A stretch of DNA of 64,000 bases from Thermus caldilimi. Lineage in GTDB: Bacteria; Deinococcota; Deinococci; Deinococcales; Thermaceae. Location of the stretch: assembly GCF_004684245.1 (NCBI RefSeq), contig NZ_CP038452.1, forward strand, positions 1,722,796-1,786,795, read 5' to 3'. Positions 1-64,000 of the stretch are shown one piece after another (position 1 is the first letter of the stretch; each line of letters opens with the position of its first letter). The translations under genes and the position numbers were made by a program. Under the pieces are notes generated by a model, which worked only from the letters and a program-made list of their open reading frames with translations, had not been told where the DNA came from and did no database searches.

Positions 1-43
1 GGGCCTCCTGCCACGCCTGGCTGATCTCCTTGGCCTGCTCCAT
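1..43 (-). CDS. Start of an unidentified gene (partial, runs off the window)
   Basis: Only the first 14 codons are visible, reading MEQAKEISQAWQEA on the minus strand. The start is supported by a strong Shine-Dalgarno (AGGGAGGT) ending 4 nt before the ATG, and a possible -10 box TACCCT lies further upstream. The peptide is too short to assign to a family. It lies downstream of the membrane protein gene at 157-840, with a terminator hairpin between them, so it is probably transcribed from its own promoter. Confidence 0.6.
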   Translation of the reverse strand, partial: MEQAKEISQAWQEA

Positions 44-97
44 CTTGACCTCCCTGAGCCTAAGGGTAAGGGGCGGAAGGGGCAGGTGCATCAAGGT

Positions 98-131
98 AAA
101 GAAAAAACCCGTACACCCTGGGGTCGGTGTA
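98..131 (-). terminator. Intrinsic terminator with an overlapping alternative hairpin
   Basis: On the minus strand TACACC (112-117 complement side) and GGTGTA (126-131) form a 6-bp stem, followed after CGGG by six T, C and TTT. It lies just past the stop codon of the gene ending at 157. The same 126-132 arm can instead pair with 143-149 (GGTGTAG / CTACACC, 7 bp, 10-nt loop), so the two hairpins exclude each other. The simplest reading is a plain terminator. Confidence 0.55.
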
Positions 132-156
132 GCCTCTACCACCTACACCAAAACGC

Positions 157-840
157 TCAGGACTGGAGAAGGGCCTCCGCCTCGAGGCGGGCCAGCACGC
201 TTTCCAGGCTCCCCCCTTGCCAGCGCTCCACGGCGTAGGCGGAAAGGGGAAACCGCTCCCTAAGCCTTCGCACCAGGCCCGCCGCATCCTCAGGCCGGCT
301 TCCCTGGAGGACCAGAAGATACCCCCCCACCAGGCGGAAGGCCAAGTCCCCCCGGCGAAGCTCCGCCTGAAGCCGCTCGGGAGGGGCGGAAGTGGAAAGG
401 TACACCAACACCAGAGGGCGCCTAAAAGCCAGACCCTCCAAGGCCCCGGCCAGGCGCAGGAGGTCCTCCCGGGTCCCCACCCCCTCGAGGGCCGGCAAAA
501 GGGGAGCCTCCTTGCCGGTGCCCAGGAAGAAGGCTATGGCCAGGGCCAAGGCCCCCAGAACCCCCCCAAGGGCCGTGTAGCCCGAACCCCCTGACCCCGC
601 AAAGGCCAGGGCGCTTTCCAAGGCCAGCTGGAACGCCAAAAGGCCAAGGCCCAGCACCAGAAAAAACTGCACGGAAAAGGCCACAGGAAACCGGGAGAAC
701 AGGCTTCCCGCCGCTGCCAGCAAAAGGGCGGCGAGCAGAAGGCCAAGCCCCCGCTCCACCTGGCCCAGGGGTTCGGCCAAGGCCAAGGGAGCAAGCCCCA
801 AAAGGAAGAGGCCCCAGGGCAGGAGGAAAAGCCAGCGCAT
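157..840 (-). CDS. Membrane protein with a degenerate GGDEF-like domain
   Basis: A 227-aa protein. About four hydrophobic segments fill the first 105 residues: one at the very N-terminus, which could be a signal anchor, and three more. The C-terminal half is soluble and resembles a GGDEF fold. The stretch [19 protein letters not shown] matches the usual RxGDxxxRxGGDEFxxLL region, but the catalytic GG(D/E)EF has become VGGYL. If the relation is real, the domain cannot make c-di-GMP. This assignment is my inference from pattern, and the molecular role is unknown. The gene diverges from rarA. A weak SD (GGAAGC) precedes the ATG. Confidence 0.7.
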
Positions 841-893
841 GTTGCTTCCAAGCCTACCATGCCTCCCCTCACCCCAGCTTTAGCATGAAGGGG

Positions 894-2141
894 ATGGAGC
901 CCCTAGCCGAGCGCCTCAGGCCCCGCTTTCTGGACGAGGTCCTGGGCCAACCCCACCTCACGGGGCCAAAAGGGCTTTTAAGGCGGATGCTGGAGGCGAA
1001 AAGGCTTTCCTCCATGGTCCTCTTCGGCCCCCCGGGCACGGGCAAGACCACCCTGGCCCAGATCCTGGCGGAAGGGGTGGGCAAGCCCTTCCTAAGGCTT
1101 TCCGCGGTGGAGGCCGGGGTTAAGGAGGTAAGGGCGGTGGTGGAAAGAGCCCGGAGGGAAGGGGGCCTGGTCCTCTTCCTGGACGAGGTGCACCGCTTCA
1201 ACCGCGCCCAGCAGGATGCTCTCCTGCCCCACCTGGAGTCCGGCCTCCTCACCCTGATCGGGGCCACCGCGGAAAACCCCGCCTTTGAGCTCACCCCTGC
1301 CCTCCGCTCCCGCCTCCGCTTCTTCCCCTTAAGACCCCTTTCCGAAGCGGACCTCCTCACCCTCCTCAAGAAGGCCCTCACGGATCCCCGGGGTCTCCCG
1401 GGAACCCCTTTTGAGGAGGAGGCCCTCCGCCTCCTGGCCCAGGCCGCCGGAGGCGATGCCCGCTTTGCCCTCAATACCCTGGAACTGGCCGCCTCCCTGG
1501 GGGAGGTGACCGCGAACACGGTAAAGGAAGCCCTGGGCGCCGAGCGCTTTGCCATGGACCGGGAAGGAGATCAGTTCTACGACCTGGTCTCCGCCCTCCA
1601 TAAAAGCCTTCGGGGAAGCCACGTGGACGCAAGCCTCTACTATCTGGCCAGGCTTCTTAAGGCTGGGGCCGATCCCCTTTACCTGGCCCGGCGCCTCATC
1701 CGGGTGGCGGCGGAGGATGTGGGCCTGGCCGACCCCTTGGCCTTACGCTTGGCCGTGGCCGCCAAGGAGGCCTATGAGGCCCTGGGGAGCCCGGAAGGAG
1801 AGCTGGCCCTGGTGGAGGCCACGGTTTACCTGGCCTTGGCCCCCAAGTCCAATAGCCTCTACACCGCCTGGAAGAAGGCGGAAGAGGCCGCAGGGGCCCA
1901 CCCCCACGCCCCCGTCCCCCTGAACCTCAGGAACGCCCCCACCGGCCTGCAGCGGGCCCTGGGCCACGGTAAGGGGTACGCCTACTACCACGAGGACAAG
2001 GAGGGCAGCTTCGCCCAGAGATACTTGCCGGAAGGCCTGGAAGAGCTCCGCCTCTTTGAGGCCACGGGGGAAGGCTGGGAAGAACGGGTGCGGGAACGGC
2101 TCAAGGCCCTTAGGGAGCGCTTCCGGAAACCTAGCCCTTAA
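894..2141 (+). CDS. rarA: Replication-associated recombination protein RarA (MgsA), AAA+ ATPase
   Basis: RarA/MgsA acts at stalled replication forks and interacts with single-strand binding protein in other bacteria. The 415-aa product has Walker A GPPGTGKT (about residues 45-52), Walker B FLDEVHRF (about 95-102), a sensor-1 region LIGATAENP, and the C-terminal tetramerisation region typical of the family, ending in a YHEDKEG...QRYLP motif. An ATG at 885 is in frame, but 894 is preferred: the -10-like TAGCAT at 881-886 lies 7 nt before it, as in many leaderless Thermus genes, and homologues begin at [10 protein letters not shown]. The 3' end overlaps the convergent permease gene by 11 bp. Confidence 0.93.
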
Positions 2142-2916
2142 GCCCCTCCTCAAAGGTAGCCACCACCCGCCTTTCAAAGACAAGGTAGAGCAAGGCGATG
2201 GGCAGGACGGAGAAAAGGGCGGCGGCAGAAAGGAGGCCCCAGTCGGTGGGGTACTTGCGCTGCAGGTCTGTAAGCCAGGTTTGCAGGGTCCAGAACCTGG
2301 GGTCGGAAACCATCACCCTGGGGTAGAGCACCAGGTTCCAATGGGCGGCGAAGGCCAGGACCCCAGCCGCCACCAGGGTGGGGCGCACCAAGGGGAAGAG
2401 GATCCCGAAAAGGAGCACCCGGTGCCCCGCTCCATCGAGTCTGGCGGCTTCCAAAAGCTCCTCCGGCACCGCCCGCATGGCCTGGTAGACCAGGTAGACG
2501 ACAAAGGGGCTGGCGGCGAAGGGCAGGGCCAAGGCCCAGGCGGTATCCAGGAGGGAAAGCCCTTTGAGGATGCCGTACAGGGGCACCAGGAGGAGCTCGG
2601 CGGGTATGGCCATCAGCACTAGGTAAAAGGGCAAAAGCCCAAGCCCCGCCCTTAAGGCGTAGGCGGCCAAAAGAGCGGTGAGGAGCTGCAGGATCACCAC
2701 CCCCGAGGAAAGCCCCAGGGAGAAGAAAAGCCGGCCCCAAAACCCCTCCTTGGCTAGGCCCCGCACGTTTTCCAGGCTGAAGCCCACCTTGGAGAAAAGC
2801 TCCCCCGAGTACACCGCCTCCTTGGGCATGAAGGCGGCGTAGGCCATCCAGAGAAAGGGAAGGAGGACAAAAAGCAAGGCCAAAAAGACCAGAAGATGCC
2901 CCAAAGCCCGGCCCAC
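2131..2916 (-). CDS. MalG/UgpE-like ABC transporter permease (orphan)
   Basis: The product has six predicted transmembrane segments and the EAA loop ([13 protein letters not shown]...PLVRP) of carbohydrate-importer inner-membrane subunits. Such permeases work as a pair with a MalF-type partner, a periplasmic binding protein and an ATPase. None of these is next to it, so the partners must be elsewhere if it is functional. An in-frame GTG exists at 2934. I prefer the GTG at 2916 because TATATT (2923-2928, complement) lies exactly 6 nt upstream, the leaderless arrangement. The substrate cannot be read from the sequence. Confidence 0.85.
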
Positions 2917-2922
2917 GTGCCC

Positions 2923-2954
2923 AATATACCCCACAGGGGCCTGGGCCTTAAGAT
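2923..2954. promoter_or_regulatory. Divergent leaderless promoters (permease / CoA-transferase)
   Basis: The minus-strand -10 TATATT (complement of 2923-2928) is followed by 6 nt and the GTG at 2916. The plus-strand -10 TAAGAT (2949-2954) is followed by 6 nt and the ATG at 2961. Neither has a convincing -35 hexamer. The two -10 boxes are separated here, unlike the shared ones elsewhere in this window. Confidence 0.55.
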
Positions 2955-2960
2955 GCTTCC

Positions 2961-4163
2961 ATGCAACCTCTCTCCGGCATCAAGGTGCTGGACCTTTCCC
3001 GGGTGCTGGCGGGGCCCCTGTGCACCCTGATCCTGGCCGACCTGGGGGCGGAGGTGATCAAGGTGGAGCCCCCTTGGGGGGACGAGACCCGGGGCTGGGG
3101 ACCCCCTTTTGCGAAGGGGGAAAGCGCCTATTTCCTCTCCGTGAACCGGGGCAAGAAGAGCCTGGCCTTAGACCTCAAGACCCTCGAGGGCCAGGAGGTG
3201 GTGCAGAGGCTCGCTCAGGAAGCGGACGTCCTGGTGGAGAACTTCAAAACCGGAGACCTCAAGCGCTACCGCCTGGACTACGAAAGCCTGAGGCCGCTTA
3301 ACCCCCGCCTGGTCTACCTCTCCATCACCGGCTTCGGCCACACCGGGCCCCGGGCCCAGGAACCTGGGTACGACGCCGCCCTGCAGGGCTACACCGGCAT
3401 CATGTCCGTCACCGGGGAGCCGGAAGGCCCCCCCATGAAGGTAGGGGTGGCCTGGATCGACGTGATGACGGGCATGATAGGGGCGGTGGCGGTGCTTGCC
3501 GCCCTTTACGAGCGGGAACGAAGCGGCCTGGGCCAGCACATCGACCTTTCCCTCTTTGACGTGGGCCTTTTCGCCTTGGCCAATCTGGGGGAAAGCTACC
3601 TCCTCACGGGGAAGCCCCCAGGACGCCTGGGCAACGCCCACGCCCAGATCGTGCCCTACGGGGCCTTCCCCGCGGAGGACGGCTGGCTGGTTTTGGCGGT
3701 GGGGAACGACGAGCAATTCGCCAGGCTCTGCCAGTTGCTAGGCCTGCCGGACCTCCTGACGCGGTTCCCCACCAACGCGGAGAGGGTGAGGGCGAGAGAG
3801 GAGGTGGTGGAGGCTATCTCCAAGGTGCTCAAGACCCAACCCCGGGCCCACTGGCTGGAAAGGTTCAGGGAGAAGGGCATCCCCGCCGCCCCGGTGAACG
3901 ACCTGGCCGAAGCCTTCCAAGACCCCCAGGCCCAGGCCCGGGGAGCCGTCTGGACCCTCCCCCACCCCCTCTTGGAAGCCCTGCCCACCCTGGCGAACCC
4001 CTTGCGCTTCCTGTCCCGCACCCCGGCAAGCCCCTCCCTGCCCCCGCCCCTCCTTGGGGAGCATACGGAGGCGGTGCTGAGGGAAGCAGGCTACACCCCA
4101 GAGGAGGTGGCCCGGCTTGTGGAAAAGGGTGTGGTCCGCATCCAGACCAAGGAAAGGCAATGA
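2961..4163 (+). CDS. CaiB/BaiF-type (class III) CoA-transferase
   Basis: Class III CoA-transferases move CoA between carboxylic acids through a mixed anhydride on a conserved aspartate. The 400-aa product has the family's length and opens with GIKVLDLSRVLAGPLCTLILADLGAEVIKVE. It also contains the typical segments VNRGKKSLALDL, ADVLVENFKTG, YLSITGFGHTGP and the region around GYDAALQGYTGIMSVTGEPEGPP. The catalytic Asp is probably in AWIDVMTGM, about residue 170. The neighbours do not indicate a substrate. The start is a leaderless ATG. Confidence 0.9.
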   Translation: MQPLSGIKVLDLSRVLAGPLCTLILADLGAEVIKVEPPWGDETRGWGPPFAKGESAYFLSVNRGKKSLALDLKTLEGQEVVQRLAQEADVLVENFKTGDLKRYRLDYESLRPLNPRLVYLSITGFGHTGPRAQEPGYDAALQGYTGIMSVTGEPEGPPMKVGVAWIDVMTGMIGAVAVLAALYERERSGLGQHIDLSLFDVGLFALANLGESYLLTGKPPGRLGNAHAQIVPYGAFPAEDGWLVLAVGNDEQFARLCQLLGLPDLLTRFPTNAERVRAREEVVEAISKVLKTQPRAHWLERFREKGIPAAPVNDLAEAFQDPQAQARGAVWTLPHPLLEALPTLANPLRFLSRTPASPSLPPPLLGEHTEAVLREAGYTPEEVARLVEKGVVRIQTKERQ

Positions 4164-4226
4164 GACAAATCCTCGTCCCCAAGGCCCTTTTGCTTCTGGA
4201 TCCGCTATTCATGGGTTCTTTTGGCC

Positions 4227-4247
4227 TGTGGATAACCTTGTGGATAA
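4227..4247 (-). promoter_or_regulatory. Two perfect DnaA boxes in tandem
   Basis: The nonamer TGTGGATAA (complement of the consensus DnaA box TTATCCACA) occurs at 4227-4235 and again at 4239-4247, in the same orientation with a 3-nt spacer. It sits in the 86-bp gap between the CoA-transferase gene and the 3' end of the SRP RNA gene. Two boxes are far fewer than at a bacterial origin, and dnaA and dnaN are absent. A DnaA titration or regulatory site is more likely. Confidence 0.75.
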
Positions 4248-4249
4248 AT

Positions 4250-4349
4250 GCCCCCGGCGCCCCAGCGGCACCCGACCCGTGGCGCTTAGGGCTGCTTCCT
4301 TCCGGACCTGACCCGGTTCACGCCCGGACCGTCGCGCTGGACCGGGGGC
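4250..4349 (-). ncRNA. ffs: Bacterial small signal recognition particle RNA (4.5S type)
   Basis: The minus strand carries the invariant SRP domain IV core GGTCAGGTCCGGAAGGAAGC, including the GGAA tetraloop and the asymmetric loop that bind Ffh. The RNA ends pair: it begins GCCCCCGG at 4349 and ends CCGGGGGC at 4250. The length of about 100 nt is normal for the short bacterial form lacking an Alu domain. A -10 box TATACT (complement of 4356-4361) places the transcription start at the first G. No clear terminator hairpin with a U-run follows it; the DnaA boxes do. Confidence 0.95.
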
Positions 4350-4354
4350 TTGGG

Positions 4355-4361
4355 TAGTATA
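4355..4361. promoter_or_regulatory. Shared bidirectional -10 element (ffs / ABC exporter)
   Basis: The heptamer TAGTATA reads TAGTAT on the plus strand and TATACT on the minus strand. On the plus strand it is 7 nt before the ATG at 4368. On the minus strand it is 6 nt before the first base of the SRP RNA. The inferred starts are about 18 bp apart, the geometry expected when one symmetric -10 drives both directions. Confidence 0.6.
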
Positions 4362-4367
4362 GCACCC

Positions 4368-5246
4368 ATGGAAGCCCTAAGGCTAGAGGGCCTGGGCAAG
4401 CGCTACGGGCGCAAACCCATCCTGGAGAAGATAAGCCTTTCCGTGCACCCCGGGGAGGTCTACGCCCTGGCCGGCCCCAACGGCTCGGGGAAGACTACCC
4501 TCATCCGCCTGGTCACCGGCCTGGCCTTCCCCAGCGCAGGAAGGGCCCTCCTCCTGGGGGAGGACGTGCACCAAAACCCCCAAGCCCGGCGCCACCTAGG
4601 GGCAGTGGTGGAGGCTCCGGCCGCCTTCTATCCCTACCTCACGGGCCGGGAGAACCTCAGGATGCGGGCCTACCTGGCCGGGGTGAAGGAGGAAGGACGC
4701 ATCGGCGAGGTACTGTCCCGGTTAAGGCTCCTCGCCGTGGCCGACCAGAAGGTGGGGAGCTACTCCCTGGGGCAACGTCAGCGCCTGGGCCTGGCGGCAG
4801 CCATCCTGCACCGGCCCAGGGTCCTGGTCCTGGACGAACCCACCAGTGGACTGGACCTCGAGGGGGTGGAGCTGGTCCACGGCCTCCTGCAGGAGATGGC
4901 CCGGGAGGGGGTGGCCGTCCTGCTCTCCACCCACCACCTCGAGGAGGTGAGCCGGTACGCCCACAAGGTGGGCATCCTGGGAGGGGGGAGGCTTCTGGAT
5001 GAGGTGGTCCTCGAGGGGCGCAAGGCCTACCGCCTCGAGGCCGAGCCCCTGGAAGGCGCCCTGGCCCTCCTCAAAACCCTGCCCCAGGTGGCCTCGGCCC
5101 GGATCCAAGGGCCGGCCATCCTCTTTGAGGGCGAGGCGGAGGCGGCCTTAGGAGCCCTCCTCAGGGAAGGGTACCGGGTGAAGGCCCTCCATCCCCAAGG
5201 CTTTGATCTGAGGCTCTACTACCAGGAGAGGGTGAAGCATGCTTAG
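4368..5246 (+). CDS. ABC-2 type exporter, ATP-binding subunit
   Basis: This 292-aa nucleotide-binding protein has Walker A GPNGSGKT (residues 36-43), a signature read as SLGQRQ, Walker B VLVLDEPTSGLD and an H-loop STHH. About 80 extra C-terminal residues follow the ATPase core, as in DrrA/NatA-like proteins. It overlaps the next gene, a six-span permease, by 8 nt, so the two probably form one exporter. TTG at 4350 is in frame but lies upstream of the probable transcription start, so ATG 4368 is chosen. The substrate is unknown. Confidence 0.92.
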   Translation: MEALRLEGLGKRYGRKPILEKISLSVHPGEVYALAGPNGSGKTTLIRLVTGLAFPSAGRALLLGEDVHQNPQARRHLGAVVEAPAAFYPYLTGRENLRMRAYLAGVKEEGRIGEVLSRLRLLAVADQKVGSYSLGQRQRLGLAAAILHRPRVLVLDEPTSGLDLEGVELVHGLLQEMAREGVAVLLSTHHLEEVSRYAHKVGILGGGRLLDEVVLEGRKAYRLEAEPLEGALALLKTLPQVASARIQGPAILFEGEAEAALGALLREGYRVKALHPQGFDLRLYYQERVKHA

Positions 5247-6009
5247 GCTCCTCTTCTTTGAGCTCTACAAGCTCTTCCGCCTGCGCTCGGTCCAGCTTGG
5301 CCTTCTGGCGGCCTTCCTTCTTCCCTCCCTGTGGGCCCTGGCCCCGGGGCTTAAGGAAGCGTACGGCCTGGTCCTGGCCTCGGGCTGGCAGGTGGTTTCC
5401 CTAAGTCTGATGGCGGGGATGGAGTTCCTCTTTCCCTTTCTGGTGGTGATGGCGGCCAGCGAGTCCTTGGGAAGCGAGGTGGCCCAAGGCACCTTGAAAA
5501 GCCTCCTCCTCCACCCCCTCCCCCGGACCCGGCTGATCCTGGCCAAGCTCCTCTCTGCCCTCCTCTATCCCTTCGTCCTCCTGGGGGCAAGCTTCCTGGG
5601 AAGCCTTCTCGCGGGCCTGCCCCACGGGCTAGGAGGGTTCTACGGGGGCACGGGGCTTGGGGCAGGAGGGTTCGCCGGGGTAGGCTTTCTGAGCGCCCAA
5701 GAAGCCCTTGGCCAGCTCCTTTCCGCCCACCTCCTGGCGGGGATCGTCCTCTTGCCCCTCGCCGCCTTGGCCCTCCTCTACGCCACAGTCTTCCTCTCCA
5801 CCACGGCCAGCGCCCTGGCGGCGGTGGCCACCCTGCTTCTCATGCGCCTTCTGGTGGCCTTTCCCGCCCTTACCCCCTTCCTCCTCACCACCTACCTGGA
5901 CCTCCACTTAAGGCCCAGCGTGGCGGGGCTCGGCCTGCCCCTCCTCCTCATCTACACCTTGGGCTTTGCCTTCCTGGCGGCTTTGGTCTTCGAGCGCAAG
6001 GACCTCTAG
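5239..6009 (+). CDS. ABC-2 type exporter, membrane permease subunit
   Basis: A 256-aa hydrophobic protein with about six membrane segments. It starts MLRLLFFELYKLFRLRSVQ, the usual short amphipathic opening of ABC-2 permeases. The segment ASESLGSEVAQGTLKSLLLHPLPRTRLILAKLL is the conserved coupling region of this family (E...GTL..LL..P..R......K). It is translationally coupled to the ATPase gene by an 8-nt overlap. It converges on the aminopeptidase gene with a 4-bp overlap. Confidence 0.88.
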   Translation: MLRLLFFELYKLFRLRSVQLGLLAAFLLPSLWALAPGLKEAYGLVLASGWQVVSLSLMAGMEFLFPFLVVMAASESLGSEVAQGTLKSLLLHPLPRTRLILAKLLSALLYPFVLLGASFLGSLLAGLPHGLGGFYGGTGLGAGGFAGVGFLSAQEALGQLLSAHLLAGIVLLPLAALALLYATVFLSTTASALAAVATLLLMRLLVAFPALTPFLLTTYLDLHLRPSVAGLGLPLLLIYTLGFAFLAALVFERKDL

Positions 6010-7094
6010 GCAGGGTAAGGCTCGGGAAGCCCCACGAACCGCCCTTCCTCCACCAAGGGCTTTCCGTCCAGGAGGAGGGCCCCTTCCGCCAGGGAGAGGA
6101 CCAGGTCCCAGTGGAGGGCGCTCTCGTTTTTGCCCCCGGTCTCCGGGTAGCTCCGGCCCAGGGCCAGGTGCACCGTGCCCCCCATCTTCTCGTCCAGGAG
6201 GATGAGGCCGGTGGGCCGGGTGAGGCCAAAGTTGGTGCCGATCCCCACCTCACCCAGCCGCCTGGCCCCCTCATCCGTGGCCAGGGCCGCCCGCAGGTAC
6301 GCCTCCCCCACCTCCGCCCGGGCCTCCACCACCTCGCCCCCCTGGAAGCGCAGGTAAACCCCCTCCACCCGCCCGCCCCCCACGAAGGCGGGGAGGTTGA
6401 AGCGCACCTCCCCCTCGGCGGAATCCTCGAGGGGCCCGGTGAACACCTCCCCCGAGGGCATGTTGCGCCGACCGTCGGAGTTGATCCACCTCCTCCCCGC
6501 CACGGAAAGCCTGAGGTCCGTGCCCGGGGCCTGGATGTGAAGTTCCTTGCCCTGGGAAAGCCTCCCGATCAAGGCCTCCTGGAAGCGGGAAAGGGCCCGC
6601 CAGGCGCCCACCGGGTCCTCCCGGTCCAGGAATAGGGCACCCTTAAGGTACTCCCGGAACTCCTCCGTCCCCATCCCCGCCCCCACCGCGTAGCCCACCG
6701 TGGGGTAAAGGGTGAGGGCCCAGCGCTTTTTCAGGCGGAGCTCGGCCAGGGGCCGCCAAGCCCGCTGGTGCTTTAGGGAAAGGCCAGGGTCCAGGGAGGC
6801 GGCCTCCAGGGGGTTTTCCGCGGAAAGGATGCGCAGGAACTTGTCTGCCTTCTCATAAAGGGCGCGCTCCACCTCCGGTATCCTCTCCAGCCAGGACCCC
6901 CCGTGGAGGAGGAAATCCCGCCCCTCCCCCGGGTAACCCAGGCGGAACACGGGGTAGGCCCCCCGCTCCAGGAAGGCCCTCTTCAAGTGGGGCAGGAGGG
7001 GCAAGGCCGGGGTCTCCGCCTCCACCAAAATGGTCTCCCCTTCTTGGACCTCGAGGCAGTACGCCGTCAGGAGTTGGGCGAAAGCGGCTTCCAC
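6006..7094 (-). CDS. M29 family aminopeptidase (AmpS/AmpT-like)
   Basis: M29 enzymes are thermostable dimetal aminopeptidases first described from Thermus and Bacillus. The 362-aa product contains the expected C-terminal metal site: NMPSGEVF carries the first Glu, LDEKMGGTVHLALG and SYPETGGKNESALHWDLV carry the following His/Tyr/His-x-Asp ligands. It is somewhat shorter than the roughly 400-aa family norm. GTG at 7094 is a leaderless start: TATGAT (complement of 7101-7106) lies 6 nt upstream. Confidence 0.88.
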   Translation of the reverse strand: MEAAFAQLLTAYCLEVQEGETILVEAETPALPLLPHLKRAFLERGAYPVFRLGYPGEGRDFLLHGGSWLERIPEVERALYEKADKFLRILSAENPLEAASLDPGLSLKHQRAWRPLAELRLKKRWALTLYPTVGYAVGAGMGTEEFREYLKGALFLDREDPVGAWRALSRFQEALIGRLSQGKELHIQAPGTDLRLSVAGRRWINSDGRRNMPSGEVFTGPLEDSAEGEVRFNLPAFVGGGRVEGVYLRFQGGEVVEARAEVGEAYLRAALATDEGARRLGEVGIGTNFGLTRPTGLILLDEKMGGTVHLALGRSYPETGGKNESALHWDLVLSLAEGALLLDGKPLVEEGRFVGLPEPYPA

Positions 7095-7099
7095 TTTGT

Positions 7100-7106
7100 T
7101 ATCATA
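7100..7106. promoter_or_regulatory. Shared bidirectional -10 element (aminopeptidase / E3BD protein)
   Basis: The heptamer TATCATA supplies TATCAT to the plus strand and TATGAT to the minus strand. The minus transcript would begin at the GTG at 7094. The plus transcript would begin near 7112, about 3 nt before the ATG at 7115. The predicted starts are about 18 bp apart. Confidence 0.6.
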
Positions 7107-7114
7107 GGGCCAAG

Positions 7115-8230
7115 ATGGCCGAACCCAAGATCACGCCCCTGGCCCGGCGTCTTGCCGAGGAAAACGGCATAGACTGGCGCAGGCTCCAGGGCACCGGCCC
7201 CGATGGCACCATCGTGGAGCGGGACATCCTGGCCTTCTTGGCCAAGGTGATGGCGGGGGAGGTGGACCTGCCCCCCGCCCCCGAAGAGGCCCCGCCCCTT
7301 CCCCCGGAGGAGGAACTGAAACGGGTACAGGAGGTCCTGAGCCGGGAGGGCGTGGATCTGGAAGACGTCCTCCCTGAAACCCCCAAGGCCCCCACCCTGG
7401 CGGTGGAGGAGGTGGCGGAGGAGGAGCTGGACCTCGAGCCCGCCCTCCTGGAGGACCTGGACCTAGACCTGGAGGAGGACCTCCTCCTGGCCGAGGAACC
7501 CGTCCGGGAAGACCAAGCCCCTTCCCTCTCCGGGCTGGAGGAAGAGGAAGCCCTCCCCCCCGAGCCCGTGGAGGAGGAGCTTGAGGAGCTCTTTCTTCCC
7601 GCCGAGGAGGAAACGCTTCCCCCGGAACCAGAGGAGCTGGAGCTGGAGGAAGACCTCCTCCTCAGCGAAACCCAGGAAGCCCCTTCCCCGGAACCCCTCG
7701 AGGCCCTGGAGGAAGCACCCCCTCCCCCAGAACCCCCGCCCCCGGTTGCCCCCGTTCCCCCGCCCAGCCCGGCCCCGGGCCTCACCGCCACCCCGGGCCC
7801 TGCTCCCTTCCCCTTGCGGGTGCAGCGCCTGCGGTTTGACCCCGGGAGGCTGGAGGCAGCCTTGGAAGCCTTCCACCAAGCCCACGGGGTGCCCCATAAC
7901 CCCCTTCCCTTCCTGCTGAAGGCGGCGGAGAAGGCCCTGGCGGAGCTGGAGCTTCCCTTAAGGCCCCTCCTGGGACAGGCGGCAGGGAAGGAGGTGCGGG
8001 GCGTAAGGCCCATGGGTAGCTTCCTCGCCCTCTTCCACCAGCAGGAGGGGGAGGAAGGGGAGGGGCTTCTTTGCTTCGCGGGGGAGGAGGAGGTGCACTC
8101 CGGCCGTCCGAGCCTTTTCCTCTACCAGGAGGGGGTGCTCGCCGCCTCCGGGCTGGAAGGCCCCGTGGCCAAAAAGCTCCTGGAGCGGGTGGCCCTGTAC
8201 CTGGAAAACCCCGTGCTGCTTCTGGCCTAG
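7115..8230 (+). CDS. E3-binding-domain protein with a catalytically dead E2-like C-terminus
   Basis: Residues 1-45 ([24 protein letters not shown]...[11 protein letters not shown]) are a peripheral subunit-binding domain as found in 2-oxo-acid dehydrogenase E2 subunits, where it docks E3 or E1. A long acidic, proline-rich linker follows (about 50-230). The C-terminal 130 residues resemble the E2 acyltransferase fold. The end [21 protein letters not shown] matches its last helix, but the catalytic DHRxxDG is replaced by [11 protein letters not shown]. There is no lipoyl domain. I infer a non-catalytic adaptor or competitor of a dehydrogenase complex. No E1, E2 or E3 gene is nearby. Confidence 0.75.
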
Positions 8231-10224
8231 CGACGCCTGCGCCGCTTCCGGCCTCCCGGCAGGGCCTCTGGGGGTGTGAGGCCTTGCAGGCGGGCTTCCA
8301 AAGCCCGTAGCTCATCCCTTAGCCTCGCCGCCCGCTCAAAGTCCAAGGCCTCCGCCGCCTGCCACATGGCCAGCTCCAGCTCGGCGATCCCCTCCCTCAG
8401 GTCCTCCCCCAGGGGCTCGGAGAGGAGTGCCTCCTCGTACCCCTCGGGGCGGATGATGGCCCTGACCTCCTTCCGCACCGTCTCGGGGACGATGCCGTGC
8501 TCCCGGTTGTAGGCCTCCTGGAGGGTCCTTCGCCGGTTCGTCTCCCGGATGGCCCGCTCCATGGCCTCAGAGACGCTATCGGCGTAGAGCCATACCTCCC
8601 CCCTGGCGTTCCTCGCCGCCCGGCCGATGGTCTGGATGAGGCTCCGCTCGCTCCTCAGGAAGCCCGTCTTGTCCGCGTCCAGGATGGCCACCAGGGAAAC
8701 CTCGGGGAGGTCCAGCCCCTCCCGGAGGAGGTTGATCCCCACCAGGGCGTCGAAGTGGCCCAGGCGGAGGTCCCGGATCAGGGCCTGGCGCTCAAAGGCG
8801 TCCAGCTCGTGGTGCAGGTAGCGGGCCCGCACCCCGTGCTCCTGCAAGAAGGCGGTGAGCTCCTCCGCCATGCGCACGGTTAAGACGGTGACCAGGGTCC
8901 TTTCCCCCCTTTCCGCCCGCTCCCGGATGCCTTCCATGAGGTCCAGGATCTGGTTCTCCGTGGGCTTCACCCGCACCAGGGGGTCCAGGAGGCCCGTGGG
9001 ACGGATGATCTGCTCCACGATGCGCCCCGAATGCGCAAGCTCAAAGGGCCCTGGGGTGGCGGAAACGAAGACCACCTGGGTGACCCGCTCCAAAAACTCC
9101 TCAAAGCGCAAGGGGCGGTTGTCCAGGGCACTGGGGAGGCGGAAGCCATAGTCCACCAGGGTCTTTTTGCGCACGTAGTCCCCCCGGTACATCCCCTGGA
9201 GCTGGGGCACGGTCACGTGGGACTCGTCCAGAAAGACCAGGAAGTCCTCGGGGAAGTAGTCCAGGAGGGTGTAGGGGGGCTCCCCCGGGGCCTTGCCCGT
9301 GAAGTAGCGGGCGTAGTTCTCCACCCCCGGGCAGGTGCCCATGACCCTTAGCATCTCCAGGTCGTAGAGGGTGCGCTCCCTGAGGCGCTGGGCGTAGAGG
9401 ACCTCCCCCCGCTCCTCAAAGTGGCGCACCCTCTCCCAGAGCTCCTTCTCGATCTCCTTCAGGACCTCCTCCAGCCCCTCCGGGCTGAGGTAGTGGGTGG
9501 CGGGGAAGAGGACAAACCCAGGAAGCTCCCTAAGCCGCTCCCCGGTGATGGGGTGCACCTGCAGGATCCGCTCCACCTCGTCCCCCCATAGCTCCACCCG
9601 GATGGGCTCGGTGTCGTAGGCGGGGAAGACCTCCAAGACCTCCCCCCGGGCCCGGAAGCGGCCTGGGGCCAGGTCAATCTCGTTCCGCTCGTAGCCGAGC
9701 TCCAGAAGGCGCTCCAGCAGGGCCTCCCGCGGGTAGACCATGCCCCTTTCCACCACCAGGTTCCTCGCCCGGTACTCCCGGGGGTCCCCCAGGCCGTAGA
9801 TGGCGGAGACCGAGGCCACCACGATCACGTCCCGGCGGGTGAGGAGGCTACGGGTGGTGGAATGCCTTAGGCGCTCGATCTCGGGGTTGATGCTGGCGTC
9901 CTTTTCAATGTAGAGGTCCTTCCCCGGCACGTAGGCCTCGGGCTGGTAGTAGTCGTAGTAGCTGATGAAGTACTCCACGGCGTTTTCCGGGAAAAGCTCC
10001 CGGAACTCCGCGGCAAGCTGCGCCGCCAGGATCTTGTTGGGGGCCAGGACCAGGGCCGGCCGTCCTAGGGCCTCGATCACCCTGGCCATGGTCACCGTCT
10101 TCCCCGTCCCCGTGGCCCCCAGGAGGGTAACAAAGCGCTCCCCATCTCTTAGGGCCTCCACCAGCTCGCGGGTGGCCTTGGGCTGGTCCCCCTTGGGCTC
10201 GGGGCCAAGGTAGCGGAAGGTCAT
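8227..10224 (-). CDS. uvrB: UvrABC excision nuclease subunit B
   Basis: UvrB is the damage-verifying helicase-like subunit of nucleotide excision repair, loaded by UvrA and partnered by UvrC. Walker A GATGTGKT and the beta-hairpin region [12 protein letters not shown] are present. Helicase motifs FLDESHV and QTIGRAARN, and a C-terminal UVR coiled-coil ([23 protein letters not shown]), are also there. From ATG 10224 the length is 665 aa, the length I recall for T. thermophilus UvrB. The 23 in-frame residues upstream do not resemble the family. TAAACT (complement of 10233-10238) and GAGGTG precede this start. Confidence 0.97.
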
Positions 10225-10277
10225 CACCTCTAAGTTTAGGCGGGAACGAAGGTGGCAAGGGGAGGGGGGACACGAAA

Positions 10278-10308
10278 CCGGGGCCTGCCCCAAAGGGGCA
10301 GGCCCCGG
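10278..10308 (-). terminator. Strong hairpin downstream of slpA
   Basis: A perfect 14-bp stem (CCGGGGCCTGCCCC / GGGGCAGGCCCCGG) closes an AAA loop, 12 nt past the slpA stop codon. The minus-strand T-tract after it is short (TTT), so termination may rely mainly on the stem. It also insulates uvrB from the highly expressed envelope gene. Confidence 0.8.
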
Positions 10309-10320
10309 AAGGGCATGGGG

Positions 10321-13230
10321 TTAGAAGTTGGTGGTGTAGGTGATCTTGAAGGCCCGGCCGTAGGACTGGAAGGTGCCAGCGCCATCCAGCAGGATGGCGT
10401 CCAGGTAGGCCACGGTCAGCCCGTAGTAGGTGGCCTCCAGGTAGATGCCGTCCACCCCGCCGGAGTTGCTGCCCGCCCCGGTGGTCAGGTTCCAGGGGAA
10501 GAGTACCTCGCCGGGGTAGGTGAAGAGGCGGTCGGTGCCCGCACTCAAGGAGAAGTCCCCATAGCCCCGGGTCAGGAAGCTACCCGCGGGATCCACCATG
10601 TTCTGGCCCCGGTAGGAGGCGTAGCCCACCTTGAAGACCAGGCTGGGCACCAGGAACTCGTTGAAGGCCAGACCCACCCGGTAGTACTGCTCGGTGGCGT
10701 CGTTGAGGTTGCTAAGGGCACCGGTGGTGTTGTTGAGCTGGGTGAGGTTGGTGGTGAGCCGCTGGGCATAGACCCCCTCGAGGCTGGGCTTCAGGGGGAT
10801 GCCCAAGGGATCGGTGGCCGCCTTCACCCCGAACTTGTAGGTGGTGTAGCTGTAGGTGTTGTTGCCGTTGTACCCGGTGAAGGTGGCCGGGCGGGTGCCG
10901 CCGCCGCTGGTGATCAGGGCATCCTGGAAGTCATGGTAGCGGAAGTAGGGCTGGAGGCTGAGGAAGCCGAACTTGCCCTGGTAGGAGAGGGTGGCCAGGA
11001 TGTCCTGGAAGGGGTAGTTGCCCGTGCCGTCGTCAAACTTCTGGTAACCCAAGGTAACGCCGAGCCCGGGGATGAGGGCATCCTTGGCCCGGGCATCGTG
11101 GGTGAGCTTGACGCCGAAGTTGGTGGCGAAGCGGCCGTCGGGGATATTGTAGTAGTAGTAGTTGTAGTTCCCGTAAGCGCCCAAGCCAGCGCTCCCCGGC
11201 TGGATGTTCCCGCCCACGGTGAGTTGGTTGTAGTAGGGGTTCAGGGCCAGGCCGCTGAAGAGCTTGAGGGTGGCCCCCACGCCCCAGGCAGCCAGCTCGC
11301 TGCTGGGGGCCCCAGCGTAATTGGTGGAGTCGTCGTAGTAGCCCCGCACCTCGAGGCCCTGCAGGAGAGGCAGGCTCAGCTTGCCGTCCACCCCAAATCC
11401 CCGGTTGTCCGCGGCGAAGGGGGCGTTGCCGTTGCCGCCCACGCCGAAGTAGAAGTAGTGGTAGTTGGCGGACATGCCGGCGATGCCGTTCTCGTACTGC
11501 GGGTCGATGGCCCGGTAGTTGGCCTTCAGGCTGAGGGGCCCAACCCCTACCTCACCCTGGACGTAGTAAGCCCAGTCAGCGACGGTGGAGTCAAAGTACT
11601 GGTCGAAAGTGCCCCCCACAGGGAGGGAAGTGTCGAAGAGGCCCTTCAGCTTCACCGGGCCCAGGGAGAGGCTGCCATCCAGGCCCAGGGCGGAGCGCAC
11701 CCCGTAGTTTTCCGCGTAGCTCAGGGCCAGGTTGAACTCCTGTACCGGCTTGAAGTTGGTACGGATGCCGAAGTAGGCCCCGTTGAGGGGAGCAGGACCG
11801 CCGTTATTGTTGGCCGCGCCCGCTACCAGGGTCACCTCGGGGTTCAGGGGGAACTTGGAGCCGGTGAAGGTGGCCACCATACCCTGACGGGAGGTGGCGG
11901 GGTAGCTATCCTGGTCGTTGGCGAAGAGGTAGTCGTTGAAGCTGAAGGAGCTGGTGCTGGAGTCGTAGGCAATGCTGAAGGGCTGGCCGTCCACGTTGCC
12001 CTTCAGGTTAGCAGTGGTGAGGTAGGCGTTGGTGGTGTTGAGGGGGGTGGAGGCGGGGTAGGCGTCCACGGCGAGAGTGGCGCTGGCCTCGGCCACCGAC
12101 ACCCCCGTGGTGCCGGAGGCGTTGTTCTTCATGCTGAAGGTGAGGCTGGCCGAGCCCCCGGTGAAGGTCTGGTCAAGGTCTCCCCGGCGCTGGGCCACCC
12201 GGTTGCGGAAGGGGAAGGGCGGGGCGACGTAGTCCTGCTGGCCGGAGCCCGAGGAAACCTGGTTGCCGGGGAAGAGGCGGTCGATGTCGAAGTTGATGCC
12301 GGTGTTGGTGGCGGTGCCGTAGGTAGCGGAAAGGGAACCCTTGATGGAGTACTGCACCTTAGAGAGATCGGCAACCTGCTGCTCCAGCTTGCTCACCTTC
12401 TCGGAGAGCCCCACCAGGTCGGAGCGGAGGGCGGCGGCGAACTCCTGCACCGCGGCCACGTCCTCCTTGGAGGCGAACTCCTCGAAGTTGATGCCCTGGA
12501 GGTCGGCTAGGCCCTTCTCCAAGGCGGTGACCCGGTCCTGGAGGGAAAGGACGTCCTGGTTGAGGAGGACGGCGAGCTCGTTCAGGGCCTGAATGGCCTG
12601 GGCGTTGGCCTCCACCTGGGTCTGGAGGGCGGCCAGGTCACCCTTCACCCCCTCCACGTCCTGGGAGAGGGCGTCCAGCTGCTCCGCCAGCTGCTGGGCC
12701 TGGGCCAAAGCGGTGTCGGCGGCGATGGAGGCGGCCTCCACCCGGTCGGCCAGGTCCTGAAGCGCAGCGGCGTCCATGCCGGGCTCAGGGGCAGGCTGGG
12801 CCTTGAGCTCCTCGATCATGGCCTCGAGGCGGGCGATGTCCTCCTTGGTGGCGGCGCTGTCCTCGAGGGCCGAGACCCGCACACCCAGGGCAGCCAGCTC
12901 AGCAGCCAGCTCCTGCACGGCGTTCTTCAGGGCCTCGAGGTCCTCGGAGGACATGGCCTCCATGGTGGGGGAGGTGCCCTGCGCCTTCAGCTCCTCCTGG
13001 ATCTGCTGCAGGAGGCGGTAGATGAGGAGGGCCGCCTGGTAGCGGGTCAGGGTCTCGTTGCCCCGGTAGGTGCCGTCGGGGAAGCCTACGATAATCCCCT
13101 TAGCCGCCAGGGCCTCCACCGCCTCCTTGGCCCAGTGCCCGGCAGGCACGTCGGAGAACTGGGCCAGACCGAAGCCCATGGAGAGCACGGTCAAAAGCCC
13201 CGCCAGTAGCATGACTAGCCTTTTCTTCAT
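10321..13230 (-). CDS. slpA: S-layer / outer-envelope protein SlpA with SLH domain
   Basis: SlpA is the main envelope protein of Thermus; its SLH domain binds pyruvylated secondary wall polymer and links the outer layer to peptidoglycan. The 969-aa product has a signal peptide ending near GLAQ-FSD and an SLH domain directly after it (FSDVPAGHWAKEAVEALAAKG, about residues 24-85). A coiled-coil runs to about 300, then a long Tyr/Asn/Gly-rich beta-strand region. The terminal phenylalanine (TYTTNF) is typical of outer-membrane barrels. The ATG follows GTAAGGAAGT. Transcription probably starts about 126 nt upstream. Confidence 0.92.
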   Translation of the reverse strand: MKKRLVMLLAGLLTVLSMGFGLAQFSDVPAGHWAKEAVEALAAKGIIVGFPDGTYRGNETLTRYQAALLIYRLLQQIQEELKAQGTSPTMEAMSSEDLEALKNAVQELAAELAALGVRVSALEDSAATKEDIARLEAMIEELKAQPAPEPGMDAAALQDLADRVEAASIAADTALAQAQQLAEQLDALSQDVEGVKGDLAALQTQVEANAQAIQALNELAVLLNQDVLSLQDRVTALEKGLADLQGINFEEFASKEDVAAVQEFAAALRSDLVGLSEKVSKLEQQVADLSKVQYSIKGSLSATYGTATNTGINFDIDRLFPGNQVSSGSGQQDYVAPPFPFRNRVAQRRGDLDQTFTGGSASLTFSMKNNASGTTGVSVAEASATLAVDAYPASTPLNTTNAYLTTANLKGNVDGQPFSIAYDSSTSSFSFNDYLFANDQDSYPATSRQGMVATFTGSKFPLNPEVTLVAGAANNNGGPAPLNGAYFGIRTNFKPVQEFNLALSYAENYGVRSALGLDGSLSLGPVKLKGLFDTSLPVGGTFDQYFDSTVADWAYYVQGEVGVGPLSLKANYRAIDPQYENGIAGMSANYHYFYFGVGGNGNAPFAADNRGFGVDGKLSLPLLQGLEVRGYYDDSTNYAGAPSSELAAWGVGATLKLFSGLALNPYYNQLTVGGNIQPGSAGLGAYGNYNYYYYNIPDGRFATNFGVKLTHDARAKDALIPGLGVTLGYQKFDDGTGNYPFQDILATLSYQGKFGFLSLQPYFRYHDFQDALITSGGGTRPATFTGYNGNNTYSYTTYKFGVKAATDPLGIPLKPSLEGVYAQRLTTNLTQLNNTTGALSNLNDATEQYYRVGLAFNEFLVPSLVFKVGYASYRGQNMVDPAGSFLTRGYGDFSLSAGTDRLFTYPGEVLFPWNLTTGAGSNSGGVDGIYLEATYYGLTVAYLDAILLDGAGTFQSYGRAFKITYTTNF

Positions 13231-13392
13231 ACTTCCTTACACCCCCTTTAGGGTTTCGGAAGCTCCGCTTTGGGCGAGTTTCCGCGTTTCCTCCCCAAAG
13301 GGCGCCTTCCGGGACGCAAGACCTGGCTTCCAAGAAAGAACTTTCGCCTTGCGTCCGCTGGTATCATAAAAGCCTCACCTAGACCTTGTCAA
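13231..13392 (-). promoter_or_regulatory. slpA promoter and long 5' untranslated leader
   Basis: On the minus strand a perfect -35 TTGACA (complement of 13387-13392) is separated by 18 bp from the -10 TATGAT (complement of 13363-13368). The transcription start is then near 13356, giving a leader of about 126 nt before the ATG at 13230. A leader of similar length has been described for T. thermophilus slpA and linked to its control. This contrasts with the many leaderless genes around it. Confidence 0.8.
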
Positions 13393-13416
13393 GCCTTTTG
13401 GCCCTTAAGGTTTTGC

Positions 13417-13422
13417 TATACT
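13417..13422 (+). promoter_or_regulatory. Probable glmS promoter -10 box
   Basis: TATACT at 13417-13422 is a near-perfect -10 with no convincing -35 at normal spacing. Transcription from about 13429 would give a roughly 58-nt segment upstream of the glmS ribozyme cleavage site. Confidence 0.5.
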
Positions 13423-13486
13423 CCGCCGAAGGAGGGGGTGGGAGGAAGCCAAAAGCTGGCAAGCCAAGGCAGGAGGAAGGCGGGAA

Positions 13487-13662
13487 GCGCAGGGGGCCAA
13501 AAAGGCCTGACGAGGTGGCGGACCCCAAGAAGGGGATAACCGGGAAACCGGGAAAGGTCGAGGAATCCGCGGATGCCGCCCGGGGTGTGCCCGCCCCGCC
13601 CGCCTGAGAAAAGCCCCAAGGGAAAGCCCTCTTTAGGGACAACCGCGGGGCAGGGCGAAAGG
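13487..13662 (+). ncRNA. glmS self-cleaving ribozyme (GlcN6P-responsive)
   Basis: The glmS ribozyme uses glucosamine-6-phosphate as a cofactor to cut its own mRNA. Conserved pieces appear in order. The cleavage context AAGCGC places the cut before G13487. A short P2 (GGCC-AAAAA-GGCC) is followed by TGACGAGGTGG at 13508-13518. TCGAG then comes at 13558 and CGCGGATGCCGCCCGG at 13568-13583. A P3 hairpin CGGGG...CCCCG follows, then GGGACAA at 13636 and GGCGAAAGG near 13654. An extra GC-rich insertion (about 13522-13557), with hairpins including CCGG-GAAA-CCGG, extends the P2a/P2b region. It directly precedes glmS. The 3' boundary is approximate. Confidence 0.88.
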
Positions 13663-13674
13663 ATGGGAGGTTCT

Positions 13675-13698
13675 GGGTGGCCAAAGGCCTGGCCACCC
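13675..13698 (+). promoter_or_regulatory. Hairpin just before the glmS ribosome binding site
   Basis: GGGTGGCCA (13675-13683) and TGGCCACCC (13690-13698) form a perfect 9-bp stem with a 6-nt loop. The SD AAGGA (13701-13705) follows directly, then ATG at 13712. There is no U-run, so it is not a terminator. It might protect the 3' product of ribozyme cleavage or isolate the ribosome binding site from the ribozyme fold. Confidence 0.6.
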
Positions 13699-13711
13699 CC
13701 AAGGACGCTAT

Positions 13712-15526
13712 ATGTGTGGGATCGTAGGCTATATCGGTTTTCGCAACGCCACGGATGTGCTCATAGATGGCCTTAGGAGGCTGGAGTACCGGGGATACGA
13801 CTCCGCCGGGGTGGCGGTGAGGACCCCGGAAGGGCTTAAGGTGGTGAAGCGCTCGGGGAAGCTTTCCGCCCTGGAAAGCGCCCTGAAGGAGGAGCGCTTG
13901 GAGGGGCCTTTGGGCATCGGCCATACCCGCTGGGCCACCCACGGAGCCCCCACCGACCCCAACGCCCATCCCCACACCACGGAGGATGGCAGGATCGCCG
14001 TCATCCACAACGGGATCATCGAGAACTACCTGGAGCTTAAGGAGGCCTTGAAGGCCCGGGGGCACCGCTTCGCCTCGGAAACCGACAGCGAGGTCCTGGC
14101 GCACCTCATAGAGGAGAAGTACCAGGGGGATCTTTTTCAGGCCCTGAGGGAGGCCCTGAAGGAGGTACGGGGAGCCTATGCGGTGGTGGTGGCGCACGAG
14201 GGCCACCAGGAGATCGTGGCCGCCCGCACGGTGAGCCCCCTGGTGATCGGCCTGGGGGAGGGGGAAAACTTTCTGGCCTCGGACGTCCCCGCCCTCCTTC
14301 CCTATACCCGCCGGGTCATCTTCCTGCACGACGGGGATCTGGCCCGCATCACCCGGGAGGAAGTGGTGGTCACGGACCTCGAGGGCCATCCCCTGCCCCG
14401 GGAGGTGGTGGAGATTGACTGGACCCTCGAGGCCGCGGAGAAGGGGGGCTTCCCCCACTACATGCTCAAGGAAATCTACGAGCAACCCTGGGTGCTGGAA
14501 AACACCCTAGGAGGGCGCCTCAGGGAGGAAGAAGGGGATGTGGAGCTCGGCCTTGGCCTGGACCCTCTGGCCATAGACCGCATCCACGTGATCGCCTGTG
14601 GCACCGCCGCCTACGCCGGCTGGTACGGCAAGTACCTCCTGGAAGCCCTGGCCCGCATCCCCACGGAGTGGGACGTGGCCAGCGAGTATCGCTACCGGGA
14701 CCCCGTGGTGGACGAAAAGACCCTGGCCATCGCCATCAGCCAATCGGGGGAAACCATAGACACCCTGGAGGGCTTACGGGAGGCCAAGGCCAAGGGGGCC
14801 AGGACCCTGGGGGTCATCAACGCCAAGGGCTCCAGCCTCACCCGGGAGGTGGAGGACGTTCTTTACATCCACGCGGGCCCCGAGATCGGGGTGGCCTCCA
14901 CCAAGGCTTACATCGCCATGCTTTCCGCCATGGCCATGCTGGCCATCCACTTTGGCCAAAGGAGGGGGGTCCTCAGCAAGGAAGAAGCCCAGGGCCTCCT
15001 GAAGGAGATGCGCAAGCTTCCCCGGTTGGTGGAGGAAGTCCTGGAAAAGCGCCCCCTCATCGCCCACCTGGCGGAGAAGTACCACCAGGCCCAGGACTTC
15101 CTCTTCCTGGGCCGGCACGTGCAGGCCCCCACGGCGTATGAGGGTGCCCTGAAGCTCAAAGAAATCAGCTACATCCACGCGGAGGCCTACCCCGCCGGGG
15201 AGATGAAGCACGGGCCCATCGCCCTGATCGACGAGCACCTGCCGGTGGTGGTCCTGGCCACCCGGGGGCCCCTTTACGAGAAGACCCTGTCCAACATCCA
15301 GGAGGTGCGGGCCCGGGGCGGTAAGGTGATCGCCATCGCCACCGAGGGGGATGGAGAGATCGGGAAACTGGCCCAAGATGTGTTCCCCGTGCCGGAGGTC
15401 CACCCCCTTCTTGCCCCCATCGTGAGCGTGGTGCCCCTGCAGCTTCTGGCCTATGAGATCGCCGTCCTGCTGGGGCGGGACGTGGACCAGCCCAGGAACC
15501 TGGCCAAGAGCGTCACCGTGGAGTAG
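13712..15526 (+). CDS. glmS: Glucosamine-6-phosphate synthase (isomerising)
   Basis: GlmS makes glucosamine-6-phosphate from fructose-6-phosphate and glutamine, the first step to UDP-GlcNAc and cell wall. The 604-aa product has the N-terminal nucleophile Cys2 (MCGIVGYIG), glutaminase motifs LEYRGYDSAG, GHTRWATHG and HNGIIENY, and two SIS domains with SQSGETIDTL and STKAY. The C-terminus DQPRNLAKSVTVE supplies the conserved isomerase lysine. The glmS ribozyme just upstream provides product feedback at the mRNA level. Confidence 0.98.
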   Translation: MCGIVGYIGFRNATDVLIDGLRRLEYRGYDSAGVAVRTPEGLKVVKRSGKLSALESALKEERLEGPLGIGHTRWATHGAPTDPNAHPHTTEDGRIAVIHNGIIENYLELKEALKARGHRFASETDSEVLAHLIEEKYQGDLFQALREALKEVRGAYAVVVAHEGHQEIVAARTVSPLVIGLGEGENFLASDVPALLPYTRRVIFLHDGDLARITREEVVVTDLEGHPLPREVVEIDWTLEAAEKGGFPHYMLKEIYEQPWVLENTLGGRLREEEGDVELGLGLDPLAIDRIHVIACGTAAYAGWYGKYLLEALARIPTEWDVASEYRYRDPVVDEKTLAIAISQSGETIDTLEGLREAKAKGARTLGVINAKGSSLTREVEDVLYIHAGPEIGVASTKAYIAMLSAMAMLAIHFGQRRGVLSKEEAQGLLKEMRKLPRLVEEVLEKRPLIAHLAEKYHQAQDFLFLGRHVQAPTAYEGALKLKEISYIHAEAYPAGEMKHGPIALIDEHLPVVVLATRGPLYEKTLSNIQEVRARGGKVIAIATEGDGEIGKLAQDVFPVPEVHPLLAPIVSVVPLQLLAYEIAVLLGRDVDQPRNLAKSVTVE

Positions 15527-15527
15527 G

Positions 15528-17132
15528 CTAGCGGATTAGGTCCAAAAACACCACCACCAGCTTGGGGTCCAGGCTCCTTCCAGCCTGGGCCCCAAGTTCC
15601 TTCTGGGCTTCCTCGGGGGTCCAGGACCGCTTGTAGGGCCGCTCGGAAAGGAGGGCGTCGTACACATCCGCCACCGCGAAGATCCGGGCCTCGAGGGGGA
15701 TTTCCTCCCCCTTTAGCCCCTTGGGGTACCCCGAGCCATCCCAGCGTTCATGATGGTAGAGAACCACGTTCAAGGCAGTTTTCGGAAGGAACGGCAGGTT
15801 CTTGAGGATATCCAGGCCCACCTCGGGATGGGTCCTCACCACCCGCCACTCCTCGGCCCGCAAGACCGCGGGTTTGCGGAGGATCCTGTCGGGCAAGGCC
15901 AGCTTGCCCAGATCGTGGAAGTAGGCCCCCAAGCGAAGGCCCTCGAGGTCGGGAAACCCCACTGCCCTTCCCAGCCGTAAGGAAAGTTCTGCCACCCGCT
16001 CGGTATGCCCTTTGGTTTCCAGGTCCCGGTACTCGAGGGCCCGGGCCAAGGCCCTTAAGGCTGCTTCCCGGGTCCGGCTCAGGGTGTCCAGGTGGGAAAG
16101 GCGCTCCAAGGCTTCCTCCAGCCTGCCCGCCACCATCCGCAACACCCCCTCGTCCTCAGGGCGGTAGGGAACCAACTTCCCAAACGAACCCAGGGCCAAA
16201 ACCCCATACCGCCTGCCCTCGGGCTTAAGGGGCACCAGGAGGGCGGAGCGAAGCCCGCTTTCCGCATAGGGCCCCAGGGCCTTGGGAAAGCGGGCGTAGT
16301 CCTCCACATACACCGGCCCCTCCCACAACCTGGGGTGGCCTAGAAGCCCCTCGCCAAAACGAATGGGATGCTCCTGGTAAAGCCGGGGAAAGCCCTCAGG
16401 ATACCGCCCCGCCATCACCCCAGGCCGCACCGTTCCCTCCTGGAACAGGTAAAGGGCCCCCGCATGGTAAGGGGTAAGGCGAAGGAGGGTTTCCAGAGCT
16501 TCCTTGGCCATGACCAAAGGATCGCGGGCTGCCTCCAAGGCCAGGGAAAGCTCAAGCAACGCCTGGGCCCGGGAGGCCTCGGCCTTGGCCCGCTCCAAGG
16601 CCTCTATGCGGCCCAAGACCAAACCCGCTGCCTCCGCCAGGGCCTGGATCCAGAACTCCTCCTCGGGGAGGATCTCCCCGGCTCCCCCGGCGGTATCCAT
16701 GGAGAGCACACCAAACGGCTGTCCCCCGGCATTCCGCAAGGGTACGCCCAAATAGACCCCGGGCTGGGGCTCGCCGGAAAGAAAGATGACTCGAGGGTCT
16801 CGTGTCACGTCGGCCAGGTAGAGGGGCTCCCCCTTCTCCAGCACCACCCAGGAGATGCCCTTTCCCCGGGGAAGCCTAAGGCCCACCCTGTCCTGGCTTA
16901 GACCAGCGGCCGACACCAGCTCCAGCACATCCTCCTGGGGACGGTGGAGGAAGAGGAGAACGGAAACCGCCCGTGTGGCCTTCTTGGCGGTTTCCACCAC
17001 GGTCCGGTACACCTCCTCCGGCCGCTCCAGGGGAGCCAGAAGGCGCCAAGCCTCGGCCAGGGCCTGGAGGCGCCTTAGCTCCCGCACCTGGAGGCTTGCG
17101 CCATCTAGCCCTTCAGGCTGACCGGGGGTCAT
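15528..17132 (-). CDS. GAF-GAF-HD-GYP protein, probable c-di-GMP phosphodiesterase
   Basis: Two GAF sensor domains span about residues 30-175 and 190-345. An HD-GYP domain follows, with GHTERVAELS, the HDLGKLALPD signature, VVLYHHERWDGSGYPKGLKGEEIP and ARIFAVADVYDAL. HD-GYP enzymes hydrolyse c-di-GMP. All metal-binding and GYP residues are intact, so activity is plausible. An SD AAGGGGTG precedes the ATG. The start lies 9 nt after the stop of the DUF4127 gene, so the two are probably cotranscribed. The convergent glmS stop is 1 nt away. Confidence 0.9.
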   Translation of the reverse strand: MTPGQPEGLDGASLQVRELRRLQALAEAWRLLAPLERPEEVYRTVVETAKKATRAVSVLLFLHRPQEDVLELVSAAGLSQDRVGLRLPRGKGISWVVLEKGEPLYLADVTRDPRVIFLSGEPQPGVYLGVPLRNAGGQPFGVLSMDTAGGAGEILPEEEFWIQALAEAAGLVLGRIEALERAKAEASRAQALLELSLALEAARDPLVMAKEALETLLRLTPYHAGALYLFQEGTVRPGVMAGRYPEGFPRLYQEHPIRFGEGLLGHPRLWEGPVYVEDYARFPKALGPYAESGLRSALLVPLKPEGRRYGVLALGSFGKLVPYRPEDEGVLRMVAGRLEEALERLSHLDTLSRTREAALRALARALEYRDLETKGHTERVAELSLRLGRAVGFPDLEGLRLGAYFHDLGKLALPDRILRKPAVLRAEEWRVVRTHPEVGLDILKNLPFLPKTALNVVLYHHERWDGSGYPKGLKGEEIPLEARIFAVADVYDALLSERPYKRSWTPEEAQKELGAQAGRSLDPKLVVVFLDLIR

Positions 17133-17141
17133 AACACCCCT

Positions 17142-18371
17142 TCACTCTACCAGGTGCCTCCCCTTAGGCAAGGAGATAGGAACTAGGTCTAACCAAACCT
17201 CCGCCTCAAAAGCCCTTTCCCAGGGAAAGAGAATGCGCCCAAGGCCCACCCGGTACCCCTCCAGCTCCAGGTACGGCCAAAGGGCCGCCACTCCCTGGGC
17301 TTCCAGGGGCAAGGGCTCGGGGAAACGGGCGCGTACCCAAGGACGGCCCACCTCCCCCCACCAGTAGGCAAAGTAGGCCTCGGCCAGACGCCTCAGGCGC
17401 CCCTTCTGGTCCCTCAGGAAAAGCCCTCCCTGGGCCAAAGCGCTCCCCAGGTTGTTGGCCGGGGTGCCCCAGGAGGCGTAGGAGGCAAGGCGAGGGTAAA
17501 GCCCGAGGTCCAGCAGGTAGGCCATGAGGCGGGAGTCCCCCCGGTTCACCCGGGAAAGATCCGCCAGGGCCACGGGGAAGCGGGGCATGAGGCCGAGGAG
17601 ATCGCGAACAACCCCCCTGGGATTCCCACCCCCGTAGACGTAGAGGACCAGGTCCGGCTCCCCTTCCAGGGGAACCTCCGTGGCCAAGGCGCTTTGCACC
17701 ACCCCCCTCACCGTGTCCCGCAAGGGAACTCCCTCATAAGGGGTGATGCGCTCCGCCAGGGCCTCCTCCTCGTAAACCACGGCCACCTTTAGACCTGGTC
17801 TAAAGGCCCTTAGGAGAAGCACCTGTCCCGCCTCGTCCGTCCCGGGCCGGCTAGGGTAGGGAAGGCCCCGCGCCTCTCTGGGGGCGGGGGAGCCCCGCAG
17901 GGCATCGTCCCAGACAGCCTCCAGATAAACCCCGGGAAGCCCCGGCCAGGAGGCCAAGGCCTCCAGGACCGCCAGGTTTCTCCGCCGCTGAGTGGCGTCC
18001 CAACGGGGCACCACCCCGAAAAGAAGAAGCTCCCCCCCGTAACGAACCTTCCAGGCCAGCAGGGGTGCAAGCCGAGCCAGGGCATCCTCCGCCGGCAGGG
18101 CCAGGTGGCGGCTTTGGAGAAGCCCGCCGTAGGCCAGGACGTCCAAGCCGGCCACCAGCTTTTCCCCTGGGCTCGCCAAGAGCCAGGCCCTTAAGGCGGT
18201 AAGATCGGCTCCCTTAAGCCCCCGGTAAACCTCCCGGGGAGGACAGGCCACCAGCTCCCAGGTGCACGGGCCCCAGTTGGGAGGACGGTCGTCCAGGGGC
18301 AGGTAAAGAACGGGGGCTTGGGCCAGCCCCAAACCCCAAAGGAGAAGCCCCAAAAGCCCTAGGCCCCGCAC
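17142..18371 (-). CDS. Secreted DUF4127 family protein
   Basis: The 409-aa product starts with a signal peptide (MRGLGLLGLLLWGLGLAQA), then the family hallmark VLYLPLDDRPPNW. Further typical pieces are LDVLAYGGLLQSR, GVVPRWDATQRRRNL and YVYGGGNPR. DUF4127 proteins have no established biochemical function that I know of. The conserved Asp/Arg-rich pockets suggest an enzyme acting outside the cytoplasm. It sits between trxB and the HD-GYP gene, all on the minus strand with gaps of 8-9 nt. Confidence 0.8.
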   Translation of the reverse strand: MRGLGLLGLLLWGLGLAQAPVLYLPLDDRPPNWGPCTWELVACPPREVYRGLKGADLTALRAWLLASPGEKLVAGLDVLAYGGLLQSRHLALPAEDALARLAPLLAWKVRYGGELLLFGVVPRWDATQRRRNLAVLEALASWPGLPGVYLEAVWDDALRGSPAPREARGLPYPSRPGTDEAGQVLLLRAFRPGLKVAVVYEEEALAERITPYEGVPLRDTVRGVVQSALATEVPLEGEPDLVLYVYGGGNPRGVVRDLLGLMPRFPVALADLSRVNRGDSRLMAYLLDLGLYPRLASYASWGTPANNLGSALAQGGLFLRDQKGRLRRLAEAYFAYWWGEVGRPWVRARFPEPLPLEAQGVAALWPYLELEGYRVGLGRILFPWERAFEAEVWLDLVPISLPKGRHLVE

Positions 18372-18379
18372 CCCAAGCC

Positions 18380-19354
18380 CTAACTCACCTTCTCGTGGGC
18401 CTCCGCCAGGTAGCGCTCCGCCATCATGGCCGCCCGGGTGCCCGCCCCCACGCTGGTGGTGAGCTGGCGGTAGATGGGGTCAGCCACATCCCCGGCGGCG
18501 AAGATGCCGGGCACCGAGGTAAACACCTCGTCCCGCACCGCCACGTAACCATCGGGCCTGAGCTCCACCACCCCCTTGAGGAAGGCGGTGTTGGGCTCAT
18601 GGCCGATGAAGACGAAGACCCCGTCCGTGGGATAGATGTATTCCTCACCCGTCTTCAGGTTCTTGAGGCGCACCCCCGTCACCTGATCCTCCCCCAGGAC
18701 CTCGGTGACGATATGGGAGAAGAGGAAGTGCATCTTGGGGTTCTGGAAGGCCCGGGCCTGGGCCACCTTATTGGCCCTCAGCTCGTCCCGGCGGTGGATG
18801 AGGGTTACTTTGCGGGCGAACTTGGTGAGGAAAAGCCCTTCCTCCACGGCGGCATCCCCACCCCCCACCACCACCACCTCCTTGTCGCGGTAGAAGAAGC
18901 CGTCGCAGGTGGCGCAGGTGGAAACCCCCCGGCCATAGAACTTCTCCTCCCCCGGAACCCCCAGCTTCCTGGGGTTGGCCCCGGTGGCGATGATGACCAC
19001 GCGCCCGAAGTAGGAGCGCTCAAACCCCCGCACCAGGAAGCCCCCGTCCTGGACCTCGAGGCCCAGGACCTCGTCCATGACGATCCTGGCCCCGAACTTC
19101 TCCGCCTGCTGGACCATGCGGCTGGCCAGCTCCGGCCCGGAGATGCCCTCGGGGAAGCCCGGGTAGTTCTCCACCTCGTCGGTCTGGGCGATCTGCCCCC
19201 CAGGGAGGCCCTTTTCCAGGATGGCGGCCTTGAGCTGGGCCCGCCCGGCGTAAATCCCCGCGGTGAGGCCCGCAGGCCCACCGCCGATGATGACCACGTC
19301 GTACCGCTCCTCCTTTTCGCCGCTTCCCGCAAGCCCCGTGAGGGTGAACTCCAT
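18380..19354 (-). CDS. trxB: Thioredoxin reductase
   Basis: TrxB is an FAD enzyme that passes electrons from NAD(P)H to thioredoxin. The 324-aa product has the FAD-binding GGGPAG (residues 24-29), the redox pair CATC (147-150), the nucleotide-binding [13 protein letters not shown], and the C-terminal FAD motif [10 protein letters not shown]. About 15 residues precede the usual start of the FAD domain. A strong SD (AAGGAGGAGG) precedes the ATG. A perfect inverted repeat lies 28-50 nt upstream of the start codon and may be an operator. The gene heads a likely three-gene operon. Confidence 0.95.
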
Positions 19355-19381
19355 GGATCCCTCCTCCTTCGTCCAGGTTAC

Positions 19382-19404
19382 ACCCCCACATACCTAGTGG
19401 GGGT
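19382..19404 (-). promoter_or_regulatory. Inverted repeat in the trxB promoter region
   Basis: ACCCCCAC (19382-19389) and GTGGGGGT (19397-19404) are perfect 8-bp inverted arms with a 7-nt spacer. On the minus strand the spacer TAGGTAT could serve as the trxB -10. C-tract/G-tract palindromes of this kind resemble operators of CsoR/RcnR-type metal or sulfur sensors, but the match is only general. Confidence 0.45.
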
Positions 19405-19469
19405 ATAGCCCATCCAGTTTTTCCCAGGCCCAGGGCATCCGTCAAGGGAAATCCGGCCCGGGCATAAAG

Positions 19470-19580
19470 GCAATCCGAGCCGCATCTGGTGACCCCAGGG
19501 GGATTCGAACCCCCGTCTCGGCCTTGAGAGGGCCGTGTCCTAGGCCTCTAGACGATGGGGCCATGCGCGGCTCGGATTGC
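19470..19580 (-). promoter_or_regulatory. 14-bp processing stem enclosing tRNA-Glu(CTC)
   Basis: GCAATCCGAGCCGC at 19470-19483 and its exact reverse complement at 19567-19580 flank the tRNA, 3 nt from its 3' end and 4 nt from its 5' end. In the precursor RNA the leader and trailer would pair into a 14-bp handle below the acceptor stem, like the stems that enclose rRNAs before maturation. Confidence 0.8.
19487..19562 (-). tRNA. tRNA-Glu (anticodon CTC)
   Basis: The 76-nt gene folds as a full cloverleaf. The acceptor GGCCCCA pairs with TGGGGTC (one G-U). The anticodon loop is CTCTCAA with anticodon CTC, and the T arm is GGGGGTTCGAATCCCCC. CCA is encoded. A 14-bp inverted repeat encloses the gene. 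Confidence 0.97.
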
Positions 19581-19583
19581 TTC

Positions 19584-19658
19584 TGGTGACCCCAGGGGGA
19601 CTCGAACCCCCGCCGCCGCCTTGAAAGGGCGGTGACCTAACCACTAGTCGATGGGGCC
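19584..19658 (-). tRNA. tRNA-Glu (anticodon TTC)
   Basis: The 75-nt cloverleaf has the acceptor GGCCCCA / TGGGGTC, the anticodon loop CTTTCAA (anticodon TTC) and encoded CCA. Acceptor and T arms are almost identical to those of the neighbouring tRNA-Glu(CTC), consistent with an old tandem duplication. Confidence 0.97.
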
Positions 19659-19664
19659 AAGTTT

Positions 19665-19738
19665 TGGCTGGGGTGCGTGGACTCGAACCACGACCGGCGG
19701 ATCCAGAGTCCGCTGTCCTGCCGTTAGACGACACCCCA
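19665..19738 (-). tRNA. tRNA-Gln (anticodon CTG)
   Basis: The 74-nt cloverleaf begins TGGGGTG, pairing with CACCCCA. It has the anticodon loop CTCTGGA (anticodon CTG) and an encoded CCA. It is the first of three tRNAs in one minus-strand cluster (Gln, Glu, Glu), separated by 6 and 21 nt, presumably a single precursor. Confidence 0.97.
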
Positions 19739-19745
19739 GCGGCTT

Positions 19746-19799
19746 TTGCCCGATCCCTCGGGCAGAGGTTATGGTACACTTTGAAGGGCAGATTGGCAA
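19746..19799. promoter_or_regulatory. Divergent promoter region for the tRNA cluster and the 19817 gene
   Basis: On the minus strand TTGCCA (complement of 19794-19799) and TACCAT (complement of 19771-19776) are 17 bp apart, a good tRNA promoter. On the plus strand TTGCCC (19746-19751) and TATGGT (19770-19775) are 18 bp apart. The two -10 boxes share the heptamer TATGGTA at 19770-19776. A GCCCGA/TCGGGC hairpin (19748-19763) would lie at the start of the tRNA precursor. Confidence 0.65.
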
Positions 19800-19816
19800 G
19801 CCCCAGGGTGCCCTCT

Positions 19817-20428
19817 ATGGCGGTGAACGAGGAAAGCCTTTTGGAAGTTCTGAACCGGTATGTTTCCCCCCGGGCTGCGGAAAACCTGGTGAGGCGGGCC
19901 TTGGCCCAGAGGATGCCCACCTCGCCGGGGGAGTGGGCGCACCTTCTAGAGGAAACCCTCTGGCCTGAGCTCCGCCGCCTCCTGCCCTTCCGGGAAATGC
20001 CCCCCGAGCTTAAAGCCCTGGCCCGGGAATGGAGGGAGCTCGCCGCTTCCCCAGCGGCGGAAGCCGAGGCCACCGAAACCGGGGAAGAAGACCTAACCGT
20101 GGAGGCCGTGGACCTCGAGGACCCCTTGGCCCGCCAGCACCTGGCCAAGAGGCTCGCCCGCCTGGAGGGGGTGACAGGGGTGGTGGTGGCGGGCAAAAAC
20201 GGCAAGGAGGAGCTTTTTTCTGGGGCGCCCGTCCCCTTAGACCTGGCCTACCCCCTCCTCAGGCGCCAGGGATATGGGGTCTTCTACGCCATTTTGGAGA
20301 GGGAGATCGTGGCCCTAAGACCCCTGGCCCAGGGATACATCGGCCTTCTCGCCAGAAAGGAAGCCAACATCGGCCGCCTGCTCCACGCCTTGAGGCGGCT
20401 CATATCCCTAGCGGAGGTCAGCGGATGA
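19817..20428 (+). CDS. Hypothetical protein with a roadblock/LC7-like C-terminus
   Basis: Starting at ATG 19817 the product is 203 aa. The first 120 residues are mostly helical and acidic, with no family I recognise. The last 90 (LARLEGVTGVVVAGKNGKEE...GYIGLLARKEANIGRLLHAL) follow the pattern of roadblock/LC7 domains, small folds that regulate Ras-like GTPases such as MglA. That relation is an inference. The longer frame reaching back to 19664 runs antisense through tRNA-Gln and is rejected. The stop overlaps the next ATG (ATGA), so it is translationally coupled to the membrane protein gene. Confidence 0.7.
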   Translation: MAVNEESLLEVLNRYVSPRAAENLVRRALAQRMPTSPGEWAHLLEETLWPELRRLLPFREMPPELKALAREWRELAASPAAEAEATETGEEDLTVEAVDLEDPLARQHLAKRLARLEGVTGVVVAGKNGKEELFSGAPVPLDLAYPLLRRQGYGVFYAILEREIVALRPLAQGYIGLLARKEANIGRLLHALRRLISLAEVSG

Positions 20429-22146
20429 AGAGATGGTTTGCCCTAGCCTGGTTCCTCGGCCTTCTGGCCTTGGCCGCCCCCCTGCCCCAGGTTTACGACC
20501 GCCTGGAGGAAGCCTTAAGGCAGGTGCGCCTGGAAAACCCCACCCAGGCCCTTGCCGCCCTAGACCGGGCGCAAAGCCTTCTGCGCCAGGAAAGCGAGGG
20601 GCTTCCCCCCGTGTTGCGCGACGCCACGCTGTTGCACCTACAGGATGCCCGGCAGGCGGTGCTTAGGCAGAGCCGGGTGGACCTCGAGGCCCGCCTCCTC
20701 CTGGTGCGCCACCTCCTGGGCAAGGCCCTTTATGACGCCTTCTTCCAGGCCCCCGCCGACCAAAGGGCCCTTTACCTCAGCCGCCTGGTCCGGGCCACCG
20801 GTTTACCCCAGGCCGCGGCCCAGGGAGTAGTAAACCTGGCCCCCGAAGAAGCCCGGCGCAGGCTGGAAACCGCCTACCTACAGCTCATGACCGAGGACCT
20901 GGGCCAGGCCCTATCCGCGGGCTCCCGGCCCCAGGCCTACCTGGCCCTGGCCCGAGCCTACGCCCGCTTTTTGGTGATCCAAGATAGCCCCCAAAGCACC
21001 CTTAAAGCCCAGGACTTCATCCAGGCGCTGGGCAAGGTCTCCAGCGGGGAGGACTTCCGACCCTCGGTAAGGGATTTGCAGGAAAAGACCCTGGCCTGGC
21101 GGAAGCATTTACAAACCCTGGCGGCACCTTCCCCTACGACCACATCCGCACCTCCACCCGCACCAGCCCAATCCCCTACGGGCTCCTCTGCGGGGAAACC
21201 CTCTACCACACCCCCAGCGGCTTCCCCGCCCTCCCCCCCTGCTCCTTCATCCGGTCAGGTATCCCCGGCAGAAAGCTCCCTTCCCCAGGAGATCCGGGAG
21301 GAAGTCAGCCTCCTTCGCCTGGATCCTCAAGCCGCTACCCGCATAGGCGAGACGTTGCAGCGTCTGGCCATCCCCAGTCTGATCAACTGGCTGGACCTCC
21401 TGGACGAGGTGCGCAGTAGCCTCGCCCAGGCCCAGCTTTATACCGAAGCGGGCCAGTATAACCGAGCCCGGGCCCAACTGAGCTATGCCTATAGCCGTTT
21501 TCGCCTGAAGGTCTATCCGGTGGTGGGAACCTACGCCCCTGAGCTGGCCGAACGTGCCGACCGTCTCTTTTTGGCCATGCAAAACGCAGCGGGCTTGCGC
21601 ACAGTAGACTTCACCGTTCTCCTGGGCGAGATTCAAGAAATTGAGGAACGCCTTCTGGGAAGTTCCCTGGGCCCTTGGCACACCCTGCAGGTCCAGCTTC
21701 AGCTTTTCCTCCTAGGGATTCCCCGGGCCATTCTGTTCCTCCTCGCATCGGCCTTGGCCTTCTTCCCCCTTTATTTGGGTTGGATCACCTTCAGCGGCAG
21801 AAATGCGTACTGGACGCTTCTGGGACTAGCCTTCCTCTTCCTAGCTCTCCCCATTTTGGCGGAAGGGCTGTCCTACCTGGGGTCCATCCTGGCCGAATAC
21901 GGGGGCCTACCGGCCTTAGGGCTATTGGCCAACCTCTCCATCGCCCAGGGCCTGGTCCCCTATCTGGCCTGGGGAATCTCCGCCTTCCTGGTCGTTGCCT
22001 TCGCCGGGGCGGGCTTAAGGGGCATCGCCGCCCAGTTCGGCCTGCTTAAGGAGCGGGGACGGGAGGTAACCGCCACCCAAGACCAGAGGCCCTCCGCCAC
22101 CACCCTTACCAGCGAAACCATCGTGGAGTGGGACGAGGAATTCTAA
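20425..22146 (+). CDS. Large membrane protein of unknown function
   Basis: The 573-aa product has a signal peptide (MKRWFALAWFLGLLALAAP) and a helical extracytoplasmic region to about residue 230. A Pro/Ser/Thr-rich linker (about 235-285) and a second helical region (about 290-420) follow, then four hydrophobic segments and a short cytoplasmic acidic tail. The segment YTEAGQYNRARAQLSYAYSRFRLKVYP is reminiscent of the helical domain that precedes FTR1-type iron permeases, but the FTR1 REGLE motifs are absent. I do not assign a function. Coupling to the roadblock-like gene suggests they act together. Confidence 0.75.
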   Translation: MKRWFALAWFLGLLALAAPLPQVYDRLEEALRQVRLENPTQALAALDRAQSLLRQESEGLPPVLRDATLLHLQDARQAVLRQSRVDLEARLLLVRHLLGKALYDAFFQAPADQRALYLSRLVRATGLPQAAAQGVVNLAPEEARRRLETAYLQLMTEDLGQALSAGSRPQAYLALARAYARFLVIQDSPQSTLKAQDFIQALGKVSSGEDFRPSVRDLQEKTLAWRKHLQTLAAPSPTTTSAPPPAPAQSPTGSSAGKPSTTPPAASPPSPPAPSSGQVSPAESSLPQEIREEVSLLRLDPQAATRIGETLQRLAIPSLINWLDLLDEVRSSLAQAQLYTEAGQYNRARAQLSYAYSRFRLKVYPVVGTYAPELAERADRLFLAMQNAAGLRTVDFTVLLGEIQEIEERLLGSSLGPWHTLQVQLQLFLLGIPRAILFLLASALAFFPLYLGWITFSGRNAYWTLLGLAFLFLALPILAEGLSYLGSILAEYGGLPALGLLANLSIAQGLVPYLAWGISAFLVVAFAGAGLRGIAAQFGLLKERGREVTATQDQRPSATTLTSETIVEWDEEF

Positions 22147-22232
22147 TCCCACCCTGGGGTGGGGACCCCGCTTTGGGACAGCTCTGGAGCGTGTATAACC
22201 CCCCTCCCTGGGCTCGCCGGGGTTGGCACCCC
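22147..22232. other. Convergent intergenic region, no gene
   Basis: This 86-bp gap separates two converging genes. CCACC (22149-22153) and GGTGG (22158-22162) can form a small stem, followed by a G/C-rich stretch without a clear U-run. It may be a weak terminator; nothing else is recognisable. Confidence 0.4.
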
Positions 22233-23147
22233 TCATTCCAACCGGGTACCTGGTCCCACACCATACCCCCGCGCCCAGTCGGAAGCGGACATGGGGCGTT
22301 TGCCCTCAGGCTGGACCTCTAAAAGCCGGATGAGCCCCTCCCCGGTGCCTACCACGACCCCTTCCCGCTCCACCCTTTGCACCACCCCAGGCTCCCCCAT
22401 ACCCGGCTCAGGGCGCATCCTCAGGACCTTCACCCGCCTGCCCCCATGGAAGAAGTAGCTCCCCGGCCAGGGCTGCACCCCCCGGTGGCGGTTGTAGATG
22501 GCCTGGGCGCTATCCGCAAAGCGGATGCGCCCTTCCTCCTTGGTGAGGAGAGGGGCATAGGAAGGCTCGCCCTCCTGGGGCTTAGGGGTGAGATGGGGGA
22601 GGTTTTCCAAAACCCAAAGGAGGAGCTCAATGCCCTTGTCCCTGAGGCGCTCGGAAAGGGCCACCGCGTCCTCCTCGGGGCCTATCTCCGTGCGCCAGAG
22701 GGCGTAAAGGGGGCCAGTGTCCAGGCCCTCCTCGGTCTTCATGATGGCCACCCCCGTTTCCCCTTCCCCGTGGATGAGGGCCCACGGCACAGGGGCAGGC
22801 CCCCGGTACTTGGGAAGGAGGGAGGGGTGGAGGTTGAGAAAGCCATAGGGGGGAACCTCGAGGACCTCCTTGGGCAGGATCTTGCCGTAAGCGGCGGTGA
22901 CCGCCACCTCCGGAGCCAGGGCCTTAAAGGCCTCCAGAAACTCCCGGTTCCCCTTAAGGCGTTCGGGCTTCAAAAGGGGAAGCCCGTGGGCCAAGGCGTA
23001 CTCCGCCACCGGACTGGGAGCGGGCTTCAGGCCCCGGCCCTTGGGCTTATCCGGCTGGGTAACCACCAGGACCACCTGGTGGTGGCGGTTTAGGGCGTCC
23101 AAAACCGGCACCGCCCAGGCGGGTGTGCCGAAAAAGGCCACCCTCAT
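22233..23147 (-). CDS. fmt: Methionyl-tRNA formyltransferase
   Basis: Fmt formylates Met-tRNAi for initiation. The 304-aa product begins MRVAFFGTPAWAVPVLDAL. The formyltransferase motif is FLNLHPSLLPKYRGPAPVPWALIHGE with the catalytic Asn-His-Asp set (N and H here, D in EEGLDTGP). The C-terminal OB-like tRNA-binding domain contains NRHRGVQPWPGSYF. It overlaps def by 4 nt, the common def-fmt operon. Confidence 0.97.
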   Translation of the reverse strand: MRVAFFGTPAWAVPVLDALNRHHQVVLVVTQPDKPKGRGLKPAPSPVAEYALAHGLPLLKPERLKGNREFLEAFKALAPEVAVTAAYGKILPKEVLEVPPYGFLNLHPSLLPKYRGPAPVPWALIHGEGETGVAIMKTEEGLDTGPLYALWRTEIGPEEDAVALSERLRDKGIELLLWVLENLPHLTPKPQEGEPSYAPLLTKEEGRIRFADSAQAIYNRHRGVQPWPGSYFFHGGRRVKVLRMRPEPGMGEPGVVQRVEREGVVVGTGEGLIRLLEVQPEGKRPMSASDWARGYGVGPGTRLE

Positions 23148-23719
23148 CCCTGGGAAAGCTCCTTCAAAAGGGCCTTGGCCTCCTTCTGCATCCGGGCCAG
23201 CTCCGCCCGGTTTTCCTCCAGGAAAGCTTCCCGCTTGGCCTTGGGCAGGCGTTCGAAGAAGAGGATGCCCTCCAGGTGGTCCATCTCGTGCTGGAAGACC
23301 CTGGCCATATACCCCTCCAGCTCCAGGGCCTGGGGCCTTCCCTCCTCATCCTGGTATTCCACCCGGATGCGCTCCGCCCGCGGCACGTCTTCGGCGTAGA
23401 GGCCGGGGAGGGAGAGGCAGCCTTCCAGCCCCTCCACCTCCCCCTCGCGATGGGTGATCACCGGGTTGGCCACCAGGTAAACCCGGCGCACCAGGTCGCG
23501 CAAGGGGCGTTCCTCCCCCTCGGGCTCGTCGGCGTACTCCACCGCCACAAAGAAGCGCTGGGAAAGCCCAATCTGGGGTGCGGCCAGGCCCACTCCCCGG
23601 GCCTCAAACATGGTCTCCAGCATGTCCTCGGCAAGCTTCCTGAGGCCCCCAAAGTCCTGGACAGGCCGCGCCCGCTTGCGGAGCACCGGGTCCCCGTAAA
23701 GGCGTATGGGGTAAATCAT
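23144..23719 (-). CDS. def: Peptide deformylase
   Basis: Def removes the formyl group from nascent proteins. All three motifs are present in the 191-aa product: GVGLAAPQ, EGCLSLPG with the metal Cys, and QHEMDHLEG with the two metal His and catalytic Glu. A -10-like TAGAAT (complement of 23727-23732) lies 7 nt before the ATG and overlaps the last codons of cdaR. def-fmt can therefore be expressed as a leaderless unit within the larger minus-strand block. Confidence 0.97.
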   Translation of the reverse strand: MIYPIRLYGDPVLRKRARPVQDFGGLRKLAEDMLETMFEARGVGLAAPQIGLSQRFFVAVEYADEPEGEERPLRDLVRRVYLVANPVITHREGEVEGLEGCLSLPGLYAEDVPRAERIRVEYQDEEGRPQALELEGYMARVFQHEMDHLEGILFFERLPKAKREAFLEENRAELARMQKEAKALLKELSQG

Positions 23720-23724
23720 CCTAA

Positions 23725-24543
23725 CTATTCTAGCGCAAGCCGCACCCTACCCAAAACCTCCCCCAGGACCCTCACCCCCGGAGGCAGGTTAAGGATCAAG
23801 GGGGCCGAAACCTCTCCCGGGCGGAAACTTCCTTCCAGCCTCGCCTCCACCTGGGTCAAGGCCGCCAAAGCCTCCTTGGGTCCCACCACCTCCACGGCCC
23901 TGGGGGCATAGTCCACCACCTTTAAGCCCGCCGGGGGCTTCAGGACCAGGGGAACCTGCTTGCGGAAGAGGGGGGCCTCCCGGGACACCACCCGCACCTG
24001 GGCAGGAAGAAGCGCCACCCCGGGAAGGGGCCCCTGGGGGCCAAAGGCGGTGAGGGCCACCGTATCCCCTCCAAGGTCTAGGCCCAAGGCCACCACTGCT
24101 TCCTCCACCCGGCTCCTCGGCCCCCTGGCCTCCACGAAAGCGGGCTGGGTTTCCACCCACGCCCCCTGGGAAAGGACCTCCACCGGCAGGGTGCGGGTGA
24201 GGAGGGCTTCCACCCGGCCCTCCACCCGGGCAGGGCGGATCTCCAAAACCTCCACCCCCTGGGGCACCGCCACCCGCACCTCCCGGGAAAAGGCCCCCTC
24301 GGCCCCGGAGAGGTCCAGGTAGGCGGACACGGGAAGCCTGGCCCCCTCCACCAGGGGAGCCGGCCCCCTTAAGCGCAGCATGACCTCCTTGGGCACCCCT
24401 TCCGCCGTGCGCTCCCCCCCCAGGCCCACCACCTGCAGGGGCACGCTCACCGCCCGCTCCACCACCGGGGCCCTTTCCTTTAGGGAATACCAAACGGCAA
24501 AGGCCGCCAAAAGGGCGATGAGGAAGCTCCCCCAGTCACGCAC
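23725..24543 (-). CDS. cdaR: YbbR-domain protein, regulator of diadenylate cyclase (CdaR)
   Basis: The 272-aa product has one N-terminal membrane segment (FLIALLAAFAVWYSL), then about three YbbR repeats of roughly 75 residues rich in beta-strands (for example VPLQVVGLGG...VMLRLRGPAPLV). CdaR binds CdaA at the membrane and modulates c-di-AMP synthesis in Firmicutes. The gene overlaps cdaA by 8 nt, the canonical cdaA-cdaR pair. glmM, often the third member, is not here. Confidence 0.88.
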   Translation of the reverse strand: MRDWGSFLIALLAAFAVWYSLKERAPVVERAVSVPLQVVGLGGERTAEGVPKEVMLRLRGPAPLVEGARLPVSAYLDLSGAEGAFSREVRVAVPQGVEVLEIRPARVEGRVEALLTRTLPVEVLSQGAWVETQPAFVEARGPRSRVEEAVVALGLDLGGDTVALTAFGPQGPLPGVALLPAQVRVVSREAPLFRKQVPLVLKPPAGLKVVDYAPRAVEVVGPKEALAALTQVEARLEGSFRPGEVSAPLILNLPPGVRVLGEVLGRVRLALE

Positions 24544-25249
24544 GGAGCACCTCCTTGAGCTTTTCCCGCAGGGCCTCGAGGCTCATGGGCGGGGAAAGCC
24601 TCCCCCCCTCCGCCAGCCTTATGGCCCCTGTTTCCTCGCTCACCACGATCACCAGGGCATCGGAAACCTCGGAAAGCCCCAGAGCCGCCCGGTGCCGGGT
24701 GCCCAGGCCCATGCGGGCCTCGGAAAGGGGGAAGACGCACCCCGCGGCGAAAAGCCGATCCCCCCTGAGGATGGCCCCGCCGTCGTGCAGGGGGGTGCCG
24801 GGATAGAACACCGTCTGCAGGAGCCGGGCGGAGAGCCGGGCCTCCAGGATCTCCCCCGTGGCCGCATACTCCCCCAAGGGGGTGCGCCTTTCCAGGGCCA
24901 GGATGGCCCCGTAGCGCCTCTCGGAAAGCCGGGCCAGGCCCAAAAGGAGCTCCTCCAGGGCCAGGGAGGGGGACCTGGGCCCCTGGGCCCGGCCCAGGCG
25001 CTCCAGAAGCCCGCGAAGCTCCGGCTGGAAGACCACGATCAGGGCGAAGGCCCCTAGGGTGGCGGCGTTCCCCAAGAGCCAGGAAAGGGTGGAAAGCCCG
25101 AGGAGGCTGGCCAAAAACCAGACCAGGAGGTAGACCAAGACCCCCCGCACCAGGTTCAGGGCCCGGGTTCCCGCCATGAGGCGCCAGAGATAGTAAAAGA
25201 GGATGCCTACCAGGAGAATGTCCAGGAAGTCGCGCCAGGTGAAGGGCAT
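24536..25249 (-). CDS. cdaA: Diadenylate cyclase CdaA
   Basis: CdaA makes cyclic di-AMP from two ATP. The 237-aa product has about three N-terminal membrane segments, then a DisA_N domain. The catalytic motifs are LHDGGAI (DGA) and GTRHRAALG (RHR). It ends in a short amphipathic C-terminal helix. The start follows the deoB stop by 3 nt. c-di-AMP usually controls potassium and osmolyte balance, but no such gene is linked in this window. Confidence 0.95.
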   Translation of the reverse strand: MPFTWRDFLDILLVGILFYYLWRLMAGTRALNLVRGVLVYLLVWFLASLLGLSTLSWLLGNAATLGAFALIVVFQPELRGLLERLGRAQGPRSPSLALEELLLGLARLSERRYGAILALERRTPLGEYAATGEILEARLSARLLQTVFYPGTPLHDGGAILRGDRLFAAGCVFPLSEARMGLGTRHRAALGLSEVSDALVIVVSEETGAIRLAEGGRLSPPMSLEALREKLKEVLRA

Positions 25250-25252
25250 GGC

Positions 25253-26395
25253 CTAGACCAAGCGTTCCCCCGGGCCTTCCCAGGAAAGCCCAAAGAGCTT
25301 AGCCCAGGTGGCCCCCAGATCCGCAAAGCTCTCCCGGGTACCCAGGTCCCCCTTCACCCCCGGGCCCACCCAGAGGAGCATCCCGTACTCCCTCGTGTGG
25401 TCGGTGCCGAAGAAGGTGGGGTCGTTGCCGTGGTCGGAGACCAGGAAGAGGTGGTCCTCGGGGCCCAGGGCTTCCATGAACTGGGGGAGGAAATCGTCCA
25501 CCTCCTTCAGGGCCCGGGCGTACCCCTCCGGGTTCCTCCGGTGCCCGTACTTGGCGTCAAAGTCCACCAGGTTGGCGAAGAGGAGCCCGGAAAAGGGCTC
25601 TCGCATGAGGGCTAGGATCTTTTCCAGGCCGTCGCGGTTGTCCACCGTCTTCACCTCCCGGGTGAAGCCCCGGTGGGCGTAGATGTCGGGGATCTTCCCC
25701 ACCCCCACCACCTCGAGGCCCCCCTCCAGGAGCACGTCCAGGACGTTCCTAGGGGGCTCCAAGGCGAAGTCCTTCCGCAAATCCTCCCGCCGGTAGAAGT
25801 TCCCGGGCTCCCCGGCGAAGGGCCGGGCGATGACCCGGGCCACCTGGTGCTCGCCCCTTAGCATCTCCCGGGCCACCCCGCACCACCGGTAAAGCTCCTC
25901 CAGGGGCACCACCTCCAGGTGGGCCGCCACCTGAAAGACGCTATCCGCAGAGGTATAGACGATGGGGAAACCCGTCTTCAGGTGGGCCTCGCCGTAGTCC
26001 CGTATGGCCTCGGTGCCGGAGTAGGGCCGGTTCAGAAGCCACCCCCCCACCCCGATGGCCTCGGCCCAGGCCCTAAGGAGTTCCTCGGGGAAGCCCTCAG
26101 GGTAGGTGCGGAAGGGCCGTTCCAGGTACACCCCCACGAACTCCCAGTGCCCGGTGGTGGTGTCCTTACCGGGGTTCACCTCCCACATGCGGCCAAAGGC
26201 CCCCTGGGGCTCAAGCCGGGGAAGGGTGTGCACCCCAGGAACCCACCCCAGTCCCAAGGCGGCCAGGTGGGGAAGCTCCACCCCGGTCTTCAGCACCGTG
26301 TGGTCCAGGGTGTCCGCCCCCTCGTCCCCAAAGCGGGGGGCATCCGGCAGATACCCCAGGCCCACGGAGTCCAGGACGATGGCCGTGACCTTCAT
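25253..26395 (-). CDS. deoB: Phosphopentomutase
   Basis: DeoB interconverts (deoxy)ribose-1-phosphate and -5-phosphate in nucleoside salvage. The 380-aa product is an alkaline-phosphatase superfamily member. It has the metal and catalytic residues in [13 protein letters not shown], the phospho-threonine context [10 protein letters not shown], and the second metal cluster in [18 protein letters not shown]. The ATG shares one base with the stop of the small upstream gene (TAATG), indicating coupling. Confidence 0.96.
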
Positions 26396-26655
26396 TAAGA
26401 CCTCAAGCCCCCTTCTTCTCCCTCCTCTTCCTCCTCGGCCAGGGCCATGAGCTCCTCCGGGGTCATCTCGGAAAGGGCCCGCACTGCCTGGAACTCCTCC
26501 ACCAGGCCCTGGATCTCCTCCATGGCCTCTTCCAGGGAGAGCTCCCCGTCCTGGTAATCGTCCAAGACCTCCTCTATGGCCTCGAGGATCCCCACCGCCG
26601 CGCTGGCCTGGGAGAGGGCCTGGGCCAGTTCCGAAAGCCTTTCCGCCAGCTCCAT
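26395..26655 (-). CDS. Small acidic helical protein, unknown
   Basis: This 86-aa protein is almost entirely charged and helical with a very acidic C-terminus ([15 protein letters not shown]). It carries heptad-like spacing ([29 protein letters not shown]) that could form a coiled-coil. No family is recognised. It sits between zapE (9 nt upstream) and deoB (1-nt overlap), so it is part of the operon. Confidence 0.75.
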
Positions 26656-26664
26656 GCCCCCATG

Positions 26665-27636
26665 CTACCCCAAAAGCTCCGCGAGCCGGGAAAGGGCCCG
26701 CCCGTACTTCTTGGCGAAGGCCCCGTGCCGGTAGATCTCGGGAAACACCTCCTTGAGGGGTACCCCGGAGGCCCGCAGGTCCAGGCCCAGGTTGTACACC
26801 TGGTCCACAAAGTGGACGAAGCGCAGGGCGTCGTTCTGGTCGGGGATGGGGGCTAGGCCCAGGAGGTAGACCGCCTCCACCCCCTCCAGCAGGTAGCGGT
26901 AGCGGATGGGGTGGAGGGTGCGCAGGTGGGCCAGAAGCTCAGGGAAGACGTCCAGGGTCTTGGGCCTGGGGTCTTCCCGGTACAGGGCGAGGAGGGCCTC
27001 CTCCGAAAGGGGCTCCGGGTCGCGCCCAAGCTCCCGGTGGCGGAAGTCTTCCCCCTCGATCCGCTCCACGGCGAAGCGCTGGGCCAAGGACTGGATCTGG
27101 TGGCGGAACTGCTCGGCGTTGAACCGCCCCTCCCCCAGGGCCCCCGGCGGGGTGTTGGAGGTGGTGGCCACCCGCAGGCCCCTATCCATGGTGAGGGCCA
27201 GGAAGTGGGTGGCCATCTGGGCATTGCCGGGGTCGTCCAGCTCGAACTCGTCTATGAAAAGGTAGCGCAGGGCAGCGAAGCGCCGGGCCCCCTCCCTCAG
27301 GCCCACGAGGCCCAGGGCGTAGGTGAGCTCCTCAAAGGTGAGGAAGGCCTTGGGACCGGGGGCCTCGAGGTAGGCCGCCACCAGGAGGTGGGTCTTCCCC
27401 ACGCCAAAGCCCCCATCCAGGTAGAGCCCTTGGGGGCCAGGCAACCGGGGCCGGAGAAAGCCCCGGGGGCTGTCCTTGATCCATCGTCGCAGGCGCTCCT
27501 TGGCCAGGGCCTGGGAGGGGTAGCGGGGGTCGGGGCGGTAGGAGGCGAAGGTGGCGGATTGGAAGCGGGGCGGGGGGACAAAGCCCTGAAGGAGCCTTTC
27601 CAGGTCCACCTCGGGGCAGCGGTCGGCAAGGCGCAT
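26665..27636 (-). CDS. zapE: AFG1/ZapE-like ATPase
   Basis: ZapE-like ATPases are linked to cell division and protein quality control. The 323-aa product has Walker A GGFGVGKT in the context [16 protein letters not shown], Walker [14 protein letters not shown], a sensor ATTSNTPP, and the family's C-terminal [15 protein letters not shown] and [17 protein letters not shown] 27636 is preferred over 27645: TACAAT (complement of 27644-27649) overlaps the upstream ATG and is 7 nt before 27636. Confidence 0.9.
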
Positions 27637-27655
27637 GGGACCCATTGTAGAAGGG

Positions 27656-28042
27656 CTAGCGCACCACCTCCACCCTTACCCCCACGGCAAGCCCCTCCCA
27701 GCTGGCGTCGGCGGTGAGGGCGGGCAGGCCCAGGCACCGGGCCAGGGCCAGGCAGGCCCGGTCCCCCAAGGAGAGGCCCAGGGGGCGCAGGCGGGCGGCC
27801 TCGAGGGCGTCCTCCTCGGTGAAGGGGAAGACCTCGAGAGTCTGGCCCAAGATGCCCCGGGCCCGAAGACGGGCAAAAACCTCTCCTGGATCCAAGCCCC
27901 GCTCGGCCAGCTTGGAACCCACCTCCGCCAAGTTCACCGCCCCCATGACCGCCCCCTGCAAAAGGGCCTCCTTCACCCGCTCCCCACCTGGCTCCTTCAG
28001 CAGGAAAGCCAAGAGGGCCGAAGCGTCCAGGAGCACCCTCAT
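27656..28042 (-). CDS. vapC: VapC-type PIN-domain toxin
   Basis: VapC toxins are PIN-domain ribonucleases. The 128-aa product has the acidic active site: D6 in VLLDASALLA, E40 in NLAEVGSKL, D94 in LGDRACLA and D112 in LTADASW. Length and order fit the family. The ATG overlaps the antitoxin stop by 4 nt. The in-frame extension upstream to 28681 runs through vapB in another frame and is not real. Confidence 0.93.
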   Translation of the reverse strand: MRVLLDASALLAFLLKEPGGERVKEALLQGAVMGAVNLAEVGSKLAERGLDPGEVFARLRARGILGQTLEVFPFTEEDALEAARLRPLGLSLGDRACLALARCLGLPALTADASWEGLAVGVRVEVVR

Positions 28043-28317
28043 TCCAGCTCCTCCCTTCTCGCCTCCTCCCGCCTTTCCCGGATGAGCTCCTCCACCAGGC
28101 TCACCCCTGGGGGGACCAGGTCCTTGTAGAGGCCGTAGACCTCCTCCACCACCTTGCGCATGGGCTTGAGGCTCACCGTGCCATCGGATTCCAGGGTGAG
28201 GAGGAGGCGCTCCCCCTCCCCCACCCCCAGGACCGCCCGCACCTCCGCGGGCAGGACCACCCGACCCTTGGAGCCCACTTGTAGAACATAGTGGGTCTTT
28301 TCCAGCACCTGCCCCAC
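28039..28317 (-). CDS. vapB: VapB-type antitoxin, AbrB/SpoVT fold
   Basis: The 92-aa product has an N-terminal swapped-hairpin AbrB domain (VLQVGSKGRVVLPAEVRAVLGVGEGERLLL) for DNA binding, and a charged C-terminal tail that would wrap VapC. GTG 28317 is a leaderless start: TACCCT (complement of 28324-28329) is exactly 6 nt upstream. An 8-bp inverted repeat overlaps that -10 box, fitting autoregulation. Confidence 0.92.
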   Translation of the reverse strand: MGQVLEKTHYVLQVGSKGRVVLPAEVRAVLGVGEGERLLLTLESDGTVSLKPMRKVVEEVYGLYKDLVPPGVSLVEELIRERREEARREELE

Positions 28318-28323
28318 ACCCCC

Positions 28324-28352
28324 AGGGTACCAGCAAACCCTTCTGGTACCAT
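28324..28352. promoter_or_regulatory. vapBC operator covering divergent -10 boxes
   Basis: GGTACCAG (28326-28333) and CTGGTACC (28343-28350) are perfect inverted arms with a 9-bp spacer. The left arm overlaps the vapB -10 (28324-28329) and the right arm overlaps the plus-strand -10 TACCAT (28347-28352) of the glutaredoxin-like gene. AbrB-type antitoxins bind such palindromes, so one complex could repress both directions. Confidence 0.7.
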
Positions 28353-28360
28353 GGAGGGGT

Positions 28361-28621
28361 ATGGTGCGGCTCTACGGCATCCCCGGCTGCGGCCCTTGCG
28401 AAATCGTGAAGATGTTCCTGGCGCAAAAGGGTATCCCCTTTGAGTTCGTGAACGCCCGCCAGGACCCGGAGGCAGCCCAGAAGATCCGCGAGCTGGTGGG
28501 GAGCCCCACCGCCGGGGTGGTCCTGGAGTGGAACGGCAAGGTGGAGGCCATCCGCGGGGTTTCCCCGGCCGCCCTCAACGCCTGGCTCGCCCGGTACCAG
28601 GCGGGGGAAACCCGGGTATAA
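28361..28621 (+). CDS. Glutaredoxin-like protein with CGPC active site
   Basis: The 86-aa product is a minimal thioredoxin fold: VRLYGIPGCGPCEIVKMFLAQKGIPFEFVNARQDPEAAQKI with a CGPC pair at about residues 10-13. Then come a TAGVVLEWNGK strand, where the usual cis-proline is replaced or shifted, and a terminal helix. It may reduce disulfides or carry redox signals. GGAGGGG precedes the ATG. Its promoter overlaps the vapBC operator. Its stop codon overlaps the fabI -10. Confidence 0.82.
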   Translation: MVRLYGIPGCGPCEIVKMFLAQKGIPFEFVNARQDPEAAQKIRELVGSPTAGVVLEWNGKVEAIRGVSPAALNAWLARYQAGETRV

Positions 28622-28628
28622 TCCCCCC

Positions 28629-29405
28629 ATGCTCACCCTGGACCTTTCTGGCAAAAAAGCCCTTGTCATGGGCGTTACCAACCAAAGGAGCCTGGGCTAC
28701 GCCATCGCGGAAAAGCTCCACCAGGCGGGGGCCGCCCTGGCCTTCAGCTACCAGGGGGAAAGGCTCAAGGACGAGGTGGAAAAGCTGGCTGGGGCCCTAG
28801 GGGCCCTCACCTTCCAGGCCGACGTCACCCGGGACGAGGAGCTGGACCGGCTCTTTGCGGGCATAGGGGAAGCCTGGGGAGGGCTGGACTACCTGGTCCA
28901 CGCCATCGCCTTCGCCCCAAGGGAGGCCATGGAGGGCCGGTACCTGGACACCCGGCGGGAAGACTGGCTTCTGGCCCTGGAAGTTTCCGCCTACTCCCTG
29001 GTGGCCGCCGCCCAAAGGGCGGAAGCCCTCCTAAGGGAGGGCGGGGGCATCGTGACCCTCACCTACTACGCCAGCGAGAAGGTGGTGCCCCGGTACAACG
29101 TGATGGCCATCGCCAAGGCAGCCCTCGAGGCCAGCGTGCGCTACCTGGCCTTTGAGCTTGGCCCCAAGGGGGTTAGGGTGAACGCCATCTCCGCAGGGCC
29201 CGTGCGCACCGTGGCCGCCAGGAGCATCCCGGGCTTCATGAAGATGTACGACCGGGTGGCCCAGGTGGCCCCCCTGGGGCGGAACATCACCCAGGAGGAG
29301 GTGGGGAACCTGGGCCTCTTCCTCCTCTCCCCCCTGGCGGGGGGCATCACCGGGGAGGTGGTCTACGTGGACGCGGGGTACCACATCATGGGGATGGAGC
29401 TCTGA
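28629..29405 (+). CDS. fabI: Enoyl-[acyl-carrier-protein] reductase (NADH)
   Basis: FabI carries out the last step of each fatty-acid elongation cycle. The 258-aa SDR product has the FabI-type nucleotide motif VMGVTNQRSLGYAIA, the catalytic pair in YYASEKVVPRYNVMAIAK (Tyr-x6-Lys), and a substrate loop PVRTVAARSIPGF. The promoter is textbook leaderless: TATAAT (28617-28622), six C, then ATG. The -10 overlaps the stop codon of the upstream gene. Confidence 0.96.
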   Translation: MLTLDLSGKKALVMGVTNQRSLGYAIAEKLHQAGAALAFSYQGERLKDEVEKLAGALGALTFQADVTRDEELDRLFAGIGEAWGGLDYLVHAIAFAPREAMEGRYLDTRREDWLLALEVSAYSLVAAAQRAEALLREGGGIVTLTYYASEKVVPRYNVMAIAKAALEASVRYLAFELGPKGVRVNAISAGPVRTVAARSIPGFMKMYDRVAQVAPLGRNITQEEVGNLGLFLLSPLAGGITGEVVYVDAGYHIMGMEL

Positions 29406-29459
29406 AGGCGGGGGTCTAGCACCACATTTTCTAAAGAGAAGGGGCCTTACCCTGGGGGC

Positions 29460-30374
29460 ATGGATGGGAGCCTTGGCCTACACCACATCACCGGTATCGC
29501 CGGCGACCCCCAGGAGAACCTGGACTTCTACGCCGGGGTGCTGGGCCTACGCCTGGTCAAGCGGAGCGTGAACCAGGATGACCCCACCACCTACCACCTC
29601 TTCTACGCAGACCGGGAGGGTACCCCGGGCACCGACCTTACCTTCTTCCCCTGGCCCAAGCTACCCCCCAATCGCCCGGGGGTGGGCCAGGCGGTGGAGG
29701 TAGCCCTAGCCGTGCCCGAAGGGAGCCTGGGCTACTGGGAAGGCCGCCTGGGCCACCTCCCCAAGGAGAGGGGCGAACGCTACGGGCGCCCGGCCCTCCT
29801 CCTCCAGGACCCCCACGGCCTCCCCCTAGCCCTGGTGGAGGCCCCGGGCCCGGGCAGGCCCTGGGAGGGAAGCCCTGTCCCCTTGGCCCACCAGGTGCGA
29901 GGGCTTTTGGGAGCGCGCCTCTTGGTGCGCAGCGTCCCCTCCAGCCTGGCCGCCCTGGAGGGAGTCCTGGGGTACCGGAAGGCAGTGGAGAAGGGGAACC
30001 GGGTGCTTTTGGAGCAAGAGGGGAGTTTCCTGGAGGTACAAGGCCTCCCCCAAGGCCGATGGGGGGCCTGGGGGGTGGGAGGGGTGCACCACCTGGCCTT
30101 CCGAGTGCGGGACGAGACCCACGGTCTGGCCCTGCGCCAGAAGGCCCTAGCCCTGGGCCTTCGGCCCACCCCGCTTATAGACCGGTTCTGGTTCCGCTCC
30201 ATCTACTTCCGGGAGCCGGGGGGCGTCCTCTTTGAGCTGGCCACGGACGGCCCGGGATTTGCCCTGGACGAGCCCCTGGAGAGCCTGGGGCAGCACCTGG
30301 CCCTCCCCCCCTGGCTGGAGGCCAAGCGGCGGAGCATAGAGGCCGCCCTGCCCCTCCTCCGCCTCCCAGCATGA
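29460..30374 (+). CDS. VOC-family ring-cleaving dioxygenase (MhqO-like)
   Basis: The 304-aa product contains two glyoxalase/VOC modules. The first opens GLHHITGIAGDPQENLDFYAGVLGLRLVK, and the second has VGGVHHLAFRV and REPGGVLFELATDGPGF, giving the His-His-Glu metal site. Such proteins (MhqO/YdfO) act on hydroquinone or related aromatics. In Firmicutes they are paired with the esterase-like MhqD, and a broken mhqD-like gene overlaps the stop here. Leaderless start: TACCCT (29448-29453) is 6 nt before the ATG. Confidence 0.87.
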   Translation: MDGSLGLHHITGIAGDPQENLDFYAGVLGLRLVKRSVNQDDPTTYHLFYADREGTPGTDLTFFPWPKLPPNRPGVGQAVEVALAVPEGSLGYWEGRLGHLPKERGERYGRPALLLQDPHGLPLALVEAPGPGRPWEGSPVPLAHQVRGLLGARLLVRSVPSSLAALEGVLGYRKAVEKGNRVLLEQEGSFLEVQGLPQGRWGAWGVGGVHHLAFRVRDETHGLALRQKALALGLRPTPLIDRFWFRSIYFREPGGVLFELATDGPGFALDEPLESLGQHLALPPWLEAKRRSIEAALPLLRLPA

Positions 30375-30935
30375 ACCCTCCTCACCTGGTCCTGCCGGGT
30401 CTGGAGGACCTCACCCTCCTCCTCCTTCACGGCAGGGGAGAGGACGAGGGAAGCCTCCTGCCCCTGGCCCGTACCCTGCACCCCATGGCCCACCTCCTGA
30501 GCCCCCAGGGATAGAGCCTGGAGGAGGGGGTTCCCCGCTTCTTCCGCCAGCACCGGGAGGGGGTTTTGGATCTGGAGGACCTGAGGGCCAAGGGCCTGGC
30601 GACCCTCGGAGTGGAGGCCCCAGGGCACCATGCCCTCCTCCGATCCCTGGTAGCCCTAGGGTACTCCAACGGGGCCAACATGGCCCCGGGTCTCCTCTTC
30701 CATCACCCCCACCTCCTGGACGGGACCATCCTCCTCCGGCCCATGGAGCCCTTCGGTAAGCCCTACCCACCCCTGGAGGGCAGACCGGTCCCCTTCCTCC
30801 CGGGGGCCCAGGACCTCCTGAACGGCCGAGGTCCTAGGAGGGCGCCTGGAGCAGGCCAGGGCCCGGGCCGAGGGCCACCTGCTCCCTGCAGGCCACGCCC
30901 TCACCCCGGAGGACCTGGACCTGGCCCGAGGGTAG
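30371..30935 (+). pseudogene. Broken MhqD-like phospholipase/carboxylesterase
   Basis: Conceptual translation from the ATG at 30371 (overlapping the dioxygenase stop as ATGA) gives LLLLHGRGEDEGSLLPLAR, then an in-frame TAG at codon 48 (30512-30514). The same frame continues [23 protein letters not shown] and [29 protein letters not shown]. The frame then shifts by one base around 30820-30835, and the C-terminal [14 protein letters not shown] is read to a stop at 30933-30935. The alpha/beta-hydrolase serine (GYSNG) and His (GHALT) are recognisable. Two independent lesions make loss of function likely, though both could be checked as assembly errors. Confidence 0.85.
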
Positions 30936-30979
30936 CTTGTGCGAGTGTTTCCCCCCAGGCCTCCGCTACCATAGGGGAG

Positions 30980-34457
<3,478 letters not shown>

Positions 34458-34482
34458 GGGGCTATTCTAAGGGGTTGCTTTT

Positions 34483-35181
34483 CTAAGGGAACACCGAGAA
34501 GAAGGCTTTGGCTTCTTTTAAAAGAGCCCCCTTGTCCAAACCCTGAAAGAGGAAGCGCCCCCGGTCGGGCTCCCCTTCCCAGATCTCAAAAAGAAGCCTG
34601 GGAGCCCCGCCCATGAGCCCGGTGCTGCCCACATAACCGATGGGATCCCCCCGGTATACCCTCTGCCCCACCTTAAGGCCAGGGTAGGGCCCCTCGAGGT
34701 GGGCGTAGACCGAGGTGCGGCCATCCGGGTGGCGGATCCAGACCTCGAGGCCCCGCAAGAGGTCCATCTGCTCCGGGGAAGCTCCGTTTCGCACCGCCTC
34801 TAGAAGCCTCTGGAACTCCTCAAGAGAGGGCTCCTGGTAATCTCCCTCCACCCTCACCACCTCTCCCCCAAAAGCGGCCACCACCCCCATCCCCCGCACC
34901 ACGGGCACACAGGCATCCCCTTGGATGAACACGAAGCCTGCGCTTACCCCCTTACGGTAGGGACGGGGGGCACCCGGGAGGTTTTCGGGCCTAGTGGGCA
35001 GGCAGGCTCCGGGAAGGGGAAGAAGATAACCCTGGGGAGCCAGGGCTGCCTTCTGACTGAGCGTCTCCACCTCCTGGCGCAGGCTGAAAAGCTGCCTTCC
35101 CCTTAGGGAAAACCCCAGGGTGATCACCAGGCTGTAAAGGGCCAGGGCCAGAAGGAGATAATGCCCCGGCTTCCAGACCAT
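34483..35181 (-). CDS. Membrane-anchored M23/LytM-like protein, probably inactive
   Basis: The 232-aa product has an N-terminal membrane anchor, a short coiled-coil (FSLRQEVETLSQKAAL), then a LytM-type fold: LPGAPRPYRKGVSAGFVF, GGEVVRVEGDY, GLEVWIRHPDGRTSVYAHLEG, GDPIGYVGSTGLMGGAPRLLFEIW. Against the family pattern GVHxGvDF and HLHFEIW, the metal-binding His, Asp and terminal His are replaced by Ser, Val and Leu, leaving only the YAHL histidine. A regulatory, EnvC/NlpD-like role in wall hydrolysis is likely. Leaderless: TAGCAT (complement of 35188-35193) is 6 nt upstream. Confidence 0.85.
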   Translation of the reverse strand: MVWKPGHYLLLALALYSLVITLGFSLRGRQLFSLRQEVETLSQKAALAPQGYLLPLPGACLPTRPENLPGAPRPYRKGVSAGFVFIQGDACVPVVRGMGVVAAFGGEVVRVEGDYQEPSLEEFQRLLEAVRNGASPEQMDLLRGLEVWIRHPDGRTSVYAHLEGPYPGLKVGQRVYRGDPIGYVGSTGLMGGAPRLLFEIWEGEPDRGRFLFQGLDKGALLKEAKAFFSVFP

Positions 35182-35194
35182 GAGCCCATGCTAC

Positions 35195-35220
35195 AAAAAA
35201 AGCCCCCTTTGGGGGGCTTT
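35195..35220 (-). terminator. Intrinsic terminator of rpmB
   Basis: On the minus strand a 9-bp stem AAAGCCCCC / GGGGGCTTT is followed by a run of seven T in all. It begins 18 nt after the rpmB stop. The -10 box of the next gene starts one base after the T-run, a very compact terminator-promoter junction. Confidence 0.92.
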
Positions 35221-35237
35221 CACAAGGGAAGAAGGCC

Positions 35238-35534
35238 TTAGAGCAACTTTAAAAGCCTTTCCTTGATCTCCCTGGCGGAAAGGCCCTCCAGTTTAAGCCC
35301 CTTGGCCCGGTCCAGAAGCTCGTAAACCTTGGGGATGTGGCTCGCCGCCACCCGGAAGGTGATCTCCTGGCCCGCCACCTGGACGCGGATCTTCTGCAGG
35401 TTGGGGTACTGCCGACGCTTGGAGATGCCGGTGGTCTTCTTACCCACGCCCCCTTCCCGCTTGGCCTTACCCCGCCTTTGGATGCTATTGGCCACGATGG
35501 GCCTCTTTCCGCTAATCTCGCACACCTTGGACAT
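35238..35534 (-). CDS. rpmB: Ribosomal protein bL28
   Basis: The 98-aa product begins [19 protein letters not shown], with the basic segments [28 protein letters not shown] and a C-terminal helical part. It is longer than E. coli L28 (78 aa), as is usual in Thermus. GGGAGGGT precedes the ATG. A -10 TATACT lies about 40 nt upstream (complement of 35571-35576), so this gene has a normal leader, unlike its neighbours. Confidence 0.97.
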
Positions 35535-35607
35535 AAGACCCTCCCGTGCCCGAAGGCAAACCCTATGGAGTATAGCACAAAGGGGGGCATTGGGTAGACT
35601 CTAGGGG

Positions 35608-36057
35608 ATGCCCACGATCCTGGTGCCCCTCCTCCTCTCCTTTGACCAGATCCTCAAGCTCTGGGCCTTGGAAAACCTCTCCCCGGTGCCGAGGCCCTTT
35701 CTGGGAGACTTCCTCTACCTCACCCTGGTCAAGAACACGGGGGCGGGCTTTGGCCTTTTGGAGGGCCGGGCCTTCCTCCTAGGGTGGCTCAGCCTGGGGG
35801 TGGGGACCCTCCTCCTTTACCTTCTGGCCCGAAGGCGCTATGCCTTCTGGCAAACCCTGGCCCTTTCCCTCATCACCGTGGGGGCTCTGGGTAACGGGAT
35901 AGACCGCCTAGGCCGGGGCTTTGTGGTGGACTACCTGGACCTGGGAACCTCCATCCCCCTTGTCGCCACCTTCCCCGTCTTCAACCTGGCGGATGTGTGC
36001 GTGACGGTGGGGGCAGCCCTGCTCCTCCTGGCTCCCAGGCGGAAGCACCGCTTCTAG
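35608..36057 (+). CDS. lspA: Lipoprotein signal peptidase (signal peptidase II)
   Basis: LspA cleaves prolipoproteins after lipid attachment. The 149-aa product has four membrane segments and the conserved motifs FDQILKLWA, KNTGAGFGLL, GNGIDRLGRGFVVDYLD (first catalytic Asp) and FNLADVCV (second Asp). Leaderless: TAGACT (35595-35600) is 7 nt before the ATG. A substrate lipoprotein is encoded at 56429 in this window. Confidence 0.95.
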   Translation: MPTILVPLLLSFDQILKLWALENLSPVPRPFLGDFLYLTLVKNTGAGFGLLEGRAFLLGWLSLGVGTLLLYLLARRRYAFWQTLALSLITVGALGNGIDRLGRGFVVDYLDLGTSIPLVATFPVFNLADVCVTVGAALLLLAPRRKHRF

Positions 36058-36157
36058 AGCCTGTGAAAGCTGGATCAAATCCATTCCACCTTACCCAACA
36101 CGCCAGGCTACCTCAGGCCCATGACGGCCCTTCCCGTATGGGACGGGACCTTAAAAC
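36058..36157. other. Convergent intergenic region with a weak hairpin
   Basis: The 100-bp gap between lspA and aspC contains TCCCGT / ACGGGA (about 36136-36152), which can form a 6-bp stem without a U-run. No promoter or gene is seen. Confidence 0.4.
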
Positions 36158-37315
36158 CTAGACCCTTTGCAAAACCTGCGCAAAGCGCTCCAGGGCTTTC
36201 TTCAGGTTTTCCTCGCTGGTGGCGTAGGAAAGGCGCACGTGCCCGAAGGCGGCGAAATCCGTGCCCGGCACCACCGCCACCCCTCCTTCAAGGAGCCTCT
36301 CCGCCGCCTTCACCTCGTCCGGGGCGAAGGGGGAGGTGTCCAGGAGGACGTAGAAGGCCCCGCTCGGGCGCACCGCCTTCAACCCGATCTCGGAAAGCCC
36401 CTTAAGGAGAAGGTCCCGCCGCCTCTTATAGGCCTCCCGGGCCATCTCAATAAAGGCCCTCGAGGCCTCCTGGTTGGTGAGGGCCTCGAGGGTGGCCCAC
36501 TGGGCGATGGTGTCGGGGCTGGTGGTGGACTGGCTGGAAACGTCCGCCATGGCCTTGATGACCGCCTTGGGGCCACAGGCGTAGCCGATGCGCCAACCGG
36601 TCATGGCGAAGGCCTTGGCCGCCCCGTTCACGGTGATGGTGTGCTCAGGAGCCAGCTGCCCGGGGGAGAAGTGCTCCCCCTCGTAGATGAGGTGCTCGTA
36701 GATCTCGTCGGAAACCAGGTAGAAGTCGTGCTCCAGGGCAAGCCGGGCCAGGGCCTCGAGGACCTCCCGAGGATAGACCGCCCCCGTGGGGTTGTTGGGG
36801 GAGTTGACCACCAAGGCCTTGGTGCGGGCCGTGATGGCCCTTCTCACCCGCTCGGGATCGGGCACGAAGCCCTCCTCGGGAAGGGTTTCCACCTCCACGG
36901 GCACCCCGCCGGCAAAGCGCACCATCTCCGGGTAGCTCACCCAGTAAGGAGCGAGGACGATCACCTCATCCCCGGGGTCCAGGATGGCCTGGAAGAGGTT
37001 GAAGAGGGCCTGCTTCCCCCCCACGGTGACAATGGTCTGGTCCGAAGAGATGGCAAGGCCATTCTCCTTTCGGAACTTCTCCGCCAGGGCCTCCCGAAGC
37101 TCGGGAATCCCCGCCGGTGGCGCATACTTGGTCCTCCCCTGGGCCAGGGCGCGCCGGGCCGCCTCCTTCACGTGCTCGGGGGTGTCAAAATCGGGCTCCC
37201 CCGCCGTCAAGGCCACCAGGTCCACCCCCTGGCGCCTAAGCTCCAGCGCCCTGGCGTTCACCGCCACCGTGGCCGAGGGTTTCATGGCCCTAACCCTTTG
37301 CGAAAGGCCGCGCAT
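36158..37315 (-). CDS. aspC: Aspartate aminotransferase (class I, PLP)
   Basis: The 385-aa product has the length of T. thermophilus aspartate aminotransferase and matches it closely from memory (MRGLSQRVRAMKPSATVAVNA...). PLP is held by the Schiff-base lysine in NGAAKAFAMTGWRIGY (about residue 234), with PNNPTGAVY and the Arg near HVRLSYATS for the substrate carboxylate. Leaderless: TATACT is 6 nt before the ATG. It may also act on prephenate or other dicarboxylates, as relatives do. Confidence 0.96.
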   Translation of the reverse strand: MRGLSQRVRAMKPSATVAVNARALELRRQGVDLVALTAGEPDFDTPEHVKEAARRALAQGRTKYAPPAGIPELREALAEKFRKENGLAISSDQTIVTVGGKQALFNLFQAILDPGDEVIVLAPYWVSYPEMVRFAGGVPVEVETLPEEGFVPDPERVRRAITARTKALVVNSPNNPTGAVYPREVLEALARLALEHDFYLVSDEIYEHLIYEGEHFSPGQLAPEHTITVNGAAKAFAMTGWRIGYACGPKAVIKAMADVSSQSTTSPDTIAQWATLEALTNQEASRAFIEMAREAYKRRRDLLLKGLSEIGLKAVRPSGAFYVLLDTSPFAPDEVKAAERLLEGGVAVVPGTDFAAFGHVRLSYATSEENLKKALERFAQVLQRV

Positions 37316-37333
37316 GGCATAAGTATACAGACA

Positions 37334-38254
37334 TCAGCCCGCCCCCGCTGGGGCCAGGAAGGGCTCCTTGCCCTTGGCCCCCGCCCGCCGCCCCACCACC
37401 CGCAGGCCCAAGGGCCGCACCTCGGCCCGGTAGCGGGTGCTCTCCGGCAAAAGCTCCCCGTCGGCATGGGCGGGGACAGGATGGGCGAACTCCACCACCA
37501 CCTCCCGGCCGGCAAAGGCCACCACCTGAGGATGGGAAAGGTGCCTGCCCAAAAGAAGCCGGGGCAGGATGAAGACCACCCCGGGCCGGGTGAAGGAACG
37601 GGCCAGGATCACGGAGAGGAGGCCATCCCGGGGGTCGGCCATGGGGGCGATGGGGATGCCACCCCCGTAGGCGGTTCCGTTCATCACCGCCACCAGGAGA
37701 AGGGGCCCCCGGTGCACCTCCTCCCCCTCCACCACCACCCGCCCCTCGGGCAGGCGAAGCTCCTTAAGCACCCCGAAGAGGGCATAAAGGTAGCGAGGCA
37801 TGCCCCGGAGGAAGGAAGGGGCGGTGAGGGCCTTCTTGGCCACCAGGGCATCGAAGCCAATGCCCAGGGAGGCCCCGAAGGGCTCACCGTTCACCCAGCA
37901 GAGGTCTATGGCCTCCTCCTGGGCAAAGAGGGCCAGTTCCAGGGCCTCCCTCCAGGGAAGCTCCCTCAGGCCCAGCATGCGGGCGAAGTCGTTGCCGCTA
38001 CCAATGGGCACCACCCCCAGGACCTTTTCCGTGCCCGCCAGACCCCTCAACACCTCGTGCACCGTGCCATCCCCTCCCACGGCCACCACCCTGGCCCCTT
38101 CGGGGGCATCCCGGGAAAGCTCGGTGGCGTGGCCCGGGCCCTCGGTGAGGAAGGCCTTCGCCCCTTTTTCCCGCGCAGCCTTGAGGATGGACCCGGAAAG
38201 CCTCCCCACCTTTCCCCGTCCCGCCGCCGGGTTAACGATGACCCACCTTTCCAC
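37334..38254 (-). CDS. Diacylglycerol/lipid kinase family protein
   Basis: The 306-aa product has the DAGK catalytic signatures: VNPAAGRGKVGRL at the start, VVAVGGDGTVHEVLRGL for ATP, VVPIGSGNDFARMLGL, and a C-terminal beta-sandwich with DPRDGLLSVIL. It probably phosphorylates a membrane lipid, like YegS or DgkB. GTG 38254 is leaderless, with TAGAAT (complement of 38261-38266) 6 nt upstream. It diverges from the broken phosphatase-like gene. Confidence 0.9.
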   Translation of the reverse strand: MERWVIVNPAAGRGKVGRLSGSILKAAREKGAKAFLTEGPGHATELSRDAPEGARVVAVGGDGTVHEVLRGLAGTEKVLGVVPIGSGNDFARMLGLRELPWREALELALFAQEEAIDLCWVNGEPFGASLGIGFDALVAKKALTAPSFLRGMPRYLYALFGVLKELRLPEGRVVVEGEEVHRGPLLLVAVMNGTAYGGGIPIAPMADPRDGLLSVILARSFTRPGVVFILPRLLLGRHLSHPQVVAFAGREVVVEFAHPVPAHADGELLPESTRYRAEVRPLGLRVVGRRAGAKGKEPFLAPAGAG

Positions 38255-38259
38255 CCTCG

Positions 38260-38266
38260 TATTCTA
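38260..38266. promoter_or_regulatory. Shared bidirectional -10 element (lipid kinase / phosphatase-like gene)
   Basis: TATTCTA gives TATTCT on the plus strand and TAGAAT on the minus strand. Each is exactly 6 nt from a start codon (ATG 38272 and GTG 38254). The two inferred leaderless mRNAs start exactly 18 bp apart. Confidence 0.65.
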
Positions 38267-38271
38267 GGGCC

Positions 38272-38918
38272 ATGGGTCTTCTCGGCCACTTCCTTAAGGG
38301 ACCCCACCCCAAAACCACCCTGCTCCTCACCCGGGCCGGGCCGGTGGAAAACCCGGAACACGTCCTTTACAGCCATCCGGGCCTTCCCCTTTCGGAACAG
38401 GGCAGGCAGGCCCTCCGCTCCCTGGCCAGGCTGGCCCGGCGCTACCCCGTGGCCTGGGTCTATGCCGCCGACAGCCTGGCCGAGGCCGAGGCGGCCGGGC
38501 TTTTTGCGGAAGCCCTCGAGGTGCCTTTTACCCTTCTCCCAGAGCTGAGGGAGCGAAGCTGGGGGGAATGGGAAGGGCTGAGCTTCGCCGAGGTAAGGGA
38601 GGGGTATCCCCAGGAAGTGGCCGCCTGGCTGGAGGACGAGGCCGGCTTTGCCCCCCGGGTGGGGAAAGCTTGAGGAAGGCCTGGGAAAGGGGGCGGGAAG
38701 CGATCAGGACCCTCCTTGGAAAGCATGGAGGCCAGGCCCTGTTGGTGGTGGGGAACTGCACCGTAAACCGCGCCGCCTTAAGCCTGGCCCTGCCCCTTCC
38801 CGTGGGCGAAGGCCTCAGGGTGGAGCAGGACTACGCCCGGCTTTCCGTGGTGGAGTTCTACGGGGAAGAAGGGGTGGTGAAGGCCCTTAACCTGGGTCCG
38901 CTTGAGGAACAAGCTTGA
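38272..38918 (+). pseudogene. Frameshifted histidine-phosphatase-like gene lacking both catalytic histidines
   Basis: The first part (to a stop near 38671) reads like a phosphoglycerate-mutase family protein: TTLLLTRAGPVENPEH, GLPLSEQGRQALRSLA, ERSWGEWEGLSFAEV. At the C6 tract near 38650 one extra C would restore AGFAPPGGESLRKAW and continue to ALLVVGNCTVNRAALSLALP and a stop at 38918. The usual RHG is RAG and the second catalytic His (VGHG) is VGNC. So the protein was a pseudoenzyme even before the frameshift, or the shift is a sequencing or slippage event in the homopolymer. Confidence 0.8.
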
Positions 38919-38965
38919 CCTTTGTCCCTGGCTCCGTCCCGGGCAACGGGGAGTAGACTAGAAGC

Positions 38966-39820
38966 ATGATCCGGCCCGTGGCCCGCCAGGACCTTCCCGG
39001 GCTCTTAAAGCTCCTCCGCTGGATGGACGAAAGCCCCAAGCGGGGGGTCCTGGCCCCGGAGGCCCGGGACCTCGATGGCCTAGCCGAGGAGCTGGAGGAC
39101 GGCCTGGTCCTCGTGCGGGATGGGGAGGTGGCGGGGTACGTGGGCCTTTATGCCTTTTGGGATGGAGCGGCCCTCGAGGGACCCCTGGCCTACCGGGAGG
39201 AGGACCTTTTCCCCCTTCTCCAGGCCGCGGAAAAGCGGGCCAGGGAGCTTCACCTGGACCGGCTTTACGCCTTCCCAAGGGAGGAAAACCACGCCCTGCG
39301 CCAGGTGTTGGAGGAGGCCAACTTCGGCCTTCTGCACCTCACCTACTTCTTCGTGAAAAACCCGGAGGGCCTGGACTACCCACCCCCTGAGGGCGTGGTC
39401 ATCCGAAGGGGTTTCCCGGGCCCAGGGGTTTACCGGGAGCTTTACCGGGAAAGCGAGGAGGGCTGGGCCCTGCGCCTCAAATGGACGGACGAGGAGCTTT
39501 GGGAACATTTCCAGGATCCCCATGTTCACCTCCTGGTGGCCTACCGGGAGGACGAACCCGTGGGCCTGGCCGAGGTGGAGCTGGAGGATAAGGAGGCCAG
39601 CGTGGCCTATATCGGCGTGGTGCCCAAGGCCCGGGGCCAGGGCATCGGGCGAGCCCTCTTGGCGGAAGGGGCGAAGCTGGCGCAGAAGAAGGGTGCCACC
39701 CTCCTAAGGGTCCGGGCCCACGACCACGAGACCGGAGCCCTGGAGCTTTACCGCAACCTGGGCTTCAGCCTCGAGGAGGCGGTAGCCACCTACGCCAAGG
39801 AACTCAGGGCCAGGCGGTAG
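38966..39820 (+). CDS. Tandem GNAT-family N-acetyltransferase
   Basis: The 284-aa product has two GNAT modules. The N-terminal one (about residues 1-140) is degenerate, and the C-terminal one keeps the acetyl-CoA loop VAYIGVVPKARGQGIGRALLAEGAKLAQ and the final ALELYRNLGFSLEE. The arrangement resembles mycothiol synthase-like double GNATs, but the substrate is unknown. Leaderless: TAGACT (38954-38959) is 6 nt before the ATG. The 3' end overlaps the convergent HDAC-like gene by 31 bp. Confidence 0.87.
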   Translation: MIRPVARQDLPGLLKLLRWMDESPKRGVLAPEARDLDGLAEELEDGLVLVRDGEVAGYVGLYAFWDGAALEGPLAYREEDLFPLLQAAEKRARELHLDRLYAFPREENHALRQVLEEANFGLLHLTYFFVKNPEGLDYPPPEGVVIRRGFPGPGVYRELYRESEEGWALRLKWTDEELWEHFQDPHVHLLVAYREDEPVGLAEVELEDKEASVAYIGVVPKARGQGIGRALLAEGAKLAQKKGATLLRVRAHDHETGALELYRNLGFSLEEAVATYAKELRARR

Positions 39821-40671
39821 GTTTCCGCATGGGCCTCCACGGTGAGCCGGGGGTCGCGGTTGTACCCCCCGCCCATGACCACCACCAAGGGTACCCCCAA
39901 GGTCTTTACCATGCGAAAAACCCGTTCATCCCGCTTCCGTACCCCCTCGAGGCTCAAGGCCAAGCGGCCAAAGCGGTCCCCCTTTAGCACGTCCACCCCG
40001 GCGTTGTAGAAGACCAGCTCGGGCCGGAAAGCCTGGGCTACTTCCAACGCCTCATCCAGGGCATAGAGGTAGGCCCCGTCCCCAATGCCGTCCGACAGGC
40101 CCACATCCAGGTCACTCCTCTCCTTCCTTAAGGGGTAGTTCCGCTCCCCGTGGAGGGAAAGGGTGAAAACGGTGGGGTCTTCCTGGAAAAAGACCGCGGT
40201 GCCGTTGCCCTGATGGGCGTCCAGGTCCACCACCAAAACCCGGCCCGAAAAGCCCTCCCGCCTGAGCCAGGCCACGGCCACCGCCACGTCGTTGAAGAGG
40301 CTATACCCCTCGGCCCGGTCGGGGTAGGCATGGTGGGTGCCCCCGGAGAGGTTCAGGCCAAGGCCCAGCTCCAGGGCATCCCTGGCGGCAGTCAGCGTTC
40401 CTCCCGCCGCAAAGAGGGCCCGCCTGAGGAGGCTTGGGCTAAAGGGCAGGCCCAGGCGCAAGGACTCCTGGCGGGAAAGCCCCTCGGTGAAGAGCTTTTC
40501 CACGTACTCCGGACGGTGAGCGAGGAGAAGGGCCTCCTTCGGCACCTCGGGGGCGGGCAGGATGGCAAGAAGGTCCTTCAAGGCTTCCGCCACCCCCGGG
40601 TACTTGTAGAAGGGGAAGGGATGGCCCTGGGGAAGGTCCACCTTCAAGTGGGCGGTGGTATAGGCCCGCAC
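39790..40671 (-). CDS. Histone-deacetylase superfamily protein (AcuC-like)
   Basis: These zinc enzymes remove acyl groups from lysine or polyamines. The product has the catalytic His pair and ligands in SGGTHHAYPDRAEGYSLFNDVAVA, VVDLDAHQGNGTA, FYNAGVDVLKGDRFGRL and MGGGYNRD. GTG 40671 is chosen because family members begin at RAYTT; ATG at 40689 (inside the trmL 3' end) and a start at 40710 are also in frame. It follows trmL by 7 nt and so may be coupled. Its neighbour is a GNAT acetyltransferase, an acetylation/deacetylation pairing worth noting. Confidence 0.88.
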   Translation of the reverse strand: MRAYTTAHLKVDLPQGHPFPFYKYPGVAEALKDLLAILPAPEVPKEALLLAHRPEYVEKLFTEGLSRQESLRLGLPFSPSLLRRALFAAGGTLTAARDALELGLGLNLSGGTHHAYPDRAEGYSLFNDVAVAVAWLRREGFSGRVLVVDLDAHQGNGTAVFFQEDPTVFTLSLHGERNYPLRKERSDLDVGLSDGIGDGAYLYALDEALEVAQAFRPELVFYNAGVDVLKGDRFGRLALSLEGVRKRDERVFRMVKTLGVPLVVVMGGGYNRDPRLTVEAHAETYRLALSSLA

Positions 40672-40678
40672 GCCTTCA

Positions 40679-41128
40679 TCATGCCCCATGAAGCTGCCGG
40701 TAGGCCTCATAGGCCGCCACCCCCACGGCCACCGCCAGGTTTAAGGAGCGCACCGGCCCCGGCATGGGAATCCGCACCCCAGGAAAACGGGCGAGGATCT
40801 CCGGGGGAAGCCCTCGGGTTTCGGGACCAAAGAGGAGGTAGTCCCCGGGCTGGAAGCTGACCCTGTAGAGGCAGGTATCCCCCCGGGCGCTAAAGGCCCA
40901 GACCCGGGCACCCGGGGGCAGGCTTTGCCAGAAGGCCTCCCAGGTATCGTGGAGGCGCAGGTCCACATGGGGCCAGTAGTCCAGGCCCGCCCGTTTAAGC
41001 CGAGGATCGCTCAGGCGGAAGCCCAGGGGGCGGATAAGGTGCAAGGGCCAGCCCAAGGCAGCGGCGGTGCGGGCGATGTTCCCGGCGTTCTGGGGGATTT
41101 CCGGCTGGAAAAGGACCAGGTGAAGCAT
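40679..41128 (-). CDS. trmL: tRNA (cytidine/uridine-34 2'-O)-methyltransferase, SPOUT family
   Basis: TrmL methylates the wobble ribose of tRNA-Leu isoacceptors. The 149-aa product has the minimal SpoU form: FQPEIPQNAGNIARTAAAL at the start, DYLLFGPETRGLP, and the knot segment IPMPGPVRSLNLAVAVGVAAYEAYRQL. The start follows the stop of the AlbA-type regulator gene by 3 nt. Confidence 0.93.
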   Translation of the reverse strand: MLHLVLFQPEIPQNAGNIARTAAALGWPLHLIRPLGFRLSDPRLKRAGLDYWPHVDLRLHDTWEAFWQSLPPGARVWAFSARGDTCLYRVSFQPGDYLLFGPETRGLPPEILARFPGVRIPMPGPVRSLNLAVAVGVAAYEAYRQLHGA

Positions 41129-41131
41129 GGC

Positions 41132-42739
41132 CTAGACCCGCCTCCGGTAACGGGTAGCGGCTCCCCAGCCCATCCGCTCCACCTTGCCTTCCCGGATAAG
41201 CCGGTTCAGCAAGGCTAGGGTTGCCCGGGGGGTAAGCCCCAGCTGGGCTTCCACCTCCCGCCGGGAAAGGGGACGGGTCAGGAGGCCCAAGGCCCTTTCC
41301 CCCAAAGGATCGCGCCGCACCAGGTAGTACCTTCCCCCTTCCTTGCGCAAAAGGCCCATGCGCTCCATCCGGGTGAGAACCTTGCGGGTAGCCTCCAAGG
41401 GAAGCTGGAGGGCCCGGGCCAGGTCCTCGAGGGTGGCCTCCCCCACCCTCCGCAGGTGGCCCACGGCGATGAGGTGGTCCAGGCTGAAGCCACCCAGGCG
41501 CTCCTGGGCCTCGGCCAGCTCCCGCACGAAGGCCTCGTCCAGCTCCGGGTTGTAGAGGACCAGGGTGAGGGCCTCGGGGAAAAGGTGGTACTCCGGGGGC
41601 TCCTTGCCGTACTTGAGGAGGAGGCGGTACATCTTGTCCACCCCGCTTCCCGCCCGCTCCACGTAGCCGAGCCGGTAGAGGGCCTCGGCCAGACGGGGGT
41701 TCCGCCTTTTAGGGGGATGGCGGAGGATGTTCTCCGGGGTGATACCGGGAGGGAAGCTTCCCGGGTTGGAAACCTCCAGGCGATCCGGGTAGTGGTGCAC
41801 CTGGATGGCATCCGGGCTTTGCCAGTCCCGGTGGACCAGGGCGTTTAAGAGGGCCTCCCGGTAGACCTCCTGGTCAAAGTCCCAGACCTCGAGGCGGAAC
41901 AGGCCCACCGTGAGGTAGCGCACCCGATTCCTGGCCTGGATTAGGTCCCGAAGGCGCTCCAAAAGGGCAGGGATGGGGCGGAGGATGTCTTCCCGAAAAG
42001 TGTACCCCTCCTCCCCCTCGTGGAAGTAGTAGCTCACCTCCGCCTGGGGAAGTAGCCGCTTCAGGGCCAAAGGGGTTCCCGCCAGGAGAAGGCCCGCCAC
42101 CGTGGGCTTCTCCTCCCCCTCCACCCGCTCCAAAAGCCCCAGGGCAAAGAGGAGCTCCAGGTCCGGCAAGGCCGCCAGGTTGCTTCCCCGCTCCTCCAGG
42201 ATGCGCCTGAGGCGCAGGACCTCCACCGGGTCCAAATCGGAAAGGCTGGCCGCCGGCAACACCTGGGCGGTGAAGTCGGGCTCCGGCAGGGCCTGGCCCA
42301 TCCTCAGCTCCGTGAGCCTTTTGCCGTCCCAAAAGGGCACCCGCCCCGCCCCCACGGCGATGGCCGCCGGGCTTTGGGGCACATGGAGGGCTAGAACCCG
42401 GCCCAAGGGTCCCTCCACCACTTCCACGTAGGGCAGGAGAAGCCCCTGGGTGAGCTGGAAAAGGGCATGGGTGATCTGCAAGGGGTGGATCTCCGAGGCT
42501 CCCACTACCCGTCCCTCCCCATCCACCCCCAGGAAGAGGATCCCGCCCCGGTGGTTGGCTAGACCGGCAGCGTAGCGGGCCAGCTCCTCCGGGGAGAGGT
42601 CCGGAGGCAGGAAAAGGGTGCGCTCGTCCTGTCCCAAAGCGAGCCGCTCCAAGAGTTCTTCCCACGTCACGGGCCTCAGTTTAAGGGGAGAGGCCCGGGG
42701 CCAGCGGGGTGGTTTCTTGAGAATATTGTTCAGCGTCAT
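41132..42739 (-). CDS. AlbA_2-domain transcriptional regulator / ATP-binding protein (COG2865-like)
   Basis: From ATG 42739 the product is about 535 aa. An AlbA_2 (Schlafen-like) domain comes first (GILFLGVDGEGRVVGASE). A GHKL-type ATPase-like region follows (YREALLNALVHRDWQSPDAIQVHHYPDRLEVSNPGSFP, then GSGVDKMYRLL). The C-terminus has two winged-helix-like segments (TLEDLARALQLPLEATRKVLTRME; SRREVEAQLGLTPRATLALLNRLI). Relatives are putative transcription factors. A GTG at 42769 is also in frame. Three ACWTTTGCRC-like repeats near the start suggest autoregulation. Confidence 0.83.
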   Translation of the reverse strand: MTLNNILKKPPRWPRASPLKLRPVTWEELLERLALGQDERTLFLPPDLSPEELARYAAGLANHRGGILFLGVDGEGRVVGASEIHPLQITHALFQLTQGLLLPYVEVVEGPLGRVLALHVPQSPAAIAVGAGRVPFWDGKRLTELRMGQALPEPDFTAQVLPAASLSDLDPVEVLRLRRILEERGSNLAALPDLELLFALGLLERVEGEEKPTVAGLLLAGTPLALKRLLPQAEVSYYFHEGEEGYTFREDILRPIPALLERLRDLIQARNRVRYLTVGLFRLEVWDFDQEVYREALLNALVHRDWQSPDAIQVHHYPDRLEVSNPGSFPPGITPENILRHPPKRRNPRLAEALYRLGYVERAGSGVDKMYRLLLKYGKEPPEYHLFPEALTLVLYNPELDEAFVRELAEAQERLGGFSLDHLIAVGHLRRVGEATLEDLARALQLPLEATRKVLTRMERMGLLRKEGGRYYLVRRDPLGERALGLLTRPLSRREVEAQLGLTPRATLALLNRLIREGKVERMGWGAATRYRRRV

Positions 42740-42743
42740 GGGG

Positions 42744-42777
42744 ACATTTGCACACTTTTGCACCGACACTTTGCGCC
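42744..42777 (-). repeat. Tandem 10-bp repeats at the start of the AlbA-type regulator gene
   Basis: ACATTTGCAC (42744-42753) is followed immediately by ACTTTTGCAC (42754-42763), 9 of 10 identical. After 2 nt comes a looser third copy (ACACTTTGCGC, 42766-42776). They span the possible GTG start and 5' leader, a position suited to a transcription roadblock or autorepressor site. Confidence 0.6.
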
Positions 42778-42814
42778 ATAGTCAGTCCTGATTGGCTATA
42801 TGTCTCGCTATTAT

Positions 42815-42865
42815 TTGTCAAGTGTCAAGCTAATGCTTGACATTATGCACACCCGGTGCTACCCT
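42815..42865 (+). promoter_or_regulatory. amt promoter overlapped by a 20-bp palindrome
   Basis: TTGACA (42837-42842), 17 bp, TACCCT (42860-42865) is a strong sigma-A promoter for amt-glnB. TGTCAAGC-TAAT-GCTTGACA (42823-42842) is a perfect palindrome whose right arm contains the -35. A further TTGTCAAG lies at 42815-42822. The left arm read on the minus strand gives TTGACA elements usable by the divergent regulator gene. Confidence 0.8.
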
Positions 42866-42888
42866 CAGCCCTAAGGAGGTGACGGACC

Positions 42889-44217
42889 ATGCGGAAGACC
42901 CTATTTATAGTGGCAAGCGGGCTTTCAGGACTGGCCTTGGCAGAAGGGGTGGACGGGGCGGCCACGGCCTGGATGCTGGTTTCCACGGCCCTGGTGCTCC
43001 TCATGACCCCGGCTTTGGCCTTCTTCTACGGCGGCCTGGTGCGGAGCAAGAACGCCTTGAACACCATGATGATGAGCTTCGCCACCTTGGGCTTCGTGGG
43101 GGTGGGCTGGGCGCTCCTCGGCTACAGCCTGGCCTTTGCCGAGGGCGGTCCCTGGCTGGGAGGCCTAGGCCACGCCCTTCTGAAGGGAGTGGGCCTCGAG
43201 GCCAAGGGGGAGATCCCCCACCTCCTCTTCATGGCCTTCCAGGGCACCTTTGCCATCATCACCGCCGCCCTCCTCACGGGCGGTATGGTGGAGAGAATGC
43301 GCTTTCCCGCCCTGCTCCTCTTCCTCAGCCTCTGGGGGCTCTTGGTCTACGCCCCCCTGGCCCACTGGGTCTGGGGGGGAGGGTTTTTGGGCTCCTTAGG
43401 GGCCCTGGACTTCGCCGGGGGCACGGTGGTGCACATCAACGCCGGCATCGCTGCCCTGGTGGGGGCCTTGGTCCTGGGGGCCCGGAAGGACTACGGCCGC
43501 CAGGCCATCCTGCCCCATAACGTCCCCTTTACGCTTCTGGGGGCCGCCCTTCTCTGGTTCGGCTGGTTTGGGTTCAACGGGGGAAGCGCCCTGAGCTCCG
43601 GGGCCCTGGCCAGCCTGGCCTTTGTGAACACCCTCCTCGCCCCCGCGGCCACCCTGGTGGCTTGGGTCCTCCTGGACCTCCTCCGCACCGGCAAGGTCAC
43701 AGCGGTTGGGCTCGCCACCGCCATCGTGGTGGGCCTGGTGGCCATCACCCCGGCAGCGGGGTTCGTATCCCCCCTGTCCGCCCTGGTGCTGGGGGCGGTG
43801 AGCGCCTTCCCCAGCTATTTCTTCCTGCTCTGGCGGCCCAAGACCCGGCTGGACGACTCCCTGGACGTCTTTGGCGCCCACGGGATCGCCGGCACCACCG
43901 GTGCCCTCCTCACCGGCCTTCTGGCGGAGAAGGCCTGGAACGGGGTGGCGGATGGCTTCCTCTTCGGCAACCCCGTGCAGCTGGCCATCCAAGCCCTGGC
44001 GGTGGGGGTGGCGGTGGCCTACTCCGCCCTCGGCACCTTCCTCCTCCTGAAGCTTGTGGGCCTTCTCACCCCCTTGCGGGCGAGCCCCAAGGAGGAAGGG
44101 CTGGGCCTGGACGTGACCCAGCACGGGGAGGAAGCCTACGTGGAAGGCGAAGGGGCCATCCTGGTGCTCTCCGAGGCTAGCCCCCCTGCCCTCAAGCCCG
44201 CGGGAGGTAAGGCATGA
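42889..44217 (+). CDS. amt: Ammonium transporter
   Basis: Amt proteins are trimeric ammonia/ammonium channels. The 442-aa product has a signal-peptide-like N-terminus and eleven membrane segments. It carries the family pieces FFYGGLVRSKNALNTMMM, GGTVVHINAGIAALVGALVLG (first pore His) and DVFGAHGIAGTTGALLTG (second pore His). A strong SD AAGGAGGTGA precedes the ATG. It overlaps the PII gene by 4 nt, the widespread amtB-glnK arrangement in which PII plugs the channel. Confidence 0.96.
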   Translation: MRKTLFIVASGLSGLALAEGVDGAATAWMLVSTALVLLMTPALAFFYGGLVRSKNALNTMMMSFATLGFVGVGWALLGYSLAFAEGGPWLGGLGHALLKGVGLEAKGEIPHLLFMAFQGTFAIITAALLTGGMVERMRFPALLLFLSLWGLLVYAPLAHWVWGGGFLGSLGALDFAGGTVVHINAGIAALVGALVLGARKDYGRQAILPHNVPFTLLGAALLWFGWFGFNGGSALSSGALASLAFVNTLLAPAATLVAWVLLDLLRTGKVTAVGLATAIVVGLVAITPAAGFVSPLSALVLGAVSAFPSYFFLLWRPKTRLDDSLDVFGAHGIAGTTGALLTGLLAEKAWNGVADGFLFGNPVQLAIQALAVGVAVAYSALGTFLLLKLVGLLTPLRASPKEEGLGLDVTQHGEEAYVEGEGAILVLSEASPPALKPAGGKA

Positions 44218-44564
44218 AGCTCATCGTGGCCATCATCCGGCCGGAGAAGCTACAGGACGTGCTGGAGGCCCTCTTCAGGGCAGAGGTGCGGGGGCTATCC
44301 ATCAGCAGGGTCCAGGGGCACGGGGGGGAGACGGAAAGGGTGGAAACCTACCGGGGCACCACGGTGAAGATGGCCCTGCACGAGAAGATCCGCCTGGAGA
44401 TCGGGGTGTCCGACCCCTTCGTTCGGCCCACGGTGGAGGCCATCCTCAAAGCCGCCCGCACCGGGGAGGTGGGGGACGGAAAGATCTTCGTTCTGCCGGT
44501 GGAGAAGGTCTACCGGATCCGCACCGGGGAGGAGGACCAGGCCGCCGTGACCCCGGTACAATAA
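44214..44564 (+). CDS. glnB: Nitrogen regulatory protein PII
   Basis: PII senses ATP/ADP and 2-oxoglutarate and binds Amt. The 116-aa product has the ferredoxin-like core and signature TGEVGDGKIFVLPVEKVYRIRTGEED, and is essentially the T. thermophilus PII as I recall it. In the T-loop (ETYRGTTVKMALHEK) the position of the uridylylated Tyr51 of E. coli GlnB is Val, so control must be by ligands and not by GlnD-type modification. Confidence 0.96.
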   Translation: MKLIVAIIRPEKLQDVLEALFRAEVRGLSISRVQGHGGETERVETYRGTTVKMALHEKIRLEIGVSDPFVRPTVEAILKAARTGEVGDGKIFVLPVEKVYRIRTGEEDQAAVTPVQ

Positions 44565-44568
44565 GGAT

Positions 44569-45474
44569 GTGACGGCCAGGCAGCGGGCCATCCTTCACCT
44601 CCTGGTGGAGGTGTACATCAAGACCAAAGCCCCTGTGCCCTCGGCCAGGCTGGCCGAGGGCCTGGGGCTTTCCCCTGCCCTGGCCCGGTACGAGCTCATC
44701 GCCCTCGAGGAGATGGGCTACCTCTCCAAACCCCATGCCTCCGCCGGAAGGGTCCCCACCCGGCAGGCCTTCCGCCAGTACTCCCTTTCCCTCCTCCCCC
44801 CAAAACCCCTTCCCGAGGCCACCCAGGAGCGGCTCCAGCGGGCCCTGGAGGGGGCCAGGGAACCCGAGGCCTTTTTGGTGAAGATGGCGGTGGGGCTTTC
44901 CGGGTACCCTGCCCTCCTGCGCCTTAGGCCCCGGAGGTCCCCCAGGGTGCTTCAGGTCCACCTCTCCCCCCTCCCGGAAGGCACCCTGGCGGTCTTCGTC
45001 CTGGAAGGGGGAAGGGTGAAGGAGGCCCGCCTTCCCCTCACCCTCCCGACAGAGCGCCTAAGACAGGCGGAAGAAGCCCTCTCCGGACCCTTTGCCGCCC
45101 TTCCCCCGGCTCCCAGGGGCCTGGAGGAGCTTTTCGCCCATCTCTCCCGGGCCCTTTCCGCAGGCCTTTCCCTCGTCTACCGCGAGGGGCTTTCCGAGGC
45201 CTTAAAGGAACCGGAGGCCAAGGACACTGGCTTTCTGGAGCGCCTGGTGGCCCTTTATGAAGCCGGGGGGGACGAGGCGGTCCTGACCCCTCCCGGCCGG
45301 GTGGACGTGCGGGTGGGGGAGGTGGAGGGCCTTTCCCAGGTGCAGGCGGGCTTCGCCCGGGGGGAGTGGCTAGGGGAGCTGGTGCTCCTGGGGCCCATGC
45401 GCATGCGCTACCTCGAGGCCCTCTCCGTGGCCTCAAGCCTCAGCCAGGTCTATACTGGGCAGCATGCGGGTTGA
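44569..45474 (+). CDS. hrcA: Heat-inducible transcription repressor HrcA
   Basis: HrcA represses chaperone genes at CIRCE operators. The 301-aa product has an N-terminal winged helix (QRAILHLLVEVYIKTKAPVPSARLAEGLGLSPALARYELIALEEMGYLSKPHASAGRVPT) and a GAF-like dimerisation domain. GTG 44569 is leaderless, with TACAAT (44557-44562) overlapping the glnB stop. Unusually, no grpE, dnaK or groESL gene is next to it, and I saw no CIRCE repeat in this window. Confidence 0.9.
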   Translation: MTARQRAILHLLVEVYIKTKAPVPSARLAEGLGLSPALARYELIALEEMGYLSKPHASAGRVPTRQAFRQYSLSLLPPKPLPEATQERLQRALEGAREPEAFLVKMAVGLSGYPALLRLRPRRSPRVLQVHLSPLPEGTLAVFVLEGGRVKEARLPLTLPTERLRQAEEALSGPFAALPPAPRGLEELFAHLSRALSAGLSLVYREGLSEALKEPEAKDTGFLERLVALYEAGGDEAVLTPPGRVDVRVGEVEGLSQVQAGFARGEWLGELVLLGPMRMRYLEALSVASSLSQVYTGQHAG

Positions 45475-46135
45475 AGTGCGGCTCTTCGCCCTTTACCGGG
45501 AACAGGCGGGCACGGACCGCCTCTTCCTGGAGCTTCCCGAAGGAGCCCGGGTACTGCATGCTAAAGAAGCCCTGGAGAAGCGTTTTCCCGGCCTAAGGCT
45601 GGAGGGCGGCATGGCGGCGGTGAACCAGGCCCTGGCCCAGGGGGAAACCCCCCTAAAGGAGGGGGACGAGGTGGCCTTTCTGCCCCCGGTCTCGGGAGGG
45701 CAGGACTCCTACGGCCTCACCCATGAACCTTTGGACCTTAAGGCCCTGGTGGACTGGGCCACCGCCCCCGAGTACGGGGCAGTGGTGAGCTTCCTGGGCA
45801 CCACCCGGAGCCCCAACCGGGGGGAGGAGGTGGCCTTCTTGGAGTACGAGGCCTACCCCGGCATGGCGGAGAAGGTCATGGCGGAGATCATCGGGGAGAT
45901 GCGCTCCCGCTGGCCCCTGGGCCGGGTGGCCCTCTGGCACCGCCTGGGCCGGGTGGACCCCGGGGAGGCCTCCATCGCCATCGTGGTTTCCGCCCGGCAC
46001 CGCCCCGAGGCCTTCGCGGCCTGCCAGTACGCCATTGACCGGGTGAAGCAGATCCTCCCCGTCTGGAAGAAGGAACACCGGCCGGACGGCAGCTTCTGGG
46101 TGGAGGGGTTCACCCCGGAAGGGCACCGCCTCTGA
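45464..46135 (+). CDS. moaDE: MoaD-MoaE fusion, molybdopterin synthase
   Basis: Molybdopterin synthase normally pairs MoaD, which carries sulfur as a C-terminal thiocarboxylate, with MoaE. Here residues 1-79 are a MoaD ubiquitin-like fold ending FLPPVSGG, and residues from about 84 are MoaE (VSFLGTTRSPNRGEEVAFLEYEAYPGMAEK, then IVVSARHRPEAFAACQYAIDRVKQILPVWKKE). The Gly78-Gly79 pair is therefore internal and must be freed by cleavage to work. Leaderless: TATACT (45451-45456) is 7 nt upstream, inside hrcA. Confidence 0.93.
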   Translation: MRVEVRLFALYREQAGTDRLFLELPEGARVLHAKEALEKRFPGLRLEGGMAAVNQALAQGETPLKEGDEVAFLPPVSGGQDSYGLTHEPLDLKALVDWATAPEYGAVVSFLGTTRSPNRGEEVAFLEYEAYPGMAEKVMAEIIGEMRSRWPLGRVALWHRLGRVDPGEASIAIVVSARHRPEAFAACQYAIDRVKQILPVWKKEHRPDGSFWVEGFTPEGHRL

Positions 46136-46136
46136 C

Positions 46137-46361
46137 GTGGCCTCCTTCTCCCTCATCGCAGGTCTTCTTCTCCTGGTCCTTTGGGCCCTGCCCCTCCTTC
46201 TCGGCTTCCTCTCGGGCCGGGCCTACCGGCATGGGCGCACCAGGGTGGGCCTGGGTCTCCTCCTCTTCGGGGGCTTCCTGGGGCTCCTTGCCCGGCCCAG
46301 GCCCTTGGGGCTTCTTCTTCTCCTTCTGGGGCTCGGTCTGGGCTACGGGCGGCTACGCTGA
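46137..46361 (+). CDS. Small two-to-three-span membrane protein
   Basis: A 74-aa hydrophobic protein starting at GTG 46137, one base after the moaDE stop. It is nearly all leucine and glycine with membrane segments around residues 5-26, 38-50 and 56-70, and an RHGRTR loop between them. No family is recognised. Position and membrane-like composition support it being expressed, but it could be spurious. Confidence 0.5.
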   Translation: MASFSLIAGLLLLVLWALPLLLGFLSGRAYRHGRTRVGLGLLLFGGFLGLLARPRPLGLLLLLLGLGLGYGRLR

Positions 46362-46392
46362 AAAACCCTGGCGAAAGCCTTACAATAGGACG

Positions 46393-46932
46393 ATGACCGA
46401 GCGGTCCTTGCGCCCGCTAACGGAAGAGGAATACCTGGCCCTGGAAGGGGCTAGCCCCGTGCGCCACGAGCTGGTAGGGGGCATCCCTTATGCCATGGCC
46501 GGGGCCAGCCTGGACCACAACCTCCTGGTGACCAACCTGGTGGCCCTCCTCAAGCCCCTGGCCCGGGCCAAGGGGTGCCGGGTTTACAGCGAAACCGTGA
46601 AGCTTAGGCTCGCGGAGGACACCTTCTACTACCCGGATGTTATGGTGGTCTGTGGCCCCAAGGCCCACCCCCTCTACGAAACCGCCCCCTGCTTGGTGGT
46701 GGAGGTGCTCTCCCCGAGCACCGAGGCCCAGGACCGGCGGGAGAAGCTGGCCCGCTATCTGCGCCTCCCGAGCCTCGAGGGCTACCTCCTCCTGGAAAGC
46801 GAGGGACGGGGCGGCACCCTGTACCGCAGGACGGCAGAGGGCTTCCTGGCCGAACCCCTGGAGGAAAGCTTTGCCCTGCCCTGTGTGGGAGGAAGGCTTA
46901 GCCTCGCGGAAGTCTACGAGGGCGTGGCATGA
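46393..46932 (+). CDS. Uma2 family (DUF820) putative nuclease-fold protein
   Basis: The 179-aa product carries the DUF820/Uma2 pattern: LTEEEYLALE, the helix HNLLVTNLVALLKPLAR, YPDVMVVCGP, and APCLVVEVLSPSTEAQDRREKLARYL with the PD...(E)xK-like restriction-enzyme fold residues. Most Thermus and cyanobacterial members have no known role. Leaderless: TACAAT (46381-46386) is 6 nt before the ATG. The stop overlaps the rlmN ATG by 4 nt. Confidence 0.87.
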   Translation: MTERSLRPLTEEEYLALEGASPVRHELVGGIPYAMAGASLDHNLLVTNLVALLKPLARAKGCRVYSETVKLRLAEDTFYYPDVMVVCGPKAHPLYETAPCLVVEVLSPSTEAQDRREKLARYLRLPSLEGYLLLESEGRGGTLYRRTAEGFLAEPLEESFALPCVGGRLSLAEVYEGVA

Positions 46933-47978
46933 GGCCCATCCTGGAACTCCTACCCGAAGAGCTTCCCGGCGAGGGCTTCCGCAAGGCCCAGATCGCCCGC
47001 TGGCTCTACGCCCGGGGGGCCATGGACTTCTCCGAGATGACCGACCTGCCCAAGGGCCTCCGGGAAGCCTGGGGCCAGGAGTGGCGCATCTCCGAGTTCG
47101 CCCTGGTGGAGGCCTACCCCAGCCGGGATGGGAGCGTCAAGTACCTCTTCACCCTCCTGGACGGAAAGAAGACGGAAGCCGTCTACATGCCCTACCCTAA
47201 CCGCAAGACCGTCTGCCTTTCCAGCATGGTGGGCTGCCCCGCGGGGTGCACCTTCTGCGCCACCGGGGCCTTGGGCTTTGGCCGCAACCTCACCGCGGCG
47301 GAGATCCTTTCCCAGCTCCTGGCCATCGCCCACCACCAGGGCATCTCCCCCAGGGACATCCGGAACGTGGTGCTCATGGGCATGGGGGAGCCCCTCCTAA
47401 ACCTGGGCAACGTGCTGCGGGCCATCCGCATCATGCTCCACAAGAAGGGCCTGGCCATGAGCCCAAGGCGCATCACCCTCTCCACCGTGGGCATCCCCAA
47501 GGGGATCTACCGGTTGGCGGAGGAGGATCTGGGGGTGCGCCTGGCCCTTTCCCTCCACGCCCCCGAGGACGAGACCCGCAAAAAGATCATCCCCACCGCC
47601 CACCGCTACTCCGTGGCGGAGGTCCTCGAGGCGGTACGCCACTACTACGCCAAGACCAAAAGGCGGGTCACCTTTGAGTACACCCTCCTCAAGGGTTTAA
47701 ACGACCACCCCTGGCAGGCCAGGCTTCTCGCCAAGCTCCTTAAGGGCCTAAGCGCCCACGTGAACCTGATTCCCTTTAACCCCTGGGAAGGCGCTCCCGT
47801 GGAAGGCACCCCCAAGGCGGGCATCCTGGCCTTCGCGGAGGAACTGAGGCGCCTGGGGGTGCCCACCTCCATCCGCTGGAGCCGAGGGCAGGACGTGGGG
47901 GCGGCCTGCGGCCAGCTAGCCTTAAAGGCTCCCAAGGCCCTCACCTTCACAGCGACTCTAGAAGGCGCCGGGCGATGA
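46929..47978 (+). CDS. rlmN: Dual-specificity RNA methyltransferase RlmN
   Basis: RlmN is a radical-SAM enzyme that makes m2A2503 in 23S rRNA and m2A37 in tRNA. The 349-aa product has the N-terminal RNA-binding region, the cluster motif [19 protein letters not shown] (Cx3Cx2C), [13 protein letters not shown], and the C-terminal methyl-accepting Cys region [14 protein letters not shown]. Its 3' end overlaps the convergent dehydrogenase gene by 32 bp. Confidence 0.95.
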
Positions 47979-49110
47979 CCAGCTTCAGGATCTCGCTGGT
48001 ACCCTCCCCGATGCGGGTCAGGCGGGCATCGCGCCAGTAGCGCTCCACCGGATAATCCTTGATGTACCCGTACCCTCCCAGGACCTGGATGGCCTCGTCG
48101 CAGGCCTTCACCGCCACCTCGCTGGCGAAGAGCTTGGCCTGGGCGGCCTCGAGGGTATAGGGCCTTCCCGCATCCCGAAGCTCCGCCGCCTTGAGGTAAA
48201 GAAGCCTCGCCGCCTCCAGCTCCGTGGCCGCCTCCGCCAGCTTGAAGGAAACCCCCTGGTATTCGGCGATGGGCCTGCCGAAGGCCTCCCTTTGCTTGGC
48301 GTAGCGCAGGGCGTAGTCCAAGGCCGCCCGACCCAGGCCCACCGCCATGGCGGCGATGCCGATCCGGCCCCCGTCCAGCACCCTTAAGACGTCGTAAAAC
48401 CCCTTGCCCCGCTCCCCCAAAAGGCCTTCCTCGGGCACGAAGAGGTCCTCGAGGAGGAGCTGGGCGGTGTCGGAGGCGTTTAGGCCCAGCTTCTCCTCCT
48501 TGCGGCCCACCCTAAGGCCCCGCTCGGGGCGGAAAAAGGCGAAGGCGGAGAGGCCCAGGTGCTTCCTCTCCGGGCTTGGGGCGGGGTCGGTGCGGGCCAC
48601 GATCACGTACACCCCGGCCACGCTCCCCTGGGTGATGAACTGCTTGGTGCCATTGAGCACATATCCCCCTGGCACCGGCTCGGCCCGGGTCTTGAGGGCA
48701 GCGGCATCCGAACCCGAGCCCGGCTCGGTAAGCCCCCAGGCCCCCAAAAGCTCCCCCGAGGCCAGCTTGGGCAGGAAGGTCTCCTTCTGCCTTTCGTTCC
48801 CCGCCAGGAGGATGTGCCCTGTGGCCAAGGAGTTGTGGCTGGCCACGGTGAGGGCCAGGGCCCCGTCGTAATAGGCGATCTCCTCCACCATGCGGGCGAA
48901 AAGCCGGCTTGCCAGCCCCGCCCCCCCGTAGGCCTCGGGCACCGTGGCCCCGAAGACGCCAAACTGGGCGAGCTTCCGCACCAGCTCAAAGGGAAAGGCC
49001 CCCGTGCGGTCCCGCTCCGCCGCCCCCGGGGCCACCTCCACCTTGAGGAACTCGCGGAAGGGCCCCAAGACCGCCCGCTCCTCCTGGCTTTCCTCAAACC
49101 AAAGCCCCAT
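47947..49110 (-). CDS. Acyl-CoA dehydrogenase
   Basis: This FAD enzyme oxidises acyl-CoA to enoyl-CoA. The 387-aa product has [19 protein letters not shown] and [12 protein letters not shown] for FAD and substrate, and the C-terminal [34 protein letters not shown] with the catalytic Glu context, as in short-chain enzymes. ATG 49110 is chosen: TATACT (complement of 49120-49125) lies 9 nt upstream, so the leader is only about 3 nt. The in-frame extension to 49275 lies upstream of that promoter. Confidence 0.92.
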
Positions 49111-49204
49111 GGTGGGCATAGTATAACACTTTCTTGCGGCATAGCAAAAATACGTTACCCCACAGACCCCCGGAACCCCGGACCATGGGGTAGTTTCAAG
49201 GGGG

Positions 49205-49927
49205 ATGCTCCTCCTGGCTGGCCCCACGGATACCGGCAAAACCACCCTGGCCTTAAAGCTTTTAGAAAAGGCCAAGGAAGCCTACCTCCTGGACCTGGAC
49301 CCGGGACAAGGCTCCCTACCCGGGGCCTTCACCCTCTTCCACCACCGGGAAGGAACCCTCACTCTCCTACGCCGCCACCTTCTGGGGGCCCTGTCCCCCA
49401 GAGGGATGGAGGCGCAGGCGGTGGTGGGGGCCCTGCGCCTGGCGCGCCTCATCCCCGAAGGAAGCCCCGCCGTGGCCGACACGGATGGCTACCTGGACCC
49501 CGGGTTTCGGCTCTTACAGATTGAGGCCCTGGTGCCCACCGAGGTGCTGGTCCTGGGGTGGGAGGAACTTTACCAGGCCCTTTCCTGGCGCAAGGACCTA
49601 AGGGCGCGCCTGGCCCCGCCCCTTCAGGGGGTTCGCAGGAAAACCCCGGCCGAGAGGCGGAAAAACCGCCTGGAAAGGCTTTTTGCCCACTTCCAGGAAG
49701 CCAGGCCCCGCTCCCTTCCCCTTGGTCGCGTGCCCGCGTTCCCTATGGAACCCCCCGAGCCCCACCGGCTTTATGGGCTCCTGGACGAGGAGGGGTTCCT
49801 CCTGGGCTATGGGCGGCTTCTCGCCTGGGAAGGGGGGGAGGGCCTTTTCCTCACCCCCGCCTTGGAGGAGGTGGCCAAGGCGGTGCCCACCCGGCTTCTT
49901 CTCCCTATCCCCGCACTACCAGGTTGA
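49205..49927 (+). CDS. Clp1/Grc3-like P-loop kinase
   Basis: The 240-aa product opens [44 protein letters not shown]. This matches the CLP1_P pattern of polynucleotide 5'-kinases (P-loop GPxDxGKxT, Walker B-like DLDPGQ, then PG). Eukaryotic and archaeal members phosphorylate 5'-OH RNA ends during RNA maturation. A later [19 protein letters not shown] basic stretch could bind nucleic acid. Substrate and role in Thermus are unknown. The -10-like TAGTTT (49191-49196) is 8 nt upstream. The end overlaps leuS by 23 bp convergently. Confidence 0.75.
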
Positions 49928-52541
49928 GGATCTTGCCGGGGACGTAGATCTCCTTCACGATCTCCTTACCCTCCAAGTGGGCCTGGACGTTTCGCACCTT
50001 CCGGGCCTCCGCCAGGGCCACCTCCAGGGGGGCGTCCTTGGGGATCTGGATGGTGCCCCGCACCCTGCCGTTCACCTGCACCGCCACCTCCACCACCTCC
50101 TTTTCCAGGGCCTTCTCGTCCAGCTCGGGCCAACCCGCCTCAAAGAGGCTATCCGGCCAGAACCAGTGCCAAAGCTCCTCGGCGATGTGGGGGGCAAAGG
50201 GGAAGAGCATCTGCAGGTAATAGCGGAGGGCGGTGCGGTACACCGGGGTCACGGGGCGCTCCTTGCGGTAGTCGTAGAGGGCGTTCAAAAGCTCCATGAG
50301 GGCGGCGATGGCGGTGTTGAAGCGCAGGGCCTCGAGGTCCTCCGTGACCTTCTTCAAGGTGGCGTGGAGCTTCCGGTAAAGCTCCCGGTCCGGATCCTCC
50401 AGGGCCTCCGCCGGGAACTTCCCGCTGGTGGCCAGCAGGGCCTCCTTGTCCTCGGCCACCCGGCGCCAGATGCGGTTCAGGAAGCGCCAGGCCCCCTGCA
50501 CCCCCTCCTCCGTCCAGACCATCTCGTTCTCCGGGGGCGCGGCGAAGAGGATGGTGATGCGGGCGATGTCCGCCCCCTCCTCCTTCACGAAGGGACCCAC
50601 CATCACCCCGTTACCCTTGGACTTGCTCATCACCGCGGGCTTCCAGAAGTGCAGGGTGCCGTCCTCGTGGGGCCTGAGCTCCGCCCCCATCTTCCGCACT
50701 TCCTCCAGGGAAAGCTCCCTCTCGGGGATCTCCAGCCGGATGCGGGTGGGCTCGGGCAGGCGCACCCTCTCCCCTTCCACCTCTACGGGGCCGAAGTCGG
50801 TCCAGGCCAGGACCATGCCCTGGGTGAAAAGGCCCGTAAAAGGCTCCTCCACCTTCACCATCCCCAGGTCGTGGAGGAACTTGGTGAAGAAGCGGCTGTA
50901 GAGGAGGTGAAGCACCGCGTGCTCCACCCCGCCGATGTACTGGTCCACCGGCATCCAGAAGTTGGCCTTCTCAGGGTCAAAGGGGAGCTTCTCGTTTTTG
51001 GGATCGGCGTAGCGCAGGTAGTACCAGCTGGAGTCAAAGAAGGTGTCCATGGTGTCGGTGTCCCGCCGGGCGGGGCCGCCGCACCTGGGGCAGGTGGTCT
51101 CGTAGAACTCGGGGTGGGCCTCCAGGGGGCTTTTCCCCTTGGGGCGGATGTCCTCCACATCCTTGAGGTCGGGGAGGAGGACGGGAAGCTCCTCCTCGGG
51201 CACGGGCACCACCCCGCAGGCCTCGCAGTGGACCATGGGGATGGGGGTGCCCCAGTAGCGCTGGCGGCTGATCAGCCAGTCCCGGAGGCGGTAGGTGACC
51301 CTGGCCCTCCCCAGGCCCTTCTCCTCCAGCCAGGCCACCACCTTCCGCTTGCCCTCCTCGCTTTCCGTGCCGTCAAAGGGCCCGGAGTTCACCATGACCC
51401 CAGGCTCCTCGTAGGCGGCCTCGAGGGGCTCCGGCAGGGGCTTTCCCGGGCGCTCGATCACCTTGCGGATAGGCAGGCCGAACTTCTTGGCGAACTCAAA
51501 GTCCCTCCCGTCGTGCCCGGGCACGGCCATGATGGCCCCGGTGCCGTAGCCATAGAGCACGTAGTCCGCGGTCCAGATGGGGATCCTCTCCCCGGTGGCG
51601 GGGTTTTGGGCGTAGGCCCCCAGGAAGACCCCGGTCTTCTCCCGGCCCTCCGCCTGGCGCTCGATCTCCGTCTTGCGCCGGGCGGCCTCCACGTAGGCCT
51701 CCACCTCGGCCCGCCTTTCCGGGGAAGCCAGCTTGAGGGTCAAGGGGTGCTCCGGGGCCAGGACCAGGAAGGTGGCCCCGAAAAGGGTGTCGGGCCGGGT
51801 GGTGAAGACGGTGATGGCCTCTCCCAGGCCCTCCACGGGGAAGTGGATCTCCGCCCCCTCGGAGCGGCCGATCCAGGCCCTTTGCATGGCCTTCACCTTT
51901 TCCGGCCACCGGAGGCCCTCGAGGTCCTCAAGGAGCCTATCCGCGTAGGCGGTGATGCGCAGGTACCACTGCACGAGTTCCCGCTTCTCCACCGGGGTGT
52001 CCTCGTGCCGCCAACAGCGGCCCTCCACCACCTGCTCGTTGGCCAAAACGGTCTGGCACTTGGGGCACCAGTTCACCAGCCCCCCCGCCCGGTAGGCTAG
52101 GCCCTTTTCCCACATTTTTATGAAAATCCACTGGTTCCAGCGGTAGTAGTCGGGCTCGCAGGTGGTCACCTCCCGGTCCCAGTCGTAGAGGATGCCCATG
52201 AGCTCGAGGCTTTCCTTGGCCTGGCGGATGTTCTCGTAGGTCCAGTCCTTGGGGTGGACGCCGAACTTGAGGGCGGCGTTCTCCGCGGGCAGGCCGAAGG
52301 CGTCCCAGCCCATGGGGTGGAGGACCTCATAGCCCTGCACCCGACGGAAGCGGGCCAGGACGTCCCCCATGGTGTAGTTCTTCAGGTGGCCCATGTGCAG
52401 GTCCCCGGAGGGATAGGGAAACATGACCAGCACGTACTGCTTGCCCCGCTTCCCGGGCGCCTCCTTGGCCTTCATGAAGCCCTTTTCCTTCCAAAAGCGT
52501 TGCCACTTGGGCTCTATGGCGTGCGGGTTGTACTTCTCCAT
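49905..52541 (-). CDS. leuS: Leucyl-tRNA synthetase
   Basis: The 878-aa product (the length of T. thermophilus LeuRS) has the class I HMGH motif in [11 protein letters not shown] (residues 49-52), the CP1 editing domain with [12 protein letters not shown], an inserted zinc-site region CEACG...CPRCGG, and the KMSKS variant [13 protein letters not shown] 52541 follows GGGAGGAGCGC; in-frame residues further upstream run through the leader and are rejected. Expression is predicted to be set by leucine-responsive attenuation in the 5' leader. Confidence 0.97.
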
Positions 52542-52554
52542 GCGCTCCTCCCTC

Positions 52555-52582
52555 AAAAAAACCCTTCCCCCAAGGGGAAGGG
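52555..52582 (-). terminator. Attenuator terminator upstream of leuS
   Basis: On the minus strand CCCTTCCCC and GGGGAAGGG form a perfect 9-bp stem with a TTG loop, followed at once by seven T. It ends 13 nt before the leuS ATG, so it can only act on leuS itself. The ribosome binding site follows directly. Confidence 0.93.
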
Positions 52583-52603
52583 ACAGCCAGGCCCCTTCCC
52601 GCC

Positions 52604-52630
52604 TTAGGGGATTAGCCTGGCCAAGCTCAT
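52604..52630 (-). CDS. leuS leader peptide MSLARLIP
   Basis: A nine-codon frame (eight residues plus TAA) starts exactly where the mRNA is predicted to begin. Its leucine codons are TTG and CTA, both uncommon in this genome where CTC and CTG dominate. Such codons would make a ribosome sensitive to scarce charged tRNA-Leu. The CTA codon lies at the edge of the first hairpin arm. No SD is needed for a leaderless start. Confidence 0.75.
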
Positions 52631-52672
52631 GGGAACATGATACTGCAATCCGGCAAAAAAACGTGGGGCGCC

Positions 52673-53455
52673 CTAGTCCTCCACCGCCCTCGCCACCACC
52701 GCCCCCAGGAGGAAGACCCAAAGCACCAGATACAGGCCGAGTAGCGCCAGGACAAACCCCGCCAGGGGTCCGTAGAGGAGTTCGTACTGGGAGCGGGGAA
52801 GGAGCTTGGGAAGCCCAAGCCGCACCCCCTCGAAGAGAAGGGCCGCCACCCCTGCCCCCACGCTCAAGGGCACCAGGTGGCGAAACCCTTTAAGGCCGCG
52901 AAAAAAGGCGTAGGTGAGGAGAAAGAGCAAAAAGGCCAGGAAGAGGGGTAAAAAAGCCTCCAAAGGCGAAAAGGCCCCCCGCCACTCCGGAGGGAGGAAG
53001 CGGAGGAGAAACCCCAGGGCCAGGCCCAAAAGGGCCAGGAGGATGAGGGCCAGGCCCAGGACCACCGGCATGAGGAGGCCCAAAAGGCGGTGGCGAAAAC
53101 CCGGGGGGCGGCCAAAGATGAACCCCAGGGCGTAGCTCAGGGCGGCGAAGAAGTTGCTCCCCGACCAAAGGAGGAAGAGGGCGCTCACCAGGGTGAGGGG
53201 AAAAGCTCCGCGGGTGAGGAAGCGCAAGAGGTCCTGGGCCAGCTCCGGCCGGGCCGGGAAAAGACCCTCGGTCAAGGCCTGCACCCCGGCCAAAAAGCCC
53301 TCCCTTAGGGCCTCGCTCCCCGAGAGGAAAAGGCCAAAGACCCCCACCAGGAGAAAGAGAAGGGGCATGAGGGAAAGCAGGGCGTAGTAGGCCAGGGCGG
53401 CGGCGAAGAAGGGGACGTGGGCCTCCTGGTACAGGTTGAGAAGCCGTCTAAACAA
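52673..53455 (-). CDS. YihY/BrkB-family membrane protein
   Basis: From TTG 53455 the product is 260 aa with six membrane segments. It has the family opening [28 protein letters not shown] and the later [19 protein letters not shown] and [26 protein letters not shown]. The family was once misnamed ribonuclease BN; its function is unknown. TTG is chosen because an SD (AAAGGAGG) precedes it and it overlaps the TPR stop by 8 nt; the in-frame extension to 53962 is antiparallel to the TPR reading. Confidence 0.83.
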
Positions 53456-54014
53456 GGGCCGCCGCCTCCTTTGCCCCCTGCTCGTCCCCCGCCTCCCGGA
53501 AGCGGCGGACCGCTTCCCGCCGGTGTCCCTCGGCCTCCTCCCGGCTCCCAAAGCGGAGGTGCCAAAGGAGGAGGCCCCGGTGGGCCACCGCCTGGGCCAG
53601 GGGATGGGCGGCCCCCTCCGCCCAGGCCAGGGCTTCCCCCAGGAAGGCGCGGCTCTCCTCCCGCCTCCCCAGGAGGAGGTGGGCGAGGCCCTGCTCGTAG
53701 CGGTTGGCTGCCCAGGCCAGGGACTCCTCGGGCAGCAGGCGGGCCTCTTCCCGGAAGACCTCCAGGGCCTCCTCGAGCCTCCCCGCCATCCTGAGGACCA
53801 TCCCCACCTGGTGGAGGGCCCGGTGGCCCCCCGTCTCCCGGAAAAGGGCCCGGTAGAGGGCCTTGGCTTCCCCGTAGCGCCCCTGGAAGGCCAGGGCATA
53901 GCCCAGGGCGAAGCGGGCCTCCGGGGAAGCATCTCCCCGGAGGAGTCGTTCGGCCTCCCCATAACGGCCCGCCTCCATCAGGTCCCAGGCCGCCCGCAGG
54001 CGCTCGCCTTCCAC
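53448..54014 (-). CDS. TPR-like repeat protein
   Basis: The product is about 188 aa from GTG 54014, built of helical pairs with TPR spacing, for example RLRAAWDLMEAGRYGEAERLL, ARFALGYALAFQGRYGEAKALYRAL, VGMVLRMAGRLEEALEVFREE and RYEQGLAHLLLGRREESRAFLGEAL. TPRs bind partner peptides. It lies 8 nt after proA and is coupled to the BrkB gene, so it may assist that membrane protein. An upstream in-frame ATG at 54059 lies inside proA. Confidence 0.75.
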   Translation of the reverse strand: MEGERLRAAWDLMEAGRYGEAERLLRGDASPEARFALGYALAFQGRYGEAKALYRALFRETGGHRALHQVGMVLRMAGRLEEALEVFREEARLLPEESLAWAANRYEQGLAHLLLGRREESRAFLGEALAWAEGAAHPLAQAVAHRGLLLWHLRFGSREEAEGHRREAVRRFREAGDEQGAKEAAALV

Positions 54015-54022
54015 CTTCCCCC

Positions 54023-55270
54023 CTACTCCCGCTCCTGCCCCTCCCCCAGGGCCACCCACTTGGTGGTGGTGAGCTCCAGGGGCCCCATGGGGCCATAGGC
54101 GTGGAGCTTGGAGGTGCTGATGCCGATCTCCGCCCCCAGGCCCAGTTGGAAGCCGTCGTTGAAACGGGTGGAGGCATTCCAGAGGACGAGGCTGGCGTCC
54201 ACCTCCTCCAGGAAGCGCCAGGCCACCCGGGGGTCCTCAGTGCAGACGGCCTCGGTGTGGCGGGAGCCGAAGCGGGCGATGTGCTCCAGGGCCTCCTCCA
54301 GCCCCGAGACCACCTTCACCCGGAGGATCAGGTCCAAATACTCCCGGTCCCACTCCTCCTCCTGGGCGGGCACGGCCTCCTTCAGGAGGGGAAGGGCCCT
54401 GGGGCAGGCCCTGAGCTCCACCCCCCGTTCCCGCATGGCCTTTTCCAGCCGGGGCAGGAAGGCTTCGGCCACCCTTCGGTGGACCAAAACGGCCTCGAGG
54501 GCGTTGCACACCGCAGGCCGCTGGGTCTTGCCGTTCAGGGCTAGGCGGAGGGCCATGTCCAGGTCGGCCTTTTCGTCCACGTAAAGGTGGTTCACCCCCT
54601 TGGCGTGGGCCAAAACCGGCACCCGGGCCTCCCGTTGCACCAGGCGGATGAGCTCCTCCCCGCCCCGGGGGATGAGGAGGTCCAATAACTCCAGGCGGCA
54701 CAGGGCCAGGATGGCTTCTCGCTCGGTGGTGGGCACCAGGCTCACCGCCTCCACAGGAAGCCCGGCCTCCTTTAAGGCCCGATGCCACAGGGAAACCAGG
54801 GCCTGGTTGGAGCGGAAGGCCTCCTTGCCGCCCCTAAGGAGCATGGCGTTCCCCGCCTTCAGGGCCACGGAAACCGCCTCCACCGTGGCCCCGGGCCGGG
54901 CCTCGTAGATGAAGCCGATGAGGCCCAAGGGGACCCGCATCCTTCCCACCCGGAGGCCGTTTGGCCGCTTGCTAAGCCCCTCGATCCGCCCCAAGGGATC
55001 CGGGAGGGCGGCGATCTGCCGAAGCCCCTCGGTGAGGCTCCTAAGGTCCTTGTCCTTGAGGGCCAGGCGGTCCAGCTTGGCCCGGGATAGCCCCGCCTCC
55101 TCCGCCTCCTCGAGGTCCGCTTGGTTGGCCTTTAGCACCTCCGACCAGGCTTCCTCTAAGAGACGGGCCATGGCCAGAAGAGCCCCGTCCCGGTCCCCCT
55201 TGGCGATCTCGGGAAGCCTGGCCCTGGCCCCTTCCGCCAGGGTTCTCAGGGTATTCTCTAACCCCCCCAT
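54023..55270 (-). CDS. proA: Gamma-glutamyl phosphate reductase
   Basis: ProA reduces glutamyl phosphate to the semialdehyde in proline synthesis. The 415-aa product is an aldehyde-dehydrogenase fold with LGLIGFIYEARPGATVEAVSVALKAGNAMLLRGG and VIPRGG-like LLIPRGGEELIRLV. The catalytic Cys is in TQRPAVCNALEAVLVH, and WNASTRFNDGFQLGLGAEIGIST ends the core. It overlaps proB by 13 nt. Confidence 0.97.
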   Translation of the reverse strand: MGGLENTLRTLAEGARARLPEIAKGDRDGALLAMARLLEEAWSEVLKANQADLEEAEEAGLSRAKLDRLALKDKDLRSLTEGLRQIAALPDPLGRIEGLSKRPNGLRVGRMRVPLGLIGFIYEARPGATVEAVSVALKAGNAMLLRGGKEAFRSNQALVSLWHRALKEAGLPVEAVSLVPTTEREAILALCRLELLDLLIPRGGEELIRLVQREARVPVLAHAKGVNHLYVDEKADLDMALRLALNGKTQRPAVCNALEAVLVHRRVAEAFLPRLEKAMRERGVELRACPRALPLLKEAVPAQEEEWDREYLDLILRVKVVSGLEEALEHIARFGSRHTEAVCTEDPRVAWRFLEEVDASLVLWNASTRFNDGFQLGLGAEIGISTSKLHAYGPMGPLELTTTKWVALGEGQERE

Positions 55271-56370
55271 GCCTCCTCCTTCAAGGCCAGGTGGTCCCGG
55301 TGGACCACCTCCTCTGTGTAGCGATAACCCAGTAAAGCCTCAATCTCGGCGCTTTTGTGCCCCTTGATGCGCTCAATCTCCTCGGCAGCGTAGTTGGCCA
55401 AGCCCACCCCCACCTCTTCCCCCGCCTCGGTGAGGAGGCGCACCGCCTCCCCCCGGCCGAACCGCCCCCGCACCGCCTTGATGCCGGCAGGCAGGAGGCT
55501 TGCCCCCCTCTCCCTTAAAGCCCTCACCGCCCCGGCGTCCAGCACCAGCTCCCCCTTGGGCTTCAGAAGACCATAGAGCCAGGCCCTCTGTCCCCGGTAC
55601 CGCCTTCTGGCGTGGAAGTACGTGCCCAAGGAAGCCCCTGCCAGAGCCTCGAGGATCACCCCGGGCCTTCTTCCCGGGAGAAGGAGGGTGGGGATCCCCA
55701 CCCTTCCGGCAATGCGGGCGGCAAGGAGCTTGGAGCGCATCCCCCCGCTTCCCAAGGGATTCCCCTCCCCGGCATGGGCCAGCACGGCCTCCACCCGCTC
55801 CACCTCCGGGATGGGGCGGGCGCTGGGGTTCTTCTTGGGGTCATCCTCGTAGAGGGCGTCTACGTCGGAAAGGAGGAGCAAAAGCCCCGCCTCCACCAGG
55901 GCCGCCACCCGGGCGGAAAGCTGGTCGTTGTCCCCGAAGCGGATCTCCTGGAAGGCCACCGTGTCGTTCTCGTTGATGACGGGAACCGCCCCAAGATGCA
56001 AAAGGGCCTGCAGGGTGGCCTTGGCGTTCAGGTAGCGCCCGCGGCTCGCCAGATCCTCGGCGGTGAGGAGGACCTGGGCCACTGGGGTGGGGGTGAAGGC
56101 TTCCCGCCAGTGGGCCATGAGGAGGGGCTGGCCGATGGCGGCCAAGGCCTGCTTGGTGGGCATGTCCTGGGGGCGGGGCAGGCCCAAGGCCGCCATCCCC
56201 GCCGCCACCGCCCCCGAGGAGACCAGGACCACCTCCCGCCCCTCCTGGCGCAGGGCCAGGACCTGGCGGGCAATCTCCCGCATCACCCCTTGCTCCAACC
56301 CTTGGGGCCCCGCCAAGACGGCGCTTCCCACCTTGATGACCAGCCGTTTGGCCTCGAGTCCCGGCCGCAT
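55258..56370 (-). CDS. proB: Glutamate 5-kinase
   Basis: ProB phosphorylates glutamate, the first and feedback-controlled step of proline synthesis. The 370-aa product has the kinase domain (RLVIKVGSAVLAG, VLVSSGAVAAGMAALG, VINENDTVAFQEIRFGDNDQLSARVA, LLSDVDALYEDDPKKNP, GSGGMRSKLLAA) and a C-terminal PUA domain (KGELVLDAGAVRALRERGASLLPAGI). ATG 56370 is chosen because TATCCT (complement of 56379-56384) is 8 nt upstream; 56388 lies before that promoter. Confidence 0.96.
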   Translation of the reverse strand: MRPGLEAKRLVIKVGSAVLAGPQGLEQGVMREIARQVLALRQEGREVVLVSSGAVAAGMAALGLPRPQDMPTKQALAAIGQPLLMAHWREAFTPTPVAQVLLTAEDLASRGRYLNAKATLQALLHLGAVPVINENDTVAFQEIRFGDNDQLSARVAALVEAGLLLLLSDVDALYEDDPKKNPSARPIPEVERVEAVLAHAGEGNPLGSGGMRSKLLAARIAGRVGIPTLLLPGRRPGVILEALAGASLGTYFHARRRYRGQRAWLYGLLKPKGELVLDAGAVRALRERGASLLPAGIKAVRGRFGRGEAVRLLTEAGEEVGVGLANYAAEEIERIKGHKSAEIEALLGYRYTEEVVHRDHLALKEEAWGG

Positions 56371-56428
56371 TAAGGCCCAGGATAGCATCTCTCATCCTTT
56401 GGCCTTGGGTGAGGGCTAAGGTGAGCAG

Positions 56429-58615
56429 ATGACAAAAGGGTTGTCTTCCTTTCTATTGCTGGTCATGGCTCATTTACTGTCCGCCTGCAACGGCGTTTTA
56501 CCCAATCCTCCCTCGGGCAATATCGGCCTGACGGTCAATCCCACCACACTTACCCTTGGGCAAGGGCAAAGCCGTACCCTCACCCTAACCCTCACTCCCC
56601 CAAATGGCTTCACCGGCACCGTAAGCCTGGCCCTGGTGAACGCTCCGGCAGGGGTAACCCTCTCCCCTGGAAGCTTGGACATCACCAGCCCAGACCCTGT
56701 GACGCGGTCCCTAACCCTGACCGTGGGTTCCTCCACCCCCACGGGTACCCACGCCCTCAAGGTCCGGGCCACAGGAGGTGGCATCAGCCGGGAAGCGGAC
56801 CTGACCCTCACCGTCACCCAGGCCACGGCAGGGGATTTCACCATGACCCTCGAGGGTTCCTCCCTCTCCGTGGCCCAGGGGGAAACCGCTTACGTGCGCC
56901 TGGTGGTGAGCGGCACCTACACCGGCCAGGTGACCCTTTCCCTGGTGGACGCCAGCAAAAACCCCTTCAGCGGGGTAAGCCTGAGCCCCACCAGCACCCT
57001 GGTCCCCTCGGCCCCCATGCTGGAGCTCATGGCCTCCCCTACCCTTTCTTCTGGCATCTACAACCTCTTCGTGCGGGGTCAGGGAGGAAACCTGGTGCGG
57101 GAGGTTCCCCTTACCCTCGAGGTTACTCAGGCTTCCTCTCGGCGGAACCTGCGTATTGCCAAGGCGGAGTGGGGCCAGACGGTGCTCAAGGAGAACTTGC
57201 GTCTGGTAACGGGCAAACCCGCCCTGCTAAGGGTCCACCTCCTGGCAAACCCCTCCCCCATTTCCCTGAGCAACCCCTTGGCTGGAGCGGTATATTTGAA
57301 CAGCACCTTCCAGGGCAACCTGGCTTTTTCCTGTCCAAGCCCCATCCCTAGCACCACGGACCCAGGAAACCTGGCCACCACCTGTACCGCCACCCTGCCG
57401 AGCAACTGGGTGGCCCCTGGGCTACGGGTGGAACTCCGGGCGGATCCCCAGGATCAGGTGGCTGAGAGCAACGAAAGCGACAACCTCTTAACCCTCACCC
57501 CCAGCGTGGGTGCGGGTACGGTGCTTTACCTGACCGTGGTCCCCGTGATCCATCAAGGGCAACAAGCGCAGGTACCCAGCTTCAGCCAGACCCTCTGGCG
57601 CATCTGGCCCCTGAAGGAGGTGGCCTCCACCATCCGGGCCCCCTACACCTTCTCCGGCACCCTAAGCCCCAGCGACGGAAACACCTGGGCCCGGCTTCTG
57701 GACGAGCTTCGCCTCCTACGCCAAAGCGATAGAAGCCAGCGGTTCTACTACGGCTTCGTGAAGGTCTCCTACACTTCGGGCATCGTCGGGATTGGCTACC
57801 TGGGCTATCCCGTGGCCGTGGGGTGGGACTACTCCCAGAGCGCCCCCGCGGTGATGGCCCACGAGCTGGGGCATAACTTTGACCGGGAACACGCCCCTTG
57901 TGGGGTATCCGGCGACCCCAACTATCCCTACGCGGGCGGCAAGATCGGCACCTGGGGGTACGATCTCGCCAACGGCTCCTTAAAGGACCCCAGCCAGTTT
58001 TACGACCTCATGAGCTACTGCGGCCCCCAGTGGGTTTCCGACTACACCTACGAGGGGGCGCAAAGCTTCCTGGAAGCCTCTCCTCCAACGCCTTTGTCCT
58101 TAATGGAGGACGGTCTCCTCTTCTCTGGGCGCATCCGGGATGGGGAGGTGGTGTTCAACCCTCCCTTAAAGCTCAACGCTGCCCCGGAAGGGAAGCCCTC
58201 CGCCTACCGCCTGCGGGCGGAAGGACCGGGAGGTCCCCTCGAGGTGCCCGTTCCCATCCTGAAAGACTCCGAAGGTACCCTCCACTTCCAGGCCCGCCTG
58301 CCCCTGAACCCCTACACCCGGGTGGGGCTCTACCTGGGAAGCCAGCTCCTCAAGGAGGCCACCCTCCCTCTTCTTCCCCAGGCGGAACCCCAGGTAAAGC
58401 TAAAGGAGGAAGGGGGCTTCCTCCTGGTCCACATCCAGGGCTACCCCTTCTTTTCCCTTTTCCACGTGGCTTCAGATGGAACCCGCACCGCCTTGGGCCT
58501 CTGGCACCGGGCAGGGGAGGTGCGGTTTGCCTTGGAAAACCTTCCCGAAGGAGGCCAGTGGGAAATCCAGCTTACGGATGGGCTAAATATCCGTATCCTT
58601 CTCTTCCCTCGCTGA
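56429..58615 (+). CDS. Secreted lipoprotein with a metzincin-like metalloprotease domain
   Basis: The 728-aa product has a lipoprotein signal with lipobox LSAC (Cys20). Two tandem beta-sandwich repeats follow (about 30-130 and 135-235; VNPTTLTLGQGQSRTLTLTLTPP), then a CARDB-like segment (VLKENLRLVTGKPALLRVHLL...ESNESDNLL). The peptidase region carries HELGHNFDREH (zinc ligands H478, H482, H488; Glu479) and a Met-turn-like YDLMSYCG. The usual metzincin Gly is Asp. It is probably an envelope-anchored protease. TAAGGTGAG precedes the ATG, and the base composition is slightly less GC-biased than its neighbours. Confidence 0.85.
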   Translation: MTKGLSSFLLLVMAHLLSACNGVLPNPPSGNIGLTVNPTTLTLGQGQSRTLTLTLTPPNGFTGTVSLALVNAPAGVTLSPGSLDITSPDPVTRSLTLTVGSSTPTGTHALKVRATGGGISREADLTLTVTQATAGDFTMTLEGSSLSVAQGETAYVRLVVSGTYTGQVTLSLVDASKNPFSGVSLSPTSTLVPSAPMLELMASPTLSSGIYNLFVRGQGGNLVREVPLTLEVTQASSRRNLRIAKAEWGQTVLKENLRLVTGKPALLRVHLLANPSPISLSNPLAGAVYLNSTFQGNLAFSCPSPIPSTTDPGNLATTCTATLPSNWVAPGLRVELRADPQDQVAESNESDNLLTLTPSVGAGTVLYLTVVPVIHQGQQAQVPSFSQTLWRIWPLKEVASTIRAPYTFSGTLSPSDGNTWARLLDELRLLRQSDRSQRFYYGFVKVSYTSGIVGIGYLGYPVAVGWDYSQSAPAVMAHELGHNFDREHAPCGVSGDPNYPYAGGKIGTWGYDLANGSLKDPSQFYDLMSYCGPQWVSDYTYEGAQSFLEASPPTPLSLMEDGLLFSGRIRDGEVVFNPPLKLNAAPEGKPSAYRLRAEGPGGPLEVPVPILKDSEGTLHFQARLPLNPYTRVGLYLGSQLLKEATLPLLPQAEPQVKLKEEGGFLLVHIQGYPFFSLFHVASDGTRTALGLWHRAGEVRFALENLPEGGQWEIQLTDGLNIRILLFPR

Positions 58616-58801
58616 GAAACGCCCCTGGCGAAAGGCCACCCTTCCCTCCCGCCTGAGCCGCACCAGGAGGGCGAAGAGGGTGGCCTTCCTGAGCCCGGGG
58701 TGGAGGGGTTGAAGCTGGGTGTGAAGGTCCTCGAGGGTCCTGGGCTCCCGAAGAAGGTGGAGAAGATGGGCTTCCAGACGCTTATCCCGCACCAACCCCA
58801 T
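58583..58801 (-). CDS. Small winged-helix-like protein
   Basis: From ATG 58801 the product is 72 aa: LEAHLLHLLREPRTLEDLHTQLQPLHPGLRKATLFALLVRLRREGRVAFRQG resembles a compact winged-helix DNA-binding fold. It overlaps the 3' end of the lipoprotein gene by 33 bp convergently, and its 5' end touches the tRNA-Arg promoter. Frame extension to 58939 runs antisense through the tRNA and is rejected. Whether it is expressed is uncertain. Confidence 0.5.
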   Translation of the reverse strand: MGLVRDKRLEAHLLHLLREPRTLEDLHTQLQPLHPGLRKATLFALLVRLRREGRVAFRQGRFSAREEKDTDI

Positions 58802-58803
58802 TA

Positions 58804-58833
58804 TTGACAAGGGGGGCTTTCCCATGCTACCTT
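58804..58833 (+). promoter_or_regulatory. tRNA-Arg promoter
   Basis: TTGACA (58804-58809), 18 bp, TACCTT (58828-58833), followed by the tRNA 12 nt later. A perfect -35 is rare in this window and fits strong stable-RNA transcription. Confidence 0.8.
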
Positions 58834-58845
58834 GAGGGTCGGCTT

Positions 58846-58922
58846 GGGCCCGTAGCTCAGTTGGATAGAGCGGCTGACTACGGATCAGCAGGTCAGGGGT
58901 TCGAATCCTCTCGGGCCCGCCA
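58846..58922 (+). tRNA. tRNA-Arg (anticodon ACG)
   Basis: The 77-nt cloverleaf has the acceptor GGGCCCG / CGGGCCC, D arm GCTCAGTTGGATAGAGC, anticodon loop CTACGGA (ACG, wobble A usually edited to inosine), T arm CAGGGGTTCGAATCCTCT and encoded CCA. Confidence 0.98.
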
Positions 58923-58938
58923 AGTCCAGAACGCAACA

Positions 58939-58975
58939 CTTCCGGGGCCAGTAGCGGCCCCGGAAGCGGCTTTTT
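58939..58975 (+). terminator. Terminator of tRNA-Arg
   Basis: An 11-bp stem CTTCCGGGGCC / GGCCCCGGAAG with a 6-nt loop, then CGGCTTTTT. It begins 17 nt after the CCA end. Confidence 0.93.
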
Positions 58976-59031
58976 ACTGCTTCTGGGTTCCGAGAGTCTC
59001 CTTTTACCGGCAAACTCCCTACAATGGGGCC

Positions 59032-59595
59032 ATGAAGATCTACACCAAGACCGGGGACGCTGGGGAAACCGGCCTCTACGGGGCCGAGCGGGTGGTGAAG
59101 GCCCACCCCCGGGTGGAAGCCTATGGCACCGTGGACGAGGCCAACTCCGCCATCGGCCTGGCCCGGAGTCTCCTCCCCAAGGAACACATAGACCTTCAGG
59201 ACCTCCTGGAGCGCATCCAAAACGCCCTCTTCGACCTGGGGGCCGACCTGGCCACCCGCATGGGCAGCCCCTACGAGAAGAACATCGCCCGCATGGACGC
59301 CCAGGACGTGGAAGAAGTGGAACAGGCCATCGACCGCTACATGGAGGAAAGCCCCCCCTTCCAGGGCTTCATCCTCCCGGGAGGGCATCCGGCAGCAGCA
59401 GCCTTGCACCTGGCCCGCACCGTGGTGCGCCGGGCAGAGCGCAAGGTGGTGGCCTTAAGCCGGGAGGAACCCGTGAACCCCGAGGCCATCCGCTACCTCA
59501 ACCGCCTTTCTGACCTTCTCTTTGTCCTGGCCCGGGTGGTGAACGCCCGGGAAGGCGTGCGAGAAGAGGCCTGGCTGGTGAAGAAAAGGCGCTAG
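59032..59595 (+). CDS. Cob(I)alamin adenosyltransferase, PduO type
   Basis: PduO-type enzymes make adenosylcobalamin from ATP and cob(I)alamin. The 187-aa product has the N-terminal ATP motif KIYTKTGDAGETGLYG, RVEAYGTVDEANSAIG, the RxxxR-type helix LHLARTVVRRAERKV and the terminal YLNRLSDLLFVLARVVN. Leaderless: TACAAT (59020-59025) is 6 nt before the ATG. Confidence 0.95.
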   Translation: MKIYTKTGDAGETGLYGAERVVKAHPRVEAYGTVDEANSAIGLARSLLPKEHIDLQDLLERIQNALFDLGADLATRMGSPYEKNIARMDAQDVEEVEQAIDRYMEESPPFQGFILPGGHPAAAALHLARTVVRRAERKVVALSREEPVNPEAIRYLNRLSDLLFVLARVVNAREGVREEAWLVKKRR

Positions 59596-59876
59596 GGCCA
59601 GGGCTTGCCGTAGACCCTTACCTCGGCCCCGGGGAAAGCGGTTTCCAGAAGATCTTTCAGGAACAGGGCGGCTGAGGGCAAGAGGCCTCCGCAAGGACCC
59701 TCCATGTAGAGGAAAAGGTAGCGGGGCCTTCTCGGGGACTGGGAAAACCCCAGGCATCCCTCGTATTCGGGGAAATACTCGTAAAAAAGCTCCAATAGGT
59801 CCTGCACCAGATCCTTGGCCTCGGGCAGGGCCTCAATGGAACTCTGCGGCTTGACCCAGAAGGTCATGGCCTTCAT
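59592..59876 (-). CDS. Hypothetical 94-aa protein
   Basis: The product reads as a small alpha/beta protein with aromatic clusters (LLELFYEYFPEYEGCLGF, YLFLYMEGPCGGLLP). No family is recognised. ATG 59876 has CATAAT 8 nt upstream, a possible -10. It overlaps the convergent adenosyltransferase stop by 4 bp and diverges from the NatA-like gene. Codon use matches neighbours, so it is probably a real gene. Confidence 0.65.
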   Translation of the reverse strand: MKAMTFWVKPQSSIEALPEAKDLVQDLLELFYEYFPEYEGCLGFSQSPRRPRYLFLYMEGPCGGLLPSAALFLKDLLETAFPGAEVRVYGKPWP

Positions 59877-59931
59877 GCAAATCCATTATGGCCCTTGACC
59901 CCAATCGGGCGGTGTGATATCACTAAGATAT

Positions 59932-60651
59932 ATGATTGAAGTCGCTAGTCTCACCAAGGCCTACGGCCAGCACCTGGCCGTGCGGGAGCTCACCTTCCGG
60001 GTGAGCCCCGGGGAGGTCTACGCCCTCCTGGGTCCCAACGGGGCTGGGAAGACCACCACCTTGCGCATCCTTTCCACCCTGATATGCCCCACGAAGGGCA
60101 GGGCCAAGGTGGCGGGGTTTGATGTGGCCCAAGACCCCCTCGAGGTGCGCCGGCGCCTGGGCCTGGTTAACGGAGGCATGCGGGTCTACGACCGCCTCAC
60201 GGGGCGGGAGGTGCTCCGGTTCTTCGCCGGGTTTTACGGCCTCGAGGGCCAAGCCTTCCAGGAGGCCCTGGACTGGGTAGCGAGCCTTTTGGAGATGGAG
60301 GAAACCCTGGAGCGAAGGGTCATGGAGATGTCCACCGGCATGCGCCAGAAGGTGGTCATCGCCCGGGCCATCCTCCACCGCCCTCCCGTCCTCCTTCTGG
60401 ACGAGGCCACGGCCGGGCTGGACGTCTTCGCCCGCAGGGCTCTTCTGGACTTCGTCAAGGCCTACCGCCAGCTGGGCAACGCCATCATTTACTCCACCCA
60501 CGTGATGAGCGAGGCAGAGGAGGTGGCGGACCGGGTGGGCTTTTTGCACCAGGGCCGGCTGGTCTATGAGGGAAGCAAGGAGGAAGCCCTAGCCCTGGGG
60601 GAGGGAAGCCTGGAGCAGGCGTTCGTGCGCAGGGTGAAGGAGGCCGCATGA
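59932..60651 (+). CDS. NatA-like ABC transporter ATPase
   Basis: The 239-aa product has Walker A GPNGAGKT (in YALLGPNGAGKTTTLRIL), a diverged signature MSTGMRQK, Walker B VLLLDEATAGLD and the switch STHVMSEAEEVAD. These features are typical of NatA/CcmA-type exporters. Promoter: TTGACC (59895-59900), 17 bp, TATCAC (59918-59923), with ATG 59932 only a few nt past the expected start. It overlaps the permease gene by 4 nt. The substrate (ions, drugs or lipids) is unknown. Confidence 0.92.
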   Translation: MIEVASLTKAYGQHLAVRELTFRVSPGEVYALLGPNGAGKTTTLRILSTLICPTKGRAKVAGFDVAQDPLEVRRRLGLVNGGMRVYDRLTGREVLRFFAGFYGLEGQAFQEALDWVASLLEMEETLERRVMEMSTGMRQKVVIARAILHRPPVLLLDEATAGLDVFARRALLDFVKAYRQLGNAIIYSTHVMSEAEEVADRVGFLHQGRLVYEGSKEEALALGEGSLEQAFVRRVKEAA

Positions 60652-61826
60652 GGAATATCTACCGCATCTTCTGGAAGGAACTTGTGCAGGTCTTTCGCGA
60701 CCGCAAGCTGGTCTTCTCTACCCTGGTCCTACCCATCTTGCTCATGCCCATTTTCATGTTCGGGCCCAGCCTGGTCCTCCAAAGGCTCCTGCAGGGCGCC
60801 CAGGAGAGGAAGCAGGAGGTGGCAGTCCTGAACCTGCCCGAAGAGGCCCTCCGCACCCTGGAGCAGGCCGGACTCTCCCCCAAGGCCCACCCCGACCCCG
60901 AGGGAGCCGTGCGGGAGGGGAAGTATCCCGTGGGCGTCCGCTACGAGCAGGGGGTGTACCGGGTTTACGGCCGCCTGGCCGGGGGGCTCACGGAGGGGCA
61001 GGTGGCGGTGGGCAAGGTGCAGGCCGCCCTCCAGGGGCTGAAGGAGGCCATGGTGGCGGCGGAGCTCGCCCGCTGGGGCGTACCCCAGGAGGTCCTCCAC
61101 CCCTTCCAGGTGGAGGTGGTGGACGCCTCACCTGAGCGGGAAAAAGCGGGAGGGGTTTTGGGCTTCCTCCTCCCTTTCTTCCTGGTGGTCTTCGTCCTCT
61201 CCGGGGGGCAGGTGGTGGCGGTGGACGCCACCGCGGGGGAGAAGGAGAAGGGCACCCTCGAGGCCCTTCTCATGGCCCCGGTGCCCCTCCTACATCTGGC
61301 CCTGGGCAAGACCCTGGCCACGGTGGCCATGGCCCTCCTCTCCGGGGTGTCGGGGCTTTTGGGGATCGCCCTGGGCGGGGCCCTGGCCGCCCGCTTCGGT
61401 GGGGGCCTCCTCACGGAAAGCAGCCAGACCCTGGAGCTGGGGGGCCGGATCGCTCTGGACGGGGGGAGCTTCCTTGCCCTCTTCCTCAGCGCTTTCCTCC
61501 TGGCCCTCTTCATGGGAGCGGTGATGGTGAGCCTGGGGCTTTACGCCCGAAGCTTCAAGGAAGCCCAGAGCTACATGGCTCCCCTCCAGCTTCTGGCCCT
61601 GTTGCCCCTCCTCTTCCTGCAGTTCCGGGGCTTCTTTGAGCTGGAGGCCTGGCACCACCTGGTGCCCCTCTTCAACGTGGCCCTCCTCATGGACGCCCTT
61701 CTGAAGGGGAGCGCCACCCCCCTGCAGGCAGGCCTCACCTGGGGCTCCACCCTGGTGTACGCCGGGCTGGCGCTCCTCTATGCCGTGCGGGTCTTCGCCC
61801 GGGAAGAGGTGGTCTTCCGTAACTAG
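60648..61826 (+). CDS. NatB-like ABC-2 permease
   Basis: The 392-aa product has one N-terminal membrane segment ([21 protein letters not shown]), a roughly 150-residue external domain, then five or more C-terminal segments. The conserved [28 protein letters not shown] is present. This layout is that of NatB and related ABC-2 exporters with a large extracellular loop. It pairs with the ATPase just upstream. Confidence 0.9.
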
Positions 61827-61836
61827 GGAGGAAAAG

Positions 61837-62730
61837 ATGCGCGAGATCAAGGAGTTTACGGCGTGGCGGACAAGCGGTTTTTTGGCCCTGATGGCCTTAC
61901 TGCTGGCCCTTTTCTGGATGGGGTGGGCGGGGTACGGCCTCCTGCGGGAGCGGGAGCTTTTCTACCTCTGGCACCTCCTCCTTGCCCTCCTGGCCTCATG
62001 GCTTCTGGGGGCGGGACTCTTCACCGTGCAGCCCAACGAGGCCGTGGCCCTTACCTTTTTGGGGCGGTACGTGGGGAGCGTGCGGGAGGAGGGTTTCCAC
62101 TTCGCCAACCCCCTGGCCCAGCGGAAGCGGGTGTCCTTAAGGGTCCACAACTTCACCTCGGAGAAGCTCAAGGTCAACGATGCCCAAGGGAACCCCATCG
62201 AGATCGCCGCGGTGGTGGTTTGGCGGGTGGTGGATACCGCCAAGGCCCTCTTCCAGGTGGAGGACTACCAGAGCTTCGTGGCCATCCAGTCGGAGGCGGC
62301 CATAAGGGCCCTGGCGAGCCGCCACCCCTACGACGGGGAAGGGGTTTCCCTGCGGGGCAACCCTGAGGAGATCGCCGAGGAGCTGAAGGCCGAGGTGGAG
62401 GCGCGGCTCAAGGTGGCGGGGGTGGAGGTGCTGGAGGCCCGGATCACCCATCTGGCCTACGCCCCCGAGGTGGCCCAGGCCATGCTCCGCCGCCAGCAGG
62501 CCCTGGCGGTGGTGGCGGCCCGGAAGCTGATCGTGGAGGCGGCGGTGGGGATGGTTAAGGAGGCCTTGGCGGGCCTCGAGGCCAGCGGGGTGGCCCTGGA
62601 TGAGGAGCGCCGGGCGGCCATGGTGAACAACCTCATGGTGGCCCTGGTCTCCGAGGCCCAGGCCCAGCCGGTGGCTCAAAACTTGCACTTATCCACCCCC
62701 CGCATACCCATGCGCCAGGGGACCACTTGA
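61837..62730 (+). CDS. SPFH (band 7) protein with its C-terminus replaced by an insertion sequence
   Basis: The 297-aa product has two N-terminal membrane segments and an SPFH domain ([32 protein letters not shown]...[36 protein letters not shown]), then a helical region. Up to QAQPV the C-terminus is normal. From 62675 the frame enters an insertion sequence and reads 18 foreign residues to TGA 62728-62730. Removing the element restores PVVNVGTLYA and a stop, the usual family ending. GGGAGG precedes the ATG. Function is probably little affected, but downstream cotranscription is interrupted. Confidence 0.9.
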
Positions 62731-63880
62731 AAAGGGCCGCCCGGTTCCCTTCGGATGAAGGGTGCCATGCACCAGACGGCCCAAGCTCTACTCTGGACCC
62801 TCCTGGCCCTCCTGCCAACCCCCCACCTCCGGGAGTCCCTCAAAGCGCTTCTTCTCCTCCTTCTCACCGGCCACGGCAAGGCCAGGCCCCAGCACAGCAA
62901 GACCAAGTCCCCTTCCGCCCTCTCCCGCTTCCTCAACCGCTATCCCTGGCCCACCCGCGCCCTCATCCGCCTGGCTCGCAAGAAGGCCCAGGAAACCCTC
63001 CACCGGGCCAGGCCCAGGCGGGGGCCCAAGCCCAGGCTCCTGGTGGTCCTGGACCTGGTCACCCTGGAGAAGCGGGGCCTCTTCCCCGCCTTGCCCCTCT
63101 CCTTTTTCCACGGCAAGTGGGGGCTCCACCTGGTGGTGCTCTATCTGGTGCTGGGAGAGCTGCGCATCCCCTGGGCCTACCGGGTGTGGCGGGGGAAGGG
63201 GGAGAAGGCCCTTTCCCTCCTTGCCCTGCGTCTTCTGGCCTCCCTGCCCCCCTGGATGCGCAAGTCCTTCCACCTTCGGGTGGTGGCCGATGCTGCCTTC
63301 GGCACCGCCCGGTTTCTTGTGGGGGTGCGGGGGTTGGGTCTGGAAGCGGTGGTGGGGATGCGGCGGGACCGAAAGACGCGGGAGGGGCTTCCCCTCTTTG
63401 GGCTCAGACGGCAGGGGAGCCGGGTGCACCTGCGGGGACTTCCCTTTCCCGTGTGGGTGAGCTGGTACCGCTATCCCTTACCCGGGGGAGGGTGGGAGTG
63501 GCGGTACGTGGTGGCCACCTTTCCCGCGGGGCCACGGACTGTGCTGGTGTGGGGGCGGCGGCGGTTTACCATTGAGCACTTCTTCCGCACGGTAAAGAGC
63601 GAGTTTTCCCTGGGGCGTTTTGGGCAGCGGACGGCCTTGGGGGTGCATCGGTTTCTGGTGTTGTCCTTCCTGGCTTACCTGCTGGCCCACTGGGTGAGGC
63701 TAGCTCCAGACGGGAGAGGTCTTTCTTGGCGGGAGGCTGGGCGGGAGGCGGCGCGCCTGCTTCTGCCGGAGGTGGTCTTGCGGGTCCTCATGGCCGAGCT
63801 GGGAGCTTTGGGTCTTTGGCCTCCGCCTGCGGGGGGAAGGGGGTGTTCATGCAGGGTATTCGGGAGGTGCAAGTTTTGAG
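62675..63880 (+). mobile_element. Complete insertion sequence, DDE transposase, 1206 bp
   Basis: Perfect 14-bp terminal inverted repeats CTCAAAACTTGCAC lie at 62675-62688 and, inverted, at 63867-63880. The 4-bp sequence GTGG flanks both ends (62671-62674 and 63881-63884), consistent with a target duplication. Deleting the element and one GTGG rejoins the SPFH frame exactly. Family assignment is open; a 4-bp duplication and the DDE spacing suggest an IS4/IS701-like relative. Confidence 0.92.
62755..63879 (+). CDS. DDE transposase of the insertion sequence
   Basis: A 374-aa product with a likely catalytic triad D100 (LLVVLDLVTLEKRG), D179 (VVADAAFG) and E274 (RRRFTIEHFFRTVKSEFSLGRFGQR). The last region matches the YREK-like signature block of IS4-type transposases. 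The start may be ATG 62755 or ATG 62767; the latter has AAGGG 4 nt upstream. The TGA lies inside the right inverted repeat. The frame is intact, so the element may still be mobile. Confidence 0.9.
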   Translation: MKGAMHQTAQALLWTLLALLPTPHLRESLKALLLLLLTGHGKARPQHSKTKSPSALSRFLNRYPWPTRALIRLARKKAQETLHRARPRRGPKPRLLVVLDLVTLEKRGLFPALPLSFFHGKWGLHLVVLYLVLGELRIPWAYRVWRGKGEKALSLLALRLLASLPPWMRKSFHLRVVADAAFGTARFLVGVRGLGLEAVVGMRRDRKTREGLPLFGLRRQGSRVHLRGLPFPVWVSWYRYPLPGGGWEWRYVVATFPAGPRTVLVWGRRRFTIEHFFRTVKSEFSLGRFGQRTALGVHRFLVLSFLAYLLAHWVRLAPDGRGLSWREAGREAARLLLPEVVLRVLMAELGALGLWPPPAGGRGCSCRVFGRCKF

Positions 63881-63920
63881 GTGGTGAACGTGGGGACGCT
63901 CTACGCCTAGGGGCAATGGG

Positions 63921-64000
63921 GTGAAAGAGGAGAAAAAGCGCTTCCTCTTGCGGCTGGACCCGAGGCTCTACCGGGTCCTGGAGAAATGGGCCCAGGACGA
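63921..64000 (+). CDS. Arc-like small DNA-binding protein (partial, runs off the window)
   Basis: From GTG 63921 the first 26 residues read VKEEKKRFLLRLDPRLYRVL followed by EKWAQD. This is the ribbon-helix start (FLLRLDPxLYxxLExWA) of the small Arc-family proteins commonly encoded right after SPFH genes. It begins 11 nt after the original SPFH stop (63908-63910). The insertion sequence now separates it from its partner's promoter. Confidence 0.82.
   Translation, partial: MKEEKKRFLLRLDPRLYRVLEKWAQD

Follow-up and report, generated by a model that had tools for sequence, protein, structure and literature searches.

In Thermus caldilimi, the gene for leucyl-tRNA synthetase (leuS) is preceded by a short region that a sequence-only reading had taken for a leader-peptide attenuator. 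The locus raises the question of whether translation of a very short reading frame decides if RNA polymerase enters leuS. We analyzed this region within the window, i.e., the whole 64-kb stretch of T. caldilimi DNA under study, and compared it with leuS regions throughout the Deinococcota. Its conservation in Thermus and across the phylum, the retention of a CTA codon, and the geometry of a stalled ribosome lend good support to reading the leuS leader as a ribosome-mediated attenuator of transcription whose leader peptide is leaderless, an explanation to which we assign a probability of roughly 0.87.

Anatomy of the leuS leader

The downstream gene was identified as leuS by the TIGR00396 equivalog model at 1076 bits (cut-off 548). 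The −10 box, the short frame, the competing stems, and the T7 tract were all found where the sequence-only reading had placed them, on the minus strand. The features are as follows in window coordinates (peptides here and below are written without the stop):

52642–52637 (minus): −10 element TATCAT, 6 nt 5′ of the leader ATG
52630–52604 (minus): leader ORF ATG AGC TTG GCC AGG CTA ATC CCC TAA, encoding MSLARLIP, without a Shine-Dalgarno (SD) sequence, predicted to be leaderless
52613–52615 (minus): putative regulatory CTA codon (Leu, rare), invariant in all 25 aligned rows
52615–52622 (minus): arm 1, GGCCAGGC, 5′ side of the 1:2 stem, within the leader ORF
52585–52592 (minus): GCCTGGCT, 3′ side of the 1:2 stem
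52593–52600 (minus): arm 2, GGGAAGGG, 5′ side of the antiterminator, beginning 3 nt past the leader stop codon
52574–52582 (minus): arm 3, CCCTTCCCC, common to antiterminator and terminator
52562–52570 (minus): arm 4, GGGGAAGGG, 3′ side of the terminator hairpin (terminator −16.5 kcal/mol)
52555–52561 (minus): T7 tract of the intrinsic terminator
52547–52551 (minus): leuS SD sequence GGAGG, 3 nt past the T tract
49905–52541 (minus): leuS, leucyl-tRNA synthetase, 878 aa, ATG at 52541

The 6-nt gap between TATCAT and the ATG, already recognized from the sequence, places the predicted transcription start (+1) on the A of the leader ATG. The frame, which had been counted as nine codons, comprises eight residues and a stop. 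Throughout Deinococcus-Thermus, −10 motifs located 6–7 nt before ORFs drive leaderless mRNAs (PMC12340547), and this finding, together with the −10 spacing and the absent SD sequence, suggests that the leader is leaderless. From the sequence we likewise infer the transcription start, the translation of the leader, and its response to leucine or tRNA charging.

The three pairings named earlier all exist in the sequence. The core of the 1:2 stem is formed by GCCAGGC (52621–52615) with GCCTGGC (52592–52586), the antiterminator by GGGAAGGG (52600–52593) with CCCTTCCC (52582–52575), and the terminator by CCCTTCCCC (52582–52574) with GGGGAAGGG (52570–52562), all on the minus strand. The leader stop is followed by the G-rich GGCGGGAAGGGGCCTGGCTGT and then by CCCTTCCCC TTG GGGGAAGGG TTTTTTT, so that hairpin and T7 tract form an intrinsic terminator 5′ of leuS. 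As had been noted, the T7 tract (52561–52555) stands just before the ribosome-binding site (SD at 52551–52547). Since only 3 nt separate them, leuS transcripts from the leader promoter must cross the terminator, and the gap between terminator and leuS is too short for another promoter.

An alternative is control without translation, by a T-box or riboswitch sensing tRNA or a ligand, or by a protein-binding RNA, and leuS of Firmicutes is often under T-box control. Here, however, no Rfam family, the T-box covariance model included, matched the locus at the gathering threshold. The stretch from +1 to the terminator measures only about 68 nt, and what is conserved in it is a reading frame, not unpaired loops. 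We therefore regard translation-free sensing as extremely unlikely.

Conservation of the frame and of its CTA codon

We located leuS in 27 Thermus genomes. The search of the family covered 50 genomes and found it in 49, and that of the phylum found it in 99 of 111. The leader frame, its start position, the CTA, the stop, and the terminator are present 5′ of leuS in all 27 Thermus genomes. Counting Thermus, the phylum yielded 56 distinct leaders that combine CTA with a terminator. Outside Thermus, 18 distinct forms come from the rest of the family, whose genomes we take from their content to be Meiothermus and allies, seven from family f4, which is presumably the Marinithermaceae, three from f2/f3, and four from f5. 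The −10 box lies 6 nt from the start in 49 of the 56 leaders, 7 nt in five, and 8 nt in two; the start codon is ATG in 52 and GTG in four, and all three types of stop codon occur. A short ORF has thus been kept as a frame between promoter and structural gene. Five leaders carry CTA without a clear T run (L126, L132, L189, L193, and L196), and two genomes (G037 and G036) as well as most of f5 are without the element or without its T run.

We asked how often such an arrangement arises by chance. A layout detector (a TANNNT −10 box, 5–7 nt, a short frame, and a T5 run) found a single match on both strands of the 64-kb window, namely the leuS leader, with or without the CTA condition. A stricter detector, combining an in-frame CTA with a hairpin and a T run, was positive for 27 of 27 Thermus leuS regions, for none of 5400 mononucleotide shuffles of these regions, and, even when any Leu codon was permitted, for none of the 80 leuS regions that came from other phyla; over both strands of 194 kb of Thermus loci, its sole matches were the 27 leuS leaders. 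A contig scan for close relatives, in which no Thermus records came up, serves as a negative control only. Folded as a whole, the leader has an energy that is unremarkable for its composition (z −1.06), so that stability alone could not have picked it out; the signal is arrangement and conservation, not raw stability.

These results bear on the possibility that the hairpin is a plain intrinsic terminator, ending transcription of the upstream gene or yielding a short RNA, with the small frame there by chance. A same-strand gene of the BrkB/YihY family (PF03631) does end upstream at 52673, and strong terminators are common. A promoter nevertheless sits between that gene and the terminator, and the T run adjoins the SD sequence of leuS. 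The frame, start spacing, CTA, and stop are moreover kept throughout Thermus and in other genera, against the empty result with shuffled regions, which makes a plain terminator very unlikely.

The sequence of the peptide itself is not preserved. The Thermus peptide usually reads xxARLxP, with VRASLRP in two genomes (G016/G026); a sister genus has MSTARLNP, other Thermaceae have MQWFIHLELP or MQGCIRLAQT, and f4 and f5 have MTRTGLPPA and MINFSQRLLLAGGPGR, respectively. While the peptide diverges between genera, every leader contains an in-frame CTA. The comparison with relatives that the sequence-only reading had called for therefore came out in favor of the frame, start, Leu codon, stop, and stems, but not of the peptide sequence.

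CTA is a rare codon, accounting for 3.8% of the Leu codons when 36 long ORFs within the window are pooled, and for one of 81 in leuS. Within the leaders it makes up 73 of 90 Leu codons, a count for which one CTA per leader was a precondition that no Thermus region failed. Across the aligned Thermus leaders, the T and the A of this codon never change although they are unpaired, whereas the codon after it is free to vary. The control codon before leuS thus matches the gene presumed to be regulated. The TTG codon, which had been named alongside CTA, is private to T. caldilimi; other species have CCG, CGG, TGG, TCG, or ACC in its place, and we rejected it as a second control codon for this reason. 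By this comparison, CTA appears to be the only regulatory codon of the leader.

A conserved codon could still act through its residue, if leucine, an antibiotic, or another small molecule caused the nascent chain, e.g., ARLxP before the stop, to stall the ribosome, in place of a stall at hungry codons. ARLxP is well conserved inside Thermus, and Pro as the last residue could delay termination. Outside the genus, however, the residues are wholly different while CTA is retained, and peptides of 7–17 residues barely reach the exit tunnel. The conserved choice among synonymous codons points to sensing through the tRNA rather than the residue, and we judge an arrest peptide to be very improbable.

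Several loci of relatives show further peculiarities. Most f5 genomes have a leuS that itself looks leaderless, with TANNNT a few bases 5′ of its ATG and without an attenuator (L182, L185, L186, L188, L190–L192, L194, L195, and L198). At three loci of the family (L126, L132, and L135), a tRNA gene with an apparent TAA (Leu) anticodon lies just 5′ of leuS, and two of the three retain a leader with CTA that has no clear T run. Six others (L128, L129, L133, L136, L139, and L140) show a conserved TACAAT/TAGAAT-like box in the interval from attenuator to leuS, a possible second promoter bypassing the attenuator.

Ribosome position and the competing stems

The anatomy, the conservation, the identity of the codon, and, for an assumed 12-nt footprint, the geometry can be read directly from the DNA. 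We took the footprint to start at the first base of the codon in the A site and calculated folding energies at 37 °C, which differs from the temperature at which Thermus grows. When CTA occupies the A site, free RNA starts approximately at the leader stop. For the antiterminator of T. caldilimi, the calculated energy is −19.1 kcal/mol in this position and −3.7 kcal/mol once the ribosome has reached the stop. The same contrast is seen in every family, with mean energies at CTA and at the stop of −17.3 and −3.2 kcal/mol in Thermus, −15.9 and −3.6 in other Thermaceae, −14.1 and −2.2 in f4, −19.9 and −1.2 in f2/f3, and −21.9 and −1.8 in f5, respectively. In a codon-by-codon scan, CTA+1 was the furthest point that a ribosome could reach without disrupting the antiterminator in 24 of 24 Thermus leaders, 18 of 18 from other Thermaceae, and six of seven from f4. 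Where Thermaceae leaders contain two spaced CTA codons, the first one fits the geometry. By calculation with the assumed 12-nt footprint, the antiterminator thus depends on the position of the ribosome.

The conserved frame, CTA, stop, antiterminator, and terminator support the original interpretation as ribosome-mediated attenuation, in which a single rare Leu codon very probably decides between transcription stop and read-through into leuS. RNA polymerase would start at the first base of the leader ATG, and the resulting 5′-terminal AUG would be where a ribosome initiates. With ample charged tRNA-Leu for CUA, the ribosome would pass CUA, reach the stop, and cover the G-rich arm behind it; no antiterminator could form, and the terminator would end transcription 5′ of leuS. 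If the charged tRNA were scarce, the ribosome would pause with CUA in the A site and its footprint would end approximately at the stop codon, freeing the G-rich arm to pair with the 5′ arm of the terminator, so that RNA polymerase would enter leuS. When no ribosome is present, the leader codons of most Thermus species would pair with the 3′ end of arm 2 and shut the antiterminator arm, leaving leuS off by default. Thermus leaders always end with a Pro codon and a stop (52604–52609 in the window), where slow termination might prolong the covering of the antiterminator arm.

Equilibrium folding at 37 °C gave a terminator probability of about 0.99 in T. caldilimi even with a stalled ribosome, and no switch appeared there between the stalled and the unstalled ribosome; clear switching was seen in only about one third of the Thermus species. 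Switching must therefore be kinetic, with the antiterminator forming first. Such antiterminator-first folding is familiar from other attenuators.

The antiterminator pairs are kept in 24–25 of the 25 Thermus rows, some via G-U pairs. Compensatory double changes are few and affect one of the 15 consensus pairs in the genus. When applied to the alignment of Thermus leaders, RNAalifold gave a mixture of antiterminator and other pairs with little double-sided covariation, because the genus is too conserved. The case therefore rests on the cross-genus comparison and on the geometry. The 1:2 stem, which pairs GGCCAGGC with GCCTGGCC or its G-U variants, is found in most Thermus species. The corresponding CCAGGC/GCCTGG pairing proposed earlier accordingly holds for most of the genus, but it is missing in G016/G026 and in the genera outside Thermus. 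From this distribution, the 1:2 stem appears dispensable, and the working core would be the antiterminator against the terminator. Calculation gave a weak antiterminator for both G016 and G026 (about −10 kcal/mol, z near 0), perhaps due to a shortened arm.

Known attenuators and related leaders

Leaderless leader peptides before leuS have a precedent in another phylum. In Streptomyces lividans TK24, RNA-seq revealed LeuL2, a leaderless leader peptide followed by a hairpin and a U stretch 5′ of leuS (PMC8079986), and leuS attenuators had been predicted as candidates in S. coelicolor and S. avermitilis in 2005 (PMC1262725). The expectation of novelty in the sequence-only reading was therefore too high. 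The Thermus leader shares with LeuL2 the gene, a short leader with Leu codons (predicted to be leaderless in Thermus), and a hairpin with a U stretch before leuS, a likeness that implies no sequence match; LeuL2 (MRAVRLLLSEPR) contains a run of three Leu, whereas Thermus has one CTA. Leaderless poly-cysteine short ORFs of mycobacteria have been shown experimentally to be Cys-responsive attenuators (Canestrari et al., 2020, in PMC9031893), and this review describes attenuation acting on the translation of downstream genes (PMC9031893). As proposed for the leuS leader, they use a leaderless leader ORF as an amino-acid-responsive attenuator, but with cysteine and with a codon run instead of one codon.

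Within the genus, the lysine cluster of T. thermophilus is reportedly controlled by leader-peptide attenuation, in work attributed to Tsubouchi et al. in the J Biol Chem of 2005. It would belong to the same class of mechanism but serves lysine biosynthesis, not an aminoacyl-tRNA synthetase. Enterobacterial pheST, leu, and trp attenuators likewise turn a stall at leader codons into a choice between antiterminator and terminator, and the E. coli leu leader also employs the rare CUA; they differ in having a 5′ UTR with a Shine-Dalgarno sequence and several control codons. We found no description of a Thermus leuS attenuator in the open-licence literature. The leaderless leader attenuator as a type, leuS included, is not new, being known from Streptomyces and mycobacteria; the novelty lies in the phylum, in how deeply the leader is conserved, and in its one-codon sensor. 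A single rare codon combined with such deep conservation makes the Thermus leader unusual.

This arrangement would couple the supply of leucyl-tRNA synthetase to the charging of one rare tRNA-Leu, in a genus whose ribosome and RNA polymerase are standards of structural biology. An 8-codon leader read from +1 would offer a tiny natural system for transcription-translation coupling from the first nucleotide. Leaderless attenuators, known from Actinobacteria, might then be a general solution in Deinococcota as well. We lean towards an ancestral, phylum-wide set of minimal attenuators with leaderless ORFs of 7–17 residues, in which the Thermaceae sensor would be one rare codon (CUA for leuS) 2–3 codons before the stop, the ribosome at the stop codon rather than a pause hairpin would operate the switch, and metG, leuC, trpE, and perhaps lysJ would share the plan.

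An inverted search for the −10/ATG/T-run pattern recovered leuS, metG, and trpE, although most of its matches were other sites. Candidate leaders of like kind carry TGG before trpE and CTA before leuC. The layout is found before metG in seven Thermus genomes, including T. caldilimi (L178, MKGMPLG, C1:1072884, minus strand); these leaders (L164–L168, L176, and L178) encode MKGMPxx with an internal Met codon and have hairpins and a T run directly 5′ of metG. The start Met may complicate sensing in this case. Three Thermus genomes (L169, L170, and L171) have two-CTA leaders (MRRVLLSLDRAGPV, MRRGILLDLGRAGPA, and MRRGFLLDLGRAGPA) with the −10 box 8 nt from the start and a terminator directly 5′ of leuC. 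Before trpE, two Thermus genomes encode MSPFPALWWPG (L179, T. caldilimi, C1:1587618, minus strand) and MALPSALWWPG (L180), both with two Trp codons, a −10 box 6 nt 5′ of the ATG, and a terminator, which makes them candidate leaderless trp attenuators. Upstream of T. caldilimi lysJ (L121/L175, C1:2141228, minus strand), TTGACA-17-TACCCT precedes the frame MAARGKT with one AAA (Lys) codon, behind which a hairpin and a T8 run adjoin the ribosome-binding site; this leader is possibly a lysine attenuator.
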